Below are positions 1 through 64,000 of a stretch of DNA of 64,000 nucleotides, piece by piece. Source of the stretch: Salinibacterium sp. M195 (GTDB lineage Bacteria > Actinomycetota > Actinomycetes > Actinomycetales > Microbacteriaceae); the NCBI RefSeq assembly GCF_019443965.1, contig NZ_CP040814.1:124001-188000 (forward strand). Direction: 5' to 3'. Every line of letters begins with the position of its first letter. Position 1 is the stretch's first letter. The notes under the pieces are model-generated. The model was not told the DNA's origin and ran no database searches. It was given only the letters and a program-made list of their open reading frames with translations. Made by a program: the position numbers and the translations under genes.

Positions 1-765
1 ACGGATCAGCGCTTCGCGCCCGCCCAACAGGTCATCGACATCCACGAAACTCGACGCGTCATAGCGATGGTTCGAGCGAGCCGGGAAGATCGGCGTGAGG
101 TACAGCATCGTCACGCCGAGGTCGGTCAAGTGATCGAGGTGTTCGGTGATGCCGTCGAGGTCTCCCCCATAAAACTGCTTCGAGCGCCCGGGCAGCACCG
201 GGTCGACCGGTTCGTACCAGCGCGCGGCAATCGCCCACTCGGGAGCGGCGTGAGCATCGGCGGCGGCCGACCGAGCAAAACGATCGGGGAAGACCTGGTA
301 CATCACCGTCTCCGCCAACCACTCGGGGGCGGCCGGGGTTGCCAGCAGGGCAAAGTCTTCGGAATCGAGCGTCTCGATCGAGTGCAGCCCGCTCTGGTTG
401 AGCCACTCGATGCGGCCAGCATTGCCGTGCGCGGCATCAGCCAGGCTCGACGTGCTGTGACGAGGCTTCATCTCGGTCGCAACGGCGGCATCAGCTGCCT
501 CGTGCACGAGCAACCAGCGGTAGCCGTGCCGCAAATTGTCGACAACGATGTCGGCCTGCCACCAGTGCCAGCCGGCCGCGGAGCCGGTGAGGCGAGCATC
601 CGTCCAGCGCGGTTCGTGGTCGGGATTCTCGCGCACCCGCACAGCCTTCAGCGGACCGTAGCCGACCGGCACGCGAAGGCGCAGAGTGACGGTGTCGCCG
701 AGCGCGGGCGTCTGAGTGGAGACGTGCAGCGCCGAGCCATCGTGGTGCGGGAGAAGGGCATCCAT
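1..765 (-). CDS. GH13 maltodextrin-cleaving hydrolase, partial (3' part outside window)
   Basis: Only the first 255 codons lie in the window. About 135 N-terminal residues look like the beta-sandwich domain (CBM34-like) of cyclomaltodextrinases, neopullulanases and maltodextrin glucosidases. The GH13 barrel then begins with YQVFPDRF and continues to YGGDLDGI and a TMLYLTPIF strand. The catalytic residues lie beyond the edge. The ATG at 765 overlaps by one base the TAA stop of the permease upstream, so it is translationally coupled and is the last visible gene of the binding protein-permease-permease operon. Expected role: cytoplasmic cleavage of imported maltodextrins. The exact substrate cannot be told from the fragment. 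Confidence 0.85.
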   Translation of the reverse strand, partial: MDALLPHHDGSALHVSTQTPALGDTVTLRLRVPVGYGPLKAVRVRENPDHEPRWTDARLTGSAAGWHWWQADIVVDNLRHGYRWLLVHEAADAAVATEMKPRHSTSSLADAAHGNAGRIEWLNQSGLHSIETLDSEDFALLATPAAPEWLAETVMYQVFPDRFARSAAADAHAAPEWAIAARWYEPVDPVLPGRSKQFYGGDLDGITEHLDHLTDLGVTMLYLTPIFPARSNHRYDASSFVDVDDLLGGREALIR

Positions 766-1691
766 TACTTCACGCTTCCTGCGGTCAGCCCGCCGACGAT
801 GTATTTCTGCAAGAACAAGAACAGCGTCATCACAGGGATTGCGGCGAGCACAGCACCGGCGGCGAAGATGCTCCAGTTGCGGGAGAACTCTTGAGAGACG
901 AACTGGTAGAGGCCAACCGCGAGGGTCTGCTTGTCGGGATCGATGAGCACGATGCTCGCGATCACGAACTCGCTCGTGGTGCCTACAAACGACAGCAGGC
1001 CAACGACCGCCAAGATGGGAGCAACGAGGCGCAGGATGATCGTGAAAAAGATGCGCGCGTGTCCAGCGCCATCGATCTTTGCCGCTTCATCGATGGATGA
1101 CGGAACCGTGTTGAAGAACCCGTACATCAGGTAGGTGTTCACTCCGAGCGCGCCACCGAGGTAGACCATGATGAGCCCGATCTGGCTGTTGAGGCCGATC
1201 GCCGGGAAGATTTCGGAGATGCCGGAGAGCAGCAAGAATATTGCGACGACGGCGAGAAGCTGCGGAAACATCTGTACGAGCAGCAGCGTAAGTAGCCCAA
1301 CTCGACGACCGATGAACCGCATGCGCGAAAAGGCATATGCCGCGAGGGCGCCGAGGAATACGGTGCCGAGAGACGAGATTCCGCCGATCAACAGGGTGTT
1401 GCCGAACCACGCTGCGTAGGGCTGCTGGGGACGGTTGAAGAGATCGACGTAGCTGCCGAAGTTGAAGCTCGAGAAGAGCGAGTTGGCGGTGACCAGAGTG
1501 CCACCGGGGTTCAACGACGCACTAAACACGTAGAGCAGCGGGAAGGCGGCGAAGATCGACATGATCACGCCAATGATGTGACGCCAGCCGGTTTCGCGAG
1601 CCCACCGCTTGAAGGAGCGACGCGGGTGACCGACGGCGGCAGGCGGGCTCACAGCGGCATCCGACTTCTGTTCCTGAGTTGTTGTTGTCAT
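765..1691 (-). CDS. malG: Maltose/maltodextrin ABC transporter permease, MalG type
   Basis: 308 residues, an inner-membrane ABC permease of the carbohydrate uptake-1 (CUT1) class. After a charged Thr-rich N-terminus of about 35 residues come six predicted membrane segments. The EAA loop (EAAKIDGAGHARIFF, around residues 200-215), which docks with the ATPase, is intact. The length fits MalG (about 296). It starts two bases after the MalF-type stop and its own stop overlaps the next start, so it belongs to one tight operon. The sugar assignment rests on the neighbours (two GH13 enzymes and a MalE-like binding protein), not on the permease itself. Confidence 0.9.
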   Translation of the reverse strand: MTTTTQEQKSDAAVSPPAAVGHPRRSFKRWARETGWRHIIGVIMSIFAAFPLLYVFSASLNPGGTLVTANSLFSSFNFGSYVDLFNRPQQPYAAWFGNTLLIGGISSLGTVFLGALAAYAFSRMRFIGRRVGLLTLLLVQMFPQLLAVVAIFLLLSGISEIFPAIGLNSQIGLIMVYLGGALGVNTYLMYGFFNTVPSSIDEAAKIDGAGHARIFFTIILRLVAPILAVVGLLSFVGTTSEFVIASIVLIDPDKQTLAVGLYQFVSQEFSRNWSIFAAGAVLAAIPVMTLFLFLQKYIVGGLTAGSVK

Positions 1692-1692
1692 C

Positions 1693-3306
1693 TCAGTTCA
1701 ACTCCTCAAGCGACTTGGTGCGACGGAAACTGATGATTGCGATGCCCGCCACCAGAATGAAGATGATGATCGCGAACGCACTCGCGAGACCGTAGTCGCG
1801 GTTGGCTCCCACGAAGGCGACTTTGTAGACCATCGAAATCAGGATGTCCGTCGCACCAACATTCACCCCTGCGGAGACATCGCGCGGCCCACCGTTGGTG
1901 AGCATGTAGATGAGGTTGAAGTTGTTGAAGTTGAACGCGAATGACGAGATCAACAGCGGCGCTACCGACACCAGCAGCAGGGGTAGCTTCACGAATCTAA
2001 AGATGGCCCACGGCTTGGCGCCATCCACCGTCGCTGCTTCGGTGAGCTCTTCAGGAATCGCTTGCAGCGCGCCCGTCGTGACCAAGAACATGTAGGGAAA
2101 GCCGAGCCACAGGTTCACGAAGAGCACCGACCCTTTGGCCAGCCACTCGTTCGTGAGCCACGGCACTTCGGCCCCGCCCAACAGCACCGTATTGATGAAG
2201 CCAAATTCCTGGTTCATCATTCCCGCCCACACCAGTGCAGACAAGAAGCCAGGGAACGCATACGGCAAGATCATGATGATCCGGTAGTACTTGCGACTCT
2301 TCATCCGCTTGTCGTTGAAGACGATCGCCAAGAACAAACCGAGCGCGAAGGTCGTGAACACCGAGAGGAACGCGAACGCGAAGGTCCACACGGTCACGCT
2401 AATCAGCGGACCACGGATAGATTCCTCAGTGAAGGCGCGAACGAAGTTGTCGAGTCCGACCTCAATTTTCCATCCCGGCAGCAGCTCTTGGCCATTGTCG
2501 GAGGTGAAGGCGCCAGTACCGATATCGGAATAGGTGATGCCGGAGTTCTTGTCGCGCATCGTACCGGCGGCTTCGTCGTAATCAAGTGACGAGGTGTAGA
2601 GGAAGGCGCTCGACCCGTCTGGCGTGCGCAGCATGCCGTCGTTGGGGTCATCGGTGAGCGGAACGCTGATCGCCGCGATTGCGCTCTGGCGACCAAGGAT
2701 GTCTTGGAAGCCCAGGCTCGTGTAGCCAGCGAGGCCGACAGCAACGTCGCCCTCCAACTGCGCGTTGTTTACTTCCTTGAGTGGACGCTCTTCGCCACCA
2801 ATGCTCACGCTGCCGTCAGGTTCGGTGACGAGGAACGAGATCTCCCCGAGTTGTTCGAGCACGGTGAGGCGATAGTTCGGTGAATCTGCGACCCGGTTTT
2901 GTGACGAGAGCAGCAACGAATTGACGGCGTCCGCTTTTGTCGAGTTGTGACCGGTGCCGTAGTTCGTGAAAGCGATATAGCCCGAGTAAAGCAACACAAA
3001 GATCTGGAAGATCGCGAGAAAGATGAGGCCCGGCGCGAGGTACTTCGCGGGGAGCTTGCCGCGGGAGAAGTAGATCCAGTTGACGAGCAGAGTGACGGCA
3101 ACAACGAGCCCGGCCACCAGCCACGATTCGCTGCGCACGAGCACGAAGAGGGCGTAGATCGCGATCGCGTCGACGACGCCGAGACCCAGGATCTTGATGG
3201 CGACAATTTTCCAGCCACCGGCCGCGGCATCCGCAATTCTGGTCGCGCGTTTCGCGCGGGCCGACTGCCGGATGGGGCCGGGATCAGTCTCGGGGGTTGT
3301 CGTCAC
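1693..3306 (-). CDS. malF: Maltose/maltodextrin ABC transporter permease, MalF type
   Basis: 537 residues, partner of the MalG-type permease. A charged N-terminus leads into paired membrane segments (about residues 35-120). A large hydrophilic extracytoplasmic stretch (about 120-280) then matches the P2 loop that sets MalF apart from shorter CUT1 permeases. Several further membrane segments and an EAA loop (EELTEAATVDGAKPW, around 415-430) follow. In E. coli MalF the P2 loop contacts the binding protein; the same role is inferred here. A 132-base gap holding a strong hairpin separates it from the binding-protein gene upstream. Confidence 0.9.
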   Translation of the reverse strand: MTTTPETDPGPIRQSARAKRATRIADAAAGGWKIVAIKILGLGVVDAIAIYALFVLVRSESWLVAGLVVAVTLLVNWIYFSRGKLPAKYLAPGLIFLAIFQIFVLLYSGYIAFTNYGTGHNSTKADAVNSLLLSSQNRVADSPNYRLTVLEQLGEISFLVTEPDGSVSIGGEERPLKEVNNAQLEGDVAVGLAGYTSLGFQDILGRQSAIAAISVPLTDDPNDGMLRTPDGSSAFLYTSSLDYDEAAGTMRDKNSGITYSDIGTGAFTSDNGQELLPGWKIEVGLDNFVRAFTEESIRGPLISVTVWTFAFAFLSVFTTFALGLFLAIVFNDKRMKSRKYYRIIMILPYAFPGFLSALVWAGMMNQEFGFINTVLLGGAEVPWLTNEWLAKGSVLFVNLWLGFPYMFLVTTGALQAIPEELTEAATVDGAKPWAIFRFVKLPLLLVSVAPLLISSFAFNFNNFNLIYMLTNGGPRDVSAGVNVGATDILISMVYKVAFVGANRDYGLASAFAIIIFILVAGIAIISFRRTKSLEELN

Positions 3307-3348
3307 GGGGATTCTCCATTGAAGGCGTGCAGGTCAGTCGTGCGGTGC

Positions 3349-3385
3349 GAACCGGGGCTGCGTTGTGAGAACGCAGCCCCGGTTC
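3349..3385. terminator. 16-bp perfect hairpin between malE and malF
   Basis: Left arm 3349-3364 (GAACCGGGGCTGCGTT) pairs perfectly with 3370-3385 around a five-base loop. No U-run follows on the minus strand, so it does not look like a full intrinsic terminator. In binding-protein transporter operons such stems often raise binding-protein mRNA over permease mRNA by partial termination or by blocking 3' decay. That role is inferred here. Confidence 0.75.
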
Positions 3386-3438
3386 GATGGTGAAGCAAGG
3401 AAGTGGCCGCCCATTTGCAGACGGACGGCCACCGTGCG

Positions 3439-4671
3439 CTATCCAGCGATAGCGGTTTCGATGTCGCCTGACATTTTCTGCCAGAGCGAAGTTGCGTCGC
3501 CACCGTTGATGATGGCGGCTTCGGTGACACCCCAGAACTCCCAGACGGCTCCCATTGCGGGGATCGACGGCATGGGAACAGCGTTTTCACCGACGGCGCC
3601 GAATCCGGCAACGATCGGGTCTGCGCTTGCTGCTTCGAAGGATGCCGTAAGCGCTGGTGCGCGTCCGCCAACTTCGAACAGTGCGGTCTGCACTTCTTCG
3701 CTACCCATGTAGTTCACGATGAACTCGTTTGCGGCGAGCGCATTCTCGCTCTTGGAGCTGACGAAGAAGCCCTGCACTCCCACGAATGGTTGTGCCGTTT
3801 CGCCACCGGCGGAGGGGATCGGGTCAATCGCAACGTCGATTCCTGCTTCGACGGCTGCGGGCACGTTCCACGGTCCGGTCAGGTAGAAGGGCGATTCTCC
3901 GGCGATGAACTTTTCCTTGGCGAGGTCGCCCGTGATGTTGGTGTTGAGCACGCCGGCTGCACCTTGAGCGGCGAGCCAGGCCGCGAACTTGTCGCCACCG
4001 GCGTTGCCGATTTCAAGAGCATCTGCGTCGTAGCTTCCGTCAGCGGCGGTGCCGAAGACGGGCGCACCGAACGAGGTCTGGAAGGGGTACAGGTGGTATG
4101 GGTCGGCCGCTTCAGGGTCGAGCCCTACCAAGAATGGGTATTCGGTTCCGGCAGCTTTGCCCATCGTGACCATCTCGTCGAAGGTGGCTGGGGTGCTCGG
4201 CGCGAGGGCCGTGTTGCGCACGAGAGCGATGTTTTCGATCGAGTAGGGAACGCCGTAGACCTGGCCTTCGTAGCTCATGGCGGTGATGCCGACGTCTTGG
4301 AAGGCATCGGCTTTGTCGCCAAGTTCGACGGGAGCAACGACACCGTTGGTCACGAAGGTTCCGAGCCAGTCGTGAGCACCGATGACAACATCGGGGCCCT
4401 TCCCGGTGGGTACTTGCGCGATGAACTGGTCGCGAATGTCACCGAATTCTTTTTGTACAAGCTTGACCTCGACGCCGGTCTCGGCAGTGAAGTCCGCTGC
4501 GGCGTCTTTGAGCACTGCTGCGCGGTCGGCGTCGACCCATACGGTGAGTGCTTCGCCAGTTCCGGCGCCGTTATCTGCTGTGTCGGATGCTGCTGTGCAT
4601 CCGGTTAGTGCTAGCGATGCAGTAACTGTGAGTGCGCCTACGGCCCACAGTCCTTTGTTGTTCACCCTCAT
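3439..4671 (-). CDS. malE: Maltose/maltodextrin ABC transporter substrate-binding lipoprotein
   Basis: 410 residues. It has a lipoprotein signal: a short basic N-terminus, a hydrophobic core and the lipobox LTGC with Cys25 as the lipidated residue. The rest resembles MalE-type CUT1 binding proteins (DYLGTFV-like N-lobe, FLTGPWNV hinge segment, YMGSEEVQ near the C-terminus). It would bind maltose or maltodextrin outside the membrane and feed the MalF/MalG-type permeases. The start has AAAGG eight bases upstream. The promoter and a LacI-type operator lie just upstream. No ATPase gene is present in the cluster. Confidence 0.92.
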   Translation of the reverse strand: MRVNNKGLWAVGALTVTASLALTGCTAASDTADNGAGTGEALTVWVDADRAAVLKDAAADFTAETGVEVKLVQKEFGDIRDQFIAQVPTGKGPDVVIGAHDWLGTFVTNGVVAPVELGDKADAFQDVGITAMSYEGQVYGVPYSIENIALVRNTALAPSTPATFDEMVTMGKAAGTEYPFLVGLDPEAADPYHLYPFQTSFGAPVFGTAADGSYDADALEIGNAGGDKFAAWLAAQGAAGVLNTNITGDLAKEKFIAGESPFYLTGPWNVPAAVEAGIDVAIDPIPSAGGETAQPFVGVQGFFVSSKSENALAANEFIVNYMGSEEVQTALFEVGGRAPALTASFEAASADPIVAGFGAVGENAVPMPSIPAMGAVWEFWGVTEAAIINGGDATSLWQKMSGDIETAIAG

Positions 4672-4706
4672 TGGTGCTGCCTTTCGTCAGTGAAAGCATT
4701 GCAAAC

Positions 4707-4720
4707 TGCAAGCGCTTCCA
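4707..4720. promoter_or_regulatory. LacI-family operator O1 in the divergent mal promoter region
   Basis: TGCAAGCGCTTCCA is a near-perfect palindrome around the central CG, the hallmark of LacI/GalR-family operators. It lies immediately downstream of the putative -10 box of the minus-strand binding-protein gene, a position suited to repression. The LacI-type gene at 6674 is the obvious regulator. Confidence 0.8.
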
Positions 4721-4750
4721 TGTATACCTCTTGTAAACACTTTTCAGCAA
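4721..4750 (-). promoter_or_regulatory. Putative sigma70-type promoter of the malE operon
   Basis: Read on the minus strand, TTGCTG (4750-4745) and TATACA (4726-4721) are spaced by 18 bases. The operator at 4707-4720 follows directly. This is an assignment by eye; the transcription start is not known. Confidence 0.45.
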
Positions 4751-4804
4751 GTACCTCAGGGTAAAATTTCAGGTTTTTCTTGGGGAGATAAGGACACGAC
4801 GATG

Positions 4805-4818
4805 TGGAAGCGCTTAGA
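4805..4818. promoter_or_regulatory. LacI-family operator O2 upstream of the alpha-glucosidase
   Basis: TGGAAGCGCTTAGA shares the AAGCGCTT core with the operator at 4707-4720; the centres are 98 bases apart. It would fall inside the coding region if translation began at the ATG at 4802, which argues for the downstream GTG start at 4841. Confidence 0.75.
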
Positions 4819-4840
4819 TTTTGCCGAGGAAAGCGATAGT

Positions 4841-6562
4841 GTGACGGCTATGACTTCCGTTCTTTCCTGCACCGAGTGGTGGCGTTCTGCTGTGATTTAC
4901 CAGATCTACCCGCGGTCATTCGCTGACTCCAACGGTGACGGAATGGGCGATTTGTTGGGCATTCGCGACCGCCTTCCCGCGCTTACCGAGCTCGGGGTCG
5001 ACGCCATCTGGCTTTCGCCGTTCTACACCTCTCCGCAGCGGGATGCCGGCTACGACGTCGCCGATTACTGCGATGTCGACCCACTCTTCGGCACCCTTGA
5101 CGACTTCGATTCCATGACAGCGCGGGCCCACGAACTTGGGCTGAAGGTGATCGTCGACCTCGTCCCCAACCATTCCTCGAGCGACCATCGCTGGTTTCAA
5201 GAAGCTCTCGCTGCGGCGCCGGGCAGCGACGAGCGAGCTCGCTACATGTTCCGCGACGGTCGTGGCGAGAATGGCGAACTCCCGCCAAACAACTGGGAGT
5301 CGGTCTTTGGCGGCCGCGCCTGGACTCGCGTCACCGACCCCGACGGAACCCCCGGCCAGTGGTATCTGCACCTGTTCGACGCCAGCCAGCCCGACTTCGA
5401 CTGGAACAACACCTGGGTTCGACGCCAATTCGAAGACGTGCTCCGCTTCTGGCTCGACCGAGGCGTTGACGGATTCCGAGTGGATGTCGCCCACGGCATG
5501 ATCAAAGCCGACGGCCTTCCCGACTGGACTCCCCCGCTCGCGGGCGGCAGCATGGGCGGTGCGGGCACCCTCGACGCCAGCGCTTCCGCTACGGCAACCG
5601 ACGCGGCTGACGCGGCTGACGAGCTTGCCGCATCCCGCGCACCGTTCTGGGCTCAGGATGGCGTGCACGAAATTTACCGCGAATGGCGAACGATTCTGAA
5701 CGGCTACGAGGGCGATCGCATCCTCGCCGCCGAGGCGTGGGTTGACCCGTTGACCGACATGGCCAAGTGGGTGCGTCCCGACGAAATGCACCAGGCCTTC
5801 AACTTTCCGTATCTCGAGACACCCTGGGCTGCCGAGCCGCTACGTGCCGTCATCGATGCCTCGATTAGCGCGTTCACCGCCGTGGAAGCGCCGAGCACGT
5901 GGGTGCTCTCCAACCACGATGTAGTCCGTCACGCCTCCCGTCTCGCCCTGACAGCCGAAAACCCGCAAGGGCACGGCATCGGGCCCAATTCTGCTGGCCT
6001 CCCGATCCCTGAGCTCGGTCTTCGTCGCGCTCGGGCCGCCACTGCACTGATGCTTGCCCTTCCCGGCAGCGCCTACCTTTATCAGGGTGAAGAACTTGGC
6101 CTGCCCGAGGTAATTGACTTGCCTGATGAGGCCCGCGAAGACCCCACGTGGTTCCGCACTGACGGTGAACGCTACGGCCGCGACGGTTGCCGAGTTCCGA
6201 TCCCCTGGGAGGCCGACTCTCCCGCCTACGGTTTCGGACCATCGGATGCCGCGTGGTTGCCGCAACCCTCCGACTGGGCACCTCTCGCCCGCGATGCGCA
6301 AGGCAACGACAGCACTTCGACGCTCTCGCTGTATCGCCATGCTCTCGCCCTTCGCCGCGCCCACGAGCTGGGAACCGGCGAGCTTGAGTGGCTTGACACC
6401 GGCGCCGAAACCGTGCTCGGTTTACGCAATGGCGACGTACTTGTCTATGCCAACACGGGCGACACTGCCGTGACTCTCCCTGCCGGCGAAGTTCTGCTCT
6501 CGAGCGGCCCCCTCGGCGAGGCTCAACTGCCCGCAGATACGACAGTGTGGTTGCGGGCCTAG
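4841..6562 (+). CDS. Alpha-glucosidase / oligo-1,6-glucosidase, GH13
   Basis: 573 residues from the GTG at 4841, chosen because GAGGAAAG ends seven bases before it and because the upstream ATG at 4802 overlaps an operator. It opens with the GH13 signature WWRSAVIYQIYPRSF. The catalytic triad is visible: nucleophile D215 in GFRVDV, acid/base E298 in LAAEAW, and D360 in SNHD. Length and motifs fit cytoplasmic alpha-glucosidases that release glucose from malto- or isomalto-oligosaccharides. It diverges from the maltodextrin importer and is followed by the LacI regulator, so it should act on the imported sugars. An Ala-rich insertion lies near residues 240-265. Confidence 0.92.
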   Translation: MTAMTSVLSCTEWWRSAVIYQIYPRSFADSNGDGMGDLLGIRDRLPALTELGVDAIWLSPFYTSPQRDAGYDVADYCDVDPLFGTLDDFDSMTARAHELGLKVIVDLVPNHSSSDHRWFQEALAAAPGSDERARYMFRDGRGENGELPPNNWESVFGGRAWTRVTDPDGTPGQWYLHLFDASQPDFDWNNTWVRRQFEDVLRFWLDRGVDGFRVDVAHGMIKADGLPDWTPPLAGGSMGGAGTLDASASATATDAADAADELAASRAPFWAQDGVHEIYREWRTILNGYEGDRILAAEAWVDPLTDMAKWVRPDEMHQAFNFPYLETPWAAEPLRAVIDASISAFTAVEAPSTWVLSNHDVVRHASRLALTAENPQGHGIGPNSAGLPIPELGLRRARAATALMLALPGSAYLYQGEELGLPEVIDLPDEAREDPTWFRTDGERYGRDGCRVPIPWEADSPAYGFGPSDAAWLPQPSDWAPLARDAQGNDSTSTLSLYRHALALRRAHELGTGELEWLDTGAETVLGLRNGDVLVYANTGDTAVTLPAGEVLLSSGPLGEAQLPADTTVWLRA

Positions 6563-6673
6563 ACCAACACGGCGCCTAATTCCCGCGAATGGATGCCGGT
6601 CGATAGAATCAGCAACGGCGTGTTCGCTGCTGTGCAGCATCCATTCTCGTCAGAATCCAACGAAGGGCAACTG

Positions 6674-7690
6674 ATGGCCAGCATCGAAGACGTTGCCCAG
6701 CGCGCGGGAGTGTCGACGGCGACCGTATCGCGAGCGCTCAGCGGCAATGGCCCGGTATCGGCGGCTGCTCGCCTCAAGGTTACCGAGGCTGCGGCCGCTC
6801 TCGATTATGTCGTCTCGTCGAGCGCGTCGAGTTTGGCCTCGGGGCGCACCAAAAACGTTGGCCTCATGGTGCCCTACTTGACTCGCTGGTTCTTCACCTC
6901 GGTCGTCGAGGGTGCCCAACAAGCGCTGATGCGCCACGGCTATGACGTCACGCTTTACAACCTTTCTGGCAGCGTCGCTGAACGCGAAAAGGTGTTCGAC
7001 GTGTTCTTGCAACGCAAGCGCATCGACGGAATCATTACCGTTTCATTGAAGCTCTCCCCCGCTGAAGTGGAGCGGTTGCATGCCCTCGACAGGCCAGCGG
7101 TCGGGGTGGGTGGCCCGATTGAGGGTGTGCGAACGCTGACGTTAGACGATGACGCGGTGTCGAGTCTTGCTACCGGTCATTTGTTGGCGCTAGGCCATAC
7201 CAAGATTGCCCATATCGGTGGCTCTGAAGACTACGATCTCGAGTTCCACATCCCGACGAATCGACGCCACGGCTACGAAGCTGCGCTGCGCGAGGCGGGA
7301 ATCGAACCACGAGCAGAGTTCTTTGCCACCGCCGATTTCACCATTCAGGGCGGCTATCACGCGGCCAAACAGCTCCTCGGCAATCCCTTGTTGCGCCCTA
7401 CCGCGATCTTCGCTTCCTCCGACGAGATGGCGATTGGCTGCATCCTTGCCGCCCGCGATCTCGGCCTAGTGGTGCCGCGAGATATCTCCATCATGGGAAT
7501 CGATGGTCACGAACTCTCAGAATTCTTTGGGCTCACCACCGTCTCGCAGTCCCCTCAGGCCCAAGGTGAACACGCTGTCGAAATCCTGATGAACCTGCTG
7601 GTGCCGGGTAAGCATCCTGAGATTCCCGAAAACACGCCGATCGACTACGAGCTCATCGTGCGCTCAAGCACAAGTCGGCCTCCGGAGTAG
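6674..7690 (+). CDS. LacI-family transcriptional regulator of the maltodextrin locus
   Basis: 338 residues from the ATG at 6674 (GAAGGG seven bases upstream). An open frame extends back to 6593, but those residues precede the conserved N-terminus. The LacI helix-turn-helix is at the very start (IEDVAQRAGVSTATVSRALS), followed by the hinge and a periplasmic-binding-protein-like effector domain (FASSDEMAIG, GIDGHELSEFFG). It lies downstream of the alpha-glucosidase, and two LacI-type palindromes occur in the divergent promoter region. It is therefore the likely local repressor, released by maltose or a maltodextrin. Confidence 0.92.
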   Translation: MASIEDVAQRAGVSTATVSRALSGNGPVSAAARLKVTEAAAALDYVVSSSASSLASGRTKNVGLMVPYLTRWFFTSVVEGAQQALMRHGYDVTLYNLSGSVAEREKVFDVFLQRKRIDGIITVSLKLSPAEVERLHALDRPAVGVGGPIEGVRTLTLDDDAVSSLATGHLLALGHTKIAHIGGSEDYDLEFHIPTNRRHGYEAALREAGIEPRAEFFATADFTIQGGYHAAKQLLGNPLLRPTAIFASSDEMAIGCILAARDLGLVVPRDISIMGIDGHELSEFFGLTTVSQSPQAQGEHAVEILMNLLVPGKHPEIPENTPIDYELIVRSSTSRPPE

Positions 7691-7750
7691 TCGGAACGAC
7701 CGGCGCCTCAGCAGCCACACCGTTGGCCGCCGCGATCGGATGCTCGCGCT

Positions 7751-8356
7751 CTAGTCGCGCGGTTCTACGAGTCGTTGCGCTGCCTGCCGCACCGAAGCGC
7801 ACCGGGCTTCTTCACTGTCCGCGAACTCGGGGCATCCGATGGAGCGCAGCTCTGCTGGTGCACGCTCCCAGTTGCTGGCAACGGCCAACAACAGCGCAAG
7901 CAGCTCTTCTGGCTTCCACGAGCTATCGACTACACCTCGTTCTTGAGCATCACGGATGACGTCAAGCTTGTGCTTGTAACCCTCGACGCGTCCTTCCGAG
8001 AACGATCCGAGCTTCTCGGCGTCATGGAGCCAGGCCCACATAGTGACGCGTTGCGCGCTCTGGTCGTTGACGAAATAGTTGTGCAGTCGCACGGTGTACT
8101 CCACGAGGTCTGCATCGATGGGTACGGCGTGGGCGAGCCGATCGAGACCGGTCTGCATGACGTGGTCGAAGAGCGCATCTTTGTCGCCGAACCAGGCGTA
8201 GATGCGTTCTTTGCTCGCCTTCGCCGTCTCGGCGATGCGATTGATGCGCGCTCCGGCGACACCATACTCGGCGAATTCGGCCGCTGCGGCCTCTAATACG
8301 CGCTGTTTTGTTTCCCGGCCACGGAGTTGATCACGCGGCATTTCTGTTGAAACCAC
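7751..8356 (-). CDS. TetR/AcrR-family transcriptional regulator
   Basis: About 201 residues from the GTG at 8356, which has GGAGG six bases upstream; a TTG at 8359 and an ATG at 8341 are alternatives. The TetR DNA-binding domain is clear (LEAAAAEFAEYGVAGARI, then IYAWFGDKDALFDH). The C-terminal ligand domain is variable. It diverges from the DJ-1/PfpI gene. The gap holds two copies of an 18-base palindrome, so it probably represses both its own gene and the plus-strand pair. The ligand is unknown; electrophilic or oxidative stress would suit the controlled genes. Confidence 0.9.
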   Translation of the reverse strand: MVSTEMPRDQLRGRETKQRVLEAAAAEFAEYGVAGARINRIAETAKASKERIYAWFGDKDALFDHVMQTGLDRLAHAVPIDADLVEYTVRLHNYFVNDQSAQRVTMWAWLHDAEKLGSFSEGRVEGYKHKLDVIRDAQERGVVDSSWKPEELLALLLAVASNWERAPAELRSIGCPEFADSEEARCASVRQAAQRLVEPRD

Positions 8357-8370
8357 CAAACACCTCCAAA

Positions 8371-8388
8371 TCGAACCTGTTGGTTTGA
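8371..8388. promoter_or_regulatory. TetR-type operator, copy 1
   Basis: TCGAACCTGTTGGTTTGA is an imperfect palindrome. It differs from the copy at 8413-8430 only at the two central bases. Confidence 0.75.
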
Positions 8389-8412
8389 CTTAGCCTACAC
8401 GTCGACATAGTG

Positions 8413-8430
8413 TCGAACCAATTGGTTTGA
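8413..8430. promoter_or_regulatory. TetR-type operator, copy 2
   Basis: TCGAACCAATTGGTTTGA has a perfect 12-base core (AACCAATTGGTT). The centre-to-centre distance to copy 1 is 42 bases, four helical turns. A weaker related sequence (CGAGCCACCTGGTTTTG) follows at 8454-8470 beside the ribosome binding site of the DJ-1 gene. Confidence 0.78.
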
Positions 8431-8482
8431 TAAGAAACTAACCGGCTCAGTAACGAGCCACCTGGTTTTGTAAGGAGTTCGC

Positions 8483-9187
8483 ATGACAAACGTATTGATG
8501 GTCCTCTCGGCAGCGTCCTACTTGACGCTCGCTGACGAAACGCAACACCCCACCGGTGTGTGGGCAGAAGAGCTCCTTGAGCCATACCGCATCTTCACCG
8601 AAGCCGGTTGGAAGGTTCAGGTAGCCAGCCCAGCAGGTGCGGCCCCCACTTTTGACGCCGCAAGCCTTAGCGAAGGCGGCGTTGGCTCTGCCGAGCGCCT
8701 CGCTGACTTCGAGGCCCGCATCGCTGACCTCCAGCCTGTGCTGCAGCATCCACTGCGCTTGGATGCCGTGAATGCCGGTGACTACGACGTCATCTTCTAC
8801 CCTGGAGGCCACGGCCCCATGGAAGACCTCGCCGTCGACGAAGACTCTGGGCAGCTCATCGTAGAAGCCGTGAAAACAAACACGACTCTCGGCGTGCTGT
8901 GCCACGCTCCCGCAGCCCTCCTCGCTGCGAACGACAAGGCAACAGGCGAATGGGTTCTCAAGGATCGCAAGATGACCGGCTTCGCGAACAGCGAAGAAGA
9001 GCTTGCCGGTCTCGCCGATAAGGTCAAGTGGCTCGTCGAGAGCCGACTCGTTGAGTTGGGTGCTGACTACTCGAAGGCGCCGGAGCCTTTCGCTCCGTAT
9101 GTCGTCGTTGATGGCGCCCTGTACACCGGCCAGAACCCGGCATCATCCGTTGCCGTTGCCGAGCGCATCGTCGCCGATAAGTCATAG
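8483..9187 (+). CDS. DJ-1/PfpI-family class I glutamine amidotransferase-like protein
   Basis: 234 residues with the Hsp31/DJ-1-like fold signatures. FYPGGHGPMEDL lies in the middle, and the nucleophile elbow GVLCHAPAAL carries Cys140 followed by His. Relatives act as glyoxalase III, protein deglycases or chaperones under carbonyl stress; which applies here cannot be told. AAGGAG lies upstream of the ATG. The gene is followed 50 bases later by a quinone/alkenal reductase and diverges from a TetR gene, which suggests a small detoxification operon. Confidence 0.9.
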   Translation: MTNVLMVLSAASYLTLADETQHPTGVWAEELLEPYRIFTEAGWKVQVASPAGAAPTFDAASLSEGGVGSAERLADFEARIADLQPVLQHPLRLDAVNAGDYDVIFYPGGHGPMEDLAVDEDSGQLIVEAVKTNTTLGVLCHAPAALLAANDKATGEWVLKDRKMTGFANSEEELAGLADKVKWLVESRLVELGADYSKAPEPFAPYVVVDGALYTGQNPASSVAVAERIVADKS

Positions 9188-9237
9188 CGACCACACACTT
9201 CCCGCTTTTCACACTCTAAAAACCTCAAGGAGATTTC

Positions 9238-10242
9238 ATGACTACCGTTACAAGCACCCAATGGCAGCTCGCCTCACGCCCTACCGGCGTTCCAACCACT
9301 GAGAACGTCGTGAAGGTTCAGCTCGAACTGCCTGAGCTCGCTGATGGCGATGTTCGCGTACGCAACACGTTCCTCTCGGTCGACCCCTACATGCGCGGAC
9401 GCATGAATGAAGGTCGCTCGTACGTTGCGCCCTTCAACCTCAACGAGACCATGGGCGGCGCAGCCGTTGGTGAAGTCGTCGAGTCGAACGACGCATCGCT
9501 TCCTGTCGGCACGCTGGTTCAGCACCAGCTCGGATGGCGCGACGTCGCGCAGGCTCCTGCTGGTCAGTTCAAGGCGCTCCCCGACGTTCCCGGTATCTCG
9601 CCTTCGTTGTTCCTCAGCGTTCTCGGCATCACGGGAATCACCGCCTGGACTGGTCTGACTCAGATCGCGCACATCAAGGAAGGCGACACCGTCTTCGTTT
9701 CTGGCGCCGCGGGTGGAGTTGGCACCATGGTCGGCCAGATTGCCCGTCTCCTCGGCGCAGCACGCGTCGTCGGTAGCGCCGGCACCGACGAGAAGGTTGC
9801 CCTCCTCACGAGCAAGTACGGCTACGACGCCGCTTTCAACTACAAGAATGGCGACGTTGCTGGCCAGCTGGATGCTGCGGCACCCGACGGAATTGATGTC
9901 TACTTCGACAACGTGGGTGGCGAGCACCTCTCAGCAGCTCTCGGCGCGTTCAAGGACGGCGGCCGCGTCGCAGTGTGCGGCGTCATGTCGCTCATCAACG
10001 GCAAGGACGAGGGCATCAAGAACAGTTCAAACATCGTGACGCGTGGCTTGACCATCAAGGGCTTCACCATGGGCAGCTACTTCCACCTCGCACCAGAGTT
10101 CGGTGCAGCGATGCAGGGGTGGCTCGGCGAAGGCAAGATCGTGTTCGACGAAACCATCACCGACGGCATCGACAACGCGCTCGACGCCTTCAACGGCATG
10201 ATGAACGGCGCAAACATTGGCAAGGCGATCGTTCGCCTGTAG
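9238..10242 (+). CDS. NADP-dependent zinc-free MDR oxidoreductase (alkenal/curcumin-reductase type)
   Basis: 334 residues of the medium-chain dehydrogenase/reductase superfamily, leukotriene B4 dehydrogenase-like branch. It has the N-terminal signature SVDPYMRGRMN, the nucleotide-binding motif GAAGGVGTMVGQIAR (around residue 157) and VYFDNVGGEHL. Structural zinc cysteines are absent, as expected for this branch. Members reduce the double bond of alpha,beta-unsaturated aldehydes and ketones with NADPH. AAGGAG sits six bases before the ATG. It is probably co-transcribed with the DJ-1 gene under the TetR regulator. Confidence 0.9.
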   Translation: MTTVTSTQWQLASRPTGVPTTENVVKVQLELPELADGDVRVRNTFLSVDPYMRGRMNEGRSYVAPFNLNETMGGAAVGEVVESNDASLPVGTLVQHQLGWRDVAQAPAGQFKALPDVPGISPSLFLSVLGITGITAWTGLTQIAHIKEGDTVFVSGAAGGVGTMVGQIARLLGAARVVGSAGTDEKVALLTSKYGYDAAFNYKNGDVAGQLDAAAPDGIDVYFDNVGGEHLSAALGAFKDGGRVAVCGVMSLINGKDEGIKNSSNIVTRGLTIKGFTMGSYFHLAPEFGAAMQGWLGEGKIVFDETITDGIDNALDAFNGMMNGANIGKAIVRL

Positions 10243-10297
10243 CCCTTTCGTAACTGCCGACCCGAACGGCACACAACACACACCTCGTGTGAAATAG

Positions 10298-10329
10298 AAA
10301 TGCCCCGCAGCTGACGCTGCGGGGCATTT
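10298..10329. terminator. Bidirectional intrinsic terminator
   Basis: A 14-bp perfect stem (AAATGCCCCGCAGC, 10298-10311, with 10316-10329) around a four-base loop. It is GC-rich inside, with A/T ends on both sides, and lies between the convergent reductase and leucine-rich-repeat genes. Confidence 0.9.
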
Positions 10330-10346
10330 CTTAACTAACGCGCGAG

Positions 10347-11591
10347 TCAGGCCATCCGTCGTCGCAACACGATTCCGGCGGCGAGAAGCAACGCGGCCAG
10401 TACCCCGATCGGCAGAAGCGGAGCTGAGCTGCCAGTTGCAGCGAGCATCGGCTCGGCATCCGCAGCAGCGGCAGCAACCGTCCAGCCAGCGAATAATGTG
10501 GTGTCGGCGGCGATCACCGTGCTGAAGTCCGCGAGGGTAGTCAGCGCAGCATCCGTGTACCAGCCAGAGAATGTGTAGCCGGATGCCGTGGGCTCAGCGG
10601 GAGCCGCCATGGCGGTACCAAACGGCACGTCTGTCGGCGCAATTGCCGCTCCGCGACCGGAGAGGTCAAACGTCACGATGGGGTTCGGCACGGCGTTGTA
10701 GCCCTGCCAGGTGGGGGTGGTGAATCCCGCTGCGGCTGCAGGATCAGCGAACACACTGGAGTAGTGCACAACGATCGACGGTGATCGGCCCAAGGATCCA
10801 TCCGAACCCGCAGCGAAGAATGCGGTGGGAGCGGCACCGAGGAATACAACATCGGCCAGCGAACCATTGTCCGCAAATGCCCGGCGGTCGATGCCTGTAA
10901 CGGATGCCGGGATAGTAACGGTGGTGATCTCGTTCTCGTAGAATGCATACAGCTTGATGTCGACAAGGGAAGCGCCCAACGTCACCGACGTGAGGGAATT
11001 GTCGCTGAAAGCGTACTCACCCATCGTGGTGACAGAATCCGGAATCACGACGGTTTCTAGATCGTTGTCCTCAAACGCGTCATCTCCGATAGTTTCTACC
11101 GAATTCCCGATAGTCACGGTCGTCAATTTGTTGTAGTTGAAAGCAGAATCGCCGATAGACGTCACCGAGTCGGGGATCACTACAGAAGCTAGGAAGTTGG
11201 CTTCAAATGCGGAGTTGCCGATAACTTTGACACTGTTCGGAATAACGACCGACGTGATCTTTACATCCCTGAACGAGGTGGCGCCAACGGCAACCACAGG
11301 GTAAGTCTCGCCCGCGAACGCGACTGACGAAGGGATATCGGCGTCGAAGCCGCCGCTGGCGATTGTTACATCGTAACTGGTGACGGTAGCCCCAGCGGCA
11401 GGGTCAGAATCGTCCGCAGAAAACGTCATCCCATCCTCGGTGAATGAGACGGCAGCTGCGTAGGCCGGGGTTGCGGCGAGAGCGGACCCAGCCAATACCA
11501 AGACTGCTGCGACGATGGCCGCGGCGATTCGCGATGTCCTGTTCGCTGGCCGGAGGGCGATCGGCGCGGGGCTATAGGCAGCAATACTCAT
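10347..11591 (-). CDS. Secreted BspA-like leucine-rich-repeat surface protein with LAATG sorting signal
   Basis: 414 residues from the ATG at 11591; a GTG at 11603 is the alternative. An N-terminal signal peptide (AAAIVAAVLVLAGSALA) precedes six or seven LRR_5/BspA-type repeats of about 23 residues with the pattern VVIPDSVTSIGDSAF (roughly residues 85-240). An InlB B-repeat-like module follows (SGYTFSGWYTDAALT, about 325-345). The C-terminus has LAATG, a hydrophobic segment and RRRMA, as in class E sortase substrates of actinobacteria (LAXTG). It should therefore be a cell-wall-anchored protein. Function is unknown; adhesion is typical of such domains. Confidence 0.85.
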   Translation of the reverse strand: MSIAAYSPAPIALRPANRTSRIAAAIVAAVLVLAGSALAATPAYAAAVSFTEDGMTFSADDSDPAAGATVTSYDVTIASGGFDADIPSSVAFAGETYPVVAVGATSFRDVKITSVVIPNSVKVIGNSAFEANFLASVVIPDSVTSIGDSAFNYNKLTTVTIGNSVETIGDDAFEDNDLETVVIPDSVTTMGEYAFSDNSLTSVTLGASLVDIKLYAFYENEITTVTIPASVTGIDRRAFADNGSLADVVFLGAAPTAFFAAGSDGSLGRSPSIVVHYSSVFADPAAAAGFTTPTWQGYNAVPNPIVTFDLSGRGAAIAPTDVPFGTAMAAPAEPTASGYTFSGWYTDAALTTLADFSTVIAADTTLFAGWTVAAAAADAEPMLAATGSSAPLLPIGVLAALLLAAGIVLRRRMA

Positions 11592-11745
11592 AATCAGATC
11601 CACAATCGGTTCGGGTCACACACTGGTGTTCTTAAAATTCGGCGCAGAGCGTGAGTAGAACCGACCCGGCTAACCCTATCGGTTGCGCGCAATCAGTATC
11701 GTCTCTCAACCAAGTGTTCTAGCTAGACTGCGAATGCTCCTCTCA

Positions 11746-12549
11746 TCAACTCGTCAGAGCGGGGATGATCGCCCCCGAGAACACTTGCCACGCTAGCGCG
11801 GTTTTCGCGACCAGGCTGAGCGTGATGTAAGTGCGCTCACCCCGCAAATAGCTTTTCCATTTGCCGATCTGCTTGTACTGCAGCCACTGATTGATGGCGA
11901 ACGTGTTGAAGAACACGAACAGCGAGATCACGATGCCGACGACGAATCCTGGGGCCGCTACCTCATTCGCGCTACCAGGGCGCAGGAAGTAAATCAGGAT
12001 GATGATCCAGGGCACAACGCCAACCATCGACCCGAAGACGAACGGCAGCATCCCACCAGATCCGGGCTGTTCGTACTTCTCCTGTAGCGCTCCGAAGAGG
12101 ATCATCGCGGCGTTTACGGCGAAGACGGAAAATAGCGCGGCGATGTCGGTCACGCCGTTAATTGCCAAGATCAGCCAGATCATGATGGATGAGCTGAGGG
12201 AGTATTCCGTCCAGCGAAAGTAATTGCGGCGTTCCAGAAGGCCAGTCTTGTAGCGGTCGAAAAACAACGGGCTAGAGATGAGGAAGTGGAAGAACGCGCT
12301 CAGGCCGAGGAACGCAACGACTCCAATGCCGATGTTGACCTCAAAAACGGTGACGCGCTCGGGTGGTATCGGCGCGCCGGGAGGGCCAGCCAAATAGTCC
12401 GCGGTGACGGCGAACAACACTTGGGAGCTGAGCATCGTGAGCACGATCGCGAATCCGATCGCCTGCAGAAGATGCAGACTGCCAGCGACAATATTGTAGA
12501 TGCGCAGCCGGTCGACCTGCTGCTCTGGAGAATAGGTCTTCGTTGACAC
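11746..12549 (-). CDS. Heliorhodopsin
   Basis: 267 residues from the GTG at 12549 (AAAGGGAA upstream); an in-frame GTG at 12579 would add ten residues. Seven hydrophobic segments are present. Helix 3 has FRWTEYSLSSSIMIW with the putative counterion E115. Helix 7 has SLVAKTALAWQVF with the retinal Schiff-base lysine K249. The spacing of 134 residues between them equals E107-K241 of heliorhodopsin 48C12. Heliorhodopsins sit with the N-terminus inside the cell and have a slow photocycle; sensory or enzyme-modulating roles are proposed. No retinal-synthesis gene lies nearby. The next gene downstream, 154 bases away, is the LRR surface protein. Confidence 0.95.
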   Translation of the reverse strand: MSTKTYSPEQQVDRLRIYNIVAGSLHLLQAIGFAIVLTMLSSQVLFAVTADYLAGPPGAPIPPERVTVFEVNIGIGVVAFLGLSAFFHFLISSPLFFDRYKTGLLERRNYFRWTEYSLSSSIMIWLILAINGVTDIAALFSVFAVNAAMILFGALQEKYEQPGSGGMLPFVFGSMVGVVPWIIILIYFLRPGSANEVAAPGFVVGIVISLFVFFNTFAINQWLQYKQIGKWKSYLRGERTYITLSLVAKTALAWQVFSGAIIPALTS

Positions 12550-13040
12550 GGGAATTCCCTTTGACGGTGTGGCTGTCACGTTAGCGCATCCCTAGTCACC
12601 GAGGAGGTTATCCGATGCCAATAAATGGAGGATATTCCGGTTCGCCTGGTTTCTCTCCCGTTTCTACATCGAGGGCTGTCACCATGTGCGGAGAGCGGGA
12701 GTCCTGACTTGATAGGGGCAGCTATATCACCGCCGTCGGCGTCGGCCGGATGCGACACTATCGCTACGCGAGTTTCTGGATGATTCGCCGCAAGTTCCGC
12801 GAGACGAGAGGGACTTGTCAATGAATCGCGTGCCTTATGGATAGGGCTGAAGTGCGTCATATAGAGAGTCTCTCGGGCGCTTAGGGACAAACGGAGCTGA
12901 GTTACCCCTAGCTACAGGGCAAGAGTCCATGAATTGGTCTCCGCCTCGGAGAGGCCGCATTCGACGCTGGCGCGAAATTCCGCCCAGAACCTAATTCATT
13001 TCTTGTCGCCGGGAACGAGCACCTGCGGCTATGGCTATGG
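12550..13040. other. Long non-coding gap upstream of heliorhodopsin
   Basis: About 490 bases between the acetyltransferase stop and the heliorhodopsin start, both on the minus strand. The only open frames show no recognisable family and no codon pattern like the neighbours. The gap must hold the heliorhodopsin promoter; I could not fix it by eye. A short tandem repeat lies at 13027-13048. Confidence 0.5.
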
Positions 13041-13048
13041 CTATGGCT
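13027..13048. repeat. GGCTAT tandem repeat
   Basis: Three GGCTAT units plus GGCT, overlapping the stop codon of the acetyltransferase (TAG at 13041-13043 on the minus strand). Confidence 0.8.
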
Positions 13049-13607
13049 GAAAAGTGCCGGCGATGAACGAGAGGGAGTCGCCACTCCGCGAAATCTGGCG
13101 GAAGCCTAAGCGCTCCGCAAGCGCAATCGAGGCCACGTTATTCTCTTCAATTACCGCGACCAACCACTGAACTTTCACTCTCGTGAATGCAAATTCCATC
13201 ATTGCCGCAGCAGCCTCACCGGCGTAACCCTGACCGTACTGGTCAGGATGCAAAATCCAACTGATTTCGGCTGACCGACTCGAGAGCGCTACCGAACGCA
13301 AGTGAAGAGATACGTCACCGATGAGCTCACCCTCATGTTCGATGGCAAGAGCCAGGAAGTCATCGGCCTGCTTGAGCACAACATGTTTGGTGCGGTGCTG
13401 CAGGTGCGCATAGGACTCGATGCGCGTGCGCTCGGGCCAGGAGGTGAATTCCTGCACATCCGACGACGATTGAATTTCGAACCACCGTGTTGCGTCGTCA
13501 ATGCGGTGCGGGCGCAATCTCAGTCGTTCGGTCTCCAGCGTCGGCGCCGCAATGGCGCGTTCCAGAGAGGAACCGCGGATGAAACGGGGGCGTTGGGCAA
13601 AGCGCAT
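13041..13607 (-). CDS. GNAT-family N-acetyltransferase (RimJ/RimL type)
   Basis: 188 residues. ETERLRLRPHRIDDA is the typical opening of the RimJ/RimL-like Acetyltransf_3 branch. The acetyl-CoA loop appears as DQYGQGYAGEAAAAMMEFAF, followed by VIEENNVASIALAERLGF. Such enzymes acetylate the N-terminus of ribosomal proteins or small molecules; the substrate cannot be predicted. GGTGGAA lies nine bases before the ATG. It stands alone upstream of the heliorhodopsin gap and ends inside a GGCTAT repeat. Confidence 0.85.
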   Translation of the reverse strand: MRFAQRPRFIRGSSLERAIAAPTLETERLRLRPHRIDDATRWFEIQSSSDVQEFTSWPERTRIESYAHLQHRTKHVVLKQADDFLALAIEHEGELIGDVSLHLRSVALSSRSAEISWILHPDQYGQGYAGEAAAAMMEFAFTRVKVQWLVAVIEENNVASIALAERLGFRQISRSGDSLSFIAGTFQP

Positions 13608-13829
13608 CGGTCAGTTCCACCCTGCGAGGCGCCAAAAAGGCGTAGTAGCGATCGGAGTAGAAGTGATATCCATACGAAAAGAAAACCACTAGTTTCTATG
13701 AATTTCACATGAGTAAAATGAGGAATTTCCGAGTTGGTTCCGGCGTGGAAGGTCCGGGGCAGCAGGAAGACAACCCCGGGCGGGCAGTACTGCCGGGGCG
13801 AGACACCACCATGATGGCGGTACGAGTTG
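13608..13829. other. Gap between the acetyltransferase and the first transposon end
   Basis: No convincing gene. The stretch includes an AT-rich part near 13680-13725 that could hold the acetyltransferase promoter, then GC-rich sequence up to the TGGCGGTTTCATTC end at 13830. Confidence 0.4.
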
Positions 13830-13908
13830 TGGCGGTTTCATTCAATTGAAAAAGTCCTGATCAGGAACCGCAGTTTGCGAAAGCGCGGAAACCGATTCCA
13901 GGCTAAGC
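13830..13908 (+). repeat. Transposon left end, copy 1
   Basis: It begins TGGCGGTTTCATTC followed by AATTGAA, and 56 bases after the TTTCATTC block carries CCGATTCCAGGCTAAGC. The same two blocks recur at the same 56-base offset at 14840-14918. TGGCGGTTTCATTC is the exact inverse of 14822-14835, so together they look like terminal inverted repeats. Confidence 0.75.
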
Positions 13909-14236
13909 CGCGAATCGCTCCAGTACCAGCCGACATCCCAGCAGTCCGGCCCGAATAGTTCCGCAGCTTTGAAAATCTAAAAAAGGGGACTGCTGAAGGT
14001 TTGGTCACACCGAGCAGCACATCCTCGCGTCGAGGTTCACTCGACGGTGGATTGCGCACCGGATCAGGAGAAACCTGCGCCTGCCTCAATCGACCGTATC
14101 GAATGTGCTCACCAGCAAAAGCGCGGAATCATTTCACCGCGACGCACCACACAGCCAACGCAGCTACTACTGCCCCACGCTCCCGGTCGGGAAACATAGG
14201 ACTCGGCGTGCGCGCCATACCGCGCTGGCCGCGACC

Positions 14237-14380
14237 TTAGGTGAAGAGGCTCACACCACCTGGACCAACCAGCAGTCCCACGACGATGAGCACAATGCCC
14301 CAGAGTAACTGGCGGCGAACGAGCGCGACAATGCCAGCAATAACGAGAACTGCCGCAATGATCCAGAGAAGTGTTGCCAT
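14237..14380 (-). CDS. GPGG-motif small transmembrane protein
   Basis: 47 residues, too short for most gene finders. It starts at the ATG at 14380 with AAGGGAG eight bases upstream. It has two hydrophobic segments (LLWIIAAVLVIAGIVAL and LLWGIVLIVVGLLV) joined by a short basic turn (VRRQ), then the GPGG motif shortly before the end (GPGGVSLFT). Small proteins of this pattern are common in actinobacteria; their function is unknown. It lies between the ends of the deleted transposon copy, so it is either captured cargo or chromosomal sequence between unrelated ends. Confidence 0.75.
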   Translation of the reverse strand: MATLLWIIAAVLVIAGIVALVRRQLLWGIVLIVVGLLVGPGGVSLFT

Positions 14381-14453
14381 GGTGTTGCTCCCTTTCGTTA
14401 GGCTCCGACGACGTTACGCCTACAGCCAGGTCGGGTCTGGTGATGAAACTGTA

Positions 14454-14465
14454 CCCCCCCCCCCC
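14454..14465. repeat. Homopolymer of twelve C
   Basis: A run of twelve cytosines about 75 bases upstream of the small membrane protein gene. Such tracts can vary in length by slippage, or may reflect a sequencing error. Confidence 0.85.
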
Positions 14466-14514
14466 ATTCGGGCTCTGACCACCGTATTTCATCCAAATTG
14501 TCGCGGTGATAACC

Positions 14515-14724
14515 GCGACGGCAAGGGCGCCACGACCGATCTCGCGGGAAGCGCTCCGGCCGCGGGTTTAGCTCGAGCTATCTCGTGCCCGCCCTCGCTA
14601 TCAGCTCATTCAACCTGCGCTCAATAGCCACATTCATCCTGAAGCTCAGGGACGTGGCCATCGAAAAGCCCATCCGCGCACGCCGTCGAAAAGACGAGCA
14701 CAAGCGTCCCCTGGCTCGGACAGG
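14515..14724 (+). pseudogene. Remnant of the IS4-type transposase (internally deleted)
   Basis: The translation near 14515-14545 gives DGKGATTDLAG, matching DGKGAKTDVAG of the intact transposase at 24544. From about 14545 the sequence matches the intact gene from about 26097 to its C-terminus: ALAISSFNLRSIATFILKLR here against ALAISSFNLRSIAAFILKLR there. The roughly 780 bases between these points in the intact gene are missing and the frame is broken. It is a dead copy whose right end survives next to it. Confidence 0.85.
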
Positions 14725-14840
14725 ATCCGCGACCAAAAGAGCAGTCCTGATGGACCGCGAACCGACAGACCTCATCAGGATCTTCGCGCTCAGTCAATTG
14801 AAGGAAGAATGCGGCTTCAAAGAATGAAACCGCCAACTGT
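14724..14840 (+). repeat. Transposon right end, copy 1
   Basis: 117 bases matching 26402-26518 over the same length. The last 88 bases (14753-14840) differ at a single position. It contains TCAATTGAAG and ends GAATGAAACCGCCA (14822-14835) plus ACTGT. The left end of the second copy starts immediately after ACTG. Confidence 0.85.
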
Positions 14841-14918
14841 GGCCCTTTCATTCAATTGAAGTGGCCTTGCAATCATTGGGCACTTTTCGCTTTGGCCTGA
14901 CCCGATTCCAGGCTAAGC
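14840..14918 (+). repeat. Transposon left end, copy 2 (left boundary of the cargo island)
   Basis: TGGCCCTTTCATTC followed by AATTGAA, then CCGATTCCAGGCTAAGC at 14902-14918, with the same spacing as copy 1 at 13830. Two of the first 21 bases differ from copy 1. It abuts the right end of copy 1, separated only by ACTG. Confidence 0.72.
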
Positions 14919-15126
14919 ATAGGTTTTTTCCGCTGCCCGATTCGTTGGCGAACGGGATGAAACCTTTCGAGTGCGTGCGCCCTACACGGCAGATCAGCAC
15001 ACTGTGCTTGAGTTGTCGAAAGCTCAGACACCGCCTGCCGACCCAATTCTTGGCACGCCCGACGTCGTCCCTCAACACTCAGGCAAAAAGGAGCGACTAA
15101 GAGGCTCAATTCGATTAGGAAGATAT

Positions 15127-15960
15127 ATGAGCGCTTCGACGCCGAACACTCCGAGAGAGACGCTCAACGGGGTTTTCGCGGCCCTAGACCTAGTAATCGA
15201 TGATGGTTTGCGCGCGCTGGAGCGAAACAACGGTCAGGTTTCGGCATCGAAGGCGGGCCGTCTGGCTGTGGCGATGAGAGGAACGACGCTCCTCCAAGCC
15301 GGTCAGCTTCTACTTGAGGAAGGCCACTGGGAGGTCGCGGCAGGCGTTGCCCGGCAAATGTTCGAATTGCTTATAAATGTCGAGCACCTTCTTGCTCAGC
15401 CTGATGAAGACGCCGCTTGGGCCGATTACAAAAATTTTGCCATGGCCGCGGATTTGCAGGCGCGGAGGCGAGCAATGACCTTTGCGATGGGGGATGGATA
15501 CCAAGATTCAGATGACTCTGCTGCTGACCTTGATGAATGCTTAGCGTTAGAGGTGTTCGATCAGTTTCGTGACCGGCATCAGAACATTCGCGACAGTTGG
15601 AGCGGAAAGTCAGCCTACAAACTCGCGGAGCAATCGAGCAGAAGCGAGCGGCTTCGGCAGTACCAGTACTATTACCGCACTTGGTCAGCACAGGCTCATG
15701 CAGGCCCGTCATCGATTATCGAATCCTTAGTTCCGCACTCTGCGGCTGGAGCAGTAGAAGATTTCACCGGGCGCACCATCCGAGAGACTTTGCATCTAAT
15801 CGCCATGCTGATTCTTCTTTTCAGCGACCTAGTTATCGCTCTCGACATTCTCGCTCCTTCGACGCACGAAAGAATCTCATCGTGGCGTCAAGCAATGCAA
15901 GACGCAATCTACGAGTGGAGAACTGGAGGTCGCGGTGAGCCGAGCGCCCAAGAGAGCTGA
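15127..15960 (+). CDS. DUF5677-like helical protein (HEPN-like)
   Basis: 277 residues from the ATG at 15127 with AGGA six bases upstream; the open frame extends further back without a ribosome site. The protein is mostly helical. A central YQYYYRTWSAQAHAG segment (about residues 180-195) resembles the YR..S..H pattern of DUF5677 and similar HEPN-like families, and a hydrophobic helix follows (LHLIAMLILLFSDLVIALDI). Some HEPN proteins are RNases in defence systems, but no clear Rx4-6H active site can be claimed here. It is the first cargo gene inside the left end of the island. The family call is from memory of its pattern. Confidence 0.6.
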   Translation: MSASTPNTPRETLNGVFAALDLVIDDGLRALERNNGQVSASKAGRLAVAMRGTTLLQAGQLLLEEGHWEVAAGVARQMFELLINVEHLLAQPDEDAAWADYKNFAMAADLQARRRAMTFAMGDGYQDSDDSAADLDECLALEVFDQFRDRHQNIRDSWSGKSAYKLAEQSSRSERLRQYQYYYRTWSAQAHAGPSSIIESLVPHSAAGAVEDFTGRTIRETLHLIAMLILLFSDLVIALDILAPSTHERISSWRQAMQDAIYEWRTGGRGEPSAQES

Positions 15961-15967
15961 TTCGCGC

Positions 15968-16213
15968 TTACGCGTCGTAACCCTTCCAATACAACGCTTC
16001 CGGCTTCAGATCAAAGGGTTTGTCGTCGCCCAAGTTGATCGTGACTTCCACACTACGGTCGAATCCCTGGCCTGCTGGATAAAAAGCATAAGGCTGGGGG
16101 CTTTGGGACCCCTCCAAAATTGACATCTTGACTGCTAGTATTTTCTGCGCCTCGACGTGTGTCACCGAGTACGTCTGGTCATCGTAGGTCAAGGTCCAAT
16201 TTGAGTTCGGCAT
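15968..16213 (-). CDS. Hypothetical protein, 81 residues
   Basis: A small acidic protein starting at the ATG at 16213 with AGGA about eight bases upstream. It opens NSNWTLTYDDQTYSVTHVEA and ends ALYWKGYDA; no family is recognised. It converges on the DUF5677-like gene, leaving only seven bases between the stops. It could be a partner or inhibitor of a neighbour, but nothing in the sequence proves this. Confidence 0.5.
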   Translation of the reverse strand: MPNSNWTLTYDDQTYSVTHVEAQKILAVKMSILEGSQSPQPYAFYPAGQGFDRSVEVTINLGDDKPFDLKPEALYWKGYDA

Positions 16214-16303
16214 GTAGGCATCCTATCTTCAGGACAACACACCAATGATGGACTGGGGCTCGCGCGACAGACTCGGGGTCCTTGGATAAGACAGAATAGT
16301 GTC

Positions 16304-17176
16304 GTGACTGCATTTGACTTCTATTCAGATAGGTTAGCTGGCACCCACGGCCAAGGAGAGATCCCTCCCAGCACCGTCGCTGGGCTCGTGCGTCTCATCG
16401 AGACCAAGATGCAATCAGACTGGTTCGCGGAAGCATTCCCGACGAAGGGCTCCGATCGAGACTGCGGGACGATCGGCACCAACATTTCCGCAGTCAACAG
16501 CGAAATCCACGCCCTTATCCCGGACTTGGGATGGCCTTGTCGCGTCGATGATGAAATCGACGAAACGGCAGCATTAGACCTCGTGGAATGGGCGGCTCAG
16601 AAAGTGTCCCTTCCTGTGCGCGATCGCTATCACGCGCACTTCGGGCACTGGGAACTAGTGTTCAACCGAAAGGAAGGCGCGACGGCTCTTCGAGACGAGG
16701 TCAATCAATATTTAAGCCGAGGCCGCACGCTCTACTCGATGAACGGGTTGAGGGTGGTGCGATCTGGCACCGCTGAAGTAGCCCGCGTGTTGAACGATCT
16801 AACACCGTCAACCGGCGACACTCACCTCGACGAATTGATAATCAGCGCACGAAATCTTTACAAGTCGCACCATGAGGACGAGCGCGCAACTGGTGTTGAG
16901 AAACTCTGGGACGCGTTCGAACGGATAAAGACGCTGGGCTCTCCCGACAAGCGTGCGGGAATCTCCACCCTGCTCGGAATGGTAGCGCCGGAGAAGCTTC
17001 GGCTTGCGCTTGAAAACGACATGATTGCTGTCACGAAGTTGGGCAACGAGTTCAGCATTCGGCACCACGAGAAAGACACTGAAACTATCCGCGGCACAGA
17101 CCGCGACTATTTCTTTCTGCGGGCTGCCAACTTGATAATCGCATTACTGAGGCATAGCGGGCGATTGCAGCAATAA
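16304..17176 (+). CDS. Abortive-infection-like protein (AbiJ-type C-terminus)
   Basis: 290 residues starting at a GTG with a poor ribosome site. The N-terminal 150 residues are not recognised. The C-terminal half has the layout of Abi C-terminal/AbiJ-like families: a helix GVEKLWDAFERIKTL (about residues 193-207), then EFSIRHHEKDTE and a final helix FFLRAANLIIALLRH. In phage-defence Abi proteins this region carries a conserved R/H-rich motif. It converges on the OLD nuclease, 82 bases between stops. Defence function is inferred from this similarity and the context. Confidence 0.6.
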   Translation: MTAFDFYSDRLAGTHGQGEIPPSTVAGLVRLIETKMQSDWFAEAFPTKGSDRDCGTIGTNISAVNSEIHALIPDLGWPCRVDDEIDETAALDLVEWAAQKVSLPVRDRYHAHFGHWELVFNRKEGATALRDEVNQYLSRGRTLYSMNGLRVVRSGTAEVARVLNDLTPSTGDTHLDELIISARNLYKSHHEDERATGVEKLWDAFERIKTLGSPDKRAGISTLLGMVAPEKLRLALENDMIAVTKLGNEFSIRHHEKDTETIRGTDRDYFFLRAANLIIALLRHSGRLQQ

Positions 17177-17258
17177 CGTCACTTGGAATGCACCCAGCGG
17201 CGCCACTCTCATCAAGGCTGGCCACAAAAGCGTCTCAGCGGACGTCGTCCCTTCCGAC

Positions 17259-19730
17259 CTACTCCCCCTCGGCCAGACCGTCGGAAGAACTTTCGAAGCT
17301 AACCGCAGCACTGGAATCTGCATCGGTGGTCTTCGACGTAGTTTCCGCCTGCTCAATTCTCTCGCCCAAAGGGGAAAGGATTGAGGCCGCTGGATCCTTT
17401 GTGGCATCGTCTTGATACGACAATCGCTCACCAGTTGCGAATGCACGGATCTCGTCACGGAACGCTGCGAACCGTGGCACGCTGGGATTGCTGAGGTCAG
17501 TTAGCTCATAGGTGCGGGTTATGGATTGGATTCTGCTGAGCATGTCGCTGGCGAAGTTGACGCTTGCAATAGCGACTTCAATTTCCTTAAGCAGCTTCCT
17601 CGCGTCGTGCTTCTTCATTCCGTGCGGATGATTTCGAGAGAAATTTTTGACGGCGCGTTTGAGCCGGTCATCTGTTCGGTTCCGCGCCTCCTCATCGAAA
17701 GCGTCCTCCAGCATCTCGGTAAGGAGCGCGAGCAAAGAGCTGAAACGCTCTCGAAGCTCAGTTGAACCGTCTGTTTGCCCGTCGATATCGAGAAGCGAAA
17801 CAACCTCACGAGCTAGTCCGGCCTTTTCGATGTGTTCAGTTGGAAAGCTGACCCTGAAGCACGTGTCGATAGCATTCCAAACTCGCCCGCCATTTTTAGT
17901 GAGCTCTGACCTCAGCGCTTCAACGTTGAAGGTGGAAGTGTCGATATCAGCAAGGTCGACGAAACGCGCTAGGAAGTTAAGTGCCGCACGATGCGCAATC
18001 GGAACCGGTAGTAAGTCTTCGATTTCTTGGACGACGACGTGGTCGTCGAATTCCAGGCCTGATTCGAGAGCCCATTGATCCATCCGGACGATGCATTGAT
18101 CCCGTAGTACTCGTTTCTTCCGAGCTTCTCCTCGCTTGAGAACTCGTTCGGCATCTTTACCTGCCTTGTCACCATCGAGCAACGCAACACACGGCGGTTT
18201 TATCGTGTCTCGACCTCGTGCTAGATAGACGAGATACGGAATTCCGTCTGCCCCTCCTGACGCGACCACGGTCACGTCATTGAGGTTTAGAACGTTGGCG
18301 GTAGTTTTTTCGCGTTTGGCTATGTGAGCCGAAAGGCCAGCTATCAAGACTTGATCAGCAAGCCCTTCGACGAACAAATTGCTACCACCTATGAAAGCAG
18401 TCTCGGCGACATGCGCCCCGAGGGAGGAGCGCAAGGGCTCATACCTATTGTTCGCGGCATCGCGGACAACTCGGGTTCCTTCGTCTTCGGAACCTTTATC
18501 GAGAACCCGAATCCGTTGGGGGGCGTTCTTGTCGATCAGGAATGGGGAGTGAGTCACATAGACAACCTGACTTTGTTGTCCTCCGTTCTCCGGAACCGCG
18601 TACTCCTGGAGCACCCTCAAGAGGTCTTGTTGACCAGCGCTTGAAAGAAACGCATCCGGCTCGTCGAGAAGTAGAATGTCGGGCTTGGTATTTTTGATCC
18701 GGTGAGCAGTGAGCTGCACAAAGTAGCTCAGGAAGAACCTCAGGCCTTGGCTCCGCTCTGCGAATGAATACTTCGAGGCCGTGCGGTCGCGAATGGTGAA
18801 CGCGAGCTCGTGCTCTCGGGCCTCGACAAGCAAGTCGAAGTCTTGGTCCTGAGTCCACCACCGCTGAATGTTTAGGTTTTCTTTGATAGCCGAGTTGATT
18901 CCGCCGACAATGGCTTCAACCTGACCTTCTCTACCTGACTTGATGGCTTCGCTCAGCTCAGAGAAGGTTTGCTCGGCGACCCCGGCCGCATCTACGAGGA
19001 GCTCACGAGCGAGCTGGAACTCCGCCTTCCGCTTTTCCTCCGCAGCCACTGTGGCTGGATCTGCTCCAATCGTCAACGATGGCAGAATCGCCTTCCCCAG
19101 CGCCTCTTCCGTGGGTGTGTCCATCCCGAACAGGAGACTAAGCAGCCCGACCCGATTGTTTCGATTCCCTAATGGAGTGTGCGGGGCGCCCGCGAGCTCT
19201 GAGATAGAGACACTATCCGGTATTGCGAGGTCAGTCCTGAGTTCATGGAAAGTCGGAAGCGCTGCTTCGACATGGCTCAACTCGCTCGGGGTAAGTTCGG
19301 TCTTTTCACCGTCGATTACAAGGAACGGAGCTTTGTCACCTGGCCGATACAGCGTGAAATTGTGCGCACTCTTGAGCCAGGCTAGTCCGTCCGGCCATTG
19401 CTCCCCTTCATCCAACGTGAAATTTCCACCAAACTCCGGAAGCCTGATCTCGTTGGTCTTCACCGAATACTGTTCGCTGTATCGACAGAAGTCGGACCTG
19501 TCTATGGGCGTGCCAGTGAGAGCCGCTTTTATCGCCGTGAGGAGTTGACTCTTGCCGGCTTCGTTCGCGCCGACAATGGCGGTGATCTCAGAATCCAGCG
19601 GTACTCGAACGAAGGGAAACCAAGGATCATTGTCCTCCCATGCGGCAGGCTTGCTTGAGTCCCGCGCTTTCAATTCATAGTCGAAATTAAACGATCTGAA
19701 GAATCGAACGTCGACACGGGAGAGTCTCAT
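17259..19730 (-). CDS. OLD-family ATP-dependent endonuclease (ABC ATPase + TOPRIM)
   Basis: 823 residues from the ATG at 19730, with AGGA seven bases upstream. It begins MRLSRVDVRFFRSF, typical of RecF/OLD-like ATPases. Walker A GANEAGKS lies around residues 54-61, and Walker B LLLDEPDAF carries D356/E357. The TOPRIM nuclease domain has E455 in LFVEGLADQ and D519/D521 in LLDGDKAGKD. The C-terminal 230 residues are helical with an acidic tail. OLD proteins cut DNA; some (phage P2 Old, GajA of Gabija) give phage resistance. No UvrD-like GajB partner is adjacent. The length exceeds typical GajA (about 580). Confidence 0.88.
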   Translation of the reverse strand: MRLSRVDVRFFRSFNFDYELKARDSSKPAAWEDNDPWFPFVRVPLDSEITAIVGANEAGKSQLLTAIKAALTGTPIDRSDFCRYSEQYSVKTNEIRLPEFGGNFTLDEGEQWPDGLAWLKSAHNFTLYRPGDKAPFLVIDGEKTELTPSELSHVEAALPTFHELRTDLAIPDSVSISELAGAPHTPLGNRNNRVGLLSLLFGMDTPTEEALGKAILPSLTIGADPATVAAEEKRKAEFQLARELLVDAAGVAEQTFSELSEAIKSGREGQVEAIVGGINSAIKENLNIQRWWTQDQDFDLLVEAREHELAFTIRDRTASKYSFAERSQGLRFFLSYFVQLTAHRIKNTKPDILLLDEPDAFLSSAGQQDLLRVLQEYAVPENGGQQSQVVYVTHSPFLIDKNAPQRIRVLDKGSEDEGTRVVRDAANNRYEPLRSSLGAHVAETAFIGGSNLFVEGLADQVLIAGLSAHIAKREKTTANVLNLNDVTVVASGGADGIPYLVYLARGRDTIKPPCVALLDGDKAGKDAERVLKRGEARKKRVLRDQCIVRMDQWALESGLEFDDHVVVQEIEDLLPVPIAHRAALNFLARFVDLADIDTSTFNVEALRSELTKNGGRVWNAIDTCFRVSFPTEHIEKAGLAREVVSLLDIDGQTDGSTELRERFSSLLALLTEMLEDAFDEEARNRTDDRLKRAVKNFSRNHPHGMKKHDARKLLKEIEVAIASVNFASDMLSRIQSITRTYELTDLSNPSVPRFAAFRDEIRAFATGERLSYQDDATKDPAASILSPLGERIEQAETTSKTTDADSSAAVSFESSSDGLAEGE

Positions 19731-20620
19731 GGAAGCATCCTTTGGGTGGATTAGTGAGTGACATTCACAGTTTGGCAGGAAGCACCGACATTCCAAACAT
19801 GTTGTGAGCCGAGTCGCCCCGCTTCCCTCCAGTTCTCCGCATCGTAAAGTCGCGCGGGGTCGAGGTGCGTGAAGAAGAAGAAGAAGAAGAAGGCAACGGG
19901 CGCGACGCCTACTTCTAAGCCGGCGATCCCTCCATCACAACTGAGGTTGACGAAGCGCGCGTTAGGGTTTTTGCTAAAAGTTCCCGCCTTAGAAAGAGGG
20001 GGTTTGTGTCTATTACGACAGATGGTCCAACAAAATATCCCGTCCATGTCTCGGAGCGCAGAACCACTAGCGAGCGCCACCAATACCTGAGAGATTTCGT
20101 AGCATTCGACCAAGAGACCCAGCAGCGGTTTCGGACTGCAAGCTCATGGTTGCGTCAGCTACTTACCGGCCGCTCCGAACAAAACAGCGCTCGAACCTGG
20201 CTGTCGATGTAAACGTGCTCTCCGGTGTATGACTATGGGCAATTGTTCACGTCTCATTGAAGCGCGAGTCAATTTCAGCGGGGAGTCGCGCAGCAGCCGT
20301 GGTTGGCAACGGTCCGACCCGCGCGCTCGGGTTGTGCACCCAAGAGTTTATACCCGCGCAATGCTTGGCACTCTGAACTTTGGTCGGCATCCTTCCGTGC
20401 ACCGCGACTAGATCCTCGGTGGCTTCGTGATGAGCGGCCGCGGCGATGCTGGCTGGTCTGGCGAAAGCGAATCTTCGGTGCCCCATTTGGTCACAGCTTG
20501 GAAGTTGGCGACGCCGCCCGATACCGATAAGGGTCCTTATGCCAGCCAGCCGCGCTGGCCGTCGGATCAGTCGGCCCGGCGGCCAACTGCGCCAAGGACC
20601 AAACTGGTCGATCCGCATTC
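19731..20620. other. Gap without recognisable genes inside the island
   Basis: About 890 bases. It contains seven GAA repeats at 19871-19891. The open frames crossing it give low-complexity or unrecognised products (for example a seven-Phe run on the minus strand). It may be degraded cargo. Confidence 0.5.
19871..19891. repeat. (GAA)7 microsatellite
   Basis: Seven perfect GAA triplets, about 140 bases upstream of the OLD nuclease start. Confidence 0.9.
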
Positions 20621-20623
20621 GCG

Positions 20624-20803
20624 CTATCGCCGGGAGATCAGGTGGTTCACCACATAGTCGATTTGTTGCGGTGATAATGGTTCCCACCTCGAATACTTTG
20701 GGTGGTCTGGGAATCCCCGTCGAAGCACAATGCGCACCGCCCGTCCATCGTCGTCATAGCCGAGCTCCTGCGCGAGGCCCTTCGGTGTCGTTGCCATTTC
20801 CAT
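20624..20803 (-). CDS. Small putative DNA-binding protein (Lsr2-tail-like)
   Basis: 59 residues from the ATG at 20803. TPKGLAQELGYDDDGRAVRI followed by PDHPKYSRWEPLSPQQIDYV resembles the short helix-loop-helix DNA-binding module (TPKxLAxELG ... LRxxFP ... RWxLT) found in actinobacterial Lsr2-like and phage-related proteins. The ribosome site is weak, so it may be a remnant of a larger gene. It points away from the HIRAN gene. Confidence 0.45.
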   Translation of the reverse strand: MEMATTPKGLAQELGYDDDGRAVRIVLRRGFPDHPKYSRWEPLSPQQIDYVVNHLISRR

Positions 20804-20986
20804 AGACCGATGGTATTCGACCGCAAGAATGCGAGGCGAATTTCCACAAATCGGCCATGTTGGCAATACGCCACCCACCGATTATGCGCGGAAACTAGGA
20901 CCGTCGAGCGGACACGTAGTGCGGCTCCCGTTCTGGGTATTCACTTCAGCCTCAGCCGCGTGACAAGATTCAAGCGGAGGTACACG

Positions 20987-21880
20987 ATGGGATTCTTTGA
21001 TATTTTCAAGCGGTCAAAGTCAGTTGAGCTCGCACATTCTCAAACCGCAGATTCTAAGCCGGGCGATGCGCCAACAGCGGCAACAGCGGCAACAGCGGCA
21101 ACAAAAATCACACTGCACTTCGGTGCGAGCCAGCTCATTCAGGTGGCGGGCACGACGACCAATTCGAAGGACGCAGCAGTCGCGCTAGTGCGACGCCATG
21201 AGCTCGGCGAGCGAGTCGCCTTGTACGTCGCCGGCACATTGCAACGGGAACCCGAAAACGCTTTCGATCCCCAAGCAATCGCAGTGCTAGTTGAGGGTGA
21301 CCGGATTGGATATGTTCCCGGCTACGTCGCCAAAGAATTGTCATTGACGGTGGGCGCCAGCATGACCGTGCCGGTCCAATTGTTCCGTGCCGATTTAGGC
21401 AAGGGAGTGCGAGTTGAGGCTTTTTCCTGGTTGGGGCACGACGATCCGCAGTGGCAGTACAGCACCGAAAGCCCGCCAGCAATGACCCCGGCGCAAAAGC
21501 GTATGGCTGCGCACGAATCCAGTTCCGCGATGGTGCATGATGCCATTGCTGATGGCGGCTCGCGTGCAGAGCAGTTCAAGGCTGGGATGGTTAAGGGAGT
21601 CCATTATCTTGAGCTGGTTGAACCCATCAAGGAGCTGAAACGGGAAGGCAGGCTCATTGAGGCCCTAACGCTGTGTGAAGCCGCCATCAAAGGCGCCGAA
21701 CATAGCCGCGACGGCAGGGAGCCCGCCCCCTGGTACACCGAACAGGCCGCGATAATTCACCGCAAGCTCGGCCAAAAGGATCAGGAGATTGCCGTCCTGA
21801 AGCGCTGGCTATCGTTCGTCCCTTCCAAAGAAAGGGACCAGACCCAGCTCGGTCAACGTCTGGCAAAAATCACGGGTTAG
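20987..21880 (+). CDS. HIRAN-domain protein
   Basis: 297 residues from the ATG at 20987, with GGAGG six bases upstream. The start MGFFDIFKRSK is followed by a low-complexity linker of AAT repeats. The HIRAN domain spans about residues 65-145 (LYVAGTLQREPENAFDPQAI, then DRIGYVPGYVAKEL). The C-terminal third is helical, TPR-like (GRLIEALTLCEAAIKGAE). HIRAN domains recognise DNA ends, stalled forks or damaged DNA and are often linked to nucleases or helicases. Its stop overlaps by four bases that of a convergent GIY-YIG gene, so the two may be a functional pair. Confidence 0.85.
   Translation: MGFFDIFKRSKSVELAHSQTADSKPGDAPTAATAATAATKITLHFGASQLIQVAGTTTNSKDAAVALVRRHELGERVALYVAGTLQREPENAFDPQAIAVLVEGDRIGYVPGYVAKELSLTVGASMTVPVQLFRADLGKGVRVEAFSWLGHDDPQWQYSTESPPAMTPAQKRMAAHESSSAMVHDAIADGGSRAEQFKAGMVKGVHYLELVEPIKELKREGRLIEALTLCEAAIKGAEHSRDGREPAPWYTEQAAIIHRKLGQKDQEIAVLKRWLSFVPSKERDQTQLGQRLAKITG
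21072..21103 (+). repeat. 9-base coding minisatellite (CAACAGCGG)
   Basis: Three full CAACAGCGG units plus a partial one, encoding TAATAATAAT in the linker of the HIRAN protein. The repeat could change length in frame. Confidence 0.85.
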
Positions 21881-22824
21881 GTGCTTGAGTCCGCACCGTT
21901 GAAGATGCTTCCGTCCGGCACTGAGCGTCCCTGTTTCCACTGGTCAAAGAGGTGGCGACTCTTGAGTTCCGACCAACCAAGCGCGCCCGATCCTCCGAAG
22001 ACATCCAACGGGCTGGACGATGTTTCCCAATAGTCACCGGTGCGTCCGTCGATTATCAAGGGGCCGGGGCCCAAGAGAAGCGCCCCTGAATTCGGTTGAG
22101 TGTCGATCTCCCACCCATAGCTGCGCCGTCGAACCCGCCACGCCACTGAATCTGGGTCTACTTCGGGGTTTACGTCTGCATCGTCGTCGAAATACCTGAA
22201 GATGAATTCAACGATGTCTTTCATAGCTGGTGGGGATTGAAGGGGTGCGCTTCCTACGTGCGTCCTTGCCTGATCGGCCATCACCGCTCGGGCCGCCGAT
22301 AGCCTCCGTGAAGGGTTCGGCACATCTTTGAGGTTCAATGGTGGCTGTAGGCGCGCCAAGATTGCGCGTTCGACGAGGACCAAACTCGAAACGCTTTCGG
22401 GCGCAGCCCAAACTGCGATTCTGAGATTCGATTGCATCCATTCAGTTAGCTGCTCGTCACCGGTTTGTTCAAGCGCGAAGTTTGTGAAGTTTCCCGGTTT
22501 TGCGACGTTTCGGGGAATTGCAACGAGATGCAACGGGCCTCTCAACAAGGCGGCCAACGACCGCCGCAGGGTCGAGCTGCCTGTTTTGCCCGTGGCGAAA
22601 TGGGTGCTGACGTCGCGGGAGACAAGGCTGCGTTCCGCCTTGCCAACATAAAGTGGGCCGTCAAACCACTCGAAGCCCAACTCATCCCATGCTTCGTTAG
22701 AGGCGTAAACGGCGTAGAGGCCTCGCCTATTTGGCACATACTTCAGCGCATCCGCGATTGCTCCCGTCGCACCGCCGAGGGCTGCAAGTGCTTCGATCAG
22801 ATGAGAATCTGCAACGTTAGACAT
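21877..22824 (-). CDS. GIY-YIG nuclease-family protein with YrhB/Imm35-like C-terminus
   Basis: 315 residues from the ATG at 22824; a GTG at 22842 is the alternative. The GIY-YIG core appears as GLYAVYASNEAWDELG ... GPLYVGKAERSL (about residues 35-70), with the variant GLY/YVG pair and a downstream Arg- and Leu-rich helix. The C-terminal part (about 200-300) contains LLLGPGPLIIDGRTGDYWET, which resembles YrhB/Imm35-type domains; that similarity is tentative. GIY-YIG enzymes cut DNA in repair, restriction or mobile elements. It overlaps the convergent HIRAN gene by four bases. Confidence 0.7.
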   Translation of the reverse strand: MSNVADSHLIEALAALGGATGAIADALKYVPNRRGLYAVYASNEAWDELGFEWFDGPLYVGKAERSLVSRDVSTHFATGKTGSSTLRRSLAALLRGPLHLVAIPRNVAKPGNFTNFALEQTGDEQLTEWMQSNLRIAVWAAPESVSSLVLVERAILARLQPPLNLKDVPNPSRRLSAARAVMADQARTHVGSAPLQSPPAMKDIVEFIFRYFDDDADVNPEVDPDSVAWRVRRRSYGWEIDTQPNSGALLLGPGPLIIDGRTGDYWETSSSPLDVFGGSGALGWSELKSRHLFDQWKQGRSVPDGSIFNGADSST

Positions 22825-23102
22825 TAGTCCGCGAGCCTCCACACATGCTTTAGCAAGAATCGAATTCGTGCACGCTCGGATAGGTGATCACCCGTCCGAA
22901 GCATAGCTTTGACGATATCCACCGACTCTCCCGCCCGAACGCTTAAATGGCGCCCCTTAGGCAATTCGCGTGCCGGCTTGTCGACTCCGCTCGCTACAGC
23001 TTAGAGATCCTGATCACCTCGCTGTCGCAAGCGTATCGAGTACATTCGATTTCGGAAATGCCCCATTTTCGGGGCACCACCGGGTCTGACAGCCCACGAG
23101 GG
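22825..23102. other. Gap with terminator-like hairpin
   Basis: About 280 bases without a recognisable gene. TGCCCC (23059-23064) pairs with GGGGCA (23071-23076). Read on the minus strand it sits about 27 bases after the HTH gene stop and could end its transcript. Confidence 0.5.
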
Positions 23103-23372
23103 CTATGAGCGAGACCAGAGCGGGCCCAGCTCGTGTTCAAGCTTCGCCAACGTGACGATGTCTGGCCAAGATTTACCCTGCAAGACAGCCCCGATCGTTG
23201 CCCGGTCAACGCCGGTCGTCGTCGCGATTTCGCGAATACTGCGCACCCCAATGGCACCGCGGAGGTTCAACACGAGCTGTCTGGCTTTCTCCGCGACCGG
23301 ATCAGCGCACGGCACTTCGGGCCAGTCCTCACACAATTCGGCCGGAAGGGCGCGCGAAGGGCGAGGACTCAT
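23103..23372 (-). CDS. Small helix-turn-helix protein
   Basis: 89 residues from the ATG at 23372; the open frame extends further upstream but those residues look unlike a protein. After a Pro-rich start come VAEKARQLVLNLRGAIGVRS and the helix-turn-helix IREIATTTGVDRATIGAVLQ, then GKSWPDIVTLAKLEHELG. This resembles short actinobacterial XRE-like proteins. It may regulate the mobile-element genes that start 189 bases away on the other strand. The ribosome site is weak. Confidence 0.65.
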   Translation of the reverse strand: MSPRPSRALPAELCEDWPEVPCADPVAEKARQLVLNLRGAIGVRSIREIATTTGVDRATIGAVLQGKSWPDIVTLAKLEHELGPLWSRS

Positions 23373-23560
23373 GCATCGAGCGTAGCGGCAATGTCGGTGG
23401 TCACGGTGATAGTTGATGGCTGTAGTTATAACCACTAGTTGTTGGGAGCGCGGGCGAATGAACTTCAGTCGCAAAACGTCTTGCGTTCGCCTTGTTGACG
23501 AACAGGATTCCGGCAACGAACGGGAAAAGTCCCCACTGACGGAGAATTCGCCGTATAGAG

Positions 23561-24547
23561 ATGGATGTGAAGACATCCACCAAAACCTCATCGACAAAAC
23601 GCCCCGCTCAGACCGCCGCTTCGGGTACCGGGATGGCACTCTCTGCCGCGGAGGTCATCGCTCAGTTGACTAAACGCCATAAGCCGAAACAGCACCGGCT
23701 CGCGTGGGACGAAGCGCGCCCTTTCGTCATGAATGCCGTCACCACCACGGCTCTGGCGAGCAATCGTGACGCCAGCAAGCTGATGCGCATTGCCGCACCT
23801 TTCGTGATGTGGTGCGTCGAAGAGCATGGCCTTGAACTCCGCGATGAGCTCATCTTCGCGCCGACCCTCATCGACCGCTATTGCACCACAGCATTTACTC
23901 GCGAGGGCACTGGCGGCACGTACCGGTCGGTGCTTCTGGCAATCTCTGCCTCGGTTCTGCCCAACTCGCGCCCCAAACTAACCGCGATGCACAAGCGCAA
24001 GATACAAGCCCCCTACACAACGGCCGAGATGGAGGCCCATGCCCTATGGGCCGCGGGACAGAAAACTGCACTCTCCCGCCACCGCTGCATGCTGCTTGTC
24101 GCATTCACCGCTGGCGCTGGGCTTCAGCCTGGTGAACTGCGCACTCTTCGCCGCACCGACGTCACAATCGACGAAGACGGCGTGCTCGTGCGAGTTCGCG
24201 GCAGAAACGCGCGTTCTGTGCCCATGCTTCGAGAATGGGAAGAGTGGGCACAGCTTCTGGTCAACGGGTATCCCGAGGCCGAGTTGCTGTGGGGCGGGCC
24301 GCGTGCGCCCAGTGGCAACAACATGGTGAGCGATTTCATGTACCGAACCATGGGTGTCGTCCCCGCGCTCACACGGCTTCGCGCGACTTGGACTACTACC
24401 CATCTCGGGATGGGTACTCCAATTAAAGAACTTCTCCGCGCTGGCGGTATGGCCCAATTCGAGAACCTCAACCAATACCTGACCTATGTAGAGGCCGCGC
24501 CAATGGCCGAGTACCGAATGACGCTGCGGGGTGCTGAAGGCCCTTGA
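23561..24547 (+). CDS. Tyrosine-recombinase-like protein of the transposon
   Basis: 328 residues. The C-terminal half follows the tyrosine recombinase plan: AFTAGAGLQPGELRTLRRTD with the first catalytic Arg (R194), RGRNARSVPM, then LRATWTTTHLGMGTPIKELL and the Tyr region ENLNQYLTYV. The usual HxxR reads TRLR, so the catalytic His is missing, and the second His (LLGH) reads LLRA. It is either strongly diverged or a DNA-binding helper. Its TGA stop overlaps the TTG start of the transposase (TTGA at 24544-24547), so the two are translated as a pair. Confidence 0.7.
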   Translation: MDVKTSTKTSSTKRPAQTAASGTGMALSAAEVIAQLTKRHKPKQHRLAWDEARPFVMNAVTTTALASNRDASKLMRIAAPFVMWCVEEHGLELRDELIFAPTLIDRYCTTAFTREGTGGTYRSVLLAISASVLPNSRPKLTAMHKRKIQAPYTTAEMEAHALWAAGQKTALSRHRCMLLVAFTAGAGLQPGELRTLRRTDVTIDEDGVLVRVRGRNARSVPMLREWEEWAQLLVNGYPEAELLWGGPRAPSGNNMVSDFMYRTMGVVPALTRLRATWTTTHLGMGTPIKELLRAGGMAQFENLNQYLTYVEAAPMAEYRMTLRGAEGP

Positions 24548-26301
24548 GCACAAGAACTGAATCAAGCAAAATTGCCCTTGCCCTATGCGAGCAGCGGATG
24601 TTTGACACATTCGGGATGGGCTCCGAAGAACGCGACGACGAACATGCTCTCGGCCCTGTATCCCTGGCGTACCTTCGCAACTCCATCGCGCTCATCGAGA
24701 ATTCCGGAATCAACGACAAAATCATGGAATGGGACGACGGCGCTCGCACTTCGATGGCCGGACGTAAACGTGTGCTGCCATTAACCGCCACCCTGCCCAT
24801 CATGCTGCTCCACATCCAAATGGGGCGCGGCGTCGTCTACTTGGACATCGCAAACACACTCCACCGCGGGTTTGGCGCTAAGCACTTCGAGATGCTGGGG
24901 ATACCCAACCAGCCGTCAGACAAGATGGATTGGTACCACCGTTTCTGGCACGGATTGAAGCGAGTTATCAACCACATCGATCCCTATCCGTTCCCTCTCG
25001 ACGGAAGAATGAAAGCCGGTGAGTACGCCGAGCGACTCAAGGCCATTACGCAGGGTGAAAGCAAGGACGAGCACGAGCGGAATATCGAACGCATCGACTG
25101 GCTCTGCAACCAACTGGTGCTCGCCTCGGCGCGAACCATGCCTAAGGAATTTCTGCGTCAATATCAAGGCAACTGCGCCATCGACGCGAGTCTCATCGCG
25201 GTGCAAGGAAGGCAGAATCCAACAAACCCAGAACTCAACCGAAGCAACCCCGACCCCTTCTCGGGGAGATACCGTCGGGGCGGCAAGCACGACGGCAAAG
25301 GAGCGAAAACTGATGTCGCCGGATACGAAGTCGAAACGGCTACGACCGTGTGGAGTCGCCCCTCTGAAAGCGAGTTGTTCCCATCCGTCGTGACCGCCAT
25401 CAGCTTCCACAAACCTGGCCAGCTTGTAGGCCACGGAATGAAGCTCATCGAACGCCACAAGGCCGCTTTCGACCTTGACCGCTTTCTCGTCATGGCCGAC
25501 CGTGCCTACAACCACAGTCGGGTCGAGACGTTCCATATCCCCGCGCGCAAAGCCGGAGTCGAGCTCGTTATCGACTACAGAAGCAAAGACTTAGGGCTTC
25601 AAGGCGCTTACGCAGACCTCTACCTAGTCGACGGCAACTGGCATGTTCGCAGCATGCCCCACAAGCTCACCGACGCGACCAAAGACCTTGTCGAACTGGA
25701 AAAATCGCGGTCTGAATTCGAGCGAGCTGTTTACAACCAGAAACGCGCTACGCTCCTTGCGCGCTTGAAAAACCGCAGTGCTTACCGCGTGATTGCCAAG
25801 GGTTTGCCCGACCTCGACGGCTACCAACGGTTCACCTATCCAACCGAGTCCCCCGTGCCACTCGCTCCGCTCGACGGCAAGAAAAGCATCGTGATTCCGC
25901 TGCTGATTCCCGAGAGAACCTTCGAGGCGAAAGAACCAGGCGGCAAGTCGCGTGTCCTCCAGCCCCTCAAGCATTTGCAACGGTTCGCCTACATGAGCGA
26001 AGAGTGGGCTAGTTACTACGGCATGCGCAACCTTGTTGAAGCTTCGAACTCGCGTTTCAAAGACGCCAATCAAGAAGACCTCGGGAACACCAAAAAGCGC
26101 TCTGGCCGAGGGTTTAGCTCGAACTACCTTGTCACCGCTCTCGCTATCAGCTCGTTCAATCTGCGGTCGATTGCCGCCTTCATACTGAAGCTCCGTGACA
26201 AAGCCGTCGAGAAGCCCATCCGCGCACGCCGTCGAAAAGACGAGAACAAGCGCCCGCTGGCCCGCCTAGTCACAGCTCAGGCCGCTGCACCGCCAGGGTA
26301 A
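24544..26301 (+). CDS. DDE transposase with IS4-type YREK signature
   Basis: 585 residues from a TTG overlapping the previous stop. The catalytic residues can be placed: D214 in NCAIDASLIAV, D319 in LVMADRAYNH and E499 in YGMRNLVEASNSRFK. The last of these fits the IS4-family signature Y-x2-R-x3-E-x6-K exactly. The N-terminal 200 residues are not like ordinary IS4 transposases, and the protein is longer than most. The basic C-terminus (RARRRKDENKRPLAR) is conserved in the dead copy near 14700. The transposon right end lies 100-217 bases downstream. Confidence 0.85.
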   Translation: MSTRTESSKIALALCEQRMFDTFGMGSEERDDEHALGPVSLAYLRNSIALIENSGINDKIMEWDDGARTSMAGRKRVLPLTATLPIMLLHIQMGRGVVYLDIANTLHRGFGAKHFEMLGIPNQPSDKMDWYHRFWHGLKRVINHIDPYPFPLDGRMKAGEYAERLKAITQGESKDEHERNIERIDWLCNQLVLASARTMPKEFLRQYQGNCAIDASLIAVQGRQNPTNPELNRSNPDPFSGRYRRGGKHDGKGAKTDVAGYEVETATTVWSRPSESELFPSVVTAISFHKPGQLVGHGMKLIERHKAAFDLDRFLVMADRAYNHSRVETFHIPARKAGVELVIDYRSKDLGLQGAYADLYLVDGNWHVRSMPHKLTDATKDLVELEKSRSEFERAVYNQKRATLLARLKNRSAYRVIAKGLPDLDGYQRFTYPTESPVPLAPLDGKKSIVIPLLIPERTFEAKEPGGKSRVLQPLKHLQRFAYMSEEWASYYGMRNLVEASNSRFKDANQEDLGNTKKRSGRGFSSNYLVTALAISSFNLRSIAAFILKLRDKAVEKPIRARRRKDENKRPLARLVTAQAAAPPG

Positions 26302-26401
26302 TCAGCGCCCCAAATTAGATACCGCTTCCGCTACCGCACGACAAAAACAATCCAGCCTGCCCAAAAGCAGGCTTATTCGTCGTTAACGAGAACCCCGGCA
26401 C

Positions 26402-26518
26402 GATCCGCGACCTAAAGTGCCGCCAGGATCGACCGCGAACCGACAGACCTCATCAGGATCTTCGCGCTCAGTCAATTGAAGGAAGAATGCGGCTTCAAAA
26501 AATGAAACCGCCAACTGT
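26402..26518 (+). repeat. Transposon right end, copy 2
   Basis: Matches 14724-14840 over equal length; the last 88 bases differ at one position. The terminal block AATGAAACCGCCA (26501-26513) is the inverse of the left-end block. The next bases, ACTGT, run into the 3' end of tRNA-Met. Confidence 0.88.
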
Positions 26519-26591
26519 AGCTGAGGCGGGATTCGAACCCGCGACCTCACGATTATGAGTCGTGCGCTCTCACCAACTGAGCTACTCAGCC
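26518..26591 (-). tRNA. tRNA-Met (CAT), elongator type
   Basis: A 74-base cloverleaf. Acceptor GGCTGAG pairs with CTCAGCT, so the first pair is G-U instead of G-C. The D-arm is GCTC/GAGC, the anticodon stem CACGA/TCGTG with loop CTCATAA, and the T-arm GCGGG/CCCGC. It lacks the C1-A72 mismatch and GGG/CCC anticodon stem of initiators. A CAT anticodon could also be a lysidine-modified tRNA-Ile, which sequence alone cannot exclude. Its 3' end abuts the transposon right end. Confidence 0.9.
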
Positions 26592-26616
26592 GCATCATCC
26601 AATTACTGGATGAGCG

Positions 26617-26688
<72 letters not shown>

Positions 26689-26787
26689 ACACAAAAGCGC
26701 GTTTCGCGCGATTGGCACCGTAAGAGACTAGCACCCGTTTAAGGGCTCAAAGTACGGTTTCGATCGAAATTCGGGTCTGCTGTGAGG

Positions 26788-27810
26788 TTAGTTAATTGCA
26801 TTTACGGTGAGCCACGCGAAAGGATCAACGGGAACGTCATCGAGGAGCACTTCGAAGTGCAAATGCGCACCATATGAAATTCCGGTTTCGCCAACGAGAC
26901 CGATGAAATCTCCGGCCATAATCTGATCGCCAACGACGAGCGCACTTGAGTCCGTAATCATGTGGGCGTAGAGGCTACTGACCTGCTGGCCGTTGATGGT
27001 GTGGCTAATGATTGCGTGGTAGCCGTACCCGGAATAGTCGGCCTGAATAAGTTCGACGGTCCCATCAGCGATCGCGTAGATCGGAGTTCCTGACGGTGCA
27101 GCGAAGTCCGTTCCTTTGTGGAATCCACCGATTCGGTCCCCGAAACCGTCCGTTATCTGGACCTCATACGGAAATGGCCACCGAATTGCCCCGGTGGTCG
27201 CCCGATACTCGTAGCTGACGCCCGCGTACTTGAGGGCGAGGACTTCTGCGTAGGAAATGACATCGATGTTGTCGTGCCGAGAAACATCATTGACGACTTC
27301 ATCCGACACGGCCAGCGACTGCGTTGAACGCATATCGGCGGCAAGATTCGCTACATCCGACTCCTGCACAGCAGCGACGACCTCGACGGGGTGGACGAAC
27401 GCGTTCGACGGCACCGAGACACCAACCAAGAGCGCGCCAGCAAACAGCATTGCGATCCCGGAAAACGCTTTCGACGCGAGAGCTTTGGCTCTACGACGCG
27501 GTGGGCCACTCTCGGAAAATGCTGCCCTGGATACCCTGATCCGCTTCGACTTCACTACGGAACCGCGAGCAGTTCTCGACCGCGAAGCCGCTGCTCGCTC
27601 GGCCTGTATCGGCTGTGCGCGTTCGACAGTCTGCGTTCTCTTCGCTAGGGCTCTCTCAGGCCTCGTCGCCTTCTTCGGCTTTTTGGCAGTCTGCTGAGCC
27701 TTCGCAGCACGCTGCAACTCGAGCTCACGCTCCTGCTCGCGCAACTCCCGACGGGTAAGGGGCTGTCCGCTTGCGTCGGGTGACGGAGAAACATTGTGAT
27801 CGAGATTCAC
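26788..27810 (-). CDS. M23-family (LytM-type) cell-wall peptidase
   Basis: 340 residues from a GTG at 27810 with GAGG eight bases upstream. A long basic, coiled N-terminus (about 100 residues, rich in Arg/Lys/Ala) precedes one membrane segment or signal anchor (SGIAMLFAGALLVGVSVPS). A linker follows, then the LytM domain (about 210-330) with zinc ligands in FHKGTDFAAP and AHLHFEV. Such enzymes cleave peptide cross-links in peptidoglycan or activate other hydrolases. The start codon and ribosome site lie within a structured leader. Confidence 0.9.
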   Translation of the reverse strand: MNLDHNVSPSPDASGQPLTRRELREQERELELQRAAKAQQTAKKPKKATRPERALAKRTQTVERAQPIQAERAAASRSRTARGSVVKSKRIRVSRAAFSESGPPRRRAKALASKAFSGIAMLFAGALLVGVSVPSNAFVHPVEVVAAVQESDVANLAADMRSTQSLAVSDEVVNDVSRHDNIDVISYAEVLALKYAGVSYEYRATTGAIRWPFPYEVQITDGFGDRIGGFHKGTDFAAPSGTPIYAIADGTVELIQADYSGYGYHAIISHTINGQQVSSLYAHMITDSSALVVGDQIMAGDFIGLVGETGISYGAHLHFEVLLDDVPVDPFAWLTVNAIN

Positions 27811-27909
27811 CTAGCGAACCTCACTTTACGTGAGGAGAATGCCGCTGCGGCACAGACGCACGTCAGCGACATTCTTCTCCTCTACGCGATTCACTTGCTA
27901 GGTGTGAAT
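27806..27909 (-). promoter_or_regulatory. Structured 5' leader of the M23 peptidase gene
   Basis: Several nested pairings can be drawn. TTCACCTAGC (27806-27815, covering the GTG start) pairs with GCTAGGTGTGAA (27898-27909). CTCAC/GTGAG forms a small hairpin around 27821-27834 beside the ribosome site. CATTCTTCTCCTC pairs, with a bulge, with GAGGAGAATG. The fold would hide the ribosome site and start. It does not match a riboswitch consensus I know, including ydaO-type. Confidence 0.5.
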
Positions 27910-28018
27910 GCAAAATATTGAGACTCGCCCACGCACGTACGGGTTGCGCGCAGGTAACAGATTCATAAAGGTTAGCGCGCAAGTGGTCTACTCGCTACCC
28001 CACATTCAAGTGGTCTAC

Positions 28019-28819
28019 CTAGATGTCTAGTCCCGCCAAGGTGGCCTCTAAAACACGTGCAACTGAGGGCTCTGCGGCCAGGATGAAATCGATGCCTGCC
28101 GCGTTCTCGCCCCACCCTTTGACTGTTGCTCCCGCCTCTTGCGCGATGAGAGCTCCCGCGGCGTGATCCCACGGTTTCAGGCTCCGCTCAAAATACGCAT
28201 TCACGCGGCCCGATGCGACCATGCAGAGGTCTAACGATGCTGTTCCCATCCGTCGGAGGTCACGTACTTGGGGAACCAATTGGGAAATAACTCGTCCCTG
28301 CTCCACTCGCGTCTCCTTTAGATAGGAGAAGCCTGTGGCAACGAGAGCTTCAGAGAGGTCTACCGCCTCAGCGACTTGCAAGCGTTCTCCGTTGAGGAAG
28401 GCGCCGCCGCCGAGAGTGGCGGTATACGTCTCACGAGCAGTGGGGTTCACCACGGCTCCAGCGAGCGCGCGCCACGTTGCGGGGTCTGCCTCCCCTTCAA
28501 CCACCGCGATGCTCACTGCGTAGTGCGGGATCCCGTACAGGTAGTTCACGGTGCCATCGATGGGGTCGACGACCCAGGTCAGCCCACTGGTTCCGGTAGA
28601 TGCGCCGCTCTCTTCCCCAAAGAAGCTGTCGTCAGGTCGGGCTTCAGCAAGCAGTCTCCGGATGAGTTGTTCACTCTCGCGGTCCGCATGAGTTACGACA
28701 TCCACGGAGGATGATTTGCGATCAGCGACCGCTACTCCTTCACGACGCCGAAGAGCAACCAGATCTGCCGCCTGGGTGGCAATGTTGGTGGCAAGGGAAA
28801 GAAGTTCATCGTGAGGCAT
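28019..28819 (-). CDS. Inositol-monophosphatase-family phosphatase
   Basis: 266 residues with all family metal-binding motifs: GEESG (around residue 68), WVVDPIDGTVNYLYG (around 81-95) and KPWDHAAGALIAQEAG (around 217). The family includes inositol-1-phosphatase, histidinol-phosphatase HisN and fructose-1,6-bisphosphatase-like enzymes; the motifs do not separate these. In actinobacteria it may serve inositol or histidine synthesis. It is a stand-alone minus-strand gene that ends close to the M23 leader. Confidence 0.9.
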   Translation of the reverse strand: MPHDELLSLATNIATQAADLVALRRREGVAVADRKSSSVDVVTHADRESEQLIRRLLAEARPDDSFFGEESGASTGTSGLTWVVDPIDGTVNYLYGIPHYAVSIAVVEGEADPATWRALAGAVVNPTARETYTATLGGGAFLNGERLQVAEAVDLSEALVATGFSYLKETRVEQGRVISQLVPQVRDLRRMGTASLDLCMVASGRVNAYFERSLKPWDHAAGALIAQEAGATVKGWGENAAGIDFILAAEPSVARVLEATLAGLDI

Positions 28820-28851
28820 GCCTTCAGCCTAGGCCGAGTCAACCCGAGGCC

Positions 28852-30003
28852 TTACCCGGTAACCAGCGAACCGGCAGGCGCATGTGCCTCAAAGCGCGCG
28901 CGAATCGAACGTGAGAGCGCGAGGGCGGCCTGATCGTCGGCGGCACGTTGTTCAGCTGTTGATCCGCTGGACAACCCCCTAAGCAACGCCATATCGGATG
29001 CGAACAGCGCTCGCGCCCAGTCTTCGCGCGAGAGTTCTTGATCGCCGGCAAGAGCGTGCTGCAACCGCTGCACCTCCGTCTGCAAGTTTTCGGGGGTGTC
29101 GATGCCCCAAACCCGATGCACTTCTGGCTGCGGTGAGTCGGCTGCGGACAGTCGTTCTAGAGCGTTGGACAGCATGGTGAGTTCGTCGTCGTGCAGATCA
29201 AGGGCGACCCGTGGACTGTCCGCTTCGGCTTGGGCTTCTACTGCCTGCTCGCGCTCCACGCGCAGAGACTGCATCGTGTCGACGATGACGGCGATGAAGA
29301 GGTTCAATGTGACGAAAGCAGCGATCAAGATGAACGGGATGAAGAAGAGCCACGCTAACGGCATGACTTCCATGATCGGCCGAACAATCCCCATCGACCA
29401 GCTTTCTAGCGTCATGATCTGGAACAGCGAATAGGTCGACTTTCCGATGTCGCCAAACCATTCCGGGAAGTCATCCCCGAACAGTTCCGTCGACATGACC
29501 GACGCGACGAAGAAGACGAGCGACATCAGCAGTGCGATGGCACCGATACCGGGGAACGAGCGGAGCAATGCCTCGACGACCATGCGAACCTGAGGGAGAA
29601 ACTTCACGACTCGCAAGATTCTCAGCACCCGCAGGGCACGAAGCACCGAAAGCGGTCCGGCACTCGGCACTAGTGCAATCGCCACAACAATGAAGTCGAA
29701 AACAGTCCAGCCGTCCGTGAAGAAACGCTTCGGGCCGTAGGCAACAAGCTTGAGAACAAGCTCGATGACGAAGACAACGAGGGCAATGCTGTCGAGGGCA
29801 TGAAGCACGCTGTACGTAGTCGTCCCCTCAAGCGCCGTAGTGGCGAGAGCAATCACCACGGCATTGACGATGATGACAGCGAGAACGACATTCTGCACTG
29901 GGGATGAATCGACGAGCTGAGCTAACCGGCGACGAAAAGGCGGGCTCTCGGGAGAAGAAGTTAGAGTCACGCGCCTATTATTCACGAAAGGCCCCACACT
30001 CAC
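28852..30003 (-). CDS. Voltage-gated sodium channel, bacterial NaV type
   Basis: 383 residues, one six-helix subunit of a tetrameric channel. S1-S3 run from about residue 35 to 120. S4 has the regular arginines of the voltage sensor (VLRALRVLRILRVVKFL). The pore helix and filter read TLESWSM, close to TLESWAS of NaChBac, and indicate sodium selectivity. S6 is LFIAVIVDTMQSL. A long cytoplasmic C-terminus follows with a coiled region. The GTG at 30003 has AAAGG nine bases upstream but lies inside the tRNA-Tyr terminator hairpin; GTG 29970 is an alternative start. Confidence 0.9.
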   Translation of the reverse strand: MSVGPFVNNRRVTLTSSPESPPFRRRLAQLVDSSPVQNVVLAVIIVNAVVIALATTALEGTTTYSVLHALDSIALVVFVIELVLKLVAYGPKRFFTDGWTVFDFIVVAIALVPSAGPLSVLRALRVLRILRVVKFLPQVRMVVEALLRSFPGIGAIALLMSLVFFVASVMSTELFGDDFPEWFGDIGKSTYSLFQIMTLESWSMGIVRPIMEVMPLAWLFFIPFILIAAFVTLNLFIAVIVDTMQSLRVEREQAVEAQAEADSPRVALDLHDDELTMLSNALERLSAADSPQPEVHRVWGIDTPENLQTEVQRLQHALAGDQELSREDWARALFASDMALLRGLSSGSTAEQRAADDQAALALSRSIRARFEAHAPAGSLVTG

Positions 30004-30019
30004 GGTGCAGGGCCTTTCG
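29985..30019 (-). terminator. Terminator-like hairpin after tRNA-Tyr
   Basis: CGAAAGGCCC (29985-29994) pairs with GGGCCTTTCG (30010-30019), with an inner CAC/GTG pairing. It lies ten bases downstream of the tRNA-Tyr 3' end in its direction of transcription and overlaps the possible first codons of the sodium channel gene. Confidence 0.65.
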
Positions 30020-30028
30020 CGATCTCGG

Positions 30029-30110
30029 TGGCGAGTGGGGGATTCGAACCCTCGAATGCGATGCAGTCTGATTTACAGTCAGATCCCTTTGGCCACTTGG
30101 GTAACTCGCC
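30029..30110 (-). tRNA. tRNA-Tyr (GTA)
   Basis: 82 bases with a long variable arm, as in bacterial class II tRNAs. Acceptor is GGCGAGT/ACTCGCC, anticodon stem TCTGA/TCAGA with loop CTGTAAA, and T-arm GAGGG/CCCCC-like with TTCGAAT. No CCA is encoded. Confidence 0.93.
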
Positions 30111-30244
30111 GAGACGCCTCCGGCCACATGTATTCATCTGACCGAACGCGCTGAACCAGAATACAAGGAATCTGAGCTGTACGTGACCACTTCCCGAAAA
30201 CTGGCCTGTGGGAGTTCGGGGCTGACCCCGGGTAGCATGGGCGC

Positions 30245-30733
30245 ATGGCTGATTCTTCGTTTGACATTGTGAGCAAAGTTGACCAAATGGAGGCGGAAAA
30301 CGCCGTCAACCAGGCGCAAAAAGAGCTTGCTCAACGCTACGACTTCAAGGGCGTGGGCGCTTCGGTGGAGTGGACTGGCGAAAGCCTCCTCCTCAAAGCA
30401 AGCGCCGAAGAGCGCGTGAAGGCGGTTCTTGAGGTGCTTGAGGCCAAGTTCATCAAGCGCGGAATTTCGCTGCGCAGCCTCGACGCGGGTGAGCCTTTCC
30501 CCAGCGGCAAGGAGTACCGCATCGAGATCAGCCTGAAGAATGGCATCTCCTCAGAGGACGCGAAAAAGATCTCGAAGATCATCCGTGACGAAGCGCCTAA
30601 GGGCGTTAAGTCGCAGATTCAGGGTGACGAACTCCGGGTGCAGTCCAAGAGCCGCGATGACCTTCAGGCGACAATGGCGCTGCTGAAGGGCAAAGACATC
30701 GAAGTCGCCCTCCAGTTTGTGAACTTCCGCTAA
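30245..30733 (+). CDS. yajQ: YajQ-family nucleotide-binding protein
   Basis: 162 residues, the full length of the family. It starts [20 protein letters not shown] and contains [29 protein letters not shown] and the end ALQFVNFR, all strongly conserved. The fold is a duplicated ferredoxin-like domain. Xanthomonas and Pseudomonas members bind cyclic di-GMP; in actinobacteria the ligand is not established. It is followed 13 bases later by an antiporter gene in the same direction. Confidence 0.95.
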
Positions 30734-30746
30734 CACTCCCCCCAGC

Positions 30747-31946
30747 ATGGATGTCTTCCTGCTGATCTTTGCGGCAACCTTGCTGGTTGCTGTGCTGTTC
30801 TCTGCGCTCGCGGGGCGCACGGTGCTGTCGGCAGCCGTACTGTTTTTGGTGGTCGGTTTCGCGATCGGCTCGGAGACGACGGGAATTCTGGATCTCGACT
30901 CCTCGTCTGCTGAGGTCTCGACGATTGCCGAGATTGCTCTCTTCGTGGTGCTGTTCACTGATGGCATGAAGATGGGGTGGGGAGACCTGCGCAAGGCGTG
31001 GCGGCTTCCGGGTCGCGCTCTGGGCTGGGGTTTGCCCCTCACTCTCGGCATCACCGCTGTATTGGCGCACTTCATGTTGGGCCTCGATTGGCCTGAGGCG
31101 CTGCTGATTGGTGCCATCCTCGCTCCCACTGACCCTGTTTTTGCGGCAGCTCTCGTTGGCAACAAGAAGGTTCCTCAGCGCTTACGCCAGTTGCTCAATG
31201 TGGAGTCTGGTGTCAACGATGGTCTGGCGCTGCCGTTCGTTGTCGTGTTTTTGGCGGTTAGTTCTGGTTCAGAAGATCTGCATTTGGGTGAGCTGGGGTT
31301 GGAGCTTCTCGCCGGCACAGCCATCGGCATCGTGGTTCCGTGGATAGTGATTAAGGCGCTCCACACTCGCCTGTTTGCGGCCGCCGGCGTCTTTGAGCCG
31401 ATTGTTCCGATTGCGATTGGTCTGTTGGTGTTCGCGCTGGCGAGCTATACCCATGCGAATCTCTTCTTGGCCGCGTTTGCCGCTGGTGTGATGGTGGCAA
31501 CGGTCGGGCAGAAGGAGCGCGAAGCGTTCGAGGAGTTCGGCGAGATTATTTCCGAACTCCTGAAGCTCTCGGCGCTCATGGTCTTTGGTGCTCTCCTGTC
31601 GTTCAAGTTCCTCGGTGAAATTGCGTGGACGGGCTGGCTCTTCGCCGTGCTTGCCCTCATCGCCGCTCGCCCGATCGCGTTGTACTTCTCGTTCCTGGGT
31701 TCCGGCCTGTCGATGCGTGAACAGGTCGCGGCCATGTGGTTCGGGCCCAAGGGCTTCGCATCGGTCGTCTACGTTCTCGTCGTGGTCTCGGCAGATATCC
31801 CGGCCGGTGACCTGATTTTCCACATCGTGGCGCTCACGATCGCGATGTCGATCATCGCCCACTCATCGACGGATGTCATCGTGGCTCGATCATTCGTCGA
31901 GCCCGACGAGACTCCGGCATGGCAGGGCCCTCCCCCGCGATGGTGA
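30747..31946 (+). CDS. CPA1-family cation:proton antiporter
   Basis: 399 residues with about twelve membrane segments. The ion-binding region is recognisable: AILAPTDPVFAAALVGN in one half and NVESGVNDGLALPFVV in the other, the ND motif of CPA1/NhaP-type exchangers. There is no long cytoplasmic TrkA-C tail. It would exchange sodium or potassium for protons at the cell membrane. Being close to a sodium channel and, further along, to Trk potassium uptake, it may take part in ion balance, but they are not one operon. Confidence 0.9.
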   Translation: MDVFLLIFAATLLVAVLFSALAGRTVLSAAVLFLVVGFAIGSETTGILDLDSSSAEVSTIAEIALFVVLFTDGMKMGWGDLRKAWRLPGRALGWGLPLTLGITAVLAHFMLGLDWPEALLIGAILAPTDPVFAAALVGNKKVPQRLRQLLNVESGVNDGLALPFVVVFLAVSSGSEDLHLGELGLELLAGTAIGIVVPWIVIKALHTRLFAAAGVFEPIVPIAIGLLVFALASYTHANLFLAAFAAGVMVATVGQKEREAFEEFGEIISELLKLSALMVFGALLSFKFLGEIAWTGWLFAVLALIAARPIALYFSFLGSGLSMREQVAAMWFGPKGFASVVYVLVVVSADIPAGDLIFHIVALTIAMSIIAHSSTDVIVARSFVEPDETPAWQGPPPRW

Positions 31947-31996
31947 TCACCGTTGCACCGCAGATACGCGCGGCCATTTCGCCCTAGACTGCGGCC

Positions 31997-33472
31997 ATGG
32001 ACTTGAGCGGCATTGACTTCAGCTTTACCGCGATTCTGGCGACTTTTCTGGTGCTGCTCGACATCACTATTCGTGTGTTGGCCGTAATCTACGTTCCGCG
32101 CAACCGGCGCCCGCAGACTGCGATGGCCTGGTTGTTGGCAATATTCTTCATTCCGTATGTTGGAATTTTGCTGTTCCTGATATTTGGCAGCCGCAAGCTC
32201 CCCAAGGGGCGGCGCGATAGACAGTCCGAGATCAATCAGTTCATCGTTGAATCAACAGAGGGCATGGATCAGGTCAAGCAAGATCTACCTTGGCCATCGT
32301 GGCTTGCTCCGGTTATCGAGCTCAATCGAACGCTGGGCGCGATGCCTCTCGTCGGCGGCAACTCGGCCTCTCTGTATTCCGATTATCGAGAGTCGTTAGC
32401 TGCGATGACCACAGCGGTCAACGAAGCGAATAACTACGTTCACGTTGAGTTCTACATTCTCAGTTTGGATTCCACTACTGCCCCTTTCTTCGACGCGTTA
32501 GAGGCCGCCCACAAGCGTGGGGTCCGGGTGCGCGTTCTGCTCGATCACCTCGCGTCGCTTCGCTCCCCCGGATACTTCACGACCACTCGTCGCCTCAAAA
32601 AAATGGGCGTGCAGTGGGAGGTCATGCTTCCCCTTCAGCCGCTCAAGTGGAAGTTTCAGCGCCCTGACTTGCGCAATCACCGCAAGCTACTCGTCATCGA
32701 TAACAAGCTCGCATTCACGGGTTCGCAGAACATGGTCGATTCGACCTACAACAAGCGCGTAAACAAGAAGCGCGGGCTGCAGTGGAAAGACCTCATGGTG
32801 CGCTTTGAGGGACCAATCGTTGCGGGAATCCACGCGCTATTCATCACCGACTGGTACAGCGAAACGAACGAGCTGCTCGTGCGCGAGGCATCGTTGACAC
32901 CTCCCACAGCGACGGCAACGGATCTCGATGCCCAGGTTGTTCCTAGCGGCCCTGGCTTCGAGGGAGAGAACAACTTACGACTGTTCAACTCGTTGCTCTA
33001 TGCCGCTCAAGAGCGCGTGATCATCACGAGTCCGTATTTTGTGCCAGATGATTCGATGCTGTATGCCATCACGACCGCCGCGCAGAGCGGGCTCGATGTG
33101 CAGCTTTTTGTCTCTGAGGTTGGCGATCAGGCCTTGGTTTATCACGCGCAACGCAGCTACTACGAGGAGCTGCTGCGTGCCGGGGTGAAGATCTGGCTTT
33201 ACCCTTCACCGACAGTGCTGCATGCGAAGCACTTCACTATCGACGATCAAGTGGCAGTAATCGGGTCAAGCAACATGGATATGCGCTCGTTCAGCCTCAA
33301 CCTTGAAATTTCGGTCATGGTGCGCGGGCCAGAGTTTATCGCCGACATGCGCGAGCTCGAGGAACAGTACCGCAACGTCAGCCGCGAGCTCACTCTCGAC
33401 GAGTGGCTAGAGCGCCCACGCCGCTCCAAAGTGCTCGACAACATCGCCAGACTTACCGCCGCCGTTCAGTAG
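31997..33472 (+). CDS. cls: Cardiolipin synthase (phospholipase D family)
   Basis: 491 residues. Two N-terminal membrane helices (about residues 10-60) are followed by two phospholipase D domains, each with an HKD motif: NHRKLLVIDNKLAFTGSQN (about residue 227) and HAKHFTIDDQVAVIGSSNM (about 407). It joins two phosphatidylglycerol molecules, or a CDP-diacylglycerol in some actinobacteria, to give cardiolipin. The HKD pair with the N-terminal anchor favours the Cls type. It stands alone, 50 bases after the antiporter. Confidence 0.93.
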   Translation: MDLSGIDFSFTAILATFLVLLDITIRVLAVIYVPRNRRPQTAMAWLLAIFFIPYVGILLFLIFGSRKLPKGRRDRQSEINQFIVESTEGMDQVKQDLPWPSWLAPVIELNRTLGAMPLVGGNSASLYSDYRESLAAMTTAVNEANNYVHVEFYILSLDSTTAPFFDALEAAHKRGVRVRVLLDHLASLRSPGYFTTTRRLKKMGVQWEVMLPLQPLKWKFQRPDLRNHRKLLVIDNKLAFTGSQNMVDSTYNKRVNKKRGLQWKDLMVRFEGPIVAGIHALFITDWYSETNELLVREASLTPPTATATDLDAQVVPSGPGFEGENNLRLFNSLLYAAQERVIITSPYFVPDDSMLYAITTAAQSGLDVQLFVSEVGDQALVYHAQRSYYEELLRAGVKIWLYPSPTVLHAKHFTIDDQVAVIGSSNMDMRSFSLNLEISVMVRGPEFIADMRELEEQYRNVSRELTLDEWLERPRRSKVLDNIARLTAAVQ

Positions 33473-33487
33473 AACCAGCGACGTGAG

Positions 33488-34846
33488 CTAGTTGTTGTCG
33501 GTGGCCTTCGATGCGGCGATCATTTCGTCGCGATCGACGAGTTTGATGCGCGCCCGGCCTTCTGGCTCTCCGAGAGCAATCTCACGAGCATCCAGTAGCT
33601 GCCAGCCCTGCAGGTTGGTGTAGTCAACGTCACGGCTCTTCAGCAGGTCAACAACTGCCTCCTCGTCTGGTCGTTCGGGGCTCCACCAGTTGGCCTGATC
33701 GTTCATGACGTGTTTGATGGTTTCCATCGCGTCAGACTTGGTGTGGCCAATGAGTCCAACGGGTCCGCGCTTGATCCAACCTGTGGCGTAGACGCCGTGC
33801 ACCGGCTGGTCGTTGTCGTCAATGACTTGACCTTCGCGGTTAGGGATTACCCCACGGTGGTCGTCGAAGGGGATGCCGTCGAGCGGTGAGCCGAAGTAGC
33901 CAACAGCGCGGTAGACGCTTTGCACCGCGACTTCGCGGAACTCGCCGGTGCCGACAACTCCGCCTTGACCATCGGGCTTGGTGCGCTCGTAGCGGAAGCC
34001 CTCAACGTGGTCGGCGCCGAGCACCTCGACGGGCCCGGCGTAGAAGTGCAGGTGCAGGCGGCGCGAGGCGTTGCCCCTTTCTTCTCCACGCCATTTTGTG
34101 AAGATGCGGTCGAGCACCATGATCTGTTTGTTCGACTCGATGGCAGCTTTCGATGCCTCGTCATAGTCGAAGTCTTCTTCGTCAACCATCAGGTCGACAT
34201 CGTCGAGTTCGCCAAGCTCCCGCAGCTCGAGCGGGGTGAACTTCACCTGCATGGGTCCGCGACGGCCGAAGACGTGCACGTCGGTCACGGGGCTCGATTT
34301 GAGGCCATCGTAGACGTTGGCAGGGATCTCTGTCGGGAGCAGGTCATCCGCGTGCTTAGCAAGCATTCTGGCAACGTCGAGTGCGACGTTGCCGTTGCCG
34401 ATGACAGCAACCTCTTTTGAGTCGAGGGTCCACTCGAGAGGAAAGTCCGGGTGTCCGTCGTACCAGCTGACAAAGTCGGCAGCGCCATGACTGCCCGGCA
34501 GATCAATTCCCGGAATCGGTAGCGGTGCATCCCGCACAGCACCCGTGGAGAAGATTACGGCGTTGTAGTGCTTTTTGAGGTCATCGAGGGTGATGTCGCG
34601 CCCGTAGGTGACGTTGCCAAATAGCCGAATGTTGCCGGTATCGAGCACATCGCGCAGCGCGTTAACAATGCCCTTGATACGCGGATGATCGGGGGCAACG
34701 CCATAGCGCACAAGACCATAGGGCGCCGGCAGCTGCTCGAACAAGTCGATAGACACCTCGAACTGTCGCTCGGCTTTCAGCAGGATGTCGGCGGCGTAGA
34801 TTCCGGCGGGGCCGGCCCCAACAATGGCGAGTCTGAGCTTGCTCAT
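33488..34846 (-). CDS. fprA: Ferredoxin/adrenodoxin-NADP reductase, FprA type
   Basis: 452 residues from the ATG at 34846. An extension to 34930 is open but would overlap the upstream gene and lacks a better start. The FAD-binding site GAGPAGIYAADILLK is at the N-terminus. APYGLVRYGVAPDHP and the NADP site VIGNGNVALDVARML follow, and GWIKRGPVGLIGHTKSDA is near the C-terminus; all are typical of adrenodoxin-reductase-like FprA. It passes electrons between NADPH and ferredoxins. It is 53 bases downstream of the polyprenyl synthase gene. Confidence 0.93.
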   Translation of the reverse strand: MSKLRLAIVGAGPAGIYAADILLKAERQFEVSIDLFEQLPAPYGLVRYGVAPDHPRIKGIVNALRDVLDTGNIRLFGNVTYGRDITLDDLKKHYNAVIFSTGAVRDAPLPIPGIDLPGSHGAADFVSWYDGHPDFPLEWTLDSKEVAVIGNGNVALDVARMLAKHADDLLPTEIPANVYDGLKSSPVTDVHVFGRRGPMQVKFTPLELRELGELDDVDLMVDEEDFDYDEASKAAIESNKQIMVLDRIFTKWRGEERGNASRRLHLHFYAGPVEVLGADHVEGFRYERTKPDGQGGVVGTGEFREVAVQSVYRAVGYFGSPLDGIPFDDHRGVIPNREGQVIDDNDQPVHGVYATGWIKRGPVGLIGHTKSDAMETIKHVMNDQANWWSPERPDEEAVVDLLKSRDVDYTNLQGWQLLDAREIALGEPEGRARIKLVDRDEMIAASKATDNN

Positions 34847-34898
34847 CGGCTGTAGTTTCCGTTCGTCTCGAGGCGCCCGAGCGCGGGCGAGTGGCGTG

Positions 34899-35981
34899 CT
34901 AGTTGGAGCGTTCGACGATGCTGTCGGCAAAACGCGTGAGAGCTTTCTTCACAGGACCATCCGGAAGAGGCGCGAGAGCGTCTACTGCTTCGCGACCCCA
35001 ACGTCGAGCTTCGTCCACAGTCTTCTTCGTAACCGAGTGCTCCCGTAGTTCGGTCACGGCGGCATCCAAAGCAGCTTCGTCGCCATCACCATAGAAGTTG
35101 GCATTGACATCACGTTCGATGCGCGTCAGCAGATCTGCCGCATCGCTGTCGGTGACGGCGAGTTCGCGTAGGTACAAGAGCGGCAGCGTTGCTACGCCAC
35201 TGCGCAGGTCAGTTCCGGCCTTTTTTCCCGTCTTGCCCGTCTCTGCAGAGAGATCGATGACATCATCGACGAGCTGAAAAGCGACGCCAACTTTCTCGCC
35301 GAATTCGCGCACAGGCACCGTGTACTCCTCTGGCGCATCAGACAACATGATGCCAAGTTCGGCCGCCGCAGCGATGAGCGATCCGGTCTTGTCAGCCAGA
35401 ACTTGAAGGTAATGCTCGACAGGATTCTCGCCCGGCTTCGGGCCGAGAGTTTCGTGCAGTTGACCAAGGCACAGTCGTTCGAAGGTGTTCGCCTGCAAGA
35501 GAAGCGCGTCTTCGCCAAGAGCCGCAACAAGTTTGCTTGCCCGCGCGAACAACAGGTCACCGGTCAGGATCGCAACCGAGTTACCCCACACGTTTTGCGC
35601 GCTTGGCACCCCGCGACGCAACTGCGCCTCATCCATCACATCATCGTGATAGAGCGAAGCGAGGTGAGTAAGTTCCACCGCCTGGGCTGCTGTGACAACG
35701 CCAGGATTATTGCCGGAGCCCAGCTGAGCGGTGAGCAGCGCGAGCACAGGACGTACCCGCTTGCCGCCTGCCTCAAGCAGATATCGACTCGTGGCATCTG
35801 CGATGTCATCGGCAAAAGCCAGGTGAGTCAACAAACCGACCTCGACCTGCTCAAGGCCCTCTTCCACGGCGGCAGCAAAGCGACGCTCATCGCCTGAGGC
35901 AAAGAGTTTCTCGCCCAGCCCCAGAGACGAACTCAAGGTGTTGCTGCTGCGAGCAGGTGGAGCGCTCGGGTTCACTATCAA
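34899..35981 (-). CDS. Polyprenyl diphosphate synthase (menaquinone side chain)
   Basis: 360 residues. The two aspartate-rich motifs of trans-prenyltransferases are present: DDVMDEAQLRRG (around 113-124) and DDVID (around 237-241). It adds isopentenyl units to an allylic primer. Residues setting chain length cannot be judged safely, but its place directly after menG and near the whole men set indicates the octa- or nonaprenyl chain of menaquinone. It follows menG by 21 bases on the same strand, so they probably form an operon with fprA. Confidence 0.92.
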   Translation of the reverse strand: MIVNPSAPPARSSNTLSSSLGLGEKLFASGDERRFAAAVEEGLEQVEVGLLTHLAFADDIADATSRYLLEAGGKRVRPVLALLTAQLGSGNNPGVVTAAQAVELTHLASLYHDDVMDEAQLRRGVPSAQNVWGNSVAILTGDLLFARASKLVAALGEDALLLQANTFERLCLGQLHETLGPKPGENPVEHYLQVLADKTGSLIAAAAELGIMLSDAPEEYTVPVREFGEKVGVAFQLVDDVIDLSAETGKTGKKAGTDLRSGVATLPLLYLRELAVTDSDAADLLTRIERDVNANFYGDGDEAALDAAVTELREHSVTKKTVDEARRWGREAVDALAPLPDGPVKKALTRFADSIVERSN

Positions 35982-36002
35982 CCGGGTTTCTTTTGCGAAG
36001 CG

Positions 36003-36788
36003 CTACGGCTTCGGTGTGGCGTCTTTGGTGGTCTTGGCAGCCCTGATCGTCTTGATCGGGCGCGTGGCAAGGTCTTTGCGCTTTGCAACCGAGGCGAGCA
36101 CGGTTTCGTCGACAGGCTTGTGGCCTCGGTGCATGGCGACAATTCCCGCGGTGAGATTGCGGTAGGCGACCCTGGTGAACCCGGCTGCCCGAATCCACTG
36201 GCTCAGTTCACCCTGATCCGGCCATTCCCGAATCGACTCGGCGAGGTAGGTGTAGGCCTCAGGGTTGGAACTCGAGCGATCGGCAATGATCGGCATTACT
36301 CGGTTCAGGTAGGTGAAGTAGCCAGCGCGCACAATGGCAACCGGCGGCTTGGAGAATTCTGTGATCACGAGACGCCCACCGGGCTTCAGCACACGGAACA
36401 TCTCAGAGAGTGCGGAGCGCGGATCATTAATATTGCGCAGTCCGAAACTGATCGTGACGGCATCGAACTCGTTGTCGCCAAAGGGAAGCTGTTCAGCATT
36501 GCCCTGAATAAACTCGATCTTCTTGTGACGTTTGCGAGCCTGCTCGACCATTCCGGTAGAAAAGTCGAGGCCGACCACTCTGGCACCATTGCGGTGAAGA
36601 GCCGCCGAACTTGTGCCGGTTCCGGCAGCAATATCGAGGATGCGTTCGCCAGCTTCCGGAGCAACAGCGCGCACCGTGGCAGCCCGCCACAGCAGCGCAT
36701 TTCCGGCCGAGAGGACGTTGTTTGTGCGGTCGTAGTGTTTTGCGACACCATCGAACATGCCGGCCACGTCATCCGGTCGCTTATTCAT
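36003..36788 (-). CDS. menG: Demethylmenaquinone methyltransferase
   Basis: 261 residues from the ATG at 36788, with AAGG about seven bases upstream. It has the UbiE/MenG signatures MFDGVAKHYDRTN near the start, the SAM site ILDIAAGTGTSSAAL, and the family block RNINDPRSALSEMFRVLKPG. It methylates the naphthoquinone ring in the last step of menaquinone synthesis. A basic Lys/Arg-rich tail of about 30 residues extends past the usual end (UbiE about 230-250). Confidence 0.95.
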   Translation of the reverse strand: MNKRPDDVAGMFDGVAKHYDRTNNVLSAGNALLWRAATVRAVAPEAGERILDIAAGTGTSSAALHRNGARVVGLDFSTGMVEQARKRHKKIEFIQGNAEQLPFGDNEFDAVTISFGLRNINDPRSALSEMFRVLKPGGRLVITEFSKPPVAIVRAGYFTYLNRVMPIIADRSSSNPEAYTYLAESIREWPDQGELSQWIRAAGFTRVAYRNLTAGIVAMHRGHKPVDETVLASVAKRKDLATRPIKTIRAAKTTKDATPKP

Positions 36789-36931
36789 GTCAGCCTTACC
36801 CACCCCTTCAGTCTAGGGCGCTGAGACACAATGCTCACTTCCTTCGCCGCAACTGACAGGTACTCTGATACTTGTGAGGCATTATTGGGCTCTAGAGCAG
36901 CCCGTTCCCGGCACTAATCGAGGCATTTGCG

Positions 36932-38185
36932 ATGACTAACACCCGCGAATCACTCAGCGTTGTTACCCGACCCAGCGCGTCGATGGGTCGCATCCTCGAC
37001 TGGATCTCTCCCGACTCACCTCTTGCGTTTGTGCGGGATGGCGACGGAATCGTCGGCATCGGAGAATTGCTCCGCCTCGAGTTCCGTGGCGCCGAACGAT
37101 TCACTCAGGCCGCTGCGTCGTGGAGTGAACTTTCACGCGTGGCGGTTGTGCACGACAGCGTCAAACGCGCAGGCACTGGTCTAGTAGCGCTCGGTAGCTT
37201 TGCCTTCGCCGACTCCTCCGCAGAGGTGAGCGTGCTCATCGTTCCGCGGATGATTATCGGCAGCCGAGACGGAATCCACTGGGTCACCTCGATCTCGCAC
37301 GGAGAAGTGAGCGGCCTTCCTGAGACGGCGGATGCCCTTGCCGAGGTTCCTCTCACTCCTCGCGGCGCCCCCGTGCACCTCTCGTTCGTGCCAGGAAAAA
37401 TGAGCGCGAAAGGTTTCACCACCGCGGTCAACGCTGCACTTCGCGAGATTTCACGGTCGAAAGCCGCCAAGCTTGTCATCGCCCGCGATCAGGTAGCAAC
37501 GCTCCCCGCCGGCGCCGACCTGCGGGTGCCGATTGATGCGCTCGCTGGCCGCTACCCCGACACCTTCACGTTTGCCGTCGATGGGCTCATCGGCTCCAGC
37601 CCAGAAACTCTGGTGCGCGTTCAGAACGGCACCGTCAGCGCCCGCGTACTCGCCGGAAGTGCTGCGCGCGGCGACAACCGAATCTCCGATGGGCGAGCCG
37701 CCGCGACACTGGCGGGATCGCCCAAAGACCAGAAAGAGCATGCGCTCGCGCTTGCCAGCGTGATGGATGCCCTGCTGCCACTGAGCAGCGAACTTGTTGC
37801 GGCATCCACTCCTTTTGCGCTGCAGCTGCCCAACCTGTGGCATCTCGCTACCGACATCGAAGGGCAACTCACCGAGCGCTCGAGCGCCCTCGATCTGCTT
37901 ACGGTGCTGCATCCCACCGCAGCAGTAGCAGGCACACCGACTCCCGATGCCATCCGAATTATCGACAAGCTCGAGGGCTTTGATCGCGGGCGCTATGCCG
38001 GCCCTGTTGGCTGGGTTGACTCGCACGGCAACGGTGAATGGGCGGTGGCGTTGCGCTGTGCCCAAGTCGACGGCACACGCATCACCGCGTATGCCGGTGC
38101 CGGAATAGTCGCTGGCTCAGAGGCTAAACGCGAGCTCGCCGAAACCGAGCTCAAGTTTCGCCCCATCGTCGAAGCGTTCGGCTAG
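36932..38185 (+). CDS. menF: Isochorismate synthase
   Basis: 417 residues of the chorismate-binding superfamily. The C-terminal catalytic part has FTFAVDGLIGSSPETLVRV, RVLAGSAARG, KDQKEHALAL and FDRGRYAGPVGW, all conserved among isochorismate synthases. It converts chorismate to isochorismate, the entry to menaquinone. A trpE or pabB role is unlikely given the men neighbours. It diverges from menG across 143 bases that should hold both promoters. Confidence 0.93.
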   Translation: MTNTRESLSVVTRPSASMGRILDWISPDSPLAFVRDGDGIVGIGELLRLEFRGAERFTQAAASWSELSRVAVVHDSVKRAGTGLVALGSFAFADSSAEVSVLIVPRMIIGSRDGIHWVTSISHGEVSGLPETADALAEVPLTPRGAPVHLSFVPGKMSAKGFTTAVNAALREISRSKAAKLVIARDQVATLPAGADLRVPIDALAGRYPDTFTFAVDGLIGSSPETLVRVQNGTVSARVLAGSAARGDNRISDGRAAATLAGSPKDQKEHALALASVMDALLPLSSELVAASTPFALQLPNLWHLATDIEGQLTERSSALDLLTVLHPTAAVAGTPTPDAIRIIDKLEGFDRGRYAGPVGWVDSHGNGEWAVALRCAQVDGTRITAYAGAGIVAGSEAKRELAETELKFRPIVEAFG

Positions 38186-38195
38186 CGAGCGGCAG

Positions 38196-39020
38196 CTAGC
38201 TAGCGGCGAGGCGCTGCTTCTCTGCATCGACGTCGTAGTCAGCAGAAGGCCATTCGGGGTCGAGCCGCTCCAATGCCTCGAGCAGAAGCTGCTGAACGGC
38301 CAGGCGCGCGTGCCATTTGTGGTTCGCCGGAATCACATACCAGGGCGCATTCTCGGTCGTCGTCCGCTGAAGCGCGATCTCGTAAGCCTCTTGGTACTCG
38401 GCCCACAAGAGCCGCTCATCCACGTCACCAGGATTGTATTTCCAGTGCTTCTCTGGGCGGTCAAGCCGTTCCTGAAGCCGCTCTTTCTGCTCGTCAGCGC
38501 TGATGTGAAGCATGACCTTGATGATCGTCGTGCCCTGCTCGATCAGTTCGTTCTCGAAATCCCGGATGATCCCGTAACGCTCTTCGACAGTCTCCGGAGT
38601 CGAGAATCCCCGCACACGGTGAATCAACACATCCTCGTAGTGCGAGCGGTCGAAAACACCGATCGAGCCCGCGACCGGAAGTTCTTTACGGATTCGCCAC
38701 AAAAAGTCGTGGGACTTCTCTTCATCCGTCGGAGCCTTGAAAGCGTGAATCTGCACGCCCTGCGGATCGACTCCGCCAATGACGTGCCGCAGGATGCCGC
38801 CCTTGCCTGCGGTATCCATCGCCTGCAACACGAGTAGCACCCGGCGTTTACCACCGAACTTACTTTCGGCGAAGAGCCGCTCCTGCAACTCGGCTAAGCG
38901 CTTGGCGTTCTTAGCGAGCGCCTTCTCCGCATCTTTTTTGTCACCATCGAAGGCGGGAGTCGACGACGGATCAATATCGGCAAGCGTGAAATCGGCGGAG
39001 ACAGGGGTCAGGGTGCTCAT
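38196..39020 (-). CDS. Polyphosphate kinase 2 family protein
   Basis: 274 residues with one PPK2 domain. Walker A-like LQAMDTAGKGGILRHV (around residue 66) and the lid/Walker B region IGVFDRSHYEDVLIHRVRG are clear. One-domain PPK2 enzymes move phosphate between polyphosphate and nucleotides; the exact class (NMP or NDP phosphorylation) is not set by these motifs. It sits between menF and menD, ending 10 bases from the menF stop, but has no known part in menaquinone synthesis. Confidence 0.93.
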   Translation of the reverse strand: MSTLTPVSADFTLADIDPSSTPAFDGDKKDAEKALAKNAKRLAELQERLFAESKFGGKRRVLLVLQAMDTAGKGGILRHVIGGVDPQGVQIHAFKAPTDEEKSHDFLWRIRKELPVAGSIGVFDRSHYEDVLIHRVRGFSTPETVEERYGIIRDFENELIEQGTTIIKVMLHISADEQKERLQERLDRPEKHWKYNPGDVDERLLWAEYQEAYEIALQRTTTENAPWYVIPANHKWHARLAVQQLLLEALERLDPEWPSADYDVDAEKQRLAAS

Positions 39021-39061
39021 GCGCCAAGGCTACTCCGCCTCATAAGTTTGCAGCAGAGAAG

Positions 39062-40777
39062 CTAGCGGCCGAGCGGAACCTCAATGATCGTTGGCTCAGG
39101 ATGCGCCGAAAGAGCTTGATCGAGTTCACCACGAGTCGCGGCCGAAATGTAGCGCCAACCGTAAGCAACAGCGAGCGCTTCAATGGAGGCGTTTTGTTGT
39201 GTCAACAGCACCCGATCGAAACTGTCACCAGCCTGGCCCGCCACCTCGAGAACATCGAAAATAGTGCCGCCATCGTCGTTGCCAACAATCACCTGGATGC
39301 GCGGGCGTGGCTCGCCGACACCAAACATGAGCGCGCCAACATCGTGGAAAATTGCGAGGTCACCGAGCAACACCCGGGTCACACCCTCATTGCCGGGCTC
39401 GGCCTGACTGGCGAGAGCTATGCCCAGCGCCGTCGAAATTGTTCCGTCGATTCCCGCGAGACCGCGGTTCGCGTGTACCGGAATCTTCTTTCCCGGAACG
39501 ACACGATCAACTTCGCGGATCAAACGTGAAGCGCCAAGAACGAGCCGGTCGTGGGGCCACGTCGCCCGCCACACCGCTTCGGCGAGCATGCGACGGTCAA
39601 CAGGGGTGCGCACAATCGCCAGTTCTGACTTGGCGTGAGTGCCAGCATCCGCATCGATATCGGGGGCGATGCTCTCGGTTTCGAGTAGCTGGCGGCTGGA
39701 ACCAACCCAACGGCCAAGCCACGCACGATCCGTTGCTTCGCCCGAAACCGACACTTCATCGACGAAGAGCTGAACGCAGCGACCGGGGTTGTAATCATCT
39801 GCAGACGGATGCCGCACGACAATGGTTTGCACTCCGCTTCGCTGAATCAGCGCCGGAATTTCGCGACTCAGCGTCGGATGCCCAAAGACGATGACGCGCG
39901 CAACGCGGTCACCAAAGTTGGCGGCATTCAAGAGCTCGCGGTACGTCACCACCAGATTGGGGCCGAAGTGCGCACCGCTAGAGACCTCGGCTAAGAGCGG
40001 CGCGCCGAGTTCACGCGCAACCTGCTCCGCTCGGGGGCCAGCGCCAGTTCCGGCGACGACGACTGTGGCCGGTGCCGGGCTCAGTGCGAGCTTCGTTGGC
40101 GCACGCGGCGACTGTTCGGTCGTCGTTTCGACAGTGGGATCGAGGTCACTGAAGAGGTCAGGGAACGCCGGTTCGCGCTCTACCGCTGGCTCGCGAACGA
40201 CCTCAGCCGGAGTCGAAATCCACGTGAAGGGCGCCGAGAGTGGCTCGTCAAAAGAGAGGTTGAGATGCACGGGGCCGCTGACAGCAGCGACGGCCTCGCG
40301 AGCGAGTTGAACGGCGGCATCCAGCTCGCCGGCAGCCCCGGTCGGTGCGGTGATATCCCACGTCTGCTGAACGGCGGTGCCGAAAATTCCCGGCTGCTGT
40401 GTGGTCTGATTTGAACCAATACCGCGAAGCGAATCGGGGCGGTCCGCACTAATGATGATCAGCGGAACGGCCGAATGGTGTGCTTCAAGAACGGCGGGGT
40501 GCAGGTTGGCGACGGCCGTGCCCGACGTCGTGACGACGAGCACTGGAGAGCCAGTCTCGACCGCGAGACCGAGCGCGAGAAAAGCGCCGACGCGCTCATC
40601 GATGCGCACGCGCAAGCGCAAAAGGCCCTGTTTTTCGAATTCCGCTGCAGCAAGAGCAAGTGCCTGCGAGCGCGAGCCAGGGCTCAACACAATGTCTCGA
40701 ACACCGAGACGAACGAACTCTTCGAGAAGGGCTACCGAAAAATTAGTTGCCGGAGAGTTAGTTGGTCTTATCGTCAT
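39062..40777 (-). CDS. menD: MenD: SEPHCHC synthase
   Basis: 571 residues, a thiamine-diphosphate enzyme. The N-terminal part has VLSPGSRSQALALAA and RIDERVGAFLALGLA, followed by LVVTTSGTAVANLHPAV and ISADRPDSLRGIGSNQTTQQ, typical of MenD. The C-terminal part has GLAGIDGTISTALG and the cofactor site LLGDLAIFHDVGAL. It joins isochorismate and 2-oxoglutarate. Its first 20 bases overlap the end of the small membrane protein gene upstream, so translation is coupled. Confidence 0.95.
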   Translation of the reverse strand: MTIRPTNSPATNFSVALLEEFVRLGVRDIVLSPGSRSQALALAAAEFEKQGLLRLRVRIDERVGAFLALGLAVETGSPVLVVTTSGTAVANLHPAVLEAHHSAVPLIIISADRPDSLRGIGSNQTTQQPGIFGTAVQQTWDITAPTGAAGELDAAVQLAREAVAAVSGPVHLNLSFDEPLSAPFTWISTPAEVVREPAVEREPAFPDLFSDLDPTVETTTEQSPRAPTKLALSPAPATVVVAGTGAGPRAEQVARELGAPLLAEVSSGAHFGPNLVVTYRELLNAANFGDRVARVIVFGHPTLSREIPALIQRSGVQTIVVRHPSADDYNPGRCVQLFVDEVSVSGEATDRAWLGRWVGSSRQLLETESIAPDIDADAGTHAKSELAIVRTPVDRRMLAEAVWRATWPHDRLVLGASRLIREVDRVVPGKKIPVHANRGLAGIDGTISTALGIALASQAEPGNEGVTRVLLGDLAIFHDVGALMFGVGEPRPRIQVIVGNDDGGTIFDVLEVAGQAGDSFDRVLLTQQNASIEALAVAYGWRYISAATRGELDQALSAHPEPTIIEVPLGR

Positions 40778-41090
40778 CGTCGAGATCTGCTAGTTCCTGT
40801 TCGAGGCGGCGGATGCGCTCATCTTGTTCTTCTTTGACACGCATGTTGCGCAAAAAGTCGGGGTCGTCGTCTGGAGCAACCGTGCGTGGCCTGCCAGCGT
40901 TACCGCTGCGTGCCTTACCGAGCATGAACCACAGCAGCACACCGATAACGGGGAGCAAGAGGATTACCAACACCCACAACAGCTTCGGCAATGCGCGCAC
41001 TCGACTGCGATCAGTTTGAATCACATCGACTGTGGCGAACACGTCTACCGCTATGAGCGCAAAAACGAGAACGATCAATAGTCGAGACAT
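40758..41090 (-). CDS. PLD nuclease N-terminal domain (PLDc_N) membrane protein
   Basis: 110 residues. Two membrane helices (LLIVLVFALIAVDVFATVDV and LLWVLVILLLPVIGVLLWFM) carry the PLDc_N pattern PKLLWVLVILLLPVIG; an acidic charged tail follows (EEQDERIRRLEQELADLDDD). The domain is normally found before phospholipase D or cardiolipin synthase domains and also occurs alone in actinobacteria, often beside men genes. Function is unknown. It overlaps menD by 20 bases. Confidence 0.88.
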   Translation of the reverse strand: MSRLLIVLVFALIAVDVFATVDVIQTDRSRVRALPKLLWVLVILLLPVIGVLLWFMLGKARSGNAGRPRTVAPDDDPDFLRNMRVKEEQDERIRRLEQELADLDDDDKTN

Positions 41091-41144
41091 GTGTCTATTC
41101 TACGCTGGCAGGCTGCGTGCGGCATGCAAGCCTAGACTGTTGCC

Positions 41145-41468
41145 GTGAAACCTTGGATCCTCTACTCGCTTCTGCGACTCGGAATTTTTGCAGCAGCGTT
41201 TTCTCTGCTGATGGTCGCGCAGGTCGAATGGTGGCTTTCGGCCATCGTCGCCGCAATCTTGGGGTTCGCGATCTCGTACATTTTCTTCGGCAAACTACGG
41301 GATGCCGTCGCGCTCGACATCGTGGCGCGACGTGCGGGGCCAAGCCACGACCCCGACCGCGATGCTGAAGATGCTGAGTCAGAAGCCCGCAATCCCTACA
41401 ACACGCCGAACTCTGTCGATTCCAGCGACGTCGACGCCGAGCCGCGCGACCTAGAAAGCGATCGCTGA
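41145..41468 (+). CDS. DUF4229 membrane protein
   Basis: 107 residues from a GTG. Two membrane helices (about 7-25 and 31-50) are followed by GKLRDAVALDIVARR and a long acidic, disordered tail (DPDRDAEDAESE). This layout fits DUF4229, an actinobacterial family commonly next to menaquinone genes. Function is unknown. It diverges from the PLDc_N gene and its end overlaps the menA stop by 18 bases on the opposite strand. Confidence 0.85.
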   Translation: MKPWILYSLLRLGIFAAAFSLLMVAQVEWWLSAIVAAILGFAISYIFFGKLRDAVALDIVARRAGPSHDPDRDAEDAESEARNPYNTPNSVDSSDVDAEPRDLESDR

Positions 41469-42458
41469 CGCTAGGCCAAGGCCATAGAGCAGCGCGGTTA
41501 GCCCGGTAAGACGCAGCGCCAAGATCAGCTCTGCGGCACTCTTGCCGGTCAAAACGATCACGCACGCCGGCAACGCCACGAGCAGCACGAAGTACACCAA
41601 GAACGCGTTGACGTACAGCAGTGAGAATGCGCCCAAAATCACAAACGGCGCCAGCATTGCGATGACGTAGAAAATGCGCGATGGCAGGTTGCCGATCATG
41701 ACGGCGAGCGTGCGCTTGCCCGCAATCTTGTCTTGAGCAATGTCGCGAATGTTGTTGACCATGAGGGTAGCGACGGCGAATAGCCCGACGGCAACCGCGG
41801 CCAACCAGGATTCCACGGTCACGGTGTCGGCGAGCACGTAGGTAGTGCCCGCTGTGGCGACAAGTCCGAAGAAGATGAACACGAACACTTCTCCGAGGCC
41901 GAGGTAGCCGTATGGCCGCTTGCCGCCGGTGTAGAAATAAGCGGCCACAATCGCGAGGGCACCAACGGCGAGCATCCACCAGTGTCCACTGCGAATCACG
42001 ATGATGAGCCCGGCCACCGCAGCGATGCCGAACCAGACAAACGCGACGGTGATGACCGTTCGTGGCCGTGCAGCACCGGAGCCAGTGAGACGGCGCGGCC
42101 CTACCCGGTTCTTGTCCGTTCCGCGCACTCCATCGGAGTAGTCGTTGGCGAAGTTCACACCAATCTGAAGCGAGACCGCGACGATCAGACACAGCAGGGC
42201 TCGCAACCAGTGCCAGCCGATACCGTCTTCTTCGTGCGGAAGCACGTAGGCAGCTGCGGTTCCTAACGCTACCGGCGCGAAGGCAAGCGGCAGCGTCTGA
42301 ATGCGCGCACCGCTGATCCAGTCACGCGCCGTCGCTTTCGCAATCTTGGGCGCTTTCGGCGGGCGACCGCCAGGGCGACCGCTTTTCTTCGCCGAGTTTG
42401 TGCTCGATTTCGGTGCGACGGTTTGGGGATCGATACGTTGCTGTTTAGGAGAGGCCAC
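41451..42458 (-). CDS. menA: 1,4-dihydroxy-2-naphthoate polyprenyltransferase
   Basis: 335 residues. After a basic Pro/Lys-rich N-terminus of about 45 residues come about nine membrane helices. The UbiA-family prenyl-diphosphate site is NFANDYSDGVRGTDKNR (around 105-122), and a second Asp-rich region is NNIRDIAQDKIAGKRTLAV. It attaches the polyprenyl chain to DHNA in the membrane. It follows menE by nine bases on the same strand. Confidence 0.95.
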   Translation of the reverse strand: MASPKQQRIDPQTVAPKSSTNSAKKSGRPGGRPPKAPKIAKATARDWISGARIQTLPLAFAPVALGTAAAYVLPHEEDGIGWHWLRALLCLIVAVSLQIGVNFANDYSDGVRGTDKNRVGPRRLTGSGAARPRTVITVAFVWFGIAAVAGLIIVIRSGHWWMLAVGALAIVAAYFYTGGKRPYGYLGLGEVFVFIFFGLVATAGTTYVLADTVTVESWLAAVAVGLFAVATLMVNNIRDIAQDKIAGKRTLAVMIGNLPSRIFYVIAMLAPFVILGAFSLLYVNAFLVYFVLLVALPACVIVLTGKSAAELILALRLTGLTALLYGLGLASAIAF

Positions 42459-42467
42459 GGTGGGATT

Positions 42468-43577
42468 CTACTTAAGCACAACGGATGCGAGAGCCAGGCG
42501 GTCCGGCTTTCCTGTCGACAGCAAGGGAATTGCATCGATCAGCATCACTCTGGCTGGGGCTGCGGCTGCACCCAACTGCGCAGAAACAGACTGTCGCAGA
42601 ACATCCACGTCAATCGCAGAGGTTGTAATCACGACGGGCGCTTCGCCCCATTCCGGGTGCGGTGCGGCCACGACAACGGCAGCGCTCTGGCCGGGAAGCG
42701 CTCGAACGGCGTTCTCGACCTCCGCCAACGACACCTTTACTCCGCCAGAAATGATCATGTCGTCGGCGCGGCCACGAACGCGCAGCACCCCGTCGACGAT
42801 TTCTCCGACATCATCGGTGCGATACCACCGCACACCATCGTGTTCACGGAACGTAAAGGCACTGCGGCGCGGGTCTTCGAGGTAGCCTTCGGCCAGCATC
42901 GGGCCTGCCAGCTCGATACGGTCATCCACCAGCCGCATCGTGGCGGTGGGCAGCGGCGTGCCATCCCAGATGCAACCACCACTGGTCTCACTAGAGCCGT
43001 AGGTTGTGCTGACCGCAATGCCGCGAGCGCGGGCTTTCGCCAACAACGCTGCTGGCGATGATTGCCCGCCGACGAGAATTCGAGTAAATGTTGCCAGCGC
43101 GGCAACGGCATCCTCAGATTCGAGAAGTCGTGCCAGTTGCACCGGCACGAGTGACGTGAATCGTCGTTCTGCACTGAGTTCAGCTGCCGCGGCAACGAAG
43201 GCCTCAGCGGTGAACCCGTGTGGCGGCATCATCACCGGCACGGTTTCGGAGAAGTGCGAGCGCGCCAACACGTTGATGCCGGCGATGTAGTGAGCGGGTA
43301 CAGCCAAGAGCCACTGCCCTGCGCCCCCCAGCAGTTCATCGGATGCCGCAGCACTCGCCTTCAGGGCGGCAGCACTCAGCATCACGCGTTTCGGACGGCC
43401 GGTCGATCCGCTCGTCTCGACGACGACCGCAACGTTCGCGGGCACGGTCTCGGGCAGGCCAGAGGGGGAGGCTGGGTGCGGCAGTATTGCCGCTCCCGTG
43501 CCGTCGAGTGCCGGTCGCAATGCGTCCCACACTTTGCGTGGGTCGCGGGCATCAACTGACCAAAGTTCTCGTGTCAT
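42468..43577 (-). CDS. menE: o-Succinylbenzoate-CoA ligase (AMP-forming)
   Basis: 369 residues. The adenylate-forming core is present: VVVETSGSTGRPKRVMLS (P-loop), TTYGSSETSGGCIWDG, and YRTDDVGEIVDGVLRVRGRADDMIISGGVKV. Its length, shorter than E. coli MenE (about 450), is usual for actinobacteria. It forms OSB-CoA from o-succinylbenzoate. It lies 17 bases downstream of menB and nine bases upstream of menA. Confidence 0.94.
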   Translation of the reverse strand: MTRELWSVDARDPRKVWDALRPALDGTGAAILPHPASPSGLPETVPANVAVVVETSGSTGRPKRVMLSAAALKASAAASDELLGGAGQWLLAVPAHYIAGINVLARSHFSETVPVMMPPHGFTAEAFVAAAAELSAERRFTSLVPVQLARLLESEDAVAALATFTRILVGGQSSPAALLAKARARGIAVSTTYGSSETSGGCIWDGTPLPTATMRLVDDRIELAGPMLAEGYLEDPRRSAFTFREHDGVRWYRTDDVGEIVDGVLRVRGRADDMIISGGVKVSLAEVENAVRALPGQSAAVVVAAPHPEWGEAPVVITTSAIDVDVLRQSVSAQLGAAAAPARVMLIDAIPLLSTGKPDRLALASVVLK

Positions 43578-43594
43578 CGTTCAGGCTCCGTTGC

Positions 43595-44590
43595 CTAGTA
43601 CTGCCAGGGAAATGGCGACCAGTCGGGAGCGCGCTTTTCTAGGAACGAATCGCGGCCTTCGACGGCCTCGTCAGTTCCGTAGGCCAGCCGGGTCGCTTCT
43701 CCCGCAAATACTTGTTGGCCAACGAGCCCGTCGTCGACGGCGTTGAGAGCAAATTTCACCATGCGGATAGCGGTCGGCGACTTGGTCATGATGGTCTGCG
43801 CCCATTCGTAGGCTGTTGCCTCGAGCTCAGCGTGCGGAACCGCAGCGTTGATCGCTCCCGCGTCGAGGGCGCGCTGCGCGTCATACTCGCGGGCGAGGAA
43901 GAACACTTCCCTCGCAAACTTTTGGCCGACCTGGCGGGCGAAATAGGCGCTGCCATAGCCGGCATCGAACGAGCCAACGTCGACATCCGTCTGCTTGAAG
44001 CGAGCATGCTCCGAGCTGGCAATCGTGAGGTCACAGACCACATGCAACGAGTGCCCTCCCCCGGCAGCCCAGCCGGGAACGACGGCAATGACAACCTTGG
44101 GCATGAAGCGGATGAGGCGCTGCACTTCGAGAATGTGCAGGCGTCCTGCTGCGGCACGGCGCTTTCCCGCTGCCGCCGCAGCGGCAGCCTCGGCATCTGC
44201 TTCAGATAGCGCGGAATCACCGATTGCCGCAGCGGCTCCGGCTGCGGTGGGATTCGTCGCGCCATCTTGGCCTTCATATTCGTAGCCGGCCCGCCCACGG
44301 ATGCGCTGATCTCCGCCGGAGCAGAATGCCCAGCCACCGTCTTTCTCGCTCGGTCCGTTCCCGGTGAGCAGCACGACGCCGATACGCGGGTTCTGGCGCG
44401 CATCATCAAGGGTTTGGTAGAGCTCGTCGACGGTGTGCGGTCGGAATGCGTTGCGCACTTCTGGCCGATCGAACGCGATCCGCGCAACCGTGCCGGTCAC
44501 ATCGTGGTGATAGGTGATGTCGGTCAGATCATCAAACCCGGCGACCGATCGCCACAACTTTTCGTCAAAAATCTCAGATACAGGCGCCAT
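43595..44590 (-). CDS. menB: 1,4-dihydroxy-2-naphthoyl-CoA synthase
   Basis: 331 residues of the crotonase fold. The typical MenB opening DITYHHDVTGTVARIAFDRP is followed by AFCSGGDQRIRGRAGY, then VVPGWAAGGGHSLHVVCDLT and QTDVDVGSFDAGYGSAYFAR, and the end is APDWSPFPWQY. It closes the second ring of DHNA-CoA. An Ala-rich insertion (about residues 112-150) makes it longer than most homologues (about 285-310). It is the first gene of the menB-menE-menA run. Confidence 0.95.
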   Translation of the reverse strand: MAPVSEIFDEKLWRSVAGFDDLTDITYHHDVTGTVARIAFDRPEVRNAFRPHTVDELYQTLDDARQNPRIGVVLLTGNGPSEKDGGWAFCSGGDQRIRGRAGYEYEGQDGATNPTAAGAAAAIGDSALSEADAEAAAAAAAGKRRAAAGRLHILEVQRLIRFMPKVVIAVVPGWAAGGGHSLHVVCDLTIASSEHARFKQTDVDVGSFDAGYGSAYFARQVGQKFAREVFFLAREYDAQRALDAGAINAAVPHAELEATAYEWAQTIMTKSPTAIRMVKFALNAVDDGLVGQQVFAGEATRLAYGTDEAVEGRDSFLEKRAPDWSPFPWQY

Positions 44591-44639
44591 GGCTCAAGCC
44601 TAACCATCCGGCCGCAGAACGACCTAGCTCCAGAACGGC

Positions 44640-45056
44640 CTAGCTGCTGAAGAAACGAAAGACGTTCAACACAACGAGAGGGTTCGCCAAGATCGCCAAA
44701 GCGAGTCCGAATGCTGCCCAACGACGCTGTAACCCCAAAATGAGGCAGATGACGGCGGTGATGACCGCAGAGATCGACACCACGATGGTGGTGTACGCCA
44801 GCATGGTTCCGGCCGGAAAGTCTCCTCCAGCCGAAACGATCATGGCGATCATGAACAAAACAACCGTGGAAAGCCCGAGAAGCGCGGCGATAAACCCCAC
44901 CCAGGTCGGTCGTCGCCGACGGATGACCGGCTCCGCTTCGGGAGCCGAATTCTGCTCGGTGCCGCTGGGCGCTTCAGCTACGTCATCGACAACGCCGACG
45001 ACGTAATACGGCACGACTTTGGTCGCGACACGCTCAATATCCCCCGGATTAGTCAC
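44640..45056 (-). CDS. Hypothetical membrane protein, 138 residues
   Basis: An acidic N-terminal 45 residues and a basic patch (RRRRPTW) precede three hydrophobic segments (GFIAALLGLSTVVLFMIAMI; AYTTIVVSISAVITAVICLI; FGLALAILANPLVVLNVF). No family is recognised beyond a general resemblance to small DUF4190-like proteins. It lies between menB and menC, diverging from menC. Confidence 0.75.
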   Translation of the reverse strand: MTNPGDIERVATKVVPYYVVGVVDDVAEAPSGTEQNSAPEAEPVIRRRRPTWVGFIAALLGLSTVVLFMIAMIVSAGGDFPAGTMLAYTTIVVSISAVITAVICLILGLQRRWAAFGLALAILANPLVVLNVFRFFSS

Positions 45057-45098
45057 GCAATAACCCTATCTGACGGTGGAACTTGTCAGACTAGGAAC

Positions 45099-46091
45099 AT
45101 GTTCCCTTCAGTGAACGAAATTCTCGACACCGCACGCGTAGTGTCCCTTCCTATGACCTCCCGCTTTCGCGGCATCGATCAGCGCGAAGCGTTGCTCTTT
45201 CGCGGCCCTCAAGGGTGGAGCGAGTTCTCCCCGTTTGTCGAGTACGACGATGCGGAGGCGAGCACATGGCTAATGGCAGCGATTGATTACGCCTGGAATG
45301 AGACTCCCCCACTCAAGCGGGACCACATTCCGGTGAACGCTACGGTGCCCGCAGTCGCTGCCGAATTCGTTGAGGCAGTGCTTGAGCGCTTCGACGGCTG
45401 CCGAACGGCCAAAGTCAAAGTTGCTGAGTTCGATCAGAGCCTCGCGGATGACATCGCGCGGGTCGCTGAGGTGCGTCGCGTAATGGGGCCGGCCGGTCGC
45501 ATTCGCATTGATGCCAATGGGGCGTGGACGGTCGACGAGGCCGAGCGCGCGGTGCACGCTTTGGCTGAGTTCGACCTCGAGTATGTCGAGCAGCCGTGCG
45601 CCACAGTCGAAGAGCTGAGCGAGTTACGCGGACGCATCGCCTACATGGGAATCCCTGTCGCTGCCGACGAGAGTGTGCGCAAAGCTGCCGACCCGCTGGC
45701 TGTTGCCCGTGCGGGAGCTGCCGACCTGATCGTGATCAAGGCGCAGCCTTCTGGAGGCATCTCTCGTGCGCTCAGTGTCGCCGCCGAGGCTGGTCTTCCG
45801 ATCGTGGTTTCCAGCGCCCTTGAGACCTCTGTGGGGCTTGCCATGGGGGCGCACCTGGCCGCAGCGGTCGACACTCTCGAATTCGACTGCGGACTGGCGA
45901 CGGCATCCTTGCTCGCCGCTGACGTCACCTCTTCTCCGCTGCGCGCGCGTGGCGGACGCATCGAGGTTCGACGGGTGGACGCAGAAGAGGCGTTGCTGAC
46001 GCGCTGGGCCGCAAACGCCGAACGCACTCAGTGGTGGCTATCCCGACTCGAGCGATGCCATGAACTAGGTAAAAACTACTCACCGCAGTAA
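45099..46091 (+). CDS. menC: o-Succinylbenzoate synthase
   Basis: 330 residues of the enolase superfamily. KVKVAEF holds the catalytic Lys region (around residue 108). RIDANGAWTVDEA, EYVEQPCATVEEL and VAADESVRK give the metal ligands, and LIVIKAQPSGGI the second Lys. It dehydrates SHCHC to o-succinylbenzoate. The ATG at 45099 is used; ATG 45153 is a less likely alternative. With it all of menF, D, C, E, B, A and G lie in this window; menH (the SHCHC-forming step) and a DHNA-CoA thioesterase are not seen. Confidence 0.94.
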   Translation: MFPSVNEILDTARVVSLPMTSRFRGIDQREALLFRGPQGWSEFSPFVEYDDAEASTWLMAAIDYAWNETPPLKRDHIPVNATVPAVAAEFVEAVLERFDGCRTAKVKVAEFDQSLADDIARVAEVRRVMGPAGRIRIDANGAWTVDEAERAVHALAEFDLEYVEQPCATVEELSELRGRIAYMGIPVAADESVRKAADPLAVARAGAADLIVIKAQPSGGISRALSVAAEAGLPIVVSSALETSVGLAMGAHLAAAVDTLEFDCGLATASLLAADVTSSPLRARGGRIEVRRVDAEEALLTRWAANAERTQWWLSRLERCHELGKNYSPQ

Positions 46092-46142
46092 CTTTCACGC
46101 TCACTAGGCTTGGCTGCGTTGATCGCTTTCCGAGGAGTGAAT

Positions 46143-46757
46143 ATGACTGTCCTGTCGCACCGCGCTGTGCCCCTTGCTGTGCTGAGCATGCTCGGGGTTG
46201 GATTGTTGAGCGCCTGCGCTACGCCGGCGCCCTCCCCGGTCGCGACGGACTCTGAAACGGATGCCGCGGCTTCCGCTCCGGCGGAAGAGGTGGCGCCGAG
46301 CGGCCCCGAGTGCCTGATCGGCGACTGGTTCATCGCTGAAGACCAGATGCAGGGCTTCTATTCGGCCGTGAGTGGTTCTAACGAGAACGTCGACATTTCC
46401 GTCAAGGGCGGAACGGGACTTGCATTTACAAACAGCGGGTACACCTACACGCCCGATTTCGCGATCATCTTGCAGGTCGCCGGCACCGAGGGCGAAGGCA
46501 CGATCACTGGCGGGGTCACCGGAGACTACTCCGCGACGGACACCGAGATCACGACTTCCCACGACGTGAGCGACGTCGCGGTGAGCGTCTCGGTTTCGGG
46601 AGTCACTATGGATGGCACCGACCTGTTCGGTGACTTCATGTCGAGTTCGCCCATCAACTCGGCACCGTACGAGTGCGGCGAGGTTGGCCCGATCCTTCAC
46701 TTCGACACTGGCGAGGGCAACCCGCGCGTGCCCATGCAGTTGACGCCGGCCAGCTAG
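46143..46757 (+). CDS. Secreted lipoprotein of unknown function
   Basis: 204 residues from the ATG at 46143, with GAGGAG five bases upstream. The signal peptide ends in the lipobox LLSAC (Cys25). A low-complexity Ala/Ser/Glu/Pro linker follows, then a domain that opens ECLIGDWFIAEDQMQGFY and has SGYTYTPDFAIILQV, a lipocalin-like beta pattern seen in several actinobacterial lipoproteins. No precise family is assigned. Confidence 0.85.
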   Translation: MTVLSHRAVPLAVLSMLGVGLLSACATPAPSPVATDSETDAAASAPAEEVAPSGPECLIGDWFIAEDQMQGFYSAVSGSNENVDISVKGGTGLAFTNSGYTYTPDFAIILQVAGTEGEGTITGGVTGDYSATDTEITTSHDVSDVAVSVSVSGVTMDGTDLFGDFMSSSPINSAPYECGEVGPILHFDTGEGNPRVPMQLTPAS

Positions 46758-46795
46758 GCGGCTCAACTCGTGAGCCTCAACGGCTCCCACAATCA

Positions 46796-46832
46796 AACGC
46801 TGGGGTGTCGCTCGGTGCGGCCCCAGCGTTTC
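46796..46832. terminator. Bidirectional terminator
   Basis: AAACGCTGGGG (46796-46806) pairs with CCCCAGCGTTT (46822-46832). It lies between the convergent lipoprotein and ccsB genes. Confidence 0.85.
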
Positions 46833-46844
46833 TCGTTCGGCGCT

Positions 46845-47864
46845 CTATAGCCCGGAGTAGGCGTGCAGTCCCTTGAAGAACAGGTTGACGATCGTGAAGT
46901 TGAAGACAATGGCGGTAAAGCCGACGATCGCTAGCCACGCTGACCGTGAGCCGCGCCAGCCGCGCGTTGCCCGAGCGTGGATGTAACCGGCATAGATGGT
47001 CCAGATGATAAACGTCCAGACTTCCTTGGTGTCCCAACCCCAGTAGCGTCCCCACGCACGCTCAGCCCAGACGGCACCGGCGATGAGGGTGAACGTCCAC
47101 ATGACAAAGCCGACAACCGTCAGACGGTAGGCCAAAGTTTCGAGTCGCTCGGCGGCCGGCAACGTGTCAAGGAAGCGAAGCTTCAGTGCCTTGCCCGACT
47201 CCCGACGCGCTTGCATGAGCTGCACTATTGAGAGCCCGGCAGCGAGCGCGAAGACGCCGGTACTGAGGCTGGCGACGAAGACGTGGATGACCAACCAGAC
47301 TGACTGCAACGCTGGCGGCAGTGGCACGACATCCACATAGAAGCTCGATGTGCCGACGCCCAAGGCGATCAGCGAGAAGCCGGTGATAAAGGAGCCCAAG
47401 AAGCGCAGGTCTTGCCAGAACTGCACCAGAAGGAACACGCCAACGATGATGGCAGTGGCGGTGAGCGTGAACTCGAACATGTTGGCCCACGGAACGCGGT
47501 TCGCTGCAACACCACGGAGGACAACCGCGCTGACGTGAAGCAGCCAAGCGATAACCGTCATGGCCATAGCCAAACGCAAGTACTTGGGTGAGCTCGGTCG
47601 CACAGGCTTGCCGTCGGCGCTCGACGAGTCATCGCCGATCAGCGTGGTGGTCGTGGTCGCGTACGGCGAATCCGCTGAAGCCGCCTCGATAATTCCGGTG
47701 CGGCGGGCAGAGGAGGCACTGAGCCCCGTCGCGTCCGCGGCGGCATCACTTGACTCCACCGAACGGCGCGCCACATCGACGGCGAACATCACGAACGCCA
47801 ACGTATAGATCGCCATCGCAGAGTAGATCGCGATCAGGGAATACGACACCAAGGTCTCAGTCAC
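46845..47864 (-). CDS. ccsB: Cytochrome c biogenesis protein CcsB (CcsA-type haem handling)
   Basis: 339 residues with about eight membrane helices and the tryptophan-rich haem motif WGRYWGWDTKEVWT (around residue 270-285). Conserved histidines lie in flanking helices (VSLSTGVFALAA region, ATRGWRG). With ResB it exports haem and attaches it to apocytochromes c outside the membrane. The N-terminal 30-90 residues form a variable cytoplasmic loop. Its start overlaps the resB stop by four bases. Confidence 0.94.
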   Translation of the reverse strand: MTETLVSYSLIAIYSAMAIYTLAFVMFAVDVARRSVESSDAAADATGLSASSARRTGIIEAASADSPYATTTTTLIGDDSSSADGKPVRPSSPKYLRLAMAMTVIAWLLHVSAVVLRGVAANRVPWANMFEFTLTATAIIVGVFLLVQFWQDLRFLGSFITGFSLIALGVGTSSFYVDVVPLPPALQSVWLVIHVFVASLSTGVFALAAGLSIVQLMQARRESGKALKLRFLDTLPAAERLETLAYRLTVVGFVMWTFTLIAGAVWAERAWGRYWGWDTKEVWTFIIWTIYAGYIHARATRGWRGSRSAWLAIVGFTAIVFNFTIVNLFFKGLHAYSGL

Positions 47865-49492
47865 GAATCCACCCTAACCTTCAGTTGCTGGGAATGTTTA
47901 TCGGCGAACTCGGCGACCGCCGAATCAAGGTTGGGGTCGTCGCCGCGCGCCAAGGCAGCGTACTCAATCGTTGTCGTTCCTGATGCGTCGGTTTTTGCCG
48001 AAACCCACATCCGTCGGCGCGGAATGAACAGGCTCGTCACGAGCCCTGCAATCACCAGAATTGCGAATATCAACACGGGCAATTGTGAGGGGTCGTGGTG
48101 AACGTCCAACGAAGCGAAGCGGGGGATGCTCGCGAGCTCAACACTGCCTAGGCCGTTAGGCAGCTCAGCCCGATCCCCGGGAGTCAAACGGATCGTCTCG
48201 GCGTCGGAGGTTCTACCGGCGACCTGCTCAAGAGAGTCAGTGTTCAGGGCATAGGCGTTGGTTCCCAAACCGTTGTCGAGACCGAGGTCACCCTCGTAAA
48301 CCTCCAACGTGAGCGTCGGAGAAACAAGGTCGGGGTACACCGAGGCGAGCGCGCCTGAGTCGAGAGTGCCCGTCGTCGGATACAGGAAGCCGAGCATACC
48401 GATTTGCTTCCCGAGGCCATCCGGAATCTTAATAACGCACGTGCTGCCGAGGTTGGCGTCGAACGGTAGGCACGGTGTTGGCTGCGACCAGATGACGCTG
48501 TCGTCAGAATCACGCACGGTGAGAACTGGCGCGTAGCCGTTCCCCAGAAGATAGACGTTGGTGCCGCTCAGGCTCAATGGCTCGTTGACCTTGATTCGTG
48601 CTGTCTCCGAGCTGGCGCCCCGCAACGTCGTAGTGACGTTGGCGGTGTAGTCGATTGCTTGCCCAATTGCTCGGCGGTTGCTTTGCTCATAGACCGGAAC
48701 GAAGGAATCGAGGGCGATCGTGAACGGGTCGAGAGCCTCGTCAGTGAAGAAACGGCCAGGGTTGAACGAGTCATAGCTGGCGAGCGAATTGCTGAACGCA
48801 TAGCCCTCGACAACAACGCGCTGACCGGTGTAGCCGAATCCGCCGCCCAGTCCGACGGCAAGCAGAACGCCAACAAGCGCCGAGTGAAAGATGAGGTTTC
48901 CCGTTTCGCGCAGGTAGCCACGCTCCGCACTGACCGAATCACTATAAAGCTCGGTGCGGTAGCGCTGCGAACGCAGCTGGCGACGAGCAGAATCGACAGC
49001 GGTAGCGGCATCCGCTTCGGTCGTGCGGGTCGTAAAACCTTCGAGGCGCGACAGCCGGGCAGGCGTCTTGGGCGGTCGGGCGCGAAGGGCATCGAAGTGA
49101 TGCTTCGTACGCGGCAGCACGCAGCCGATGAGGGAGATGAAGAGCAGCAGGTAAATCGCCGAGAACCACACCGAGGTGTAGGTGGTGAAAACCTGAAAGA
49201 AGTCGAGCACCGCCGCGGCGTCGGGGTAGAGGCGGCGGTAGGCGATGACGCCGTTGGGGTCGGAACTAACCTGGGGAACCAAGGACCCGGGGATGGCTGC
49301 AACCGCCAAGAGCAAGAGCAAGAAAAGCGCCGTGCGCATGCTCGTGAGCTGACGCCAGAAAAATCGCGCGTACCCAGCGAAGTTCAGTTTCGGCTGTTGG
49401 ATTTTGCTCTGCTGCGCTGGCGCATCCATATGGTCGCTTGGACGCGATGCGTCTCCACCCGTCACCGGATCAGAGGAGTGTGTCGAAGCCAC
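47861..49492 (-). CDS. resB: Cytochrome c biogenesis protein ResB
   Basis: 543 residues. After a hydrophilic N-terminus come FAGYARFFWRQLTSMRTALFLLLLLAVAAIPGSLVPQ and further helices, a large extracytoplasmic domain (about 230-450), and a last helix before the cytoplasmic tail. This is the ResB/Ccs1 plan. It forms the haem delivery complex with CcsB. A GTG at 49492 is used; ATG 49429 is possible. It overlaps ccdA by 23 bases and ccsB by four. Confidence 0.93.
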   Translation of the reverse strand: MASTHSSDPVTGGDASRPSDHMDAPAQQSKIQQPKLNFAGYARFFWRQLTSMRTALFLLLLLAVAAIPGSLVPQVSSDPNGVIAYRRLYPDAAAVLDFFQVFTTYTSVWFSAIYLLLFISLIGCVLPRTKHHFDALRARPPKTPARLSRLEGFTTRTTEADAATAVDSARRQLRSQRYRTELYSDSVSAERGYLRETGNLIFHSALVGVLLAVGLGGGFGYTGQRVVVEGYAFSNSLASYDSFNPGRFFTDEALDPFTIALDSFVPVYEQSNRRAIGQAIDYTANVTTTLRGASSETARIKVNEPLSLSGTNVYLLGNGYAPVLTVRDSDDSVIWSQPTPCLPFDANLGSTCVIKIPDGLGKQIGMLGFLYPTTGTLDSGALASVYPDLVSPTLTLEVYEGDLGLDNGLGTNAYALNTDSLEQVAGRTSDAETIRLTPGDRAELPNGLGSVELASIPRFASLDVHHDPSQLPVLIFAILVIAGLVTSLFIPRRRMWVSAKTDASGTTTIEYAALARGDDPNLDSAVAEFADKHSQQLKVRVDS

Positions 49493-50213
49493 CGATCACC
49501 GCCCCCAAACTTGTCACGATTACACGCCACACGCCGGTGACCATGAGTACTCCGATCAGCACGAGCAACGCCCCGCCGACCAAGTTGATAATACGGATGT
49601 GGCGACGCATCCACGTCACTGACGTCGTCGCCCAGTTCAACCCGAGCGCCACCAGCAGGAACGGGATGCCGAGACCGAGACTGTAGGCAACCCCAACCAT
49701 GGCTGCCCGGCCGGGGTCTCCCCCATCGAGAACCATGCTGCCAACGGCGATGAGCGTCGGGCCAACGCATGGCGTCCAGCCAAGAGCGAAGACGATACCG
49801 AGCAGCGGCGCACCAGCCAGGCCGGTCGCCACTTTCATCTTCGGGCGGATCGTGCGCTGAGCAAAGGTGACCTGCCCGATAAAGACGAGTCCCATCACGA
49901 TCACGAGTGCGCCAGCGATGCGGGTGATGAGGTCAAGCCACGGCCGCAGCAAGAGGCCTGCGGTGCCGAAGAGCACCGTGAAGGCAACGAAAACTATCGT
50001 GAAGCCCAGGATGAACAATCCGACGCCAAGAACGAGTCGTTTCGTGCTGCCCTTATCTTCGGCGCTCGTGAAGCCGCCGATGTAGCCGAGGTAGCCGGGC
50101 ACGAGAGGAAGCACGCACGGTGACGCAAATGACACGAGTCCCGCGAGTATCGCGATCGGGATCACGATAAGAAGATTGCCACCGAGAACGAGCTCGCCGA
50201 TGGGGCTCGACAC
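49470..50213 (-). CDS. ccdA: Cytochrome c biogenesis protein CcdA (thiol-disulfide carrier)
   Basis: 247 residues with six membrane helices. The two redox cysteines lie in FASPCVLPLVPGYLGYIGG (first half) and GWTPCVGPTLIAVG (second half), the standard CcdA pair. It carries reducing power from cytoplasmic thioredoxin to the extracytoplasmic ResA-like protein. The stop of the upstream thioredoxin-like gene overlaps its start by one base. Confidence 0.95.
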   Translation of the reverse strand: MSSPIGELVLGGNLLIVIPIAILAGLVSFASPCVLPLVPGYLGYIGGFTSAEDKGSTKRLVLGVGLFILGFTIVFVAFTVLFGTAGLLLRPWLDLITRIAGALVIVMGLVFIGQVTFAQRTIRPKMKVATGLAGAPLLGIVFALGWTPCVGPTLIAVGSMVLDGGDPGRAAMVGVAYSLGLGIPFLLVALGLNWATTSVTWMRRHIRIINLVGGALLVLIGVLMVTGVWRVIVTSLGAVIGGFDTLL

Positions 50214-50803
50214 TACTGGCCCTCAGCGACGACAGAGTCGATCATCGCTGCGAGGATGCTCGGATCACGCACGAGTCCGCTGATGCGAGCGGCGACTCGG
50301 CCATCACGGTCAACAACGAGAGTGGTCGGCACGGCGTTGGGCGGTACAGAACCGGCGAACGCCAATTGCACGCCAGCGGTCTTGGCATCGAGAACGGAGG
50401 GGTAGGGAACACCGAACTCAGTGGCGAAGGTCCGAGAGCTCTCAGCCGTGTCGGAAACGTTAACGCCGAGGAACGGAACATCGGGATATTCGACGCTCAA
50501 CTCCGCAAGATCAGGGGCCTCGAGGCGGCACGGCGGGCAACTGGCGTACCAAAAGTTCACGACGTAAACGGAGTCTGCGAAGCTGCTGCTGGTGATGATC
50601 TCGCCGTTGTCGAGCGTCGCCTCATAGCTCACGGGTTCGTCCCGGTCACTCGCGGGGATCTCGACGGTCGAGCCGTCGCCGGAGATGTAGCCCTCTTCTG
50701 AACCGTTCTCGTACTGCTCGGCAAGCGTTTCGTTGGCGCTCGAGCACGAGACAAGGACGAGAGCGGAGACCGCCAGAACGACGGCGATGAGACGGCGGTT
50801 CAC
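50213..50803 (-). CDS. resA: ResA/TlpA-type thioredoxin-like lipoprotein
   Basis: 196 residues. Lipoprotein signal with VLVSC (Cys20). The thioredoxin-like domain follows, with VNFWYASCPPCRLEAPDLAE carrying the CPPC active site (around residue 90) and the cis-Pro region NAVPTTLVVDRDG. It reduces apocytochrome c cysteines outside the membrane before haem attachment. It overlaps the phosphatase gene upstream by four bases and ccdA by one. Confidence 0.93.
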   Translation of the reverse strand: MNRRLIAVVLAVSALVLVSCSSANETLAEQYENGSEEGYISGDGSTVEIPASDRDEPVSYEATLDNGEIITSSSFADSVYVVNFWYASCPPCRLEAPDLAELSVEYPDVPFLGVNVSDTAESSRTFATEFGVPYPSVLDAKTAGVQLAFAGSVPPNAVPTTLVVDRDGRVAARISGLVRDPSILAAMIDSVVAEGQ

Positions 50804-51435
50804 ACTGCTCCTAGATCGATGGATGCTGCAAGCAAGTCTCCCGCAGGTTCCTGATAGTCAACCTCGACGAACACGTCGCCGTCGCGGGCAAGAGTGGTGA
50901 TGCTGGAGAGCGTGCAGCGACGATTGCGGGGATCATGGGCGAGCCGCATTTTCTTCACGGAACGGGCTACAACAACGATGGGCAGTTGGTGGCTGACCAT
51001 GACAATTTCGCCGCCATCGGCCGCGGACCACGCCTCGTCAACGGCAGCGAGCATCCGGGCTTCGATGCTCACGTAGGCCTCGCCCCAACTGGGCTTGAGC
51101 GGGTTGATCAGGTGCGGCCATGCCCGCGGCTGGCCAAGAACCTGCGGAAACCGCAAGCGACCGCCCTCGAACCAGTTGTGGGGCTCAATGATGCGCTCTT
51201 CGGTGACGATGTCGAGCTTGTAGCGGTCGACCCAGGGCTGCGCTGATTCTTGGGCGCGCTGCAGAGGGCTCGCGTAGAGCGCCGTAAGCGGCCGATCGGC
51301 AAGGCTCGCGGCGGCCAGGTCTGCCATTCTGTGGCCGAGTTCACTGAGGTGATACCCGGGAAGCCGACCGTAAAGAATGCGGTCAGGATTGTGTACTTCG
51401 CCGTGGCGGACGAGATGGATGAGGTCTGCTGGCAC
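50800..51435 (-). CDS. Histidine phosphatase family protein
   Basis: 211 residues from the GTG at 51435, chosen because the family begins at LIHLVRHGEVHNPDRILYGR. The open frame continues upstream over the aspS start region. RHG is the catalytic motif, and the second His is in MVSHQLPIVV. Members hydrolyse phosphate esters (phosphoglycerate mutase-like). It is the first gene of the cytochrome c operon and overlaps resA by four bases; a link to haem or cytochrome c is not evident. Confidence 0.9.
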   Translation of the reverse strand: MPADLIHLVRHGEVHNPDRILYGRLPGYHLSELGHRMADLAAASLADRPLTALYASPLQRAQESAQPWVDRYKLDIVTEERIIEPHNWFEGGRLRFPQVLGQPRAWPHLINPLKPSWGEAYVSIEARMLAAVDEAWSAADGGEIVMVSHQLPIVVVARSVKKMRLAHDPRNRRCTLSSITTLARDGDVFVEVDYQEPAGDLLAASIDLGAV

Positions 51436-51501
51436 GGTATTCAGTCTACGTCGGCTGACTTCCGCACTTTCCCTCGCGCGATCCCTTGTAAACTCAGCGC
51501 T

Positions 51502-52830
51502 GTGACTACACGCACCCTCATTAAGAACTTGGCCGCAGCGACCGACGGAGCAATCTCTGTTTCGGGTTGGGTCGATAAGGTCCGAGATCAAAAGAAGGTG
51601 CAGTTTGTCGTACTGCGCGATGAGTCGGGTGGGGTGCAGCTTGTTCACCCCCGCTCATTCAACGAAGACGGCACTCCGGCTGAGGACGCTCTCGCCGACA
51701 TCATCTCTGGGCTTGCCCAAGGCACCTTCCTCACCGCAACCGGTGAGTTGAAGCACGACGAGCGCGTGAAGCTCGGCGGCGTTGAGATCAAGCTCGACGG
51801 CCTCGAGATCGCTGCTGAGGCTATCCCCGAGACTCCCATTGCCGAGGACTCCAGCGTTGACAAGCGCATGGATTGGCGCTTCCTCGACCTTCGCGTTCCG
51901 CGCAACAACCTCATCTTCCGCATCCAGACCACGCTTGAGCACGCTTGGCGCACCTACTGGGTCGAGAACGACTTCATTGAGGTTCACACCCCCAAGCTCA
52001 TGGCAAGCGCAAGCGAGTCGAAGGCTGAGCTGTTCGAGGTCGAGTACTTCGACACGAAGGCGTACCTCGCGCAGAGCCCTCAGTTCTTCAAGCAGATGGC
52101 GCAGGCTGCCGGCTTCGGCAAGATCTTTGAGATCGCCCCAAGCTTCCGCGCAGACCCCAGCTTCACCTCGCGTCACGCCACCGAGTTCACGATGGTCGAC
52201 AACGAAATCAGCTGGATCGACAGCCACGAAGACGTCATGAAGATGCACGAAGAGCTCATGGTCATTGGCTTCCAGGCTGTCAAAGACAAGCACGGCGAAG
52301 AGATCGAGAAGCTGTTCGGCATTGAGCTGACGGTTCCGACCACGCCGTTCCCCCGCATCCCGCTGGCCGAGGCTAAGCAGATCGTGAGCGACCGCGGCTA
52401 CACGGTGCCCCGCGCCGACGCCGACATGGACCCGGAGGGCGAGCGCCAGATCGCCGCCTACGTGAAAGAAACTTTCGACCACGACTTCGTGTTCTTGACC
52501 GACTACGCCGCGAGCATCCGCCCGTTTTATCACATGCGCCATGCGGATGATGCCGGCCTCACGAACAGCTACGACCTCGTGTACAACGGCGTCGAGATCT
52601 CCACTGGCGCCCAGCGCGAGCACCGCGTTGACGTGCTCGAAGAGCAGATTCGCGACAAGGGCATAGACCCTGCCGAGCTCGACTTCTACCTCGACTTCTT
52701 CCGCTACGGCGTACCGTCGCACGGTGGCTTCGGCATGGGCCTTGGCCGTGTGCTGATGCTCATGCTCGGACTGCCCAACCTGCGTGAAGCAACGTACCTG
52801 TTCCGCGGGCCAACCCGTCTCACTCCGTAG
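51502..52830 (+). CDS. aspS: Aspartyl-tRNA synthetase, short archaeal-type (probably non-discriminating)
   Basis: 442 residues from the GTG at 51502. The OB-fold anticodon domain comes first (ISVSGWVDKVRDQKKVQFVV), and the class II core follows: motif 1 near FIEVHTPKLM, motif 2 FEIAPSFRADPS with FTMVDNEISWID, and motif 3 HGGFGMGLGRVLMLML. The length (bacterial AspRS about 590) and the lack of a GAD insertion mark the archaeal/eukaryotic type. Such enzymes often charge both tRNA-Asp and tRNA-Asn, the latter finished by GatCAB. The upstream open frame to 51250 is the shadow of the phosphatase gene. Confidence 0.93.
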   Translation: MTTRTLIKNLAAATDGAISVSGWVDKVRDQKKVQFVVLRDESGGVQLVHPRSFNEDGTPAEDALADIISGLAQGTFLTATGELKHDERVKLGGVEIKLDGLEIAAEAIPETPIAEDSSVDKRMDWRFLDLRVPRNNLIFRIQTTLEHAWRTYWVENDFIEVHTPKLMASASESKAELFEVEYFDTKAYLAQSPQFFKQMAQAAGFGKIFEIAPSFRADPSFTSRHATEFTMVDNEISWIDSHEDVMKMHEELMVIGFQAVKDKHGEEIEKLFGIELTVPTTPFPRIPLAEAKQIVSDRGYTVPRADADMDPEGERQIAAYVKETFDHDFVFLTDYAASIRPFYHMRHADDAGLTNSYDLVYNGVEISTGAQREHRVDVLEEQIRDKGIDPAELDFYLDFFRYGVPSHGGFGMGLGRVLMLMLGLPNLREATYLFRGPTRLTP

Positions 52831-52914
52831 CCGCGCCTGGGGCTCGCGAGGGCCTCACAGCTCGACACACCGAACCCATAGCCAGCGCATAGCCAATTAA
52901 GGCAGGATGACGAC

Positions 52915-53205
52915 ATGTCAAAGAAAATTGATGCGGCTCTCAAAGACCTGAAAAAAGCGCTCAACAAGCACGCTGAGGTTGTCGGGAGCAAGCCCGTTTC
53001 CCTTAAAAAGGCTCAACGCGCTACTGCTCAGGTTGCCGCAGCGGCAACGAACTATGCAGAAGTTGTTCACTCGAAGAGCGGGCTTGGTAACCCGTTCGAC
53101 GAGATGCTTCAGCCGGGTCTCGACAGCGGAACGCTCGCGTCATTGGCCGCAGAGCGTGACTCGATCAAGAACCATCTGACCGGCCCGATCGCTATCAAGA
53201 AGTAG
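52915..53205 (+). CDS. Hypothetical protein, 96 residues
   Basis: A small, Lys/Ala-rich, largely helical protein (MSKKIDAALKDLKKALNKHA; TAQVAAAATNYAEVVHSKSG). It has an ATG start and codon use like the neighbours. No family is recognised. It is a single gene downstream of aspS. Confidence 0.75.
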   Translation: MSKKIDAALKDLKKALNKHAEVVGSKPVSLKKAQRATAQVAAAATNYAEVVHSKSGLGNPFDEMLQPGLDSGTLASLAAERDSIKNHLTGPIAIKK

Positions 53206-53242
53206 CGCTACCGCCGAGGCACGTAGCGCTACCGCGCAGTCG

Positions 53243-53542
53243 CTAGAACTCGAAGTCGACGCAGGCACGCTCGCGCGTGTTTGCTTTGACGATGGCCGCT
53301 GGCCCGTCGTGAAGAGGGTGGGTTCCGTACGCGAGAAGAGCTTCTGGTGAGGTGTGCTCCGAGATGAGCACGACATCCCAGTTGACATCGGCGTTGCCCG
53401 CATCGTGGCGAACGATCAGGCTTTCAAGGCCCTCAATCTTGCCGGCAAGCGGCTCAAGTGCCGCTGCCATTGCATCAACTGCGGCTCTCTGGCCTGCAGG
53501 GTCTTCGGCGATGAGCTTCCACATGACAACGTGACGGATCAT
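53243..53542 (-). CDS. Dabb-family (stress-responsive A/B barrel) protein
   Basis: 99 residues. IRHVVMWKL at the start is the family hallmark, followed by LEPLAGKIEGLESLIVRHD and SPEALLAYGTHPLHDG. The fold is a dimeric ferredoxin-like barrel; functions vary. Its start overlaps by four bases the stop of the glutaredoxin-like gene upstream, so they are co-translated. Confidence 0.9.
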   Translation of the reverse strand: MIRHVVMWKLIAEDPAGQRAAVDAMAAALEPLAGKIEGLESLIVRHDAGNADVNWDVVLISEHTSPEALLAYGTHPLHDGPAAIVKANTRERACVDFEF

Positions 53543-53802
53543 TCGATTTCCTCCTGAAGTGCGGCGCGAAGCCGCTCGGGGTCGACACGCCAGATGGTGT
53601 GTACGCGGTCATTGATAAGCACGACAGGGATCTCATCCCGGTACTTCGCATGAAGTTCCTCGTCATCAATAATTGACTGTTCCGTGAACTCGACCGAGAG
53701 CTCAGGGGGCAGCGCAGCGATGACATGAGTGACCGCAATCCTGGCGTCATCACAGAGATGACAGCCTGGTTTTCCAATCAATACGAGACGTTTCGTGGGC
53801 AC
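53539..53802 (-). CDS. Glutaredoxin-like thioredoxin-fold protein
   Basis: 87 residues from the GTG at 53802, since family members begin just before LVLIGKPGCHLCDDARIAV. The CHLC active-site motif lies near residue 14, and a conserved EIPVVLIND with the cis-Pro follows. These proteins (DUF836/YruB-like) are probable small disulfide reductases. The gene diverges from the HAD phosphatase with only 12 bases between the starts, so the promoters overlap the coding ends. Confidence 0.88.
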   Translation of the reverse strand: MPTKRLVLIGKPGCHLCDDARIAVTHVIAALPPELSVEFTEQSIIDDEELHAKYRDEIPVVLINDRVHTIWRVDPERLRAALQEEIE

Positions 53803-53814
53803 GACCCTAGAATA

Positions 53815-54585
53815 ATGCGAATGCCAGAGGTAACGTCGCCCCCATCGAGTCAGAACGTGGTTCTGGCCTTCTTTGACGTGGACAACACTCTGATGCGCGG
53901 GGCGAGCGTTTACTACCTCGCCAAGGAAGCCTGGCGCCGCGGGATGGTCGGCTGGCGCGATATCGCCCGTTTTGCTTGGCATCAGTTTCGGTTCATCGCT
54001 GTTGGCGAAAACCACAAGCACATGGCGTCGGCGCGCGAACGCGCACTAGCGATAGTGGGCGGGCAATCCGAGAAGACTCTGTTTCAGCTGGCCGAGCAGA
54101 TTTATGAGCGCGATATTTTGCCCAACCTGTGGCAAGAAACCGTCGATCTCACTCGGGAACACCTCGCCAAAGGTCACGAGGTGTGGCTGATCACGGCGAC
54201 TCCGCAGTTCGTCGCCGAAGTGATCGCCGCCCGTCTGGGGCTCACCGGCGCGCTGGGAACCCGCGTGCACGCCAAAGATGGTCTCCTGACGGGCGAACTC
54301 GACGGGCACGTGCTTCACGGTGCCGAGAAGGCCGTCGTCGCCACAGGGCTCGCTGAGCGAGTCGGAGCCGATCTCGCTGAATGCTGGGCCTACTCCGACT
54401 CCAGCAACGACATCCCTCTGCTGAGCGCAGTCGGAAACCGTGTAGCAGTGAATGCGGATGCGAAGCTGACGAGTCATGCCCAAAAAATGGGGTGGCAAAT
54501 TCTGCCGCTCAGTCGCGTTGGCCTCACAGAGGCGAAGAAGCGAGTAAAGCGAGAAGCCAAAACAGTTCGCAAGAGCCGACGCTGA
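53815..54585 (+). CDS. HAD-superfamily phosphatase, subclass IB (SerB-like)
   Basis: 256 residues from the ATG at 53815 (ATG 53821 equally possible). The HAD motifs are FFDVDNTLMRGAS with the nucleophile Asp, VWLITATPQF, and AYSDSSNDIPLLSAVG. The IB cap, as in SerB and CicA-like enzymes, lies between. A basic C-terminal tail (EAKKRVKREAKTVRKSRR) extends past the domain. The substrate could be phosphoserine or a lysophospholipid phosphate; the motifs do not decide. Confidence 0.9.
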   Translation: MRMPEVTSPPSSQNVVLAFFDVDNTLMRGASVYYLAKEAWRRGMVGWRDIARFAWHQFRFIAVGENHKHMASARERALAIVGGQSEKTLFQLAEQIYERDILPNLWQETVDLTREHLAKGHEVWLITATPQFVAEVIAARLGLTGALGTRVHAKDGLLTGELDGHVLHGAEKAVVATGLAERVGADLAECWAYSDSSNDIPLLSAVGNRVAVNADAKLTSHAQKMGWQILPLSRVGLTEAKKRVKREAKTVRKSRR

Positions 54586-54609
54586 TATCGAGCACTCGAC
54601 GTTAACGCC

Positions 54610-54645
54610 GAACACCCGATCGCTCAGATGAACGTTCGGGTGTTC
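54610..54645. terminator. Bidirectional terminator
   Basis: GAACACCCGA (54610-54619) pairs with TCGGGTGTTC (54636-54645). It lies between the convergent HAD gene and the small ribosomal protein gene. Confidence 0.8.
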
Positions 54646-54691
54646 AACGGTGTGACCGCCCTTAAGGACGGTCAATAGTCGTGGGGACTAC

Positions 54692-54790
54692 TTACTTCTT
54701 GTTGCGGCGCTGGTGGCGCGTCTTACGAAGCAGCTTGCGGTGCTTCTTCTTGGCCATACGCTTGCGACGCTTTTTGATGACTGAACCCAT
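54692..54790 (-). CDS. AURKAIP1/COX24-type small ribosomal protein (bS22-like)
   Basis: 32 residues, extremely basic: MGSVIKKRRKRMAKKKHR and then KLLRKTRHQRRNKK. This matches the AURKAIP1/COX24 domain proteins of actinobacteria, identified as an extra small-subunit protein (bS22) in mycobacterial ribosomes. GAGG lies six bases before the ATG. It is too short for most gene finders. The BldC-like gene upstream on the same strand is a conserved neighbour in this phylum. Confidence 0.93.
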   Translation of the reverse strand: MGSVIKKRRKRMAKKKHRKLLRKTRHQRRNKK

Positions 54791-54928
54791 AGGGACCTCA
54801 CTGATTTCTGAACGAACCGACCCGGTCCGATTCAGAACCGCGGAAAGACATACCGGAAGAGTTTACCGCACCGGGCGGGTTTTGAAGACTCGATGAACCG
54901 AGAGTGAACTTAGCCTGAGTGCTAGCTG

Positions 54929-55123
54929 TTAGCCAACTTCAGATATCGAGGGAGAAACAGCGCTGGCTACGGCCGATTCCGGGATGCGAAATGACCGACC
55001 GAAACGCACTGCAGGGAGTTCCCCCGAGTGAACTAGGCGGTACACGGTCATGTTCGAGACGCGCATCATTTCAGCCACCTCAGCGACAGTGAGAAAGCGC
55101 ATCTCCGTAAGATCCCGTGACAT
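54929..55123 (-). CDS. BldC-like excisionase-family DNA-binding protein
   Basis: 64 residues from the ATG at 55123 with AAGGGG eight bases upstream. MSRDLTEMRFLTVAEVAEMM and the winged helix-turn-helix RVSNMTVYRLVHSGELPAVR are close to BldC of Streptomyces, a MerR-like small regulator that binds direct repeats cooperatively. In non-sporulating actinobacteria its targets are unknown. It lies 138 bases upstream of the small ribosomal protein gene on the same strand. Confidence 0.9.
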   Translation of the reverse strand: MSRDLTEMRFLTVAEVAEMMRVSNMTVYRLVHSGELPAVRFGRSFRIPESAVASAVSPSISEVG

Positions 55124-55257
55124 TGGACTAGCCCCTTTTAGTTCACAGTCGTCGTGAAAACACACTCAGCGTGTGACTGAAGTGCTAATCGGTAACAATA
55201 GGGGCTGGTGTGACTCGGTGTCCACCCCTAGAACGTGAATTGCGGCGCGCCTGCGGC

Positions 55258-55740
55258 CTAATCGTTGCCAAAAATGCGAGAGCGCACGTTTCGGGGCAGC
55301 TGCTTGGCAGCCTCACCGACATCGTGCAGCGCTGAACGAGCCTTGTAGGTACGCTCTGCGACCTGACGCCCAAAGTTGTCTCCGACATCCGCACCTGACC
55401 ATGCAGCGAATGCACCAGTGGAGTAACGAACCTCGTCATCAAAGTCGTCATGGAAGTCGGCGCTCAAGAACGGAATCAACCAATCTTCAACCTCTTCAAG
55501 AGGGGAAGAATCCAAGCGGTAATAGCGATGTTGGCCCTCTTCACGCACCGACACCAAACCATGATCGCGCAGCACTTTAAGGTGCTTGGAGACCGTCGGC
55601 TGGCTCAGAGCGAGCTTCTCAACAATCTCGCTCACGCTGAGCTCGCCGCTCGGAGAATCGGAGGCGATGTACTGCTCAAGCAGCACCGTCAAAAGGCTAC
55701 GCCGGGTCGAATCGGCTACTACGTCAAAGATGTCGGCCAT
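55258..55740 (-). CDS. ArsR-family transcriptional regulator
   Basis: 160 residues from the ATG at 55740; ATG 55776 has AGGAGG but only two bases of spacing. It begins MADIFDVVADSTRRSLLTVL, the usual start of this branch. The winged helix-turn-helix LALSQPTVSKHLKVLRDHGL follows, with the wing REEGQHRYYRL. No metal-binding Cys pair is visible. The C-terminal half is helical. It diverges from trkH and may control it. Confidence 0.9.
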   Translation of the reverse strand: MADIFDVVADSTRRSLLTVLLEQYIASDSPSGELSVSEIVEKLALSQPTVSKHLKVLRDHGLVSVREEGQHRYYRLDSSPLEEVEDWLIPFLSADFHDDFDDEVRYSTGAFAAWSGADVGDNFGRQVAERTYKARSALHDVGEAAKQLPRNVRSRIFGND

Positions 55741-55804
55741 TGCATCAGGGTAGTCGGGCTTGCTGGGTAGTACCATGGCCTCCTGTGCGTGGGGAGAGAA
55801 AACT

Positions 55805-57244
55805 ATGAGTCCGCGGGCACCCATGCGTGCACATACTCGTGATCGCAGTATTGCCGGTCAAGTACGAGACCTGATTGATCGTTTCGCTGCAGCGACGCCT
55901 GCCCGATTCGCCATCGCCATATTTTCCGCTCTTGTCGTGCTGCTCACGACCGTGCTCGTCTTGCCTATCTCGGCCCGTGACGGGCAAGCGACTCCCCTCG
56001 TTGATGCCCTCTTCACCGCCGTCTCCGCAATCTGCGTCACCGGACTCACGACTCTCGACATGGCTACCCATTGGTCAGCGTTTGGAAACACCGCGATCCT
56101 GATCGGCCTTCAGGTCGGCGGAATCGGCGTGCTCACGCTCGCCAGCATGCTCGGGCTCGTCGTCTCTCGCCGACTCGGCCTTCGCCAACGCCTGATCGCC
56201 GCTAGCGATTCGAACCCATCACGCATTCACGTTGGCCCTGTTTCTGAGTCGCAGGCCATCCGCTTGGGCGAAATTGGCGGGCTCCTCGCCACGGTCGCAA
56301 TCAGCGCTCTGGCCATCGAATTTGTGTTGGCGCTCGTGATCATCCCGAGGCTCCTGGTCGAAGGCTTCGATGTGTGGCCCGCCATCTGGCAAGGCTTTTA
56401 CTTTGCGGCCTCCGCTTTCACGAACACCGGTTTCGTCCCGTCAGTCGGCGGAATGGAAATATTCGCTCAAGACCCGTGGATGCTTGGCGCCATTGGCACA
56501 GGCGTCTTCTTGGGTAGTCTCGGTTTCCCCGTGATTTTCGCGGTCGTACGCAAGCTCAAGAACGGCGCGCGACTGTCGGTTCACGCTCGACTCACGATCG
56601 CCACAACGCTGCTGCTGATCGTTATCGGGGCGATAGCCGTCATTGTGCTCGAGTGGAACAACACCAATACCATCGGCGACCAAAGCCTCATCTCTCGACC
56701 TCTCACTGCCACATTCCTGTCGACAATGACAAGGTCTGGCGGCTTCTCCCCCATCGACATTAACGAGCTCAATGGGTCGACTCTGCTCGTATTCAACATG
56801 CTGATGTTCGTGGGCGGCGGTTCGGCATCCACTGCCGGAGGCATCAAGGTCACCACTCTGGCAGTGCTGTTCTTGGCCGCGCTCGCTGAGGCTCGCGGCG
56901 ACAACGACATGCACGCCTTTGAGCGCCGTATCCCCACCGACGTACTTCGACTCGCGGTCAGCGTCACGCTGTGGGGAGCAACAATTGTCGCTATCTCCAC
57001 CGTTGCCATTCTGCAGATAACGAAGGAACCGCTCGATCGCGTGCTCTTCGATGTGATTTCAGCCTTTGCCACCTGTGGGCTCTCGACGGGGCTAACCGAA
57101 ACCTTGCCAGACAGCGGTAAGTACATTCTCGCCGCGACGATGTGGGCAGGGCGAGTAGGAACGGTTACTCTGGCGGCAGCCCTTGCGGCAAGTCAGCGCC
57201 GTCAGTTGTTCACGAGAGCAGAAGAGAGGCCCATCGTTGGTTGA
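55805..57244 (+). CDS. Potassium uptake protein, TrkH/KtrB family
   Basis: 479 residues from the ATG at 55805 with GGGGAGAG seven bases upstream. Four repeated membrane-pore-membrane units are present, with filter regions such as AVSAICVTGLTTLD, SAFTNTGFVPSVG, TRSGGFSPIDI and SAFATCGLSTGLT, each with the conserved Gly of the potassium pathway. It forms the membrane part of a sodium- or proton-linked potassium uptake system. The next gene, overlapping by eight bases, is its regulatory subunit. Confidence 0.93.
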   Translation: MSPRAPMRAHTRDRSIAGQVRDLIDRFAAATPARFAIAIFSALVVLLTTVLVLPISARDGQATPLVDALFTAVSAICVTGLTTLDMATHWSAFGNTAILIGLQVGGIGVLTLASMLGLVVSRRLGLRQRLIAASDSNPSRIHVGPVSESQAIRLGEIGGLLATVAISALAIEFVLALVIIPRLLVEGFDVWPAIWQGFYFAASAFTNTGFVPSVGGMEIFAQDPWMLGAIGTGVFLGSLGFPVIFAVVRKLKNGARLSVHARLTIATTLLLIVIGAIAVIVLEWNNTNTIGDQSLISRPLTATFLSTMTRSGGFSPIDINELNGSTLLVFNMLMFVGGGSASTAGGIKVTTLAVLFLAALAEARGDNDMHAFERRIPTDVLRLAVSVTLWGATIVAISTVAILQITKEPLDRVLFDVISAFATCGLSTGLTETLPDSGKYILAATMWAGRVGTVTLAAALAASQRRQLFTRAEERPIVG

Positions 57245-57908
57245 CAAGATTCCGCATAATGCGCCGGTACTAGTGATCGGTCTTGGCCGCTTTGGTGCCG
57301 CGACTGCCGGTCAGCTTCAGCGCCTCGATCGCGAAGTTCTCGCGATTGACGAAGACCTCGGTCTGGTTCAAAAGTGGTCGGAGCGTGTGACTCACGCGGT
57401 GCAGACCGATGCTCGCAACATCGATGCACTTCGCCAGATTGGTGCAGAAGACTTTTCTATCGCTGTCGTCGCCGTTGGTTCGTCAATCGAAGCGAGCGTG
57501 CTGATAACCGCCAACCTCGTTGACCTCAAGATTCCGCAAATCTGGGCCAAAGCCATCAGCCGTTCGCACGGCAAGATCCTGAATCGCATCGGCGCCAACC
57601 ACGTGATCTACCCCGAAGCAGAGGCAGGCGAGCGGGTTGCCCATTTGGTCTCCGGTCGGATGCTCGACTTCATCGAATTCGATGATGACTTCGCCATCGT
57701 CAAGATGTACCCACCGAAGCCGATTCGCGGAGTGCCGCTCAGCGAGTCGCAAGTTCGTCGCAAGTACGGGATTACCGTTGTCGGAGTGAAATCTCCCGGA
57801 AAAGATTTCACTTATGCCACGCCAGAGACGGTGATCTCGAATCACGACCTGGTCATCGTCAGCGGCAACTCAGAAGACATCGAGAAGTTCGCAACGCTGG
57901 CTAGTTAG
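57237..57908 (+). CDS. Trk/Ktr potassium uptake regulatory subunit (RCK protein)
   Basis: 223 residues from the TTG at 57237 (GAGAGG eight bases upstream), overlapping the TrkH stop. RCK_N has the Rossmann site VLVIGLGRFGAATAGQL, and QTDARNIDALRQIGAEDF follows. An RCK_C domain covers about residues 140-220. It binds NAD(H), ATP/ADP or c-di-AMP and gates the TrkH/KtrB channel from the cytoplasm. One RCK_N/C pair fits KtrA rather than the double TrkA. Confidence 0.93.
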   Translation: MVDKIPHNAPVLVIGLGRFGAATAGQLQRLDREVLAIDEDLGLVQKWSERVTHAVQTDARNIDALRQIGAEDFSIAVVAVGSSIEASVLITANLVDLKIPQIWAKAISRSHGKILNRIGANHVIYPEAEAGERVAHLVSGRMLDFIEFDDDFAIVKMYPPKPIRGVPLSESQVRRKYGITVVGVKSPGKDFTYATPETVISNHDLVIVSGNSEDIEKFATLAS

Positions 57909-57958
57909 CCCCGTTTGTGGACTGATTTTCTGACCCGGCCTACCTGTATCTTGATTCA

Positions 57959-59170
57959 GTGAGCAAAATACGGGCGACCCCGGGGTCGCAATCTTCGCTC
58001 CGCGAAGCGAACCGCGCTCGCATAGTCGACGCGGTGAAGCATCACGGCGGGCTCACTCAGATCGAGCTGGCCGGCGTAACCGGCCTCTCGCCCGCCACTG
58101 TTTCCAATATCGTCAAGGAACTTGTCGCCGCTGGAGTACTAGCGACGAACATGAGCACCCGCAGCGGGCGGCGCGCTCATCAAGTGACGTTGGCTCGCGC
58201 GCTCGGCCTCGTCGCTGGTGTGCATTTTTCTGAACGTCACATGCGCGTCGCTCTCTCCGATGTCGCGCACGTTGTGGTTGCCGAACAGCACATGCCGTTG
58301 GCGAAAGACCATCGCGCCGACAACGAGCTCAACCGCGCGGCGCAGTTGATCACCGACATGCTGGAATCTGTCGACGCAACACATGACGAAATTCTCGCGG
58401 TGGGGTTGGCAATGCCCGCACCGATGGATATCACCACGGGAACCATCAGTCGCACCGGAATCATGCGCGGCTGGGATGGTGTGCCCGTGGCAGAGTCCCT
58501 GGGCATCCGGCTCAACAGCCCCGTTTTTGTCGACAACAACGCCAACATGGGGGCACTCGCCGAATATCGTTCCGGTGCATTGCGGGGCAAGCCCAACTCG
58601 TTGTACATCAGCATTGACGAAGGCATCGGCGCTGGTCTCATCCTGAATGGCGCTGTCTTTCGTGGACACAATGGAACCGCCGGCGAATTCGGACACATGG
58701 TTCTCAACGAAGACGGCCCCTTGTGCCGCTGTGGAAACCGCGGATGCCTCGAAACGCTCGTCGGTGGACAAGCGATCATCGATTCGGTGCGCGCTGGCCG
58801 TCGCGGGCTCAAGCTGCACGATGTTGTCGTGAAAGCGATCGGCGGCGACGATGCGTGCATCCGTGCGATTGCTGATGCCGGTCGCCACCTCGGAATCGCC
58901 ACCGCCAACCTCTGCAACGTTTTCGATCCCGACCGCATCGCGGTGGGCGGAGAACTTTCGCAGGCTGGAGAGCTACTACTCGGACCGATGCGCCACGCCA
59001 TGGAGCGGGCTGTCATCGTTGGGCCGGAGCGGGCTGCCGATCTTGTGCAGAGCCAGCTTGGCGAGCGAACAGAGCTGCTCGGCACCATTGCGTTCGCCAT
59101 CGACCAACTCACCATCGGTGCAGACACCATCGGTACTGACAGCACCATGACCTCAACGGTTTCCGCATGA
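57959..59170 (+). CDS. ROK-family transcriptional regulator (XylR/NagC type)
   Basis: 403 residues from a GTG. An N-terminal MarR-like helix-turn-helix (GLTQIELAGVTGLSPATVSN) precedes a ROK kinase-like sugar domain. The domain has the zinc signature CRCGNRGCLETLVGG (around 258-272), GHNGTAGEFGHM and VGGELSQAGE. Its last four bases overlap the start of the sugar binding-protein gene (ATGA), so regulator and transporter form one transcript. The ligand is likely the transported pentose or a related sugar. Confidence 0.93.
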   Translation: MSKIRATPGSQSSLREANRARIVDAVKHHGGLTQIELAGVTGLSPATVSNIVKELVAAGVLATNMSTRSGRRAHQVTLARALGLVAGVHFSERHMRVALSDVAHVVVAEQHMPLAKDHRADNELNRAAQLITDMLESVDATHDEILAVGLAMPAPMDITTGTISRTGIMRGWDGVPVAESLGIRLNSPVFVDNNANMGALAEYRSGALRGKPNSLYISIDEGIGAGLILNGAVFRGHNGTAGEFGHMVLNEDGPLCRCGNRGCLETLVGGQAIIDSVRAGRRGLKLHDVVVKAIGGDDACIRAIADAGRHLGIATANLCNVFDPDRIAVGGELSQAGELLLGPMRHAMERAVIVGPERAADLVQSQLGERTELLGTIAFAIDQLTIGADTIGTDSTMTSTVSA

Positions 59171-60246
59171 CGCGCACGTACTCACGGCGACTAGCGCGGC
59201 TACTCGCTTCACTGTTGTTCGCCATGCTCTTTCTCGGTGGCTGCACCATGATTGGGGCGAGCGGTGCTGGCGCCGAATATCGCATTGCCTTGCTGCTTCC
59301 CGAGTCAAAGACGGCACGGTATGAGGCCTACGATCGCCCATTCTTCGAAGCGAAGATTGCCGAACTCTGCCCGCAGTGCGAGGTAATTTATGCCAACGCC
59401 GACCAGGATCCAGCGAAGCAGCAACAACAAGCAGAGTCAGCATTCGCTCAAGGAATCAGTGTGCTCGTGCTTGACCCGGTTGACTCATCAGCAGCGGTGA
59501 CGATTGTCGCTTCAGCGCAGTCCCACAAGGTGCCTGTTATTTCCTACGACCGGCTCATCGGCAGCCCAGAGTTGGCGTTCTGGGTCTCGTTTGACAACGA
59601 AAAAGTTGGTGCTCTTCAGGGCAAAGCGCTCGTGGAGGGGCTCGCCGCCCAAGGGCTCTCGTCTGGCAACATCGTGATGGTGAACGGTGCCCCAACCGAC
59701 AACAATTCGCGACTGTTCAAAAAGGGCGCCCACAGCGTGATCGACGGCAGCGCGTATGACGTCGTTGCGGAGTTTGACACTCCCAATTGGAGCCCAGACA
59801 AAGCTCAAGAATGGGTAGCAAGCCAAGTCACCCAGCACGGCGATACGCTCGTCGGTGTTTACGCCGCCAACGATGCCACTGCCGGCGGCGCCATTGCCGC
59901 CCTCAAAGCCGGCGGAGTGAGCCCATTGCCTCTTGTCACCGGGCAGGATGCCGAACTCACGGCCATCCAGCGCATCGTGAGTGGCGACCAGTACATGACG
60001 ATCTACAAGGACCTGAAGCGCGAAGCAGAAATTGCCGCCACCCACGCCGTATCGCTGCTCAACGGAGTACCGCTTGTCGGCCAGAGCGAAGAGACCAACG
60101 GCATCCCGACGACGTTGCTCAACCCCGTGATCGTCACCATCGACAACATCATGGAGACTGTGGTGGCCGATGGCTTCTATACGGTCGAGCAGATCTGCAC
60201 CTCAGAATACGCACAAGCGTGTGCCGCAGCGGGGATCACAGGATGA
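59167..60246 (+). CDS. Xylose-type sugar ABC transporter substrate-binding lipoprotein
   Basis: 359 residues. Lipoprotein signal with LFLGGC (Cys26). The binding domain resembles XylF/ChvE of the CUT2 class: RIALLLPESKTARYEAYDRP near the start, ISVLVLDPVDSSAA, VISYDRLIGSPELAFWVSFD and VYAANDATAGGAIAAL. The YDRLI segment is typical of the xylose/multisugar branch. It captures the sugar outside the membrane. The ATGA overlap with the ROK gene and a second one with the following mini-ORF couple translation. Confidence 0.9.
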   Translation: MTRTYSRRLARLLASLLFAMLFLGGCTMIGASGAGAEYRIALLLPESKTARYEAYDRPFFEAKIAELCPQCEVIYANADQDPAKQQQQAESAFAQGISVLVLDPVDSSAAVTIVASAQSHKVPVISYDRLIGSPELAFWVSFDNEKVGALQGKALVEGLAAQGLSSGNIVMVNGAPTDNNSRLFKKGAHSVIDGSAYDVVAEFDTPNWSPDKAQEWVASQVTQHGDTLVGVYAANDATAGGAIAALKAGGVSPLPLVTGQDAELTAIQRIVSGDQYMTIYKDLKREAEIAATHAVSLLNGVPLVGQSEETNGIPTTLLNPVIVTIDNIMETVVADGFYTVEQICTSEYAQACAAAGITG

Positions 60247-60347
60247 CCCAGAAAACCAGCGGCGATGTGCACGCACTGCGCCTGAACGATGTGTTCCTGA
60301 ACGCTGTGCGCCTGAACGATCCGAGCAGGAAAGAGAGCAGCTTATGA
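60243..60347 (+). CDS. 34-residue linker ORF between binding protein and ATPase genes
   Basis: The ATG at 60243 overlaps the binding-protein stop (ATGA) and the TGA at 60345-60347 overlaps the ATPase start (ATGA). The product has a repeated pattern: LRLNDVFLNAVRLND. No family is known to me. It may be a real micropeptide, or act only to carry ribosomes across the gap to the ATPase gene. Confidence 0.5.
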   Translation: MTQKTSGDVHALRLNDVFLNAVRLNDPSRKESSL

Positions 60348-61168
60348 CCGAAGTCACACCGGCAATGTCAGATGATGCCCCCATCCTTTCGCTGCGCGGA
60401 GTGAACAAATCGTTCGGTGCCATTCAGGCGTTGATCGATGTTTCGCTCGATATTTATCCAGGCGAAGTCGTCGCGATCGTTGGCGACAACGGTGCAGGCA
60501 AATCGACCCTCGTCAAAGTCTTGGCCGGCGTTCAACCGGCGAGCGCGGGCACCATTACTCACTACGGTGATGTCGTCTCGCTCGCGAACCCGACCGACTC
60601 CCGCGATCTCGGAATCGCCACCGTGTTCCAAGATTTGGCGTTGTGCGACAACCTCGACGTTGTCGCCAACCTTTTTCTCGGCCGCGAACTCGGCACCCGC
60701 GCACTCGACGAAGTTGAGATGGAGCAGCGCACGTGGGAATTGCTCCGGCAACTCTCTGCCAAGATCCCGTCTGTGCGCACCCCCGTCGCCGGGCTCTCTG
60801 GCGGGCAACGGCAGACCGTCGCCATTGCGCGTTCCCTCATCGGCAACCCCTCGATTGTTGTGCTCGATGAGCCAACCGCTGCCCTCGGCGTTGCCCAGAC
60901 TGCTGAAGTGCTGAACCTTATCGAAACCCTCCGCGAGCGCGGGCACGGCATTGTTCTGGTCAGCCACAACATGGCCGATGTTCAGGCTGTCGCCGATCGC
61001 GTTGTCGTGTTGCGACTCGGTCGAAACAACGGCGATTTCGTGGTGAGCGATGTCACTTACGAAGACATCATCGCAGCGATCACTGGCGCCACCGATAACG
61101 CGGTGACGCGGCGTGCACAGTTGCATGGCACGACGTTTACTCGCGCCAAGGAAGGACTCAGTTCATGA
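60344..61168 (+). CDS. Sugar ABC transporter ATP-binding protein, single-domain
   Basis: 274 residues from the ATG at 60344. One ABC domain: Walker A GDNGAGKSTL (about residues 47-56), signature LSGGQRQ, Walker B IVVLDEPTAALG, and switch LVSHNMADVQ. CUT2 ATPases such as XylG or RbsA usually have two fused domains of about 500 residues; this one has a single domain, as in FrcA-like transporters, and would act as a dimer. It overlaps the permease gene by four bases. Confidence 0.93.
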   Translation: MTEVTPAMSDDAPILSLRGVNKSFGAIQALIDVSLDIYPGEVVAIVGDNGAGKSTLVKVLAGVQPASAGTITHYGDVVSLANPTDSRDLGIATVFQDLALCDNLDVVANLFLGRELGTRALDEVEMEQRTWELLRQLSAKIPSVRTPVAGLSGGQRQTVAIARSLIGNPSIVVLDEPTAALGVAQTAEVLNLIETLRERGHGIVLVSHNMADVQAVADRVVVLRLGRNNGDFVVSDVTYEDIIAAITGATDNAVTRRAQLHGTTFTRAKEGLSS

Positions 61169-62412
61169 GCGCCTCCACGCCGCGACCCCAGCGCACGACC
61201 GCTCCTGCTGCGGAGCTAGCACCGGCGACGGGCATCGCCGAGACTTTGGCGGCTTTCCGCGCTCGCGTGAGCGGTGGCGACTTGGGCGCGATCCCCGTCG
61301 TCGTGGGCCTCGCGATCATCTGGACCGTCTTTCAGATCCTGAATCCCACTTTCCTGTCGAGCGCCAACCTCGTGAACCTCGCAATGCAGAGCGCCGCCCT
61401 TGGCACCATTGCCCTCGGCGTGGTTCTCGTGTTACTGCTCGCCCAAATCGATCTTTCGGTTGGCTCGCTCTCCGGACTTGCGGCCGCAATTCTCGCTGTC
61501 ACGTTCACGCAACTGAACTGGCCATTGCCCTTGGCGATTCTCGCGGCGCTGGCGGCCGGCGCCATCTTCGGCGGGTTCTACGGATTCTTGCTCACTCGTT
61601 TTGGGGTGCCCAGCTTTGTGATCACCCTGGCTGGCCTCCTTGGCGTGCTTGGCTTGCAGCTGTGGGTGCTTGGCCGCTTGGGTTCCATCAATCTCCCCTA
61701 TGACTCGTGGATAGTGCAATTCGCCCAGCTCATGTTCTTGCCCGCATGGCTGTCTTATGTTTTGGCGGCCCTCGCGACGCTCGTGTACGTCGGTTCCCGG
61801 CTGTCGCTCGCCAACCGTCGCCTGCGCGCTGGTCTGCTGCCAGAGTCACGCACGGGAATCCTGCTGCGAGGCTCGCTCTTGATCGTTGCTCTGGTATTTT
61901 CGGCGTGGTACCTCAACCTCGACCGCGGCATCGGACTCATGTTCTTGCTCTTCGTGGTGCTGGTCATAGTCGTCGACATCGTGCTCAAGCGCACGCGCTG
62001 GGGGCGCTCGATTTATGCGATCGGCGGCAACGTCGAGGCAGCCAGGCGTGCCGGCATCCGCGTCGACCGCGTCTACATTTCGGTGTTCATGATCAGCGCG
62101 GTTCTCGCGATGCTCGGCGGCGTGCTTGCCGCATCACGCCTCGGGGCTGCGAGCCAGAGCAGCGGTGGCGGTGACACAAACCTCACGGCCATTGCCGCAG
62201 CGGTGATCGGCGGCGCGAGTCTCTTCGGCGGGCGCGGAAGTGCCTGGTCTGCCCTGCTCGGCATCATCGTCATCCAGTCGATCTCCAGCGGGCTCACCCT
62301 GCTGAATCTCGACTCTTCGGTGCGCTACATGGTCACCGGAGCCGTATTGCTGCTCGCCGTGATCATCGATTCGCTCTCACGCCGCTCCCGCGCGCTGCAC
62401 GGCCGCTTCTAA
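61165..62412 (+). CDS. Sugar ABC transporter permease, XylH type
   Basis: 415 residues with about ten to twelve hydrophobic helices. GIVALGVVLVLLLAQIDLSVGSLSG-like residues (LLLAQIDLSVGSLSG) and RWGRSIYAIGGNVEAARRAG followed by VIGGASLFGGRGSAWSALLG are characteristic of CUT2 permeases. The length fits XylH (about 393). The 40 N-terminal residues are cytoplasmic. It is the last gene of the ROK-binding protein-ATPase-permease operon; a hairpin follows. Confidence 0.93.
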   Translation: MSASTPRPQRTTAPAAELAPATGIAETLAAFRARVSGGDLGAIPVVVGLAIIWTVFQILNPTFLSSANLVNLAMQSAALGTIALGVVLVLLLAQIDLSVGSLSGLAAAILAVTFTQLNWPLPLAILAALAAGAIFGGFYGFLLTRFGVPSFVITLAGLLGVLGLQLWVLGRLGSINLPYDSWIVQFAQLMFLPAWLSYVLAALATLVYVGSRLSLANRRLRAGLLPESRTGILLRGSLLIVALVFSAWYLNLDRGIGLMFLLFVVLVIVVDIVLKRTRWGRSIYAIGGNVEAARRAGIRVDRVYISVFMISAVLAMLGGVLAASRLGAASQSSGGGDTNLTAIAAAVIGGASLFGGRGSAWSALLGIIVIQSISSGLTLLNLDSSVRYMVTGAVLLLAVIIDSLSRRSRALHGRF

Positions 62413-62444
62413 CGGCACAACGCGCGCGCTACGAGGGTTGTGCT

Positions 62445-62475
62445 GCTCACTAGCGCTGTGTAGGCGCTAGCGAGC
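62445..62475. terminator. Hairpin between convergent genes
   Basis: GCTCACTAGCGC (62445-62456) pairs with GCGCTAGCGAGC (62464-62475), with one mismatch. It lies between the permease gene and proC. Confidence 0.7.
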
Positions 62476-62485
62476 AACGGGACAG

Positions 62486-63313
62486 CTAGCCTGCTGCCAG
62501 TTCCTTTGCGCGAGCCAGAGCTGCAGCGGTTGCCTTGTCAAAAATCGACTTGAGGTCTGCAGCTTGAAGCTGCTCAACCGCACGCTCGGTTGTGCCCTTG
62601 GGGCTCGTAACCTGCTTACGCAGTTGCGCTGGCGAACTGTCGGATGACGCCAACAGCGCCAATGAACCCTCAAACGTTCCCGCCACCAAAGTCAGCGCCT
62701 GCTCGGGGGTGAACCCCATGTCAACGGCGGTGCGCGCGAATTCTTCGAGAATCAAGAACACGTAGGCCGGGCCCGATCCGGAGATGGTGCTGAGCGCATC
62801 AATCTGCGATTCGGGAGTCTCGACAACAGCGCCGACGGTGCCGAAAACGGCACGGCCAATGGCGAGATCTTCCTCGGTAGCGCGAGATCCGGCGCTGAGT
62901 CCGGTCACGGCCTTGCCGACGATCGCGGGAGTGTTGGGCATGGCACGCAACACAACGTTGTCGACGATGGCTTCCATCCGCGCGGTTGTGACGCCGGCGG
63001 CGACACTAACCACAATCGCGTCTGGCTCAAGGAACGGGGCGAGTTCGGCGAGGGTGTCGGGAATCATGTGCGGCTTCACGCCGAGCATAACCACTTTGGC
63101 ACCTTTCACAGCACGAGCATTGCCGTCGGGAGTATTCTCCAAAGCGAACGACTCAACGCCCTCTGAACGCACGGCGGCAGCCTTCGCTTCCGTGCGGTTC
63201 GTCACACGGATGCCCCCGGTTACGGTCACCGAAGGGTCAAGTAGACCCTGCAGGATTGCACCCCCCATTGATCCGGCGCCGACAATTGCAATGCTTGGAA
63301 GAGAAGTAGTCAC
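62486..63313 (-). CDS. proC: Pyrroline-5-carboxylate reductase
   Basis: 275 residues. The NADP site IVGAGSMGGAILQGLL is at the N-terminus, VMLGVKPHMI follows, and the signature SGSGPAYVFLILEEFARTAV with the proline site is near residue 170. It makes the last reduction in proline synthesis. It is a single gene diverging from a cation transporter with 23 bases between the starts. Confidence 0.95.
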   Translation of the reverse strand: MTTSLPSIAIVGAGSMGGAILQGLLDPSVTVTGGIRVTNRTEAKAAAVRSEGVESFALENTPDGNARAVKGAKVVMLGVKPHMIPDTLAELAPFLEPDAIVVSVAAGVTTARMEAIVDNVVLRAMPNTPAIVGKAVTGLSAGSRATEEDLAIGRAVFGTVGAVVETPESQIDALSTISGSGPAYVFLILEEFARTAVDMGFTPEQALTLVAGTFEGSLALLASSDSSPAQLRKQVTSPKGTTERAVEQLQAADLKSIFDKATAAALARAKELAAG

Positions 63314-63336
63314 GTGAACATCCTAGGATTGATCCC

Positions 63337-64000
63337 ATGAGCGCGTCTGGCGGAACCAAAGCAATCCTCGCGGCAATGTTGGCAAACGGCGGAATCGCTG
63401 TCACCAAATTCATTGCGTTTCTGATTTCCGGGTCCAGTTCGATGCTCGCTGAGAGCGTGCACTCGGTTGCCGACACCAGCAACCAGGCCCTTCTTCTGCT
63501 CGGCGGCAAGAAAGCAAAGAAGCACGCGGATGCCGAGCATCCGTTCGGCTACGGCCGTGAGCGCTACGTGTACGCCTTCGTTGTCTCGATCATCCTGTTC
63601 TCGGTTGGTGGCGTTTTCTCGCTCTACGAGGGTGTCAGCAAGCTGCAAGACCCCCACCCGCTCGAGCAAGCCTGGCTGCCGATCACCGTTCTGTTGATCG
63701 CGATCGTTCTTGAGTCGTTTTCGCTGCGCACCGCTGTTCGTGAATCAAACCTGGTGCGCGGCAAGCAAAGCTGGATCGCCTTCGTCCGCCACGCCAAGGC
63801 TCCCGAACTGCCCGTCGTGCTTCTCGAAGACGTTGCAGCACTGCTCGGCCTCGTGCTCGCCCTCTTCGGAGTCGGTCTCACGATCATTACCGACGATTCG
63901 CTGTGGGATGCCATCGGCACCATTGCCATCGGAATCCTGTTGATCATCGTCGCCATCATTCTCGGCATCGAAACAAAGAGCCTGCTCGTCGGCGAAGGCG
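63337..64000 (+). CDS. Cation diffusion facilitator (CDF) transporter, partial
   Basis: The first 221 codons are in the window, starting at the ATG at 63337. The N-terminal helix pair has the CDF signature SGSSSMLAESVHSVADTSNQ, with the metal-site pattern SVHSVAD in helix 2. HPFGYGRERYVYAF follows, and later helices include EDVAALLGLVLALFG, the partner metal site. It exports zinc, iron or manganese in exchange for protons; the metal is not clear from this part. The C-terminal cytoplasmic domain is outside the window. Confidence 0.9.
   Translation, partial: MSASGGTKAILAAMLANGGIAVTKFIAFLISGSSSMLAESVHSVADTSNQALLLLGGKKAKKHADAEHPFGYGRERYVYAFVVSIILFSVGGVFSLYEGVSKLQDPHPLEQAWLPITVLLIAIVLESFSLRTAVRESNLVRGKQSWIAFVRHAKAPELPVVLLEDVAALLGLVLALFGVGLTIITDDSLWDAIGTIAIGILLIIVAIILGIETKSLLVGEG

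Follow-up and report, generated by a model that had tools for sequence, protein, structure and literature searches.

An actinobacterial homing cargo transposon in which a dead recombinase-fold partner probably selects tRNA genes for a DDE transposase

Introduction

What kind of element ends in a tyrosine-recombinase-like gene overlapping a gene for an IS4-type DDE transposase, and how does it choose its place in the chromosome? The IS4 family and clan are recognized by a DDE triad, a long stretch between the second D and the E, and a Y-x2-R-x3-E-x6-K motif, and IS4 elements normally have a single transposase gene, no cargo, and no strict target. An earlier note on a 64,000-nucleotide stretch of Salinibacterium sp. 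M195 (the window, to whose numbering all coordinates refer) described such a gene pair at the right end of an island at 14840..26518 whose ends share blocks with a second copy, and proposed a two-protein transposon with accessory genes that it could not place in a described family.

Results

Ends of the element and its tRNA target

The island is real, but its borders required correction: the transposon is 11,673 bp long (14841..26513, + strand) and has ACTGT on either side, a 5-bp target duplication with its left copy at 14836..14840 and its right copy at 26514..26518, which is tRNA positions 77 to 73 on the + strand. These limits rest on the ends and the duplication, which keep a fixed register relative to the tRNA (p=0.005 against shuffled controls), and on tandem junctions. 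The end search and the tandem junctions also define the terminal inverted repeats, GGCCCTTTCATT on the left (14841..14852, +) and the complement of GGCGGTTTCATT on the right (26501..26513, −), the latter with one extra base that is a feature of this element's subfamily. On its right side, the element directly adjoins the 3' end of a tRNA-Met(CAT) gene (26517..26591, − strand; ARAGORN), which was absent from the earlier reading.

This arrangement recurs. Of 72 loci, 17 have a 5-bp duplication at tRNA positions 73 to 77 together with matching inverted ends (p<=0.02; about 1.4 expected). The 72 include eight repeats (L054 and L150, for example, are one place), and the result is 16 of 64 when every place is counted once. 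Among these 16 delimited elements, 14 measure 9 to 20 kb and carry cargo. The end search detected no left end at the other 55 of 72 loci, in part because too little upstream sequence was available. The 3' end of a tRNA (75 loci) or tmRNA (2 loci, supported by Rfam too) lies beyond the transposase on the opposite strand at 77 of the 86 loci with enough sequence (L159 and L165, where the stretch ends too soon, are set aside), in a single orientation and at a median of 227 bp from the transposase stop codon (range, 48 to 645 bp). The targets cover tRNAs of eleven amino acids in addition to tmRNA. Nine of the 86 loci have no adjoining tRNA, and there is none near either of the two Streptomyces plasmid copies examined among seven found. 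Among IS4-clan transposases taken as controls from the same bacterial family (20 matches in 7 genomes, six being copies within one genome), 0 of 20 have a tRNA in their flanks (up to 1.5 kb); because the pair and its tRNA context recur and the control is zero, a chance association is very unlikely.

Sites without an insert are also evident. Within one genus, 9 of 28 genomes have an insert-free junction with a match of at least 35 bp to its left, and the uninterrupted site of G1015 (94% match) has a single TCCGT. The chromosomal gene to the left of the island (13041..13607, −) has a homologue close to tRNA-Met in relatives, with intervening gaps of 241 bp (G005), 306 bp (G001), and 333 bp (G013), into which the element would not fit; the gap in G014 is 950 bp. 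Homing to tRNA 3' ends is strongly supported.

Recurrence and co-evolution of the gene pair

The paired genes code for P0001 (23561..24547, +, 328 amino acids [aa]) and P0002 (24544..26301, +, 585 aa) and are joined as first described, with the TTG start of P0002 overlapping the P0001 stop in TTGA at 24544..24547. The pair recurs across Actinomycetota, and transposase homologues do not consistently lack the upstream partner, a pattern that would have spoken against a two-protein element: 56 of 69 loci retain the recombinase-like gene, and 43 of these 56 have the ATG/GTG/TTG-A overlap (of 48 NTGA overlaps, 44 were of this type before correction; L079 was taken out because its open frame starts 101 bp past the upstream stop). 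Ten loci are excluded from the 69-locus count and from parsimony, namely L134, L140 to L145, L148, and L150, apparent repeats whose contigs equal in length others already in the set, and L136, whose short contig closely resembles L134 and may represent the same place. An intact recombinase-like gene is absent from 13 of the 69 loci, three of which have a truncated remnant; L207 and L209 have no trace of it in their long upstream sequences. Among genes lying between two recombinase-like genes, none is common to all. The transposase genes are annotated as hypothetical proteins in two Streptomyces plasmid records, phage records gave no match, and no description of this large actinobacterial family was found in the literature.

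The P0001-like and P0002-like proteins co-evolve (Mantel r 0.80, 0 of 2,000 permutations, n=54), which together with the conserved overlap led to rejection of an independent insertion sequence beside an integrase. Either partner might then read the target. In simple correlations both proteins follow the target about equally, and parsimony of target changes gives a tie, with the same two counts (16 and 21) on either tree, as might be expected if the DDE transposase itself recognized the tRNA gene and the recombinase-like protein served in end binding, transpososome assembly, or regulation; eukaryotic Dada DDE transposons do have fixed insertion sites in tRNA and snRNA genes (PMC3706591). Partial correlations, however, favor the recombinase-like protein: target tRNA similarity follows its tree after correction for the transposase tree (partial r 0.16 to 0.19, permutation p<=0.014 in all seven target windows of at least 30 nt), whereas the reverse values are −0.01 to 0.03. 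The effect is small, is nonsignificant in the five target windows below 30 nt, and comes from a permutation test with known weaknesses. Retention of the recombinase-like gene, its sharing of the fold of classical tRNA integrases, and the tested precedent of TnsF, a dead recombinase that acts as a selector (PMC10293859), also argue against target choice by the transposase, which is unlikely though worth keeping in mind. Selection of the tRNA gene by P0001 is the reading to which these observations point.

Active sites of the two proteins

All of the catalytic residues first noted in P0002 are present, including D214, D319, E499, and Y-x2-R-x3-E-x6-K. All 35 full-length relatives keep D214, D319, E499, R495, and K506, and with them the R, E, and K of the YREK motif, whose Y varies; the DDE residues are almost invariant in 26 further relatives. 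P0002 thus has the triad and motif that define the IS4 family. Profile similarity is faint: P0002 itself has no significant match to the Pfam DDE_Tnp_1 group, three of the 35 family members weakly match each of two DDE families, and 6 of 22 divergent relatives weakly match DDE_Tnp_1_6 (best 2.2e-5). Alignment of its profile by hhalign to small local IS4-clan sets was negative, no solved structure matched the profile among PDB sequences, and Foldseek found nothing with a poor structure model (pLDDT 55). P0002 is presumably the catalyst of transposition.

P0001 matches Pfam Phage_integrase below threshold, its profile matches Xer-type recombinases, and an AF2 model with Foldseek identifies a tyrosine-recombinase fold; hhalign of P0001 against P0002 gave no result. 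R194, singled out in the earlier note, is not the catalytic box I Arg, whose position is residue 189, a Gln. The alteration of HxxR is common to the family, with its His in 0 of 47 aligned proteins; the box III His/Trp is likewise in none, the box I Arg in 13, the Tyr in 27, and the complete Arg-His-Arg-His/Trp-Tyr set of tyrosine-recombinase integrative elements in 0. The supposition that the whole family had lost the box I Arg was wrong, as the 13 show. From these residues, the P0001 family is predicted to be catalytically dead.

The same counts led to rejection of an ordinary tRNA integrative island, in which P0001 would integrate the DNA actively, using the 5 bp for crossover, and the DDE protein would be a passenger. 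Tyrosine integrases classically insert at tRNA 3' ends, inverted-repeat ends around a short spacer could resemble core sites, and the Tyr is kept by all 15 members of a closer set as well as by over half of the 47. Yet no protein has a full active site, the DDE triad is invariant, the two flanks have only 5 to 6 bp in common and no long tRNA 3' repeat, and the identical 5-bp copies differ among close elements (CTTGT, GTTGT, ACTGT), as a copied target would. Such an island is very improbable.

Cargo, regulator, and tandem copies

A divergent HTH regulator (23103..23639, −; weak Pfam HTH_3, just below cutoff) is a probable third member of the module. A bulk similarity count found 35 loci with a divergent open reading frame (ORF) similar to one from another locus, and both Streptomyces plasmid records examined have an annotated regulator at the equivalent place. 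The cargo includes a DUF5677 protein (14971..15960, +; domain scan), a PADLOC candidate defense family, PDC-S32 (16304..17176, +; E 2.3e-35), a GajA/OLD-like AAA ATPase defense protein (17259..19796, −; defense and domain scans), a HIRAN-domain protein with a weak PDC-M03B match (20702..21880, +; defense and domain scans), and a GIY-YIG family protein (21877..22842, −; domain scan) in a block shared with the G023 element (75%). Cargo varies between elements and includes antiphage defense, namely type I restriction, SIR2-HerA, and OLD-like systems, in scans covering 9 of 10 listed genes at L048 and 10 of 31 at L058, L073, and L087 together. Congener elements share the ends and a right-hand module (∼85% identical), with much of the cargo different, and island genes without the two ends, which would have counted against the proposed element, are not what relatives show.

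The second copy sharing blocks with the ends is an incomplete element of ∼1.0 kb, in tandem immediately to the left of the transposon (13831..14835, +); it consists of a left end, a transposase C-terminus fragment, and a right end, and its left flank is GTTGT. The direct repeats themselves are confirmed (14549..14718 with 26095..26264, 84%; 14721..14843 with 26399..26521, 92%). A composite built by two repeats was rejected because the left copy is the remnant of an entire earlier element in tandem. G025 has three elements in tandem with GTTGT at every junction. The relics and truncated copies in the window, G023, and G025 might suggest dead or domesticated islands that are no longer mobile, but open frames with invariant catalytic residues, intact duplications, insert-free sites in relatives, and congener elements that combine ∼85% identical right modules with cargo that differs in part make this the least credible reading.

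Discussion

The two-protein transposon with accessory genes, as first proposed, is borne out by recurrence of the pair, shared ends, and differing cargo, and it is probably a homing cargo transposon in which a dead recombinase-fold partner selects a tRNA gene for the DDE transposase. P0002 would recognize both ends, free the element, and join it to target strands at positions staggered by 5 bp. P0001, unable to cut DNA, would bind the 3' part of the tRNA gene in the manner of tRNA integrases and hold the transposase in place for joining of the right end exactly at the discriminator base, which would leave the tRNA intact and permit one orientation only. Newer copies would insert at this very site and displace older ones outward, so that tandem arrays build up.

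With less assurance, the evidence tilts toward a class of self-targeting elements that spans the phylum: a dead tyrosine recombinase, with no AAA+ regulator in between, would itself bring an IS4-like DDE transposase to the discriminator base of tRNA and tmRNA genes. Guidance of a DDE transposase by a recombinase would then have arisen a second time, independently, and the class would serve as a carrier of actinobacterial defense genes. The findings suggest that a DDE transposase has gained its target selector from an integrase outside Tn7 as well, and in a much smaller machine of two proteins and a likely regulator. Natural selector-target pairs spanning eleven amino acids and tmRNA make target reading by such a protein directly testable, and tools for safe-site insertion could follow. 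The transposase genes that two Streptomyces plasmid records leave as hypothetical would also mark a vehicle for defense systems.

P0002 resembles the IS4 family in its DDE triad, long second D-to-E stretch, and YREK motif, but the present elements differ in having a partner gene, cargo, and a strict tRNA target. Islands that tyrosine integrases insert in tRNA genes use an active tyrosine recombinase as the catalyst and need no DDE transposase; the tRNA 3' end as insertion target is common to both. SEs reportedly carry an accessory "tyrosine recombinase fold protein," a likeness to P0001, although their catalyst is likewise said to be an active tyrosine recombinase with no need of a DDE transposase. 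Tsy, which pairs a catalytically active YRec with an active TnsF-like protein, does not match, as the full active site is absent here and a DDE transposase is present instead. Dada, compared by description, is similar in having a DDE transposase whose insertion sites in tRNA genes are fixed; it is eukaryotic, has 6- to 7-bp duplications and a transposase distantly similar to MuDR, hAT, P, Kolobok, and IS256, and is described, in the part of the source consulted, with no mention of a recombinase partner (PMC3706591). CyCAST, a Tn7-like CAST, is likewise a DDE-type system homing near a tRNA gene, but it uses a TnsD selector with TnsC and inserts 30 to 33 nt downstream of the tRNA end (PMC10293859), whereas the duplication here begins at tRNA position 73.

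The closest precedent is TnsF, the target selector of the Tn7-like Tn6022, which derives from an inactivated tyrosine recombinase; Tn6022 requires TnsA, TnsB, TnsC, and TniQ and targets comM (PMC10293859). Neither Pfam (ten element ORFs and the pair) nor NCBIfam (eight ORFs and the pair) identified TnsA, TnsB, TnsC, or TniQ here. Relative to that description, both are DDE-type transposons with an inactivated-recombinase-type protein, a target duplication, and one defined chromosomal site, but the present element has an IS4-like transposase whose gene overlaps the recombinase-like gene, and its targets are tRNA and tmRNA 3' ends. Likened by description, P0001 is the same kind of protein as TnsF, a dead tyrosine-recombinase fold with a putative role as selector.

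Homing to tRNA and tmRNA genes

The element, a cargo transposon at 14841 to 26513 (11,673 bp) in the 64-kb window of the single-contig, 3.04-Mb source genome, almost certainly belongs to a group of transposons that home to tRNA 3′ ends. The transposase gene is followed by the 3′ end of a tRNA gene (75 loci) or a tmRNA gene (2 loci, identified by Rfam) on the opposite strand at 77 of 86 loci, two of the 88 examined having been dropped because the sequence ends too soon. The distance from the transposase stop codon has a median of 227 bp (interquartile range, 216 to 245; range, 48 to 645), and the nine loci without either target include L049 and L050, which are inner copies of tandem arrays. As a control, all 20 DDE_Tnp_1 search matches in 60 genomes of the bacterial family (from 7 genomes, with six being copies in one genome) have no tRNA in flanks of up to 1.5 kb. 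In two distant lineages (L168 in genome G880 and L257 in G1291) the element adjoins the 3′ end of tmRNA in place of a tRNA, which suggests that the acceptor/T-arm part common to tRNA and tmRNA is what is read.

The element begins with GGCCCTTTCATT at 14841, and its right end, reading inward, is GGCGGTTTCATT plus one extra base, stopping at 26513. It is flanked on either side by ACTGT, the right copy of which spans positions 73 to 77 (in the usual numbering, the discriminator, C74, and three more bases) of a tRNA-Met gene located by ARAGORN where the repeat ends (26517 to 26591, minus strand). A ∼1.0-kb relic of an earlier element lies in tandem to the left (left end, 13831; right end, 14835), with ACTGT at its right junction too and GTTGT as its left flank; a related genome, G025, has three elements in tandem, with GTTGT at each junction as far as the tRNA. 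A matching left end, with a 5-bp duplication fixed at tRNA positions 73 to 77, is present at 17 of 72 loci (P ≤ 0.02; ∼1.4 expected), representing 16 of 64 distinct places and element lengths of 1.6 to 20.3 kb.

Sites without the insert are found in related genomes. The chromosomal gene to the left of the island (13041 to 13607) lies 241 to 333 bp from tRNA-Met in G005, G001, and G013, a gap too small for the element, and 950 bp from it in G014. The joined site of the Leifsonia shinshuensis element (G379) has matches that cross the junction and reach 35 bp or more to its left in 9 of 28 congeneric genomes, the top match being G1015 (94%). The junction sequence is TCCGT in five and TTCGT in three of eight of these matches, and in most of these the common part is only a terminator-like hairpin and the tRNA side, with the flank diverging farther left. 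The G168 site is spanned in one congener, G106, at 74%, but the junction there contains 13 additional bases; that sequence is similar to the left flank plus duplication of the element in G264. Four genomes of the same genus (G006, G011, G012, and G022) have additional 41- to 48-nt copies of the tRNA-Met 3′ end, like those that ordinary tRNA integrases leave, and one of those in G011 lies ∼90 bp past a relic of the transposase.

A conserved gene pair

The recombinase-like protein P0001 (328 aa; 23561 to 24547, plus strand) and the putative DDE transposase P0002 (585 aa; 24544 to 26301, plus strand) are encoded by genes overlapping by TTGA at 24544 to 24547. A recombinase-like gene is upstream of the transposase at 56 of 69 loci, and at 43 of these its stop codon overlaps by 4 bases with an ATG, GTG, or TTG in the transposase frame, a count that leaves out L079, where the open frame begins 101 bp past the upstream stop. 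At phylum level the recombinase-like gene is present at five of eight loci, all five with the 4-nt overlap. Among the 13 loci lacking an intact copy, three (L050, L075, and L146) have a truncated remnant and five others, some of them cut short, have no trace, including L207 and L209 despite long upstream sequence; the remainder are fragments or at contig ends. Sixteen loci have two or three recombinase-like genes, and at L055, L084, and L205 two dead copies precede the transposase in serial overlaps, possibly forming a heteromeric selector. An upstream divergent open reading frame similar to one at another locus is present at 35 loci, a candidate group comprising two or more sequence types, of which one is helix-turn-helix-like; the copy in the window matches HTH_3 weakly.

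P0001 matches Phage_integrase (Pfam) below threshold, and a profile of 47 relatives matches the XerC-like archaeal recombinase 4a8e (E = 1.1e-11) and XerA 5hxy (E = 1.5e-4). Its structural model (pLDDT, 78.8) has 29 PDB matches at E ≤ 0.001, all tyrosine recombinases judging by their titles, at modest TM-scores of about 0.34 to 0.48. None of the 47 relatives has all five catalytic residues: at the mapped catalytic positions, the HxxR Arg is present in 47, the Tyr in 27, the box I Arg in 13, and the HxxR His and box III His/Trp in none. R194, listed in the earlier note, is not the catalytic Arg.

P0002 has no match in Pfam and no credible match in NCBIfam. D214, D319, E499, R495, and K506 are invariant across 35 full-length relatives, and among 26 further divergent relatives D214 is present in 23 (2 gaps), D319 in 25, R495 and E499 in 25 each (1 gap each), and K506 in 21. 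Pfam DDE domains match weakly, with 3 of the 35 matching each of two families, and DDE_Tnp_1_6 matches weakly in 6 of 22 divergent relatives (best E = 2.2e-5). Because the AlphaFold model is poor and a fold search with it gave no match, the predicted transposase function rests on the motif pattern, these domain matches, and transposon anatomy.

The recombinase-like protein as probable target selector

Trees of the two proteins are concordant (Mantel r = 0.80; 0 of 2,000 permutations), and simple correlations with the target therefore cannot separate them; parsimony of target changes on the two trees gives a tie. The partial correlation with the target is larger for the recombinase-like protein in all 12 target windows; for the seven that span at least 30 nt it is significant (permutation P ≤ 0.014), and for the five below 30 nt it is not. 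The partial correlation for the transposase is not significant in any of the 12. These values support a selector role, short of proof, and the dead recombinase is probably what selects the target.

Cargo and distribution

The cargo of the window element includes a GajA/OLD-like ATPase, a PDC-S32 candidate, a HIRAN protein, a GIY-YIG protein, and DUF5677. An 18-kb relative (L048, in G023) carries SIR2-HerA, type I restriction, specificity, and methylase genes, and PDC-S02 (9 of 10 listed open reading frames scanned); in three other elements, 1 of 10 scanned cargo proteins, from 31 listed, has a defense match (E ≤ 1e-10). The window and G025 elements have only 79 bp on the left and 3.4 kb on the right in common, the window and G023 elements share stretches of 92 bp, 3.5 kb, 1.1 kb (a GIY-YIG block), and 130 bp, and those of G023 and G025 have longer common stretches (5.2, 3.2, and 0.6 kb).

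Within the source genome's bacterial family, 66 of 398 genomes have P0002 relatives, as do 15 of 297, 22 of 345, and 14 of 296 genomes sampled in the order, class, and phylum, respectively; these counts take in fragments, the samples overlap and include the window's genome, and the thresholds are not uniform. Genera with named relatives include Cryobacterium, Leifsonia, Agromyces, Salinibacterium, Frigoribacterium, and Aeromicrobium. Phage records have no match, and the seven matching plasmid records are all from Streptomyces. Two of these copies (L262 and L263) are diverged transposase relatives annotated as "hypothetical protein"; both have an annotated regulator upstream in divergent orientation and lack a nearby tRNA, and the gene preceding the L262 transposase matches P0001. 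They are perhaps a plasmid-homing branch.

Comparison with known systems

No description of this system was found in the open-licence literature, a coverage outside which most subscription papers fall. The window element is set apart from tyrosine-integrase islands by its catalysis and from Tn7-like elements by its transposition genes, as far as the proteins scanned show. That tRNA genes can be targets of DDE transposons is described for Dada (PMC3706591). The closest precedent in the literature searched is TnsF (PMC10293859), the target selector of the Tn7-like element Tn6022, which the element resembles in its mode of homing.
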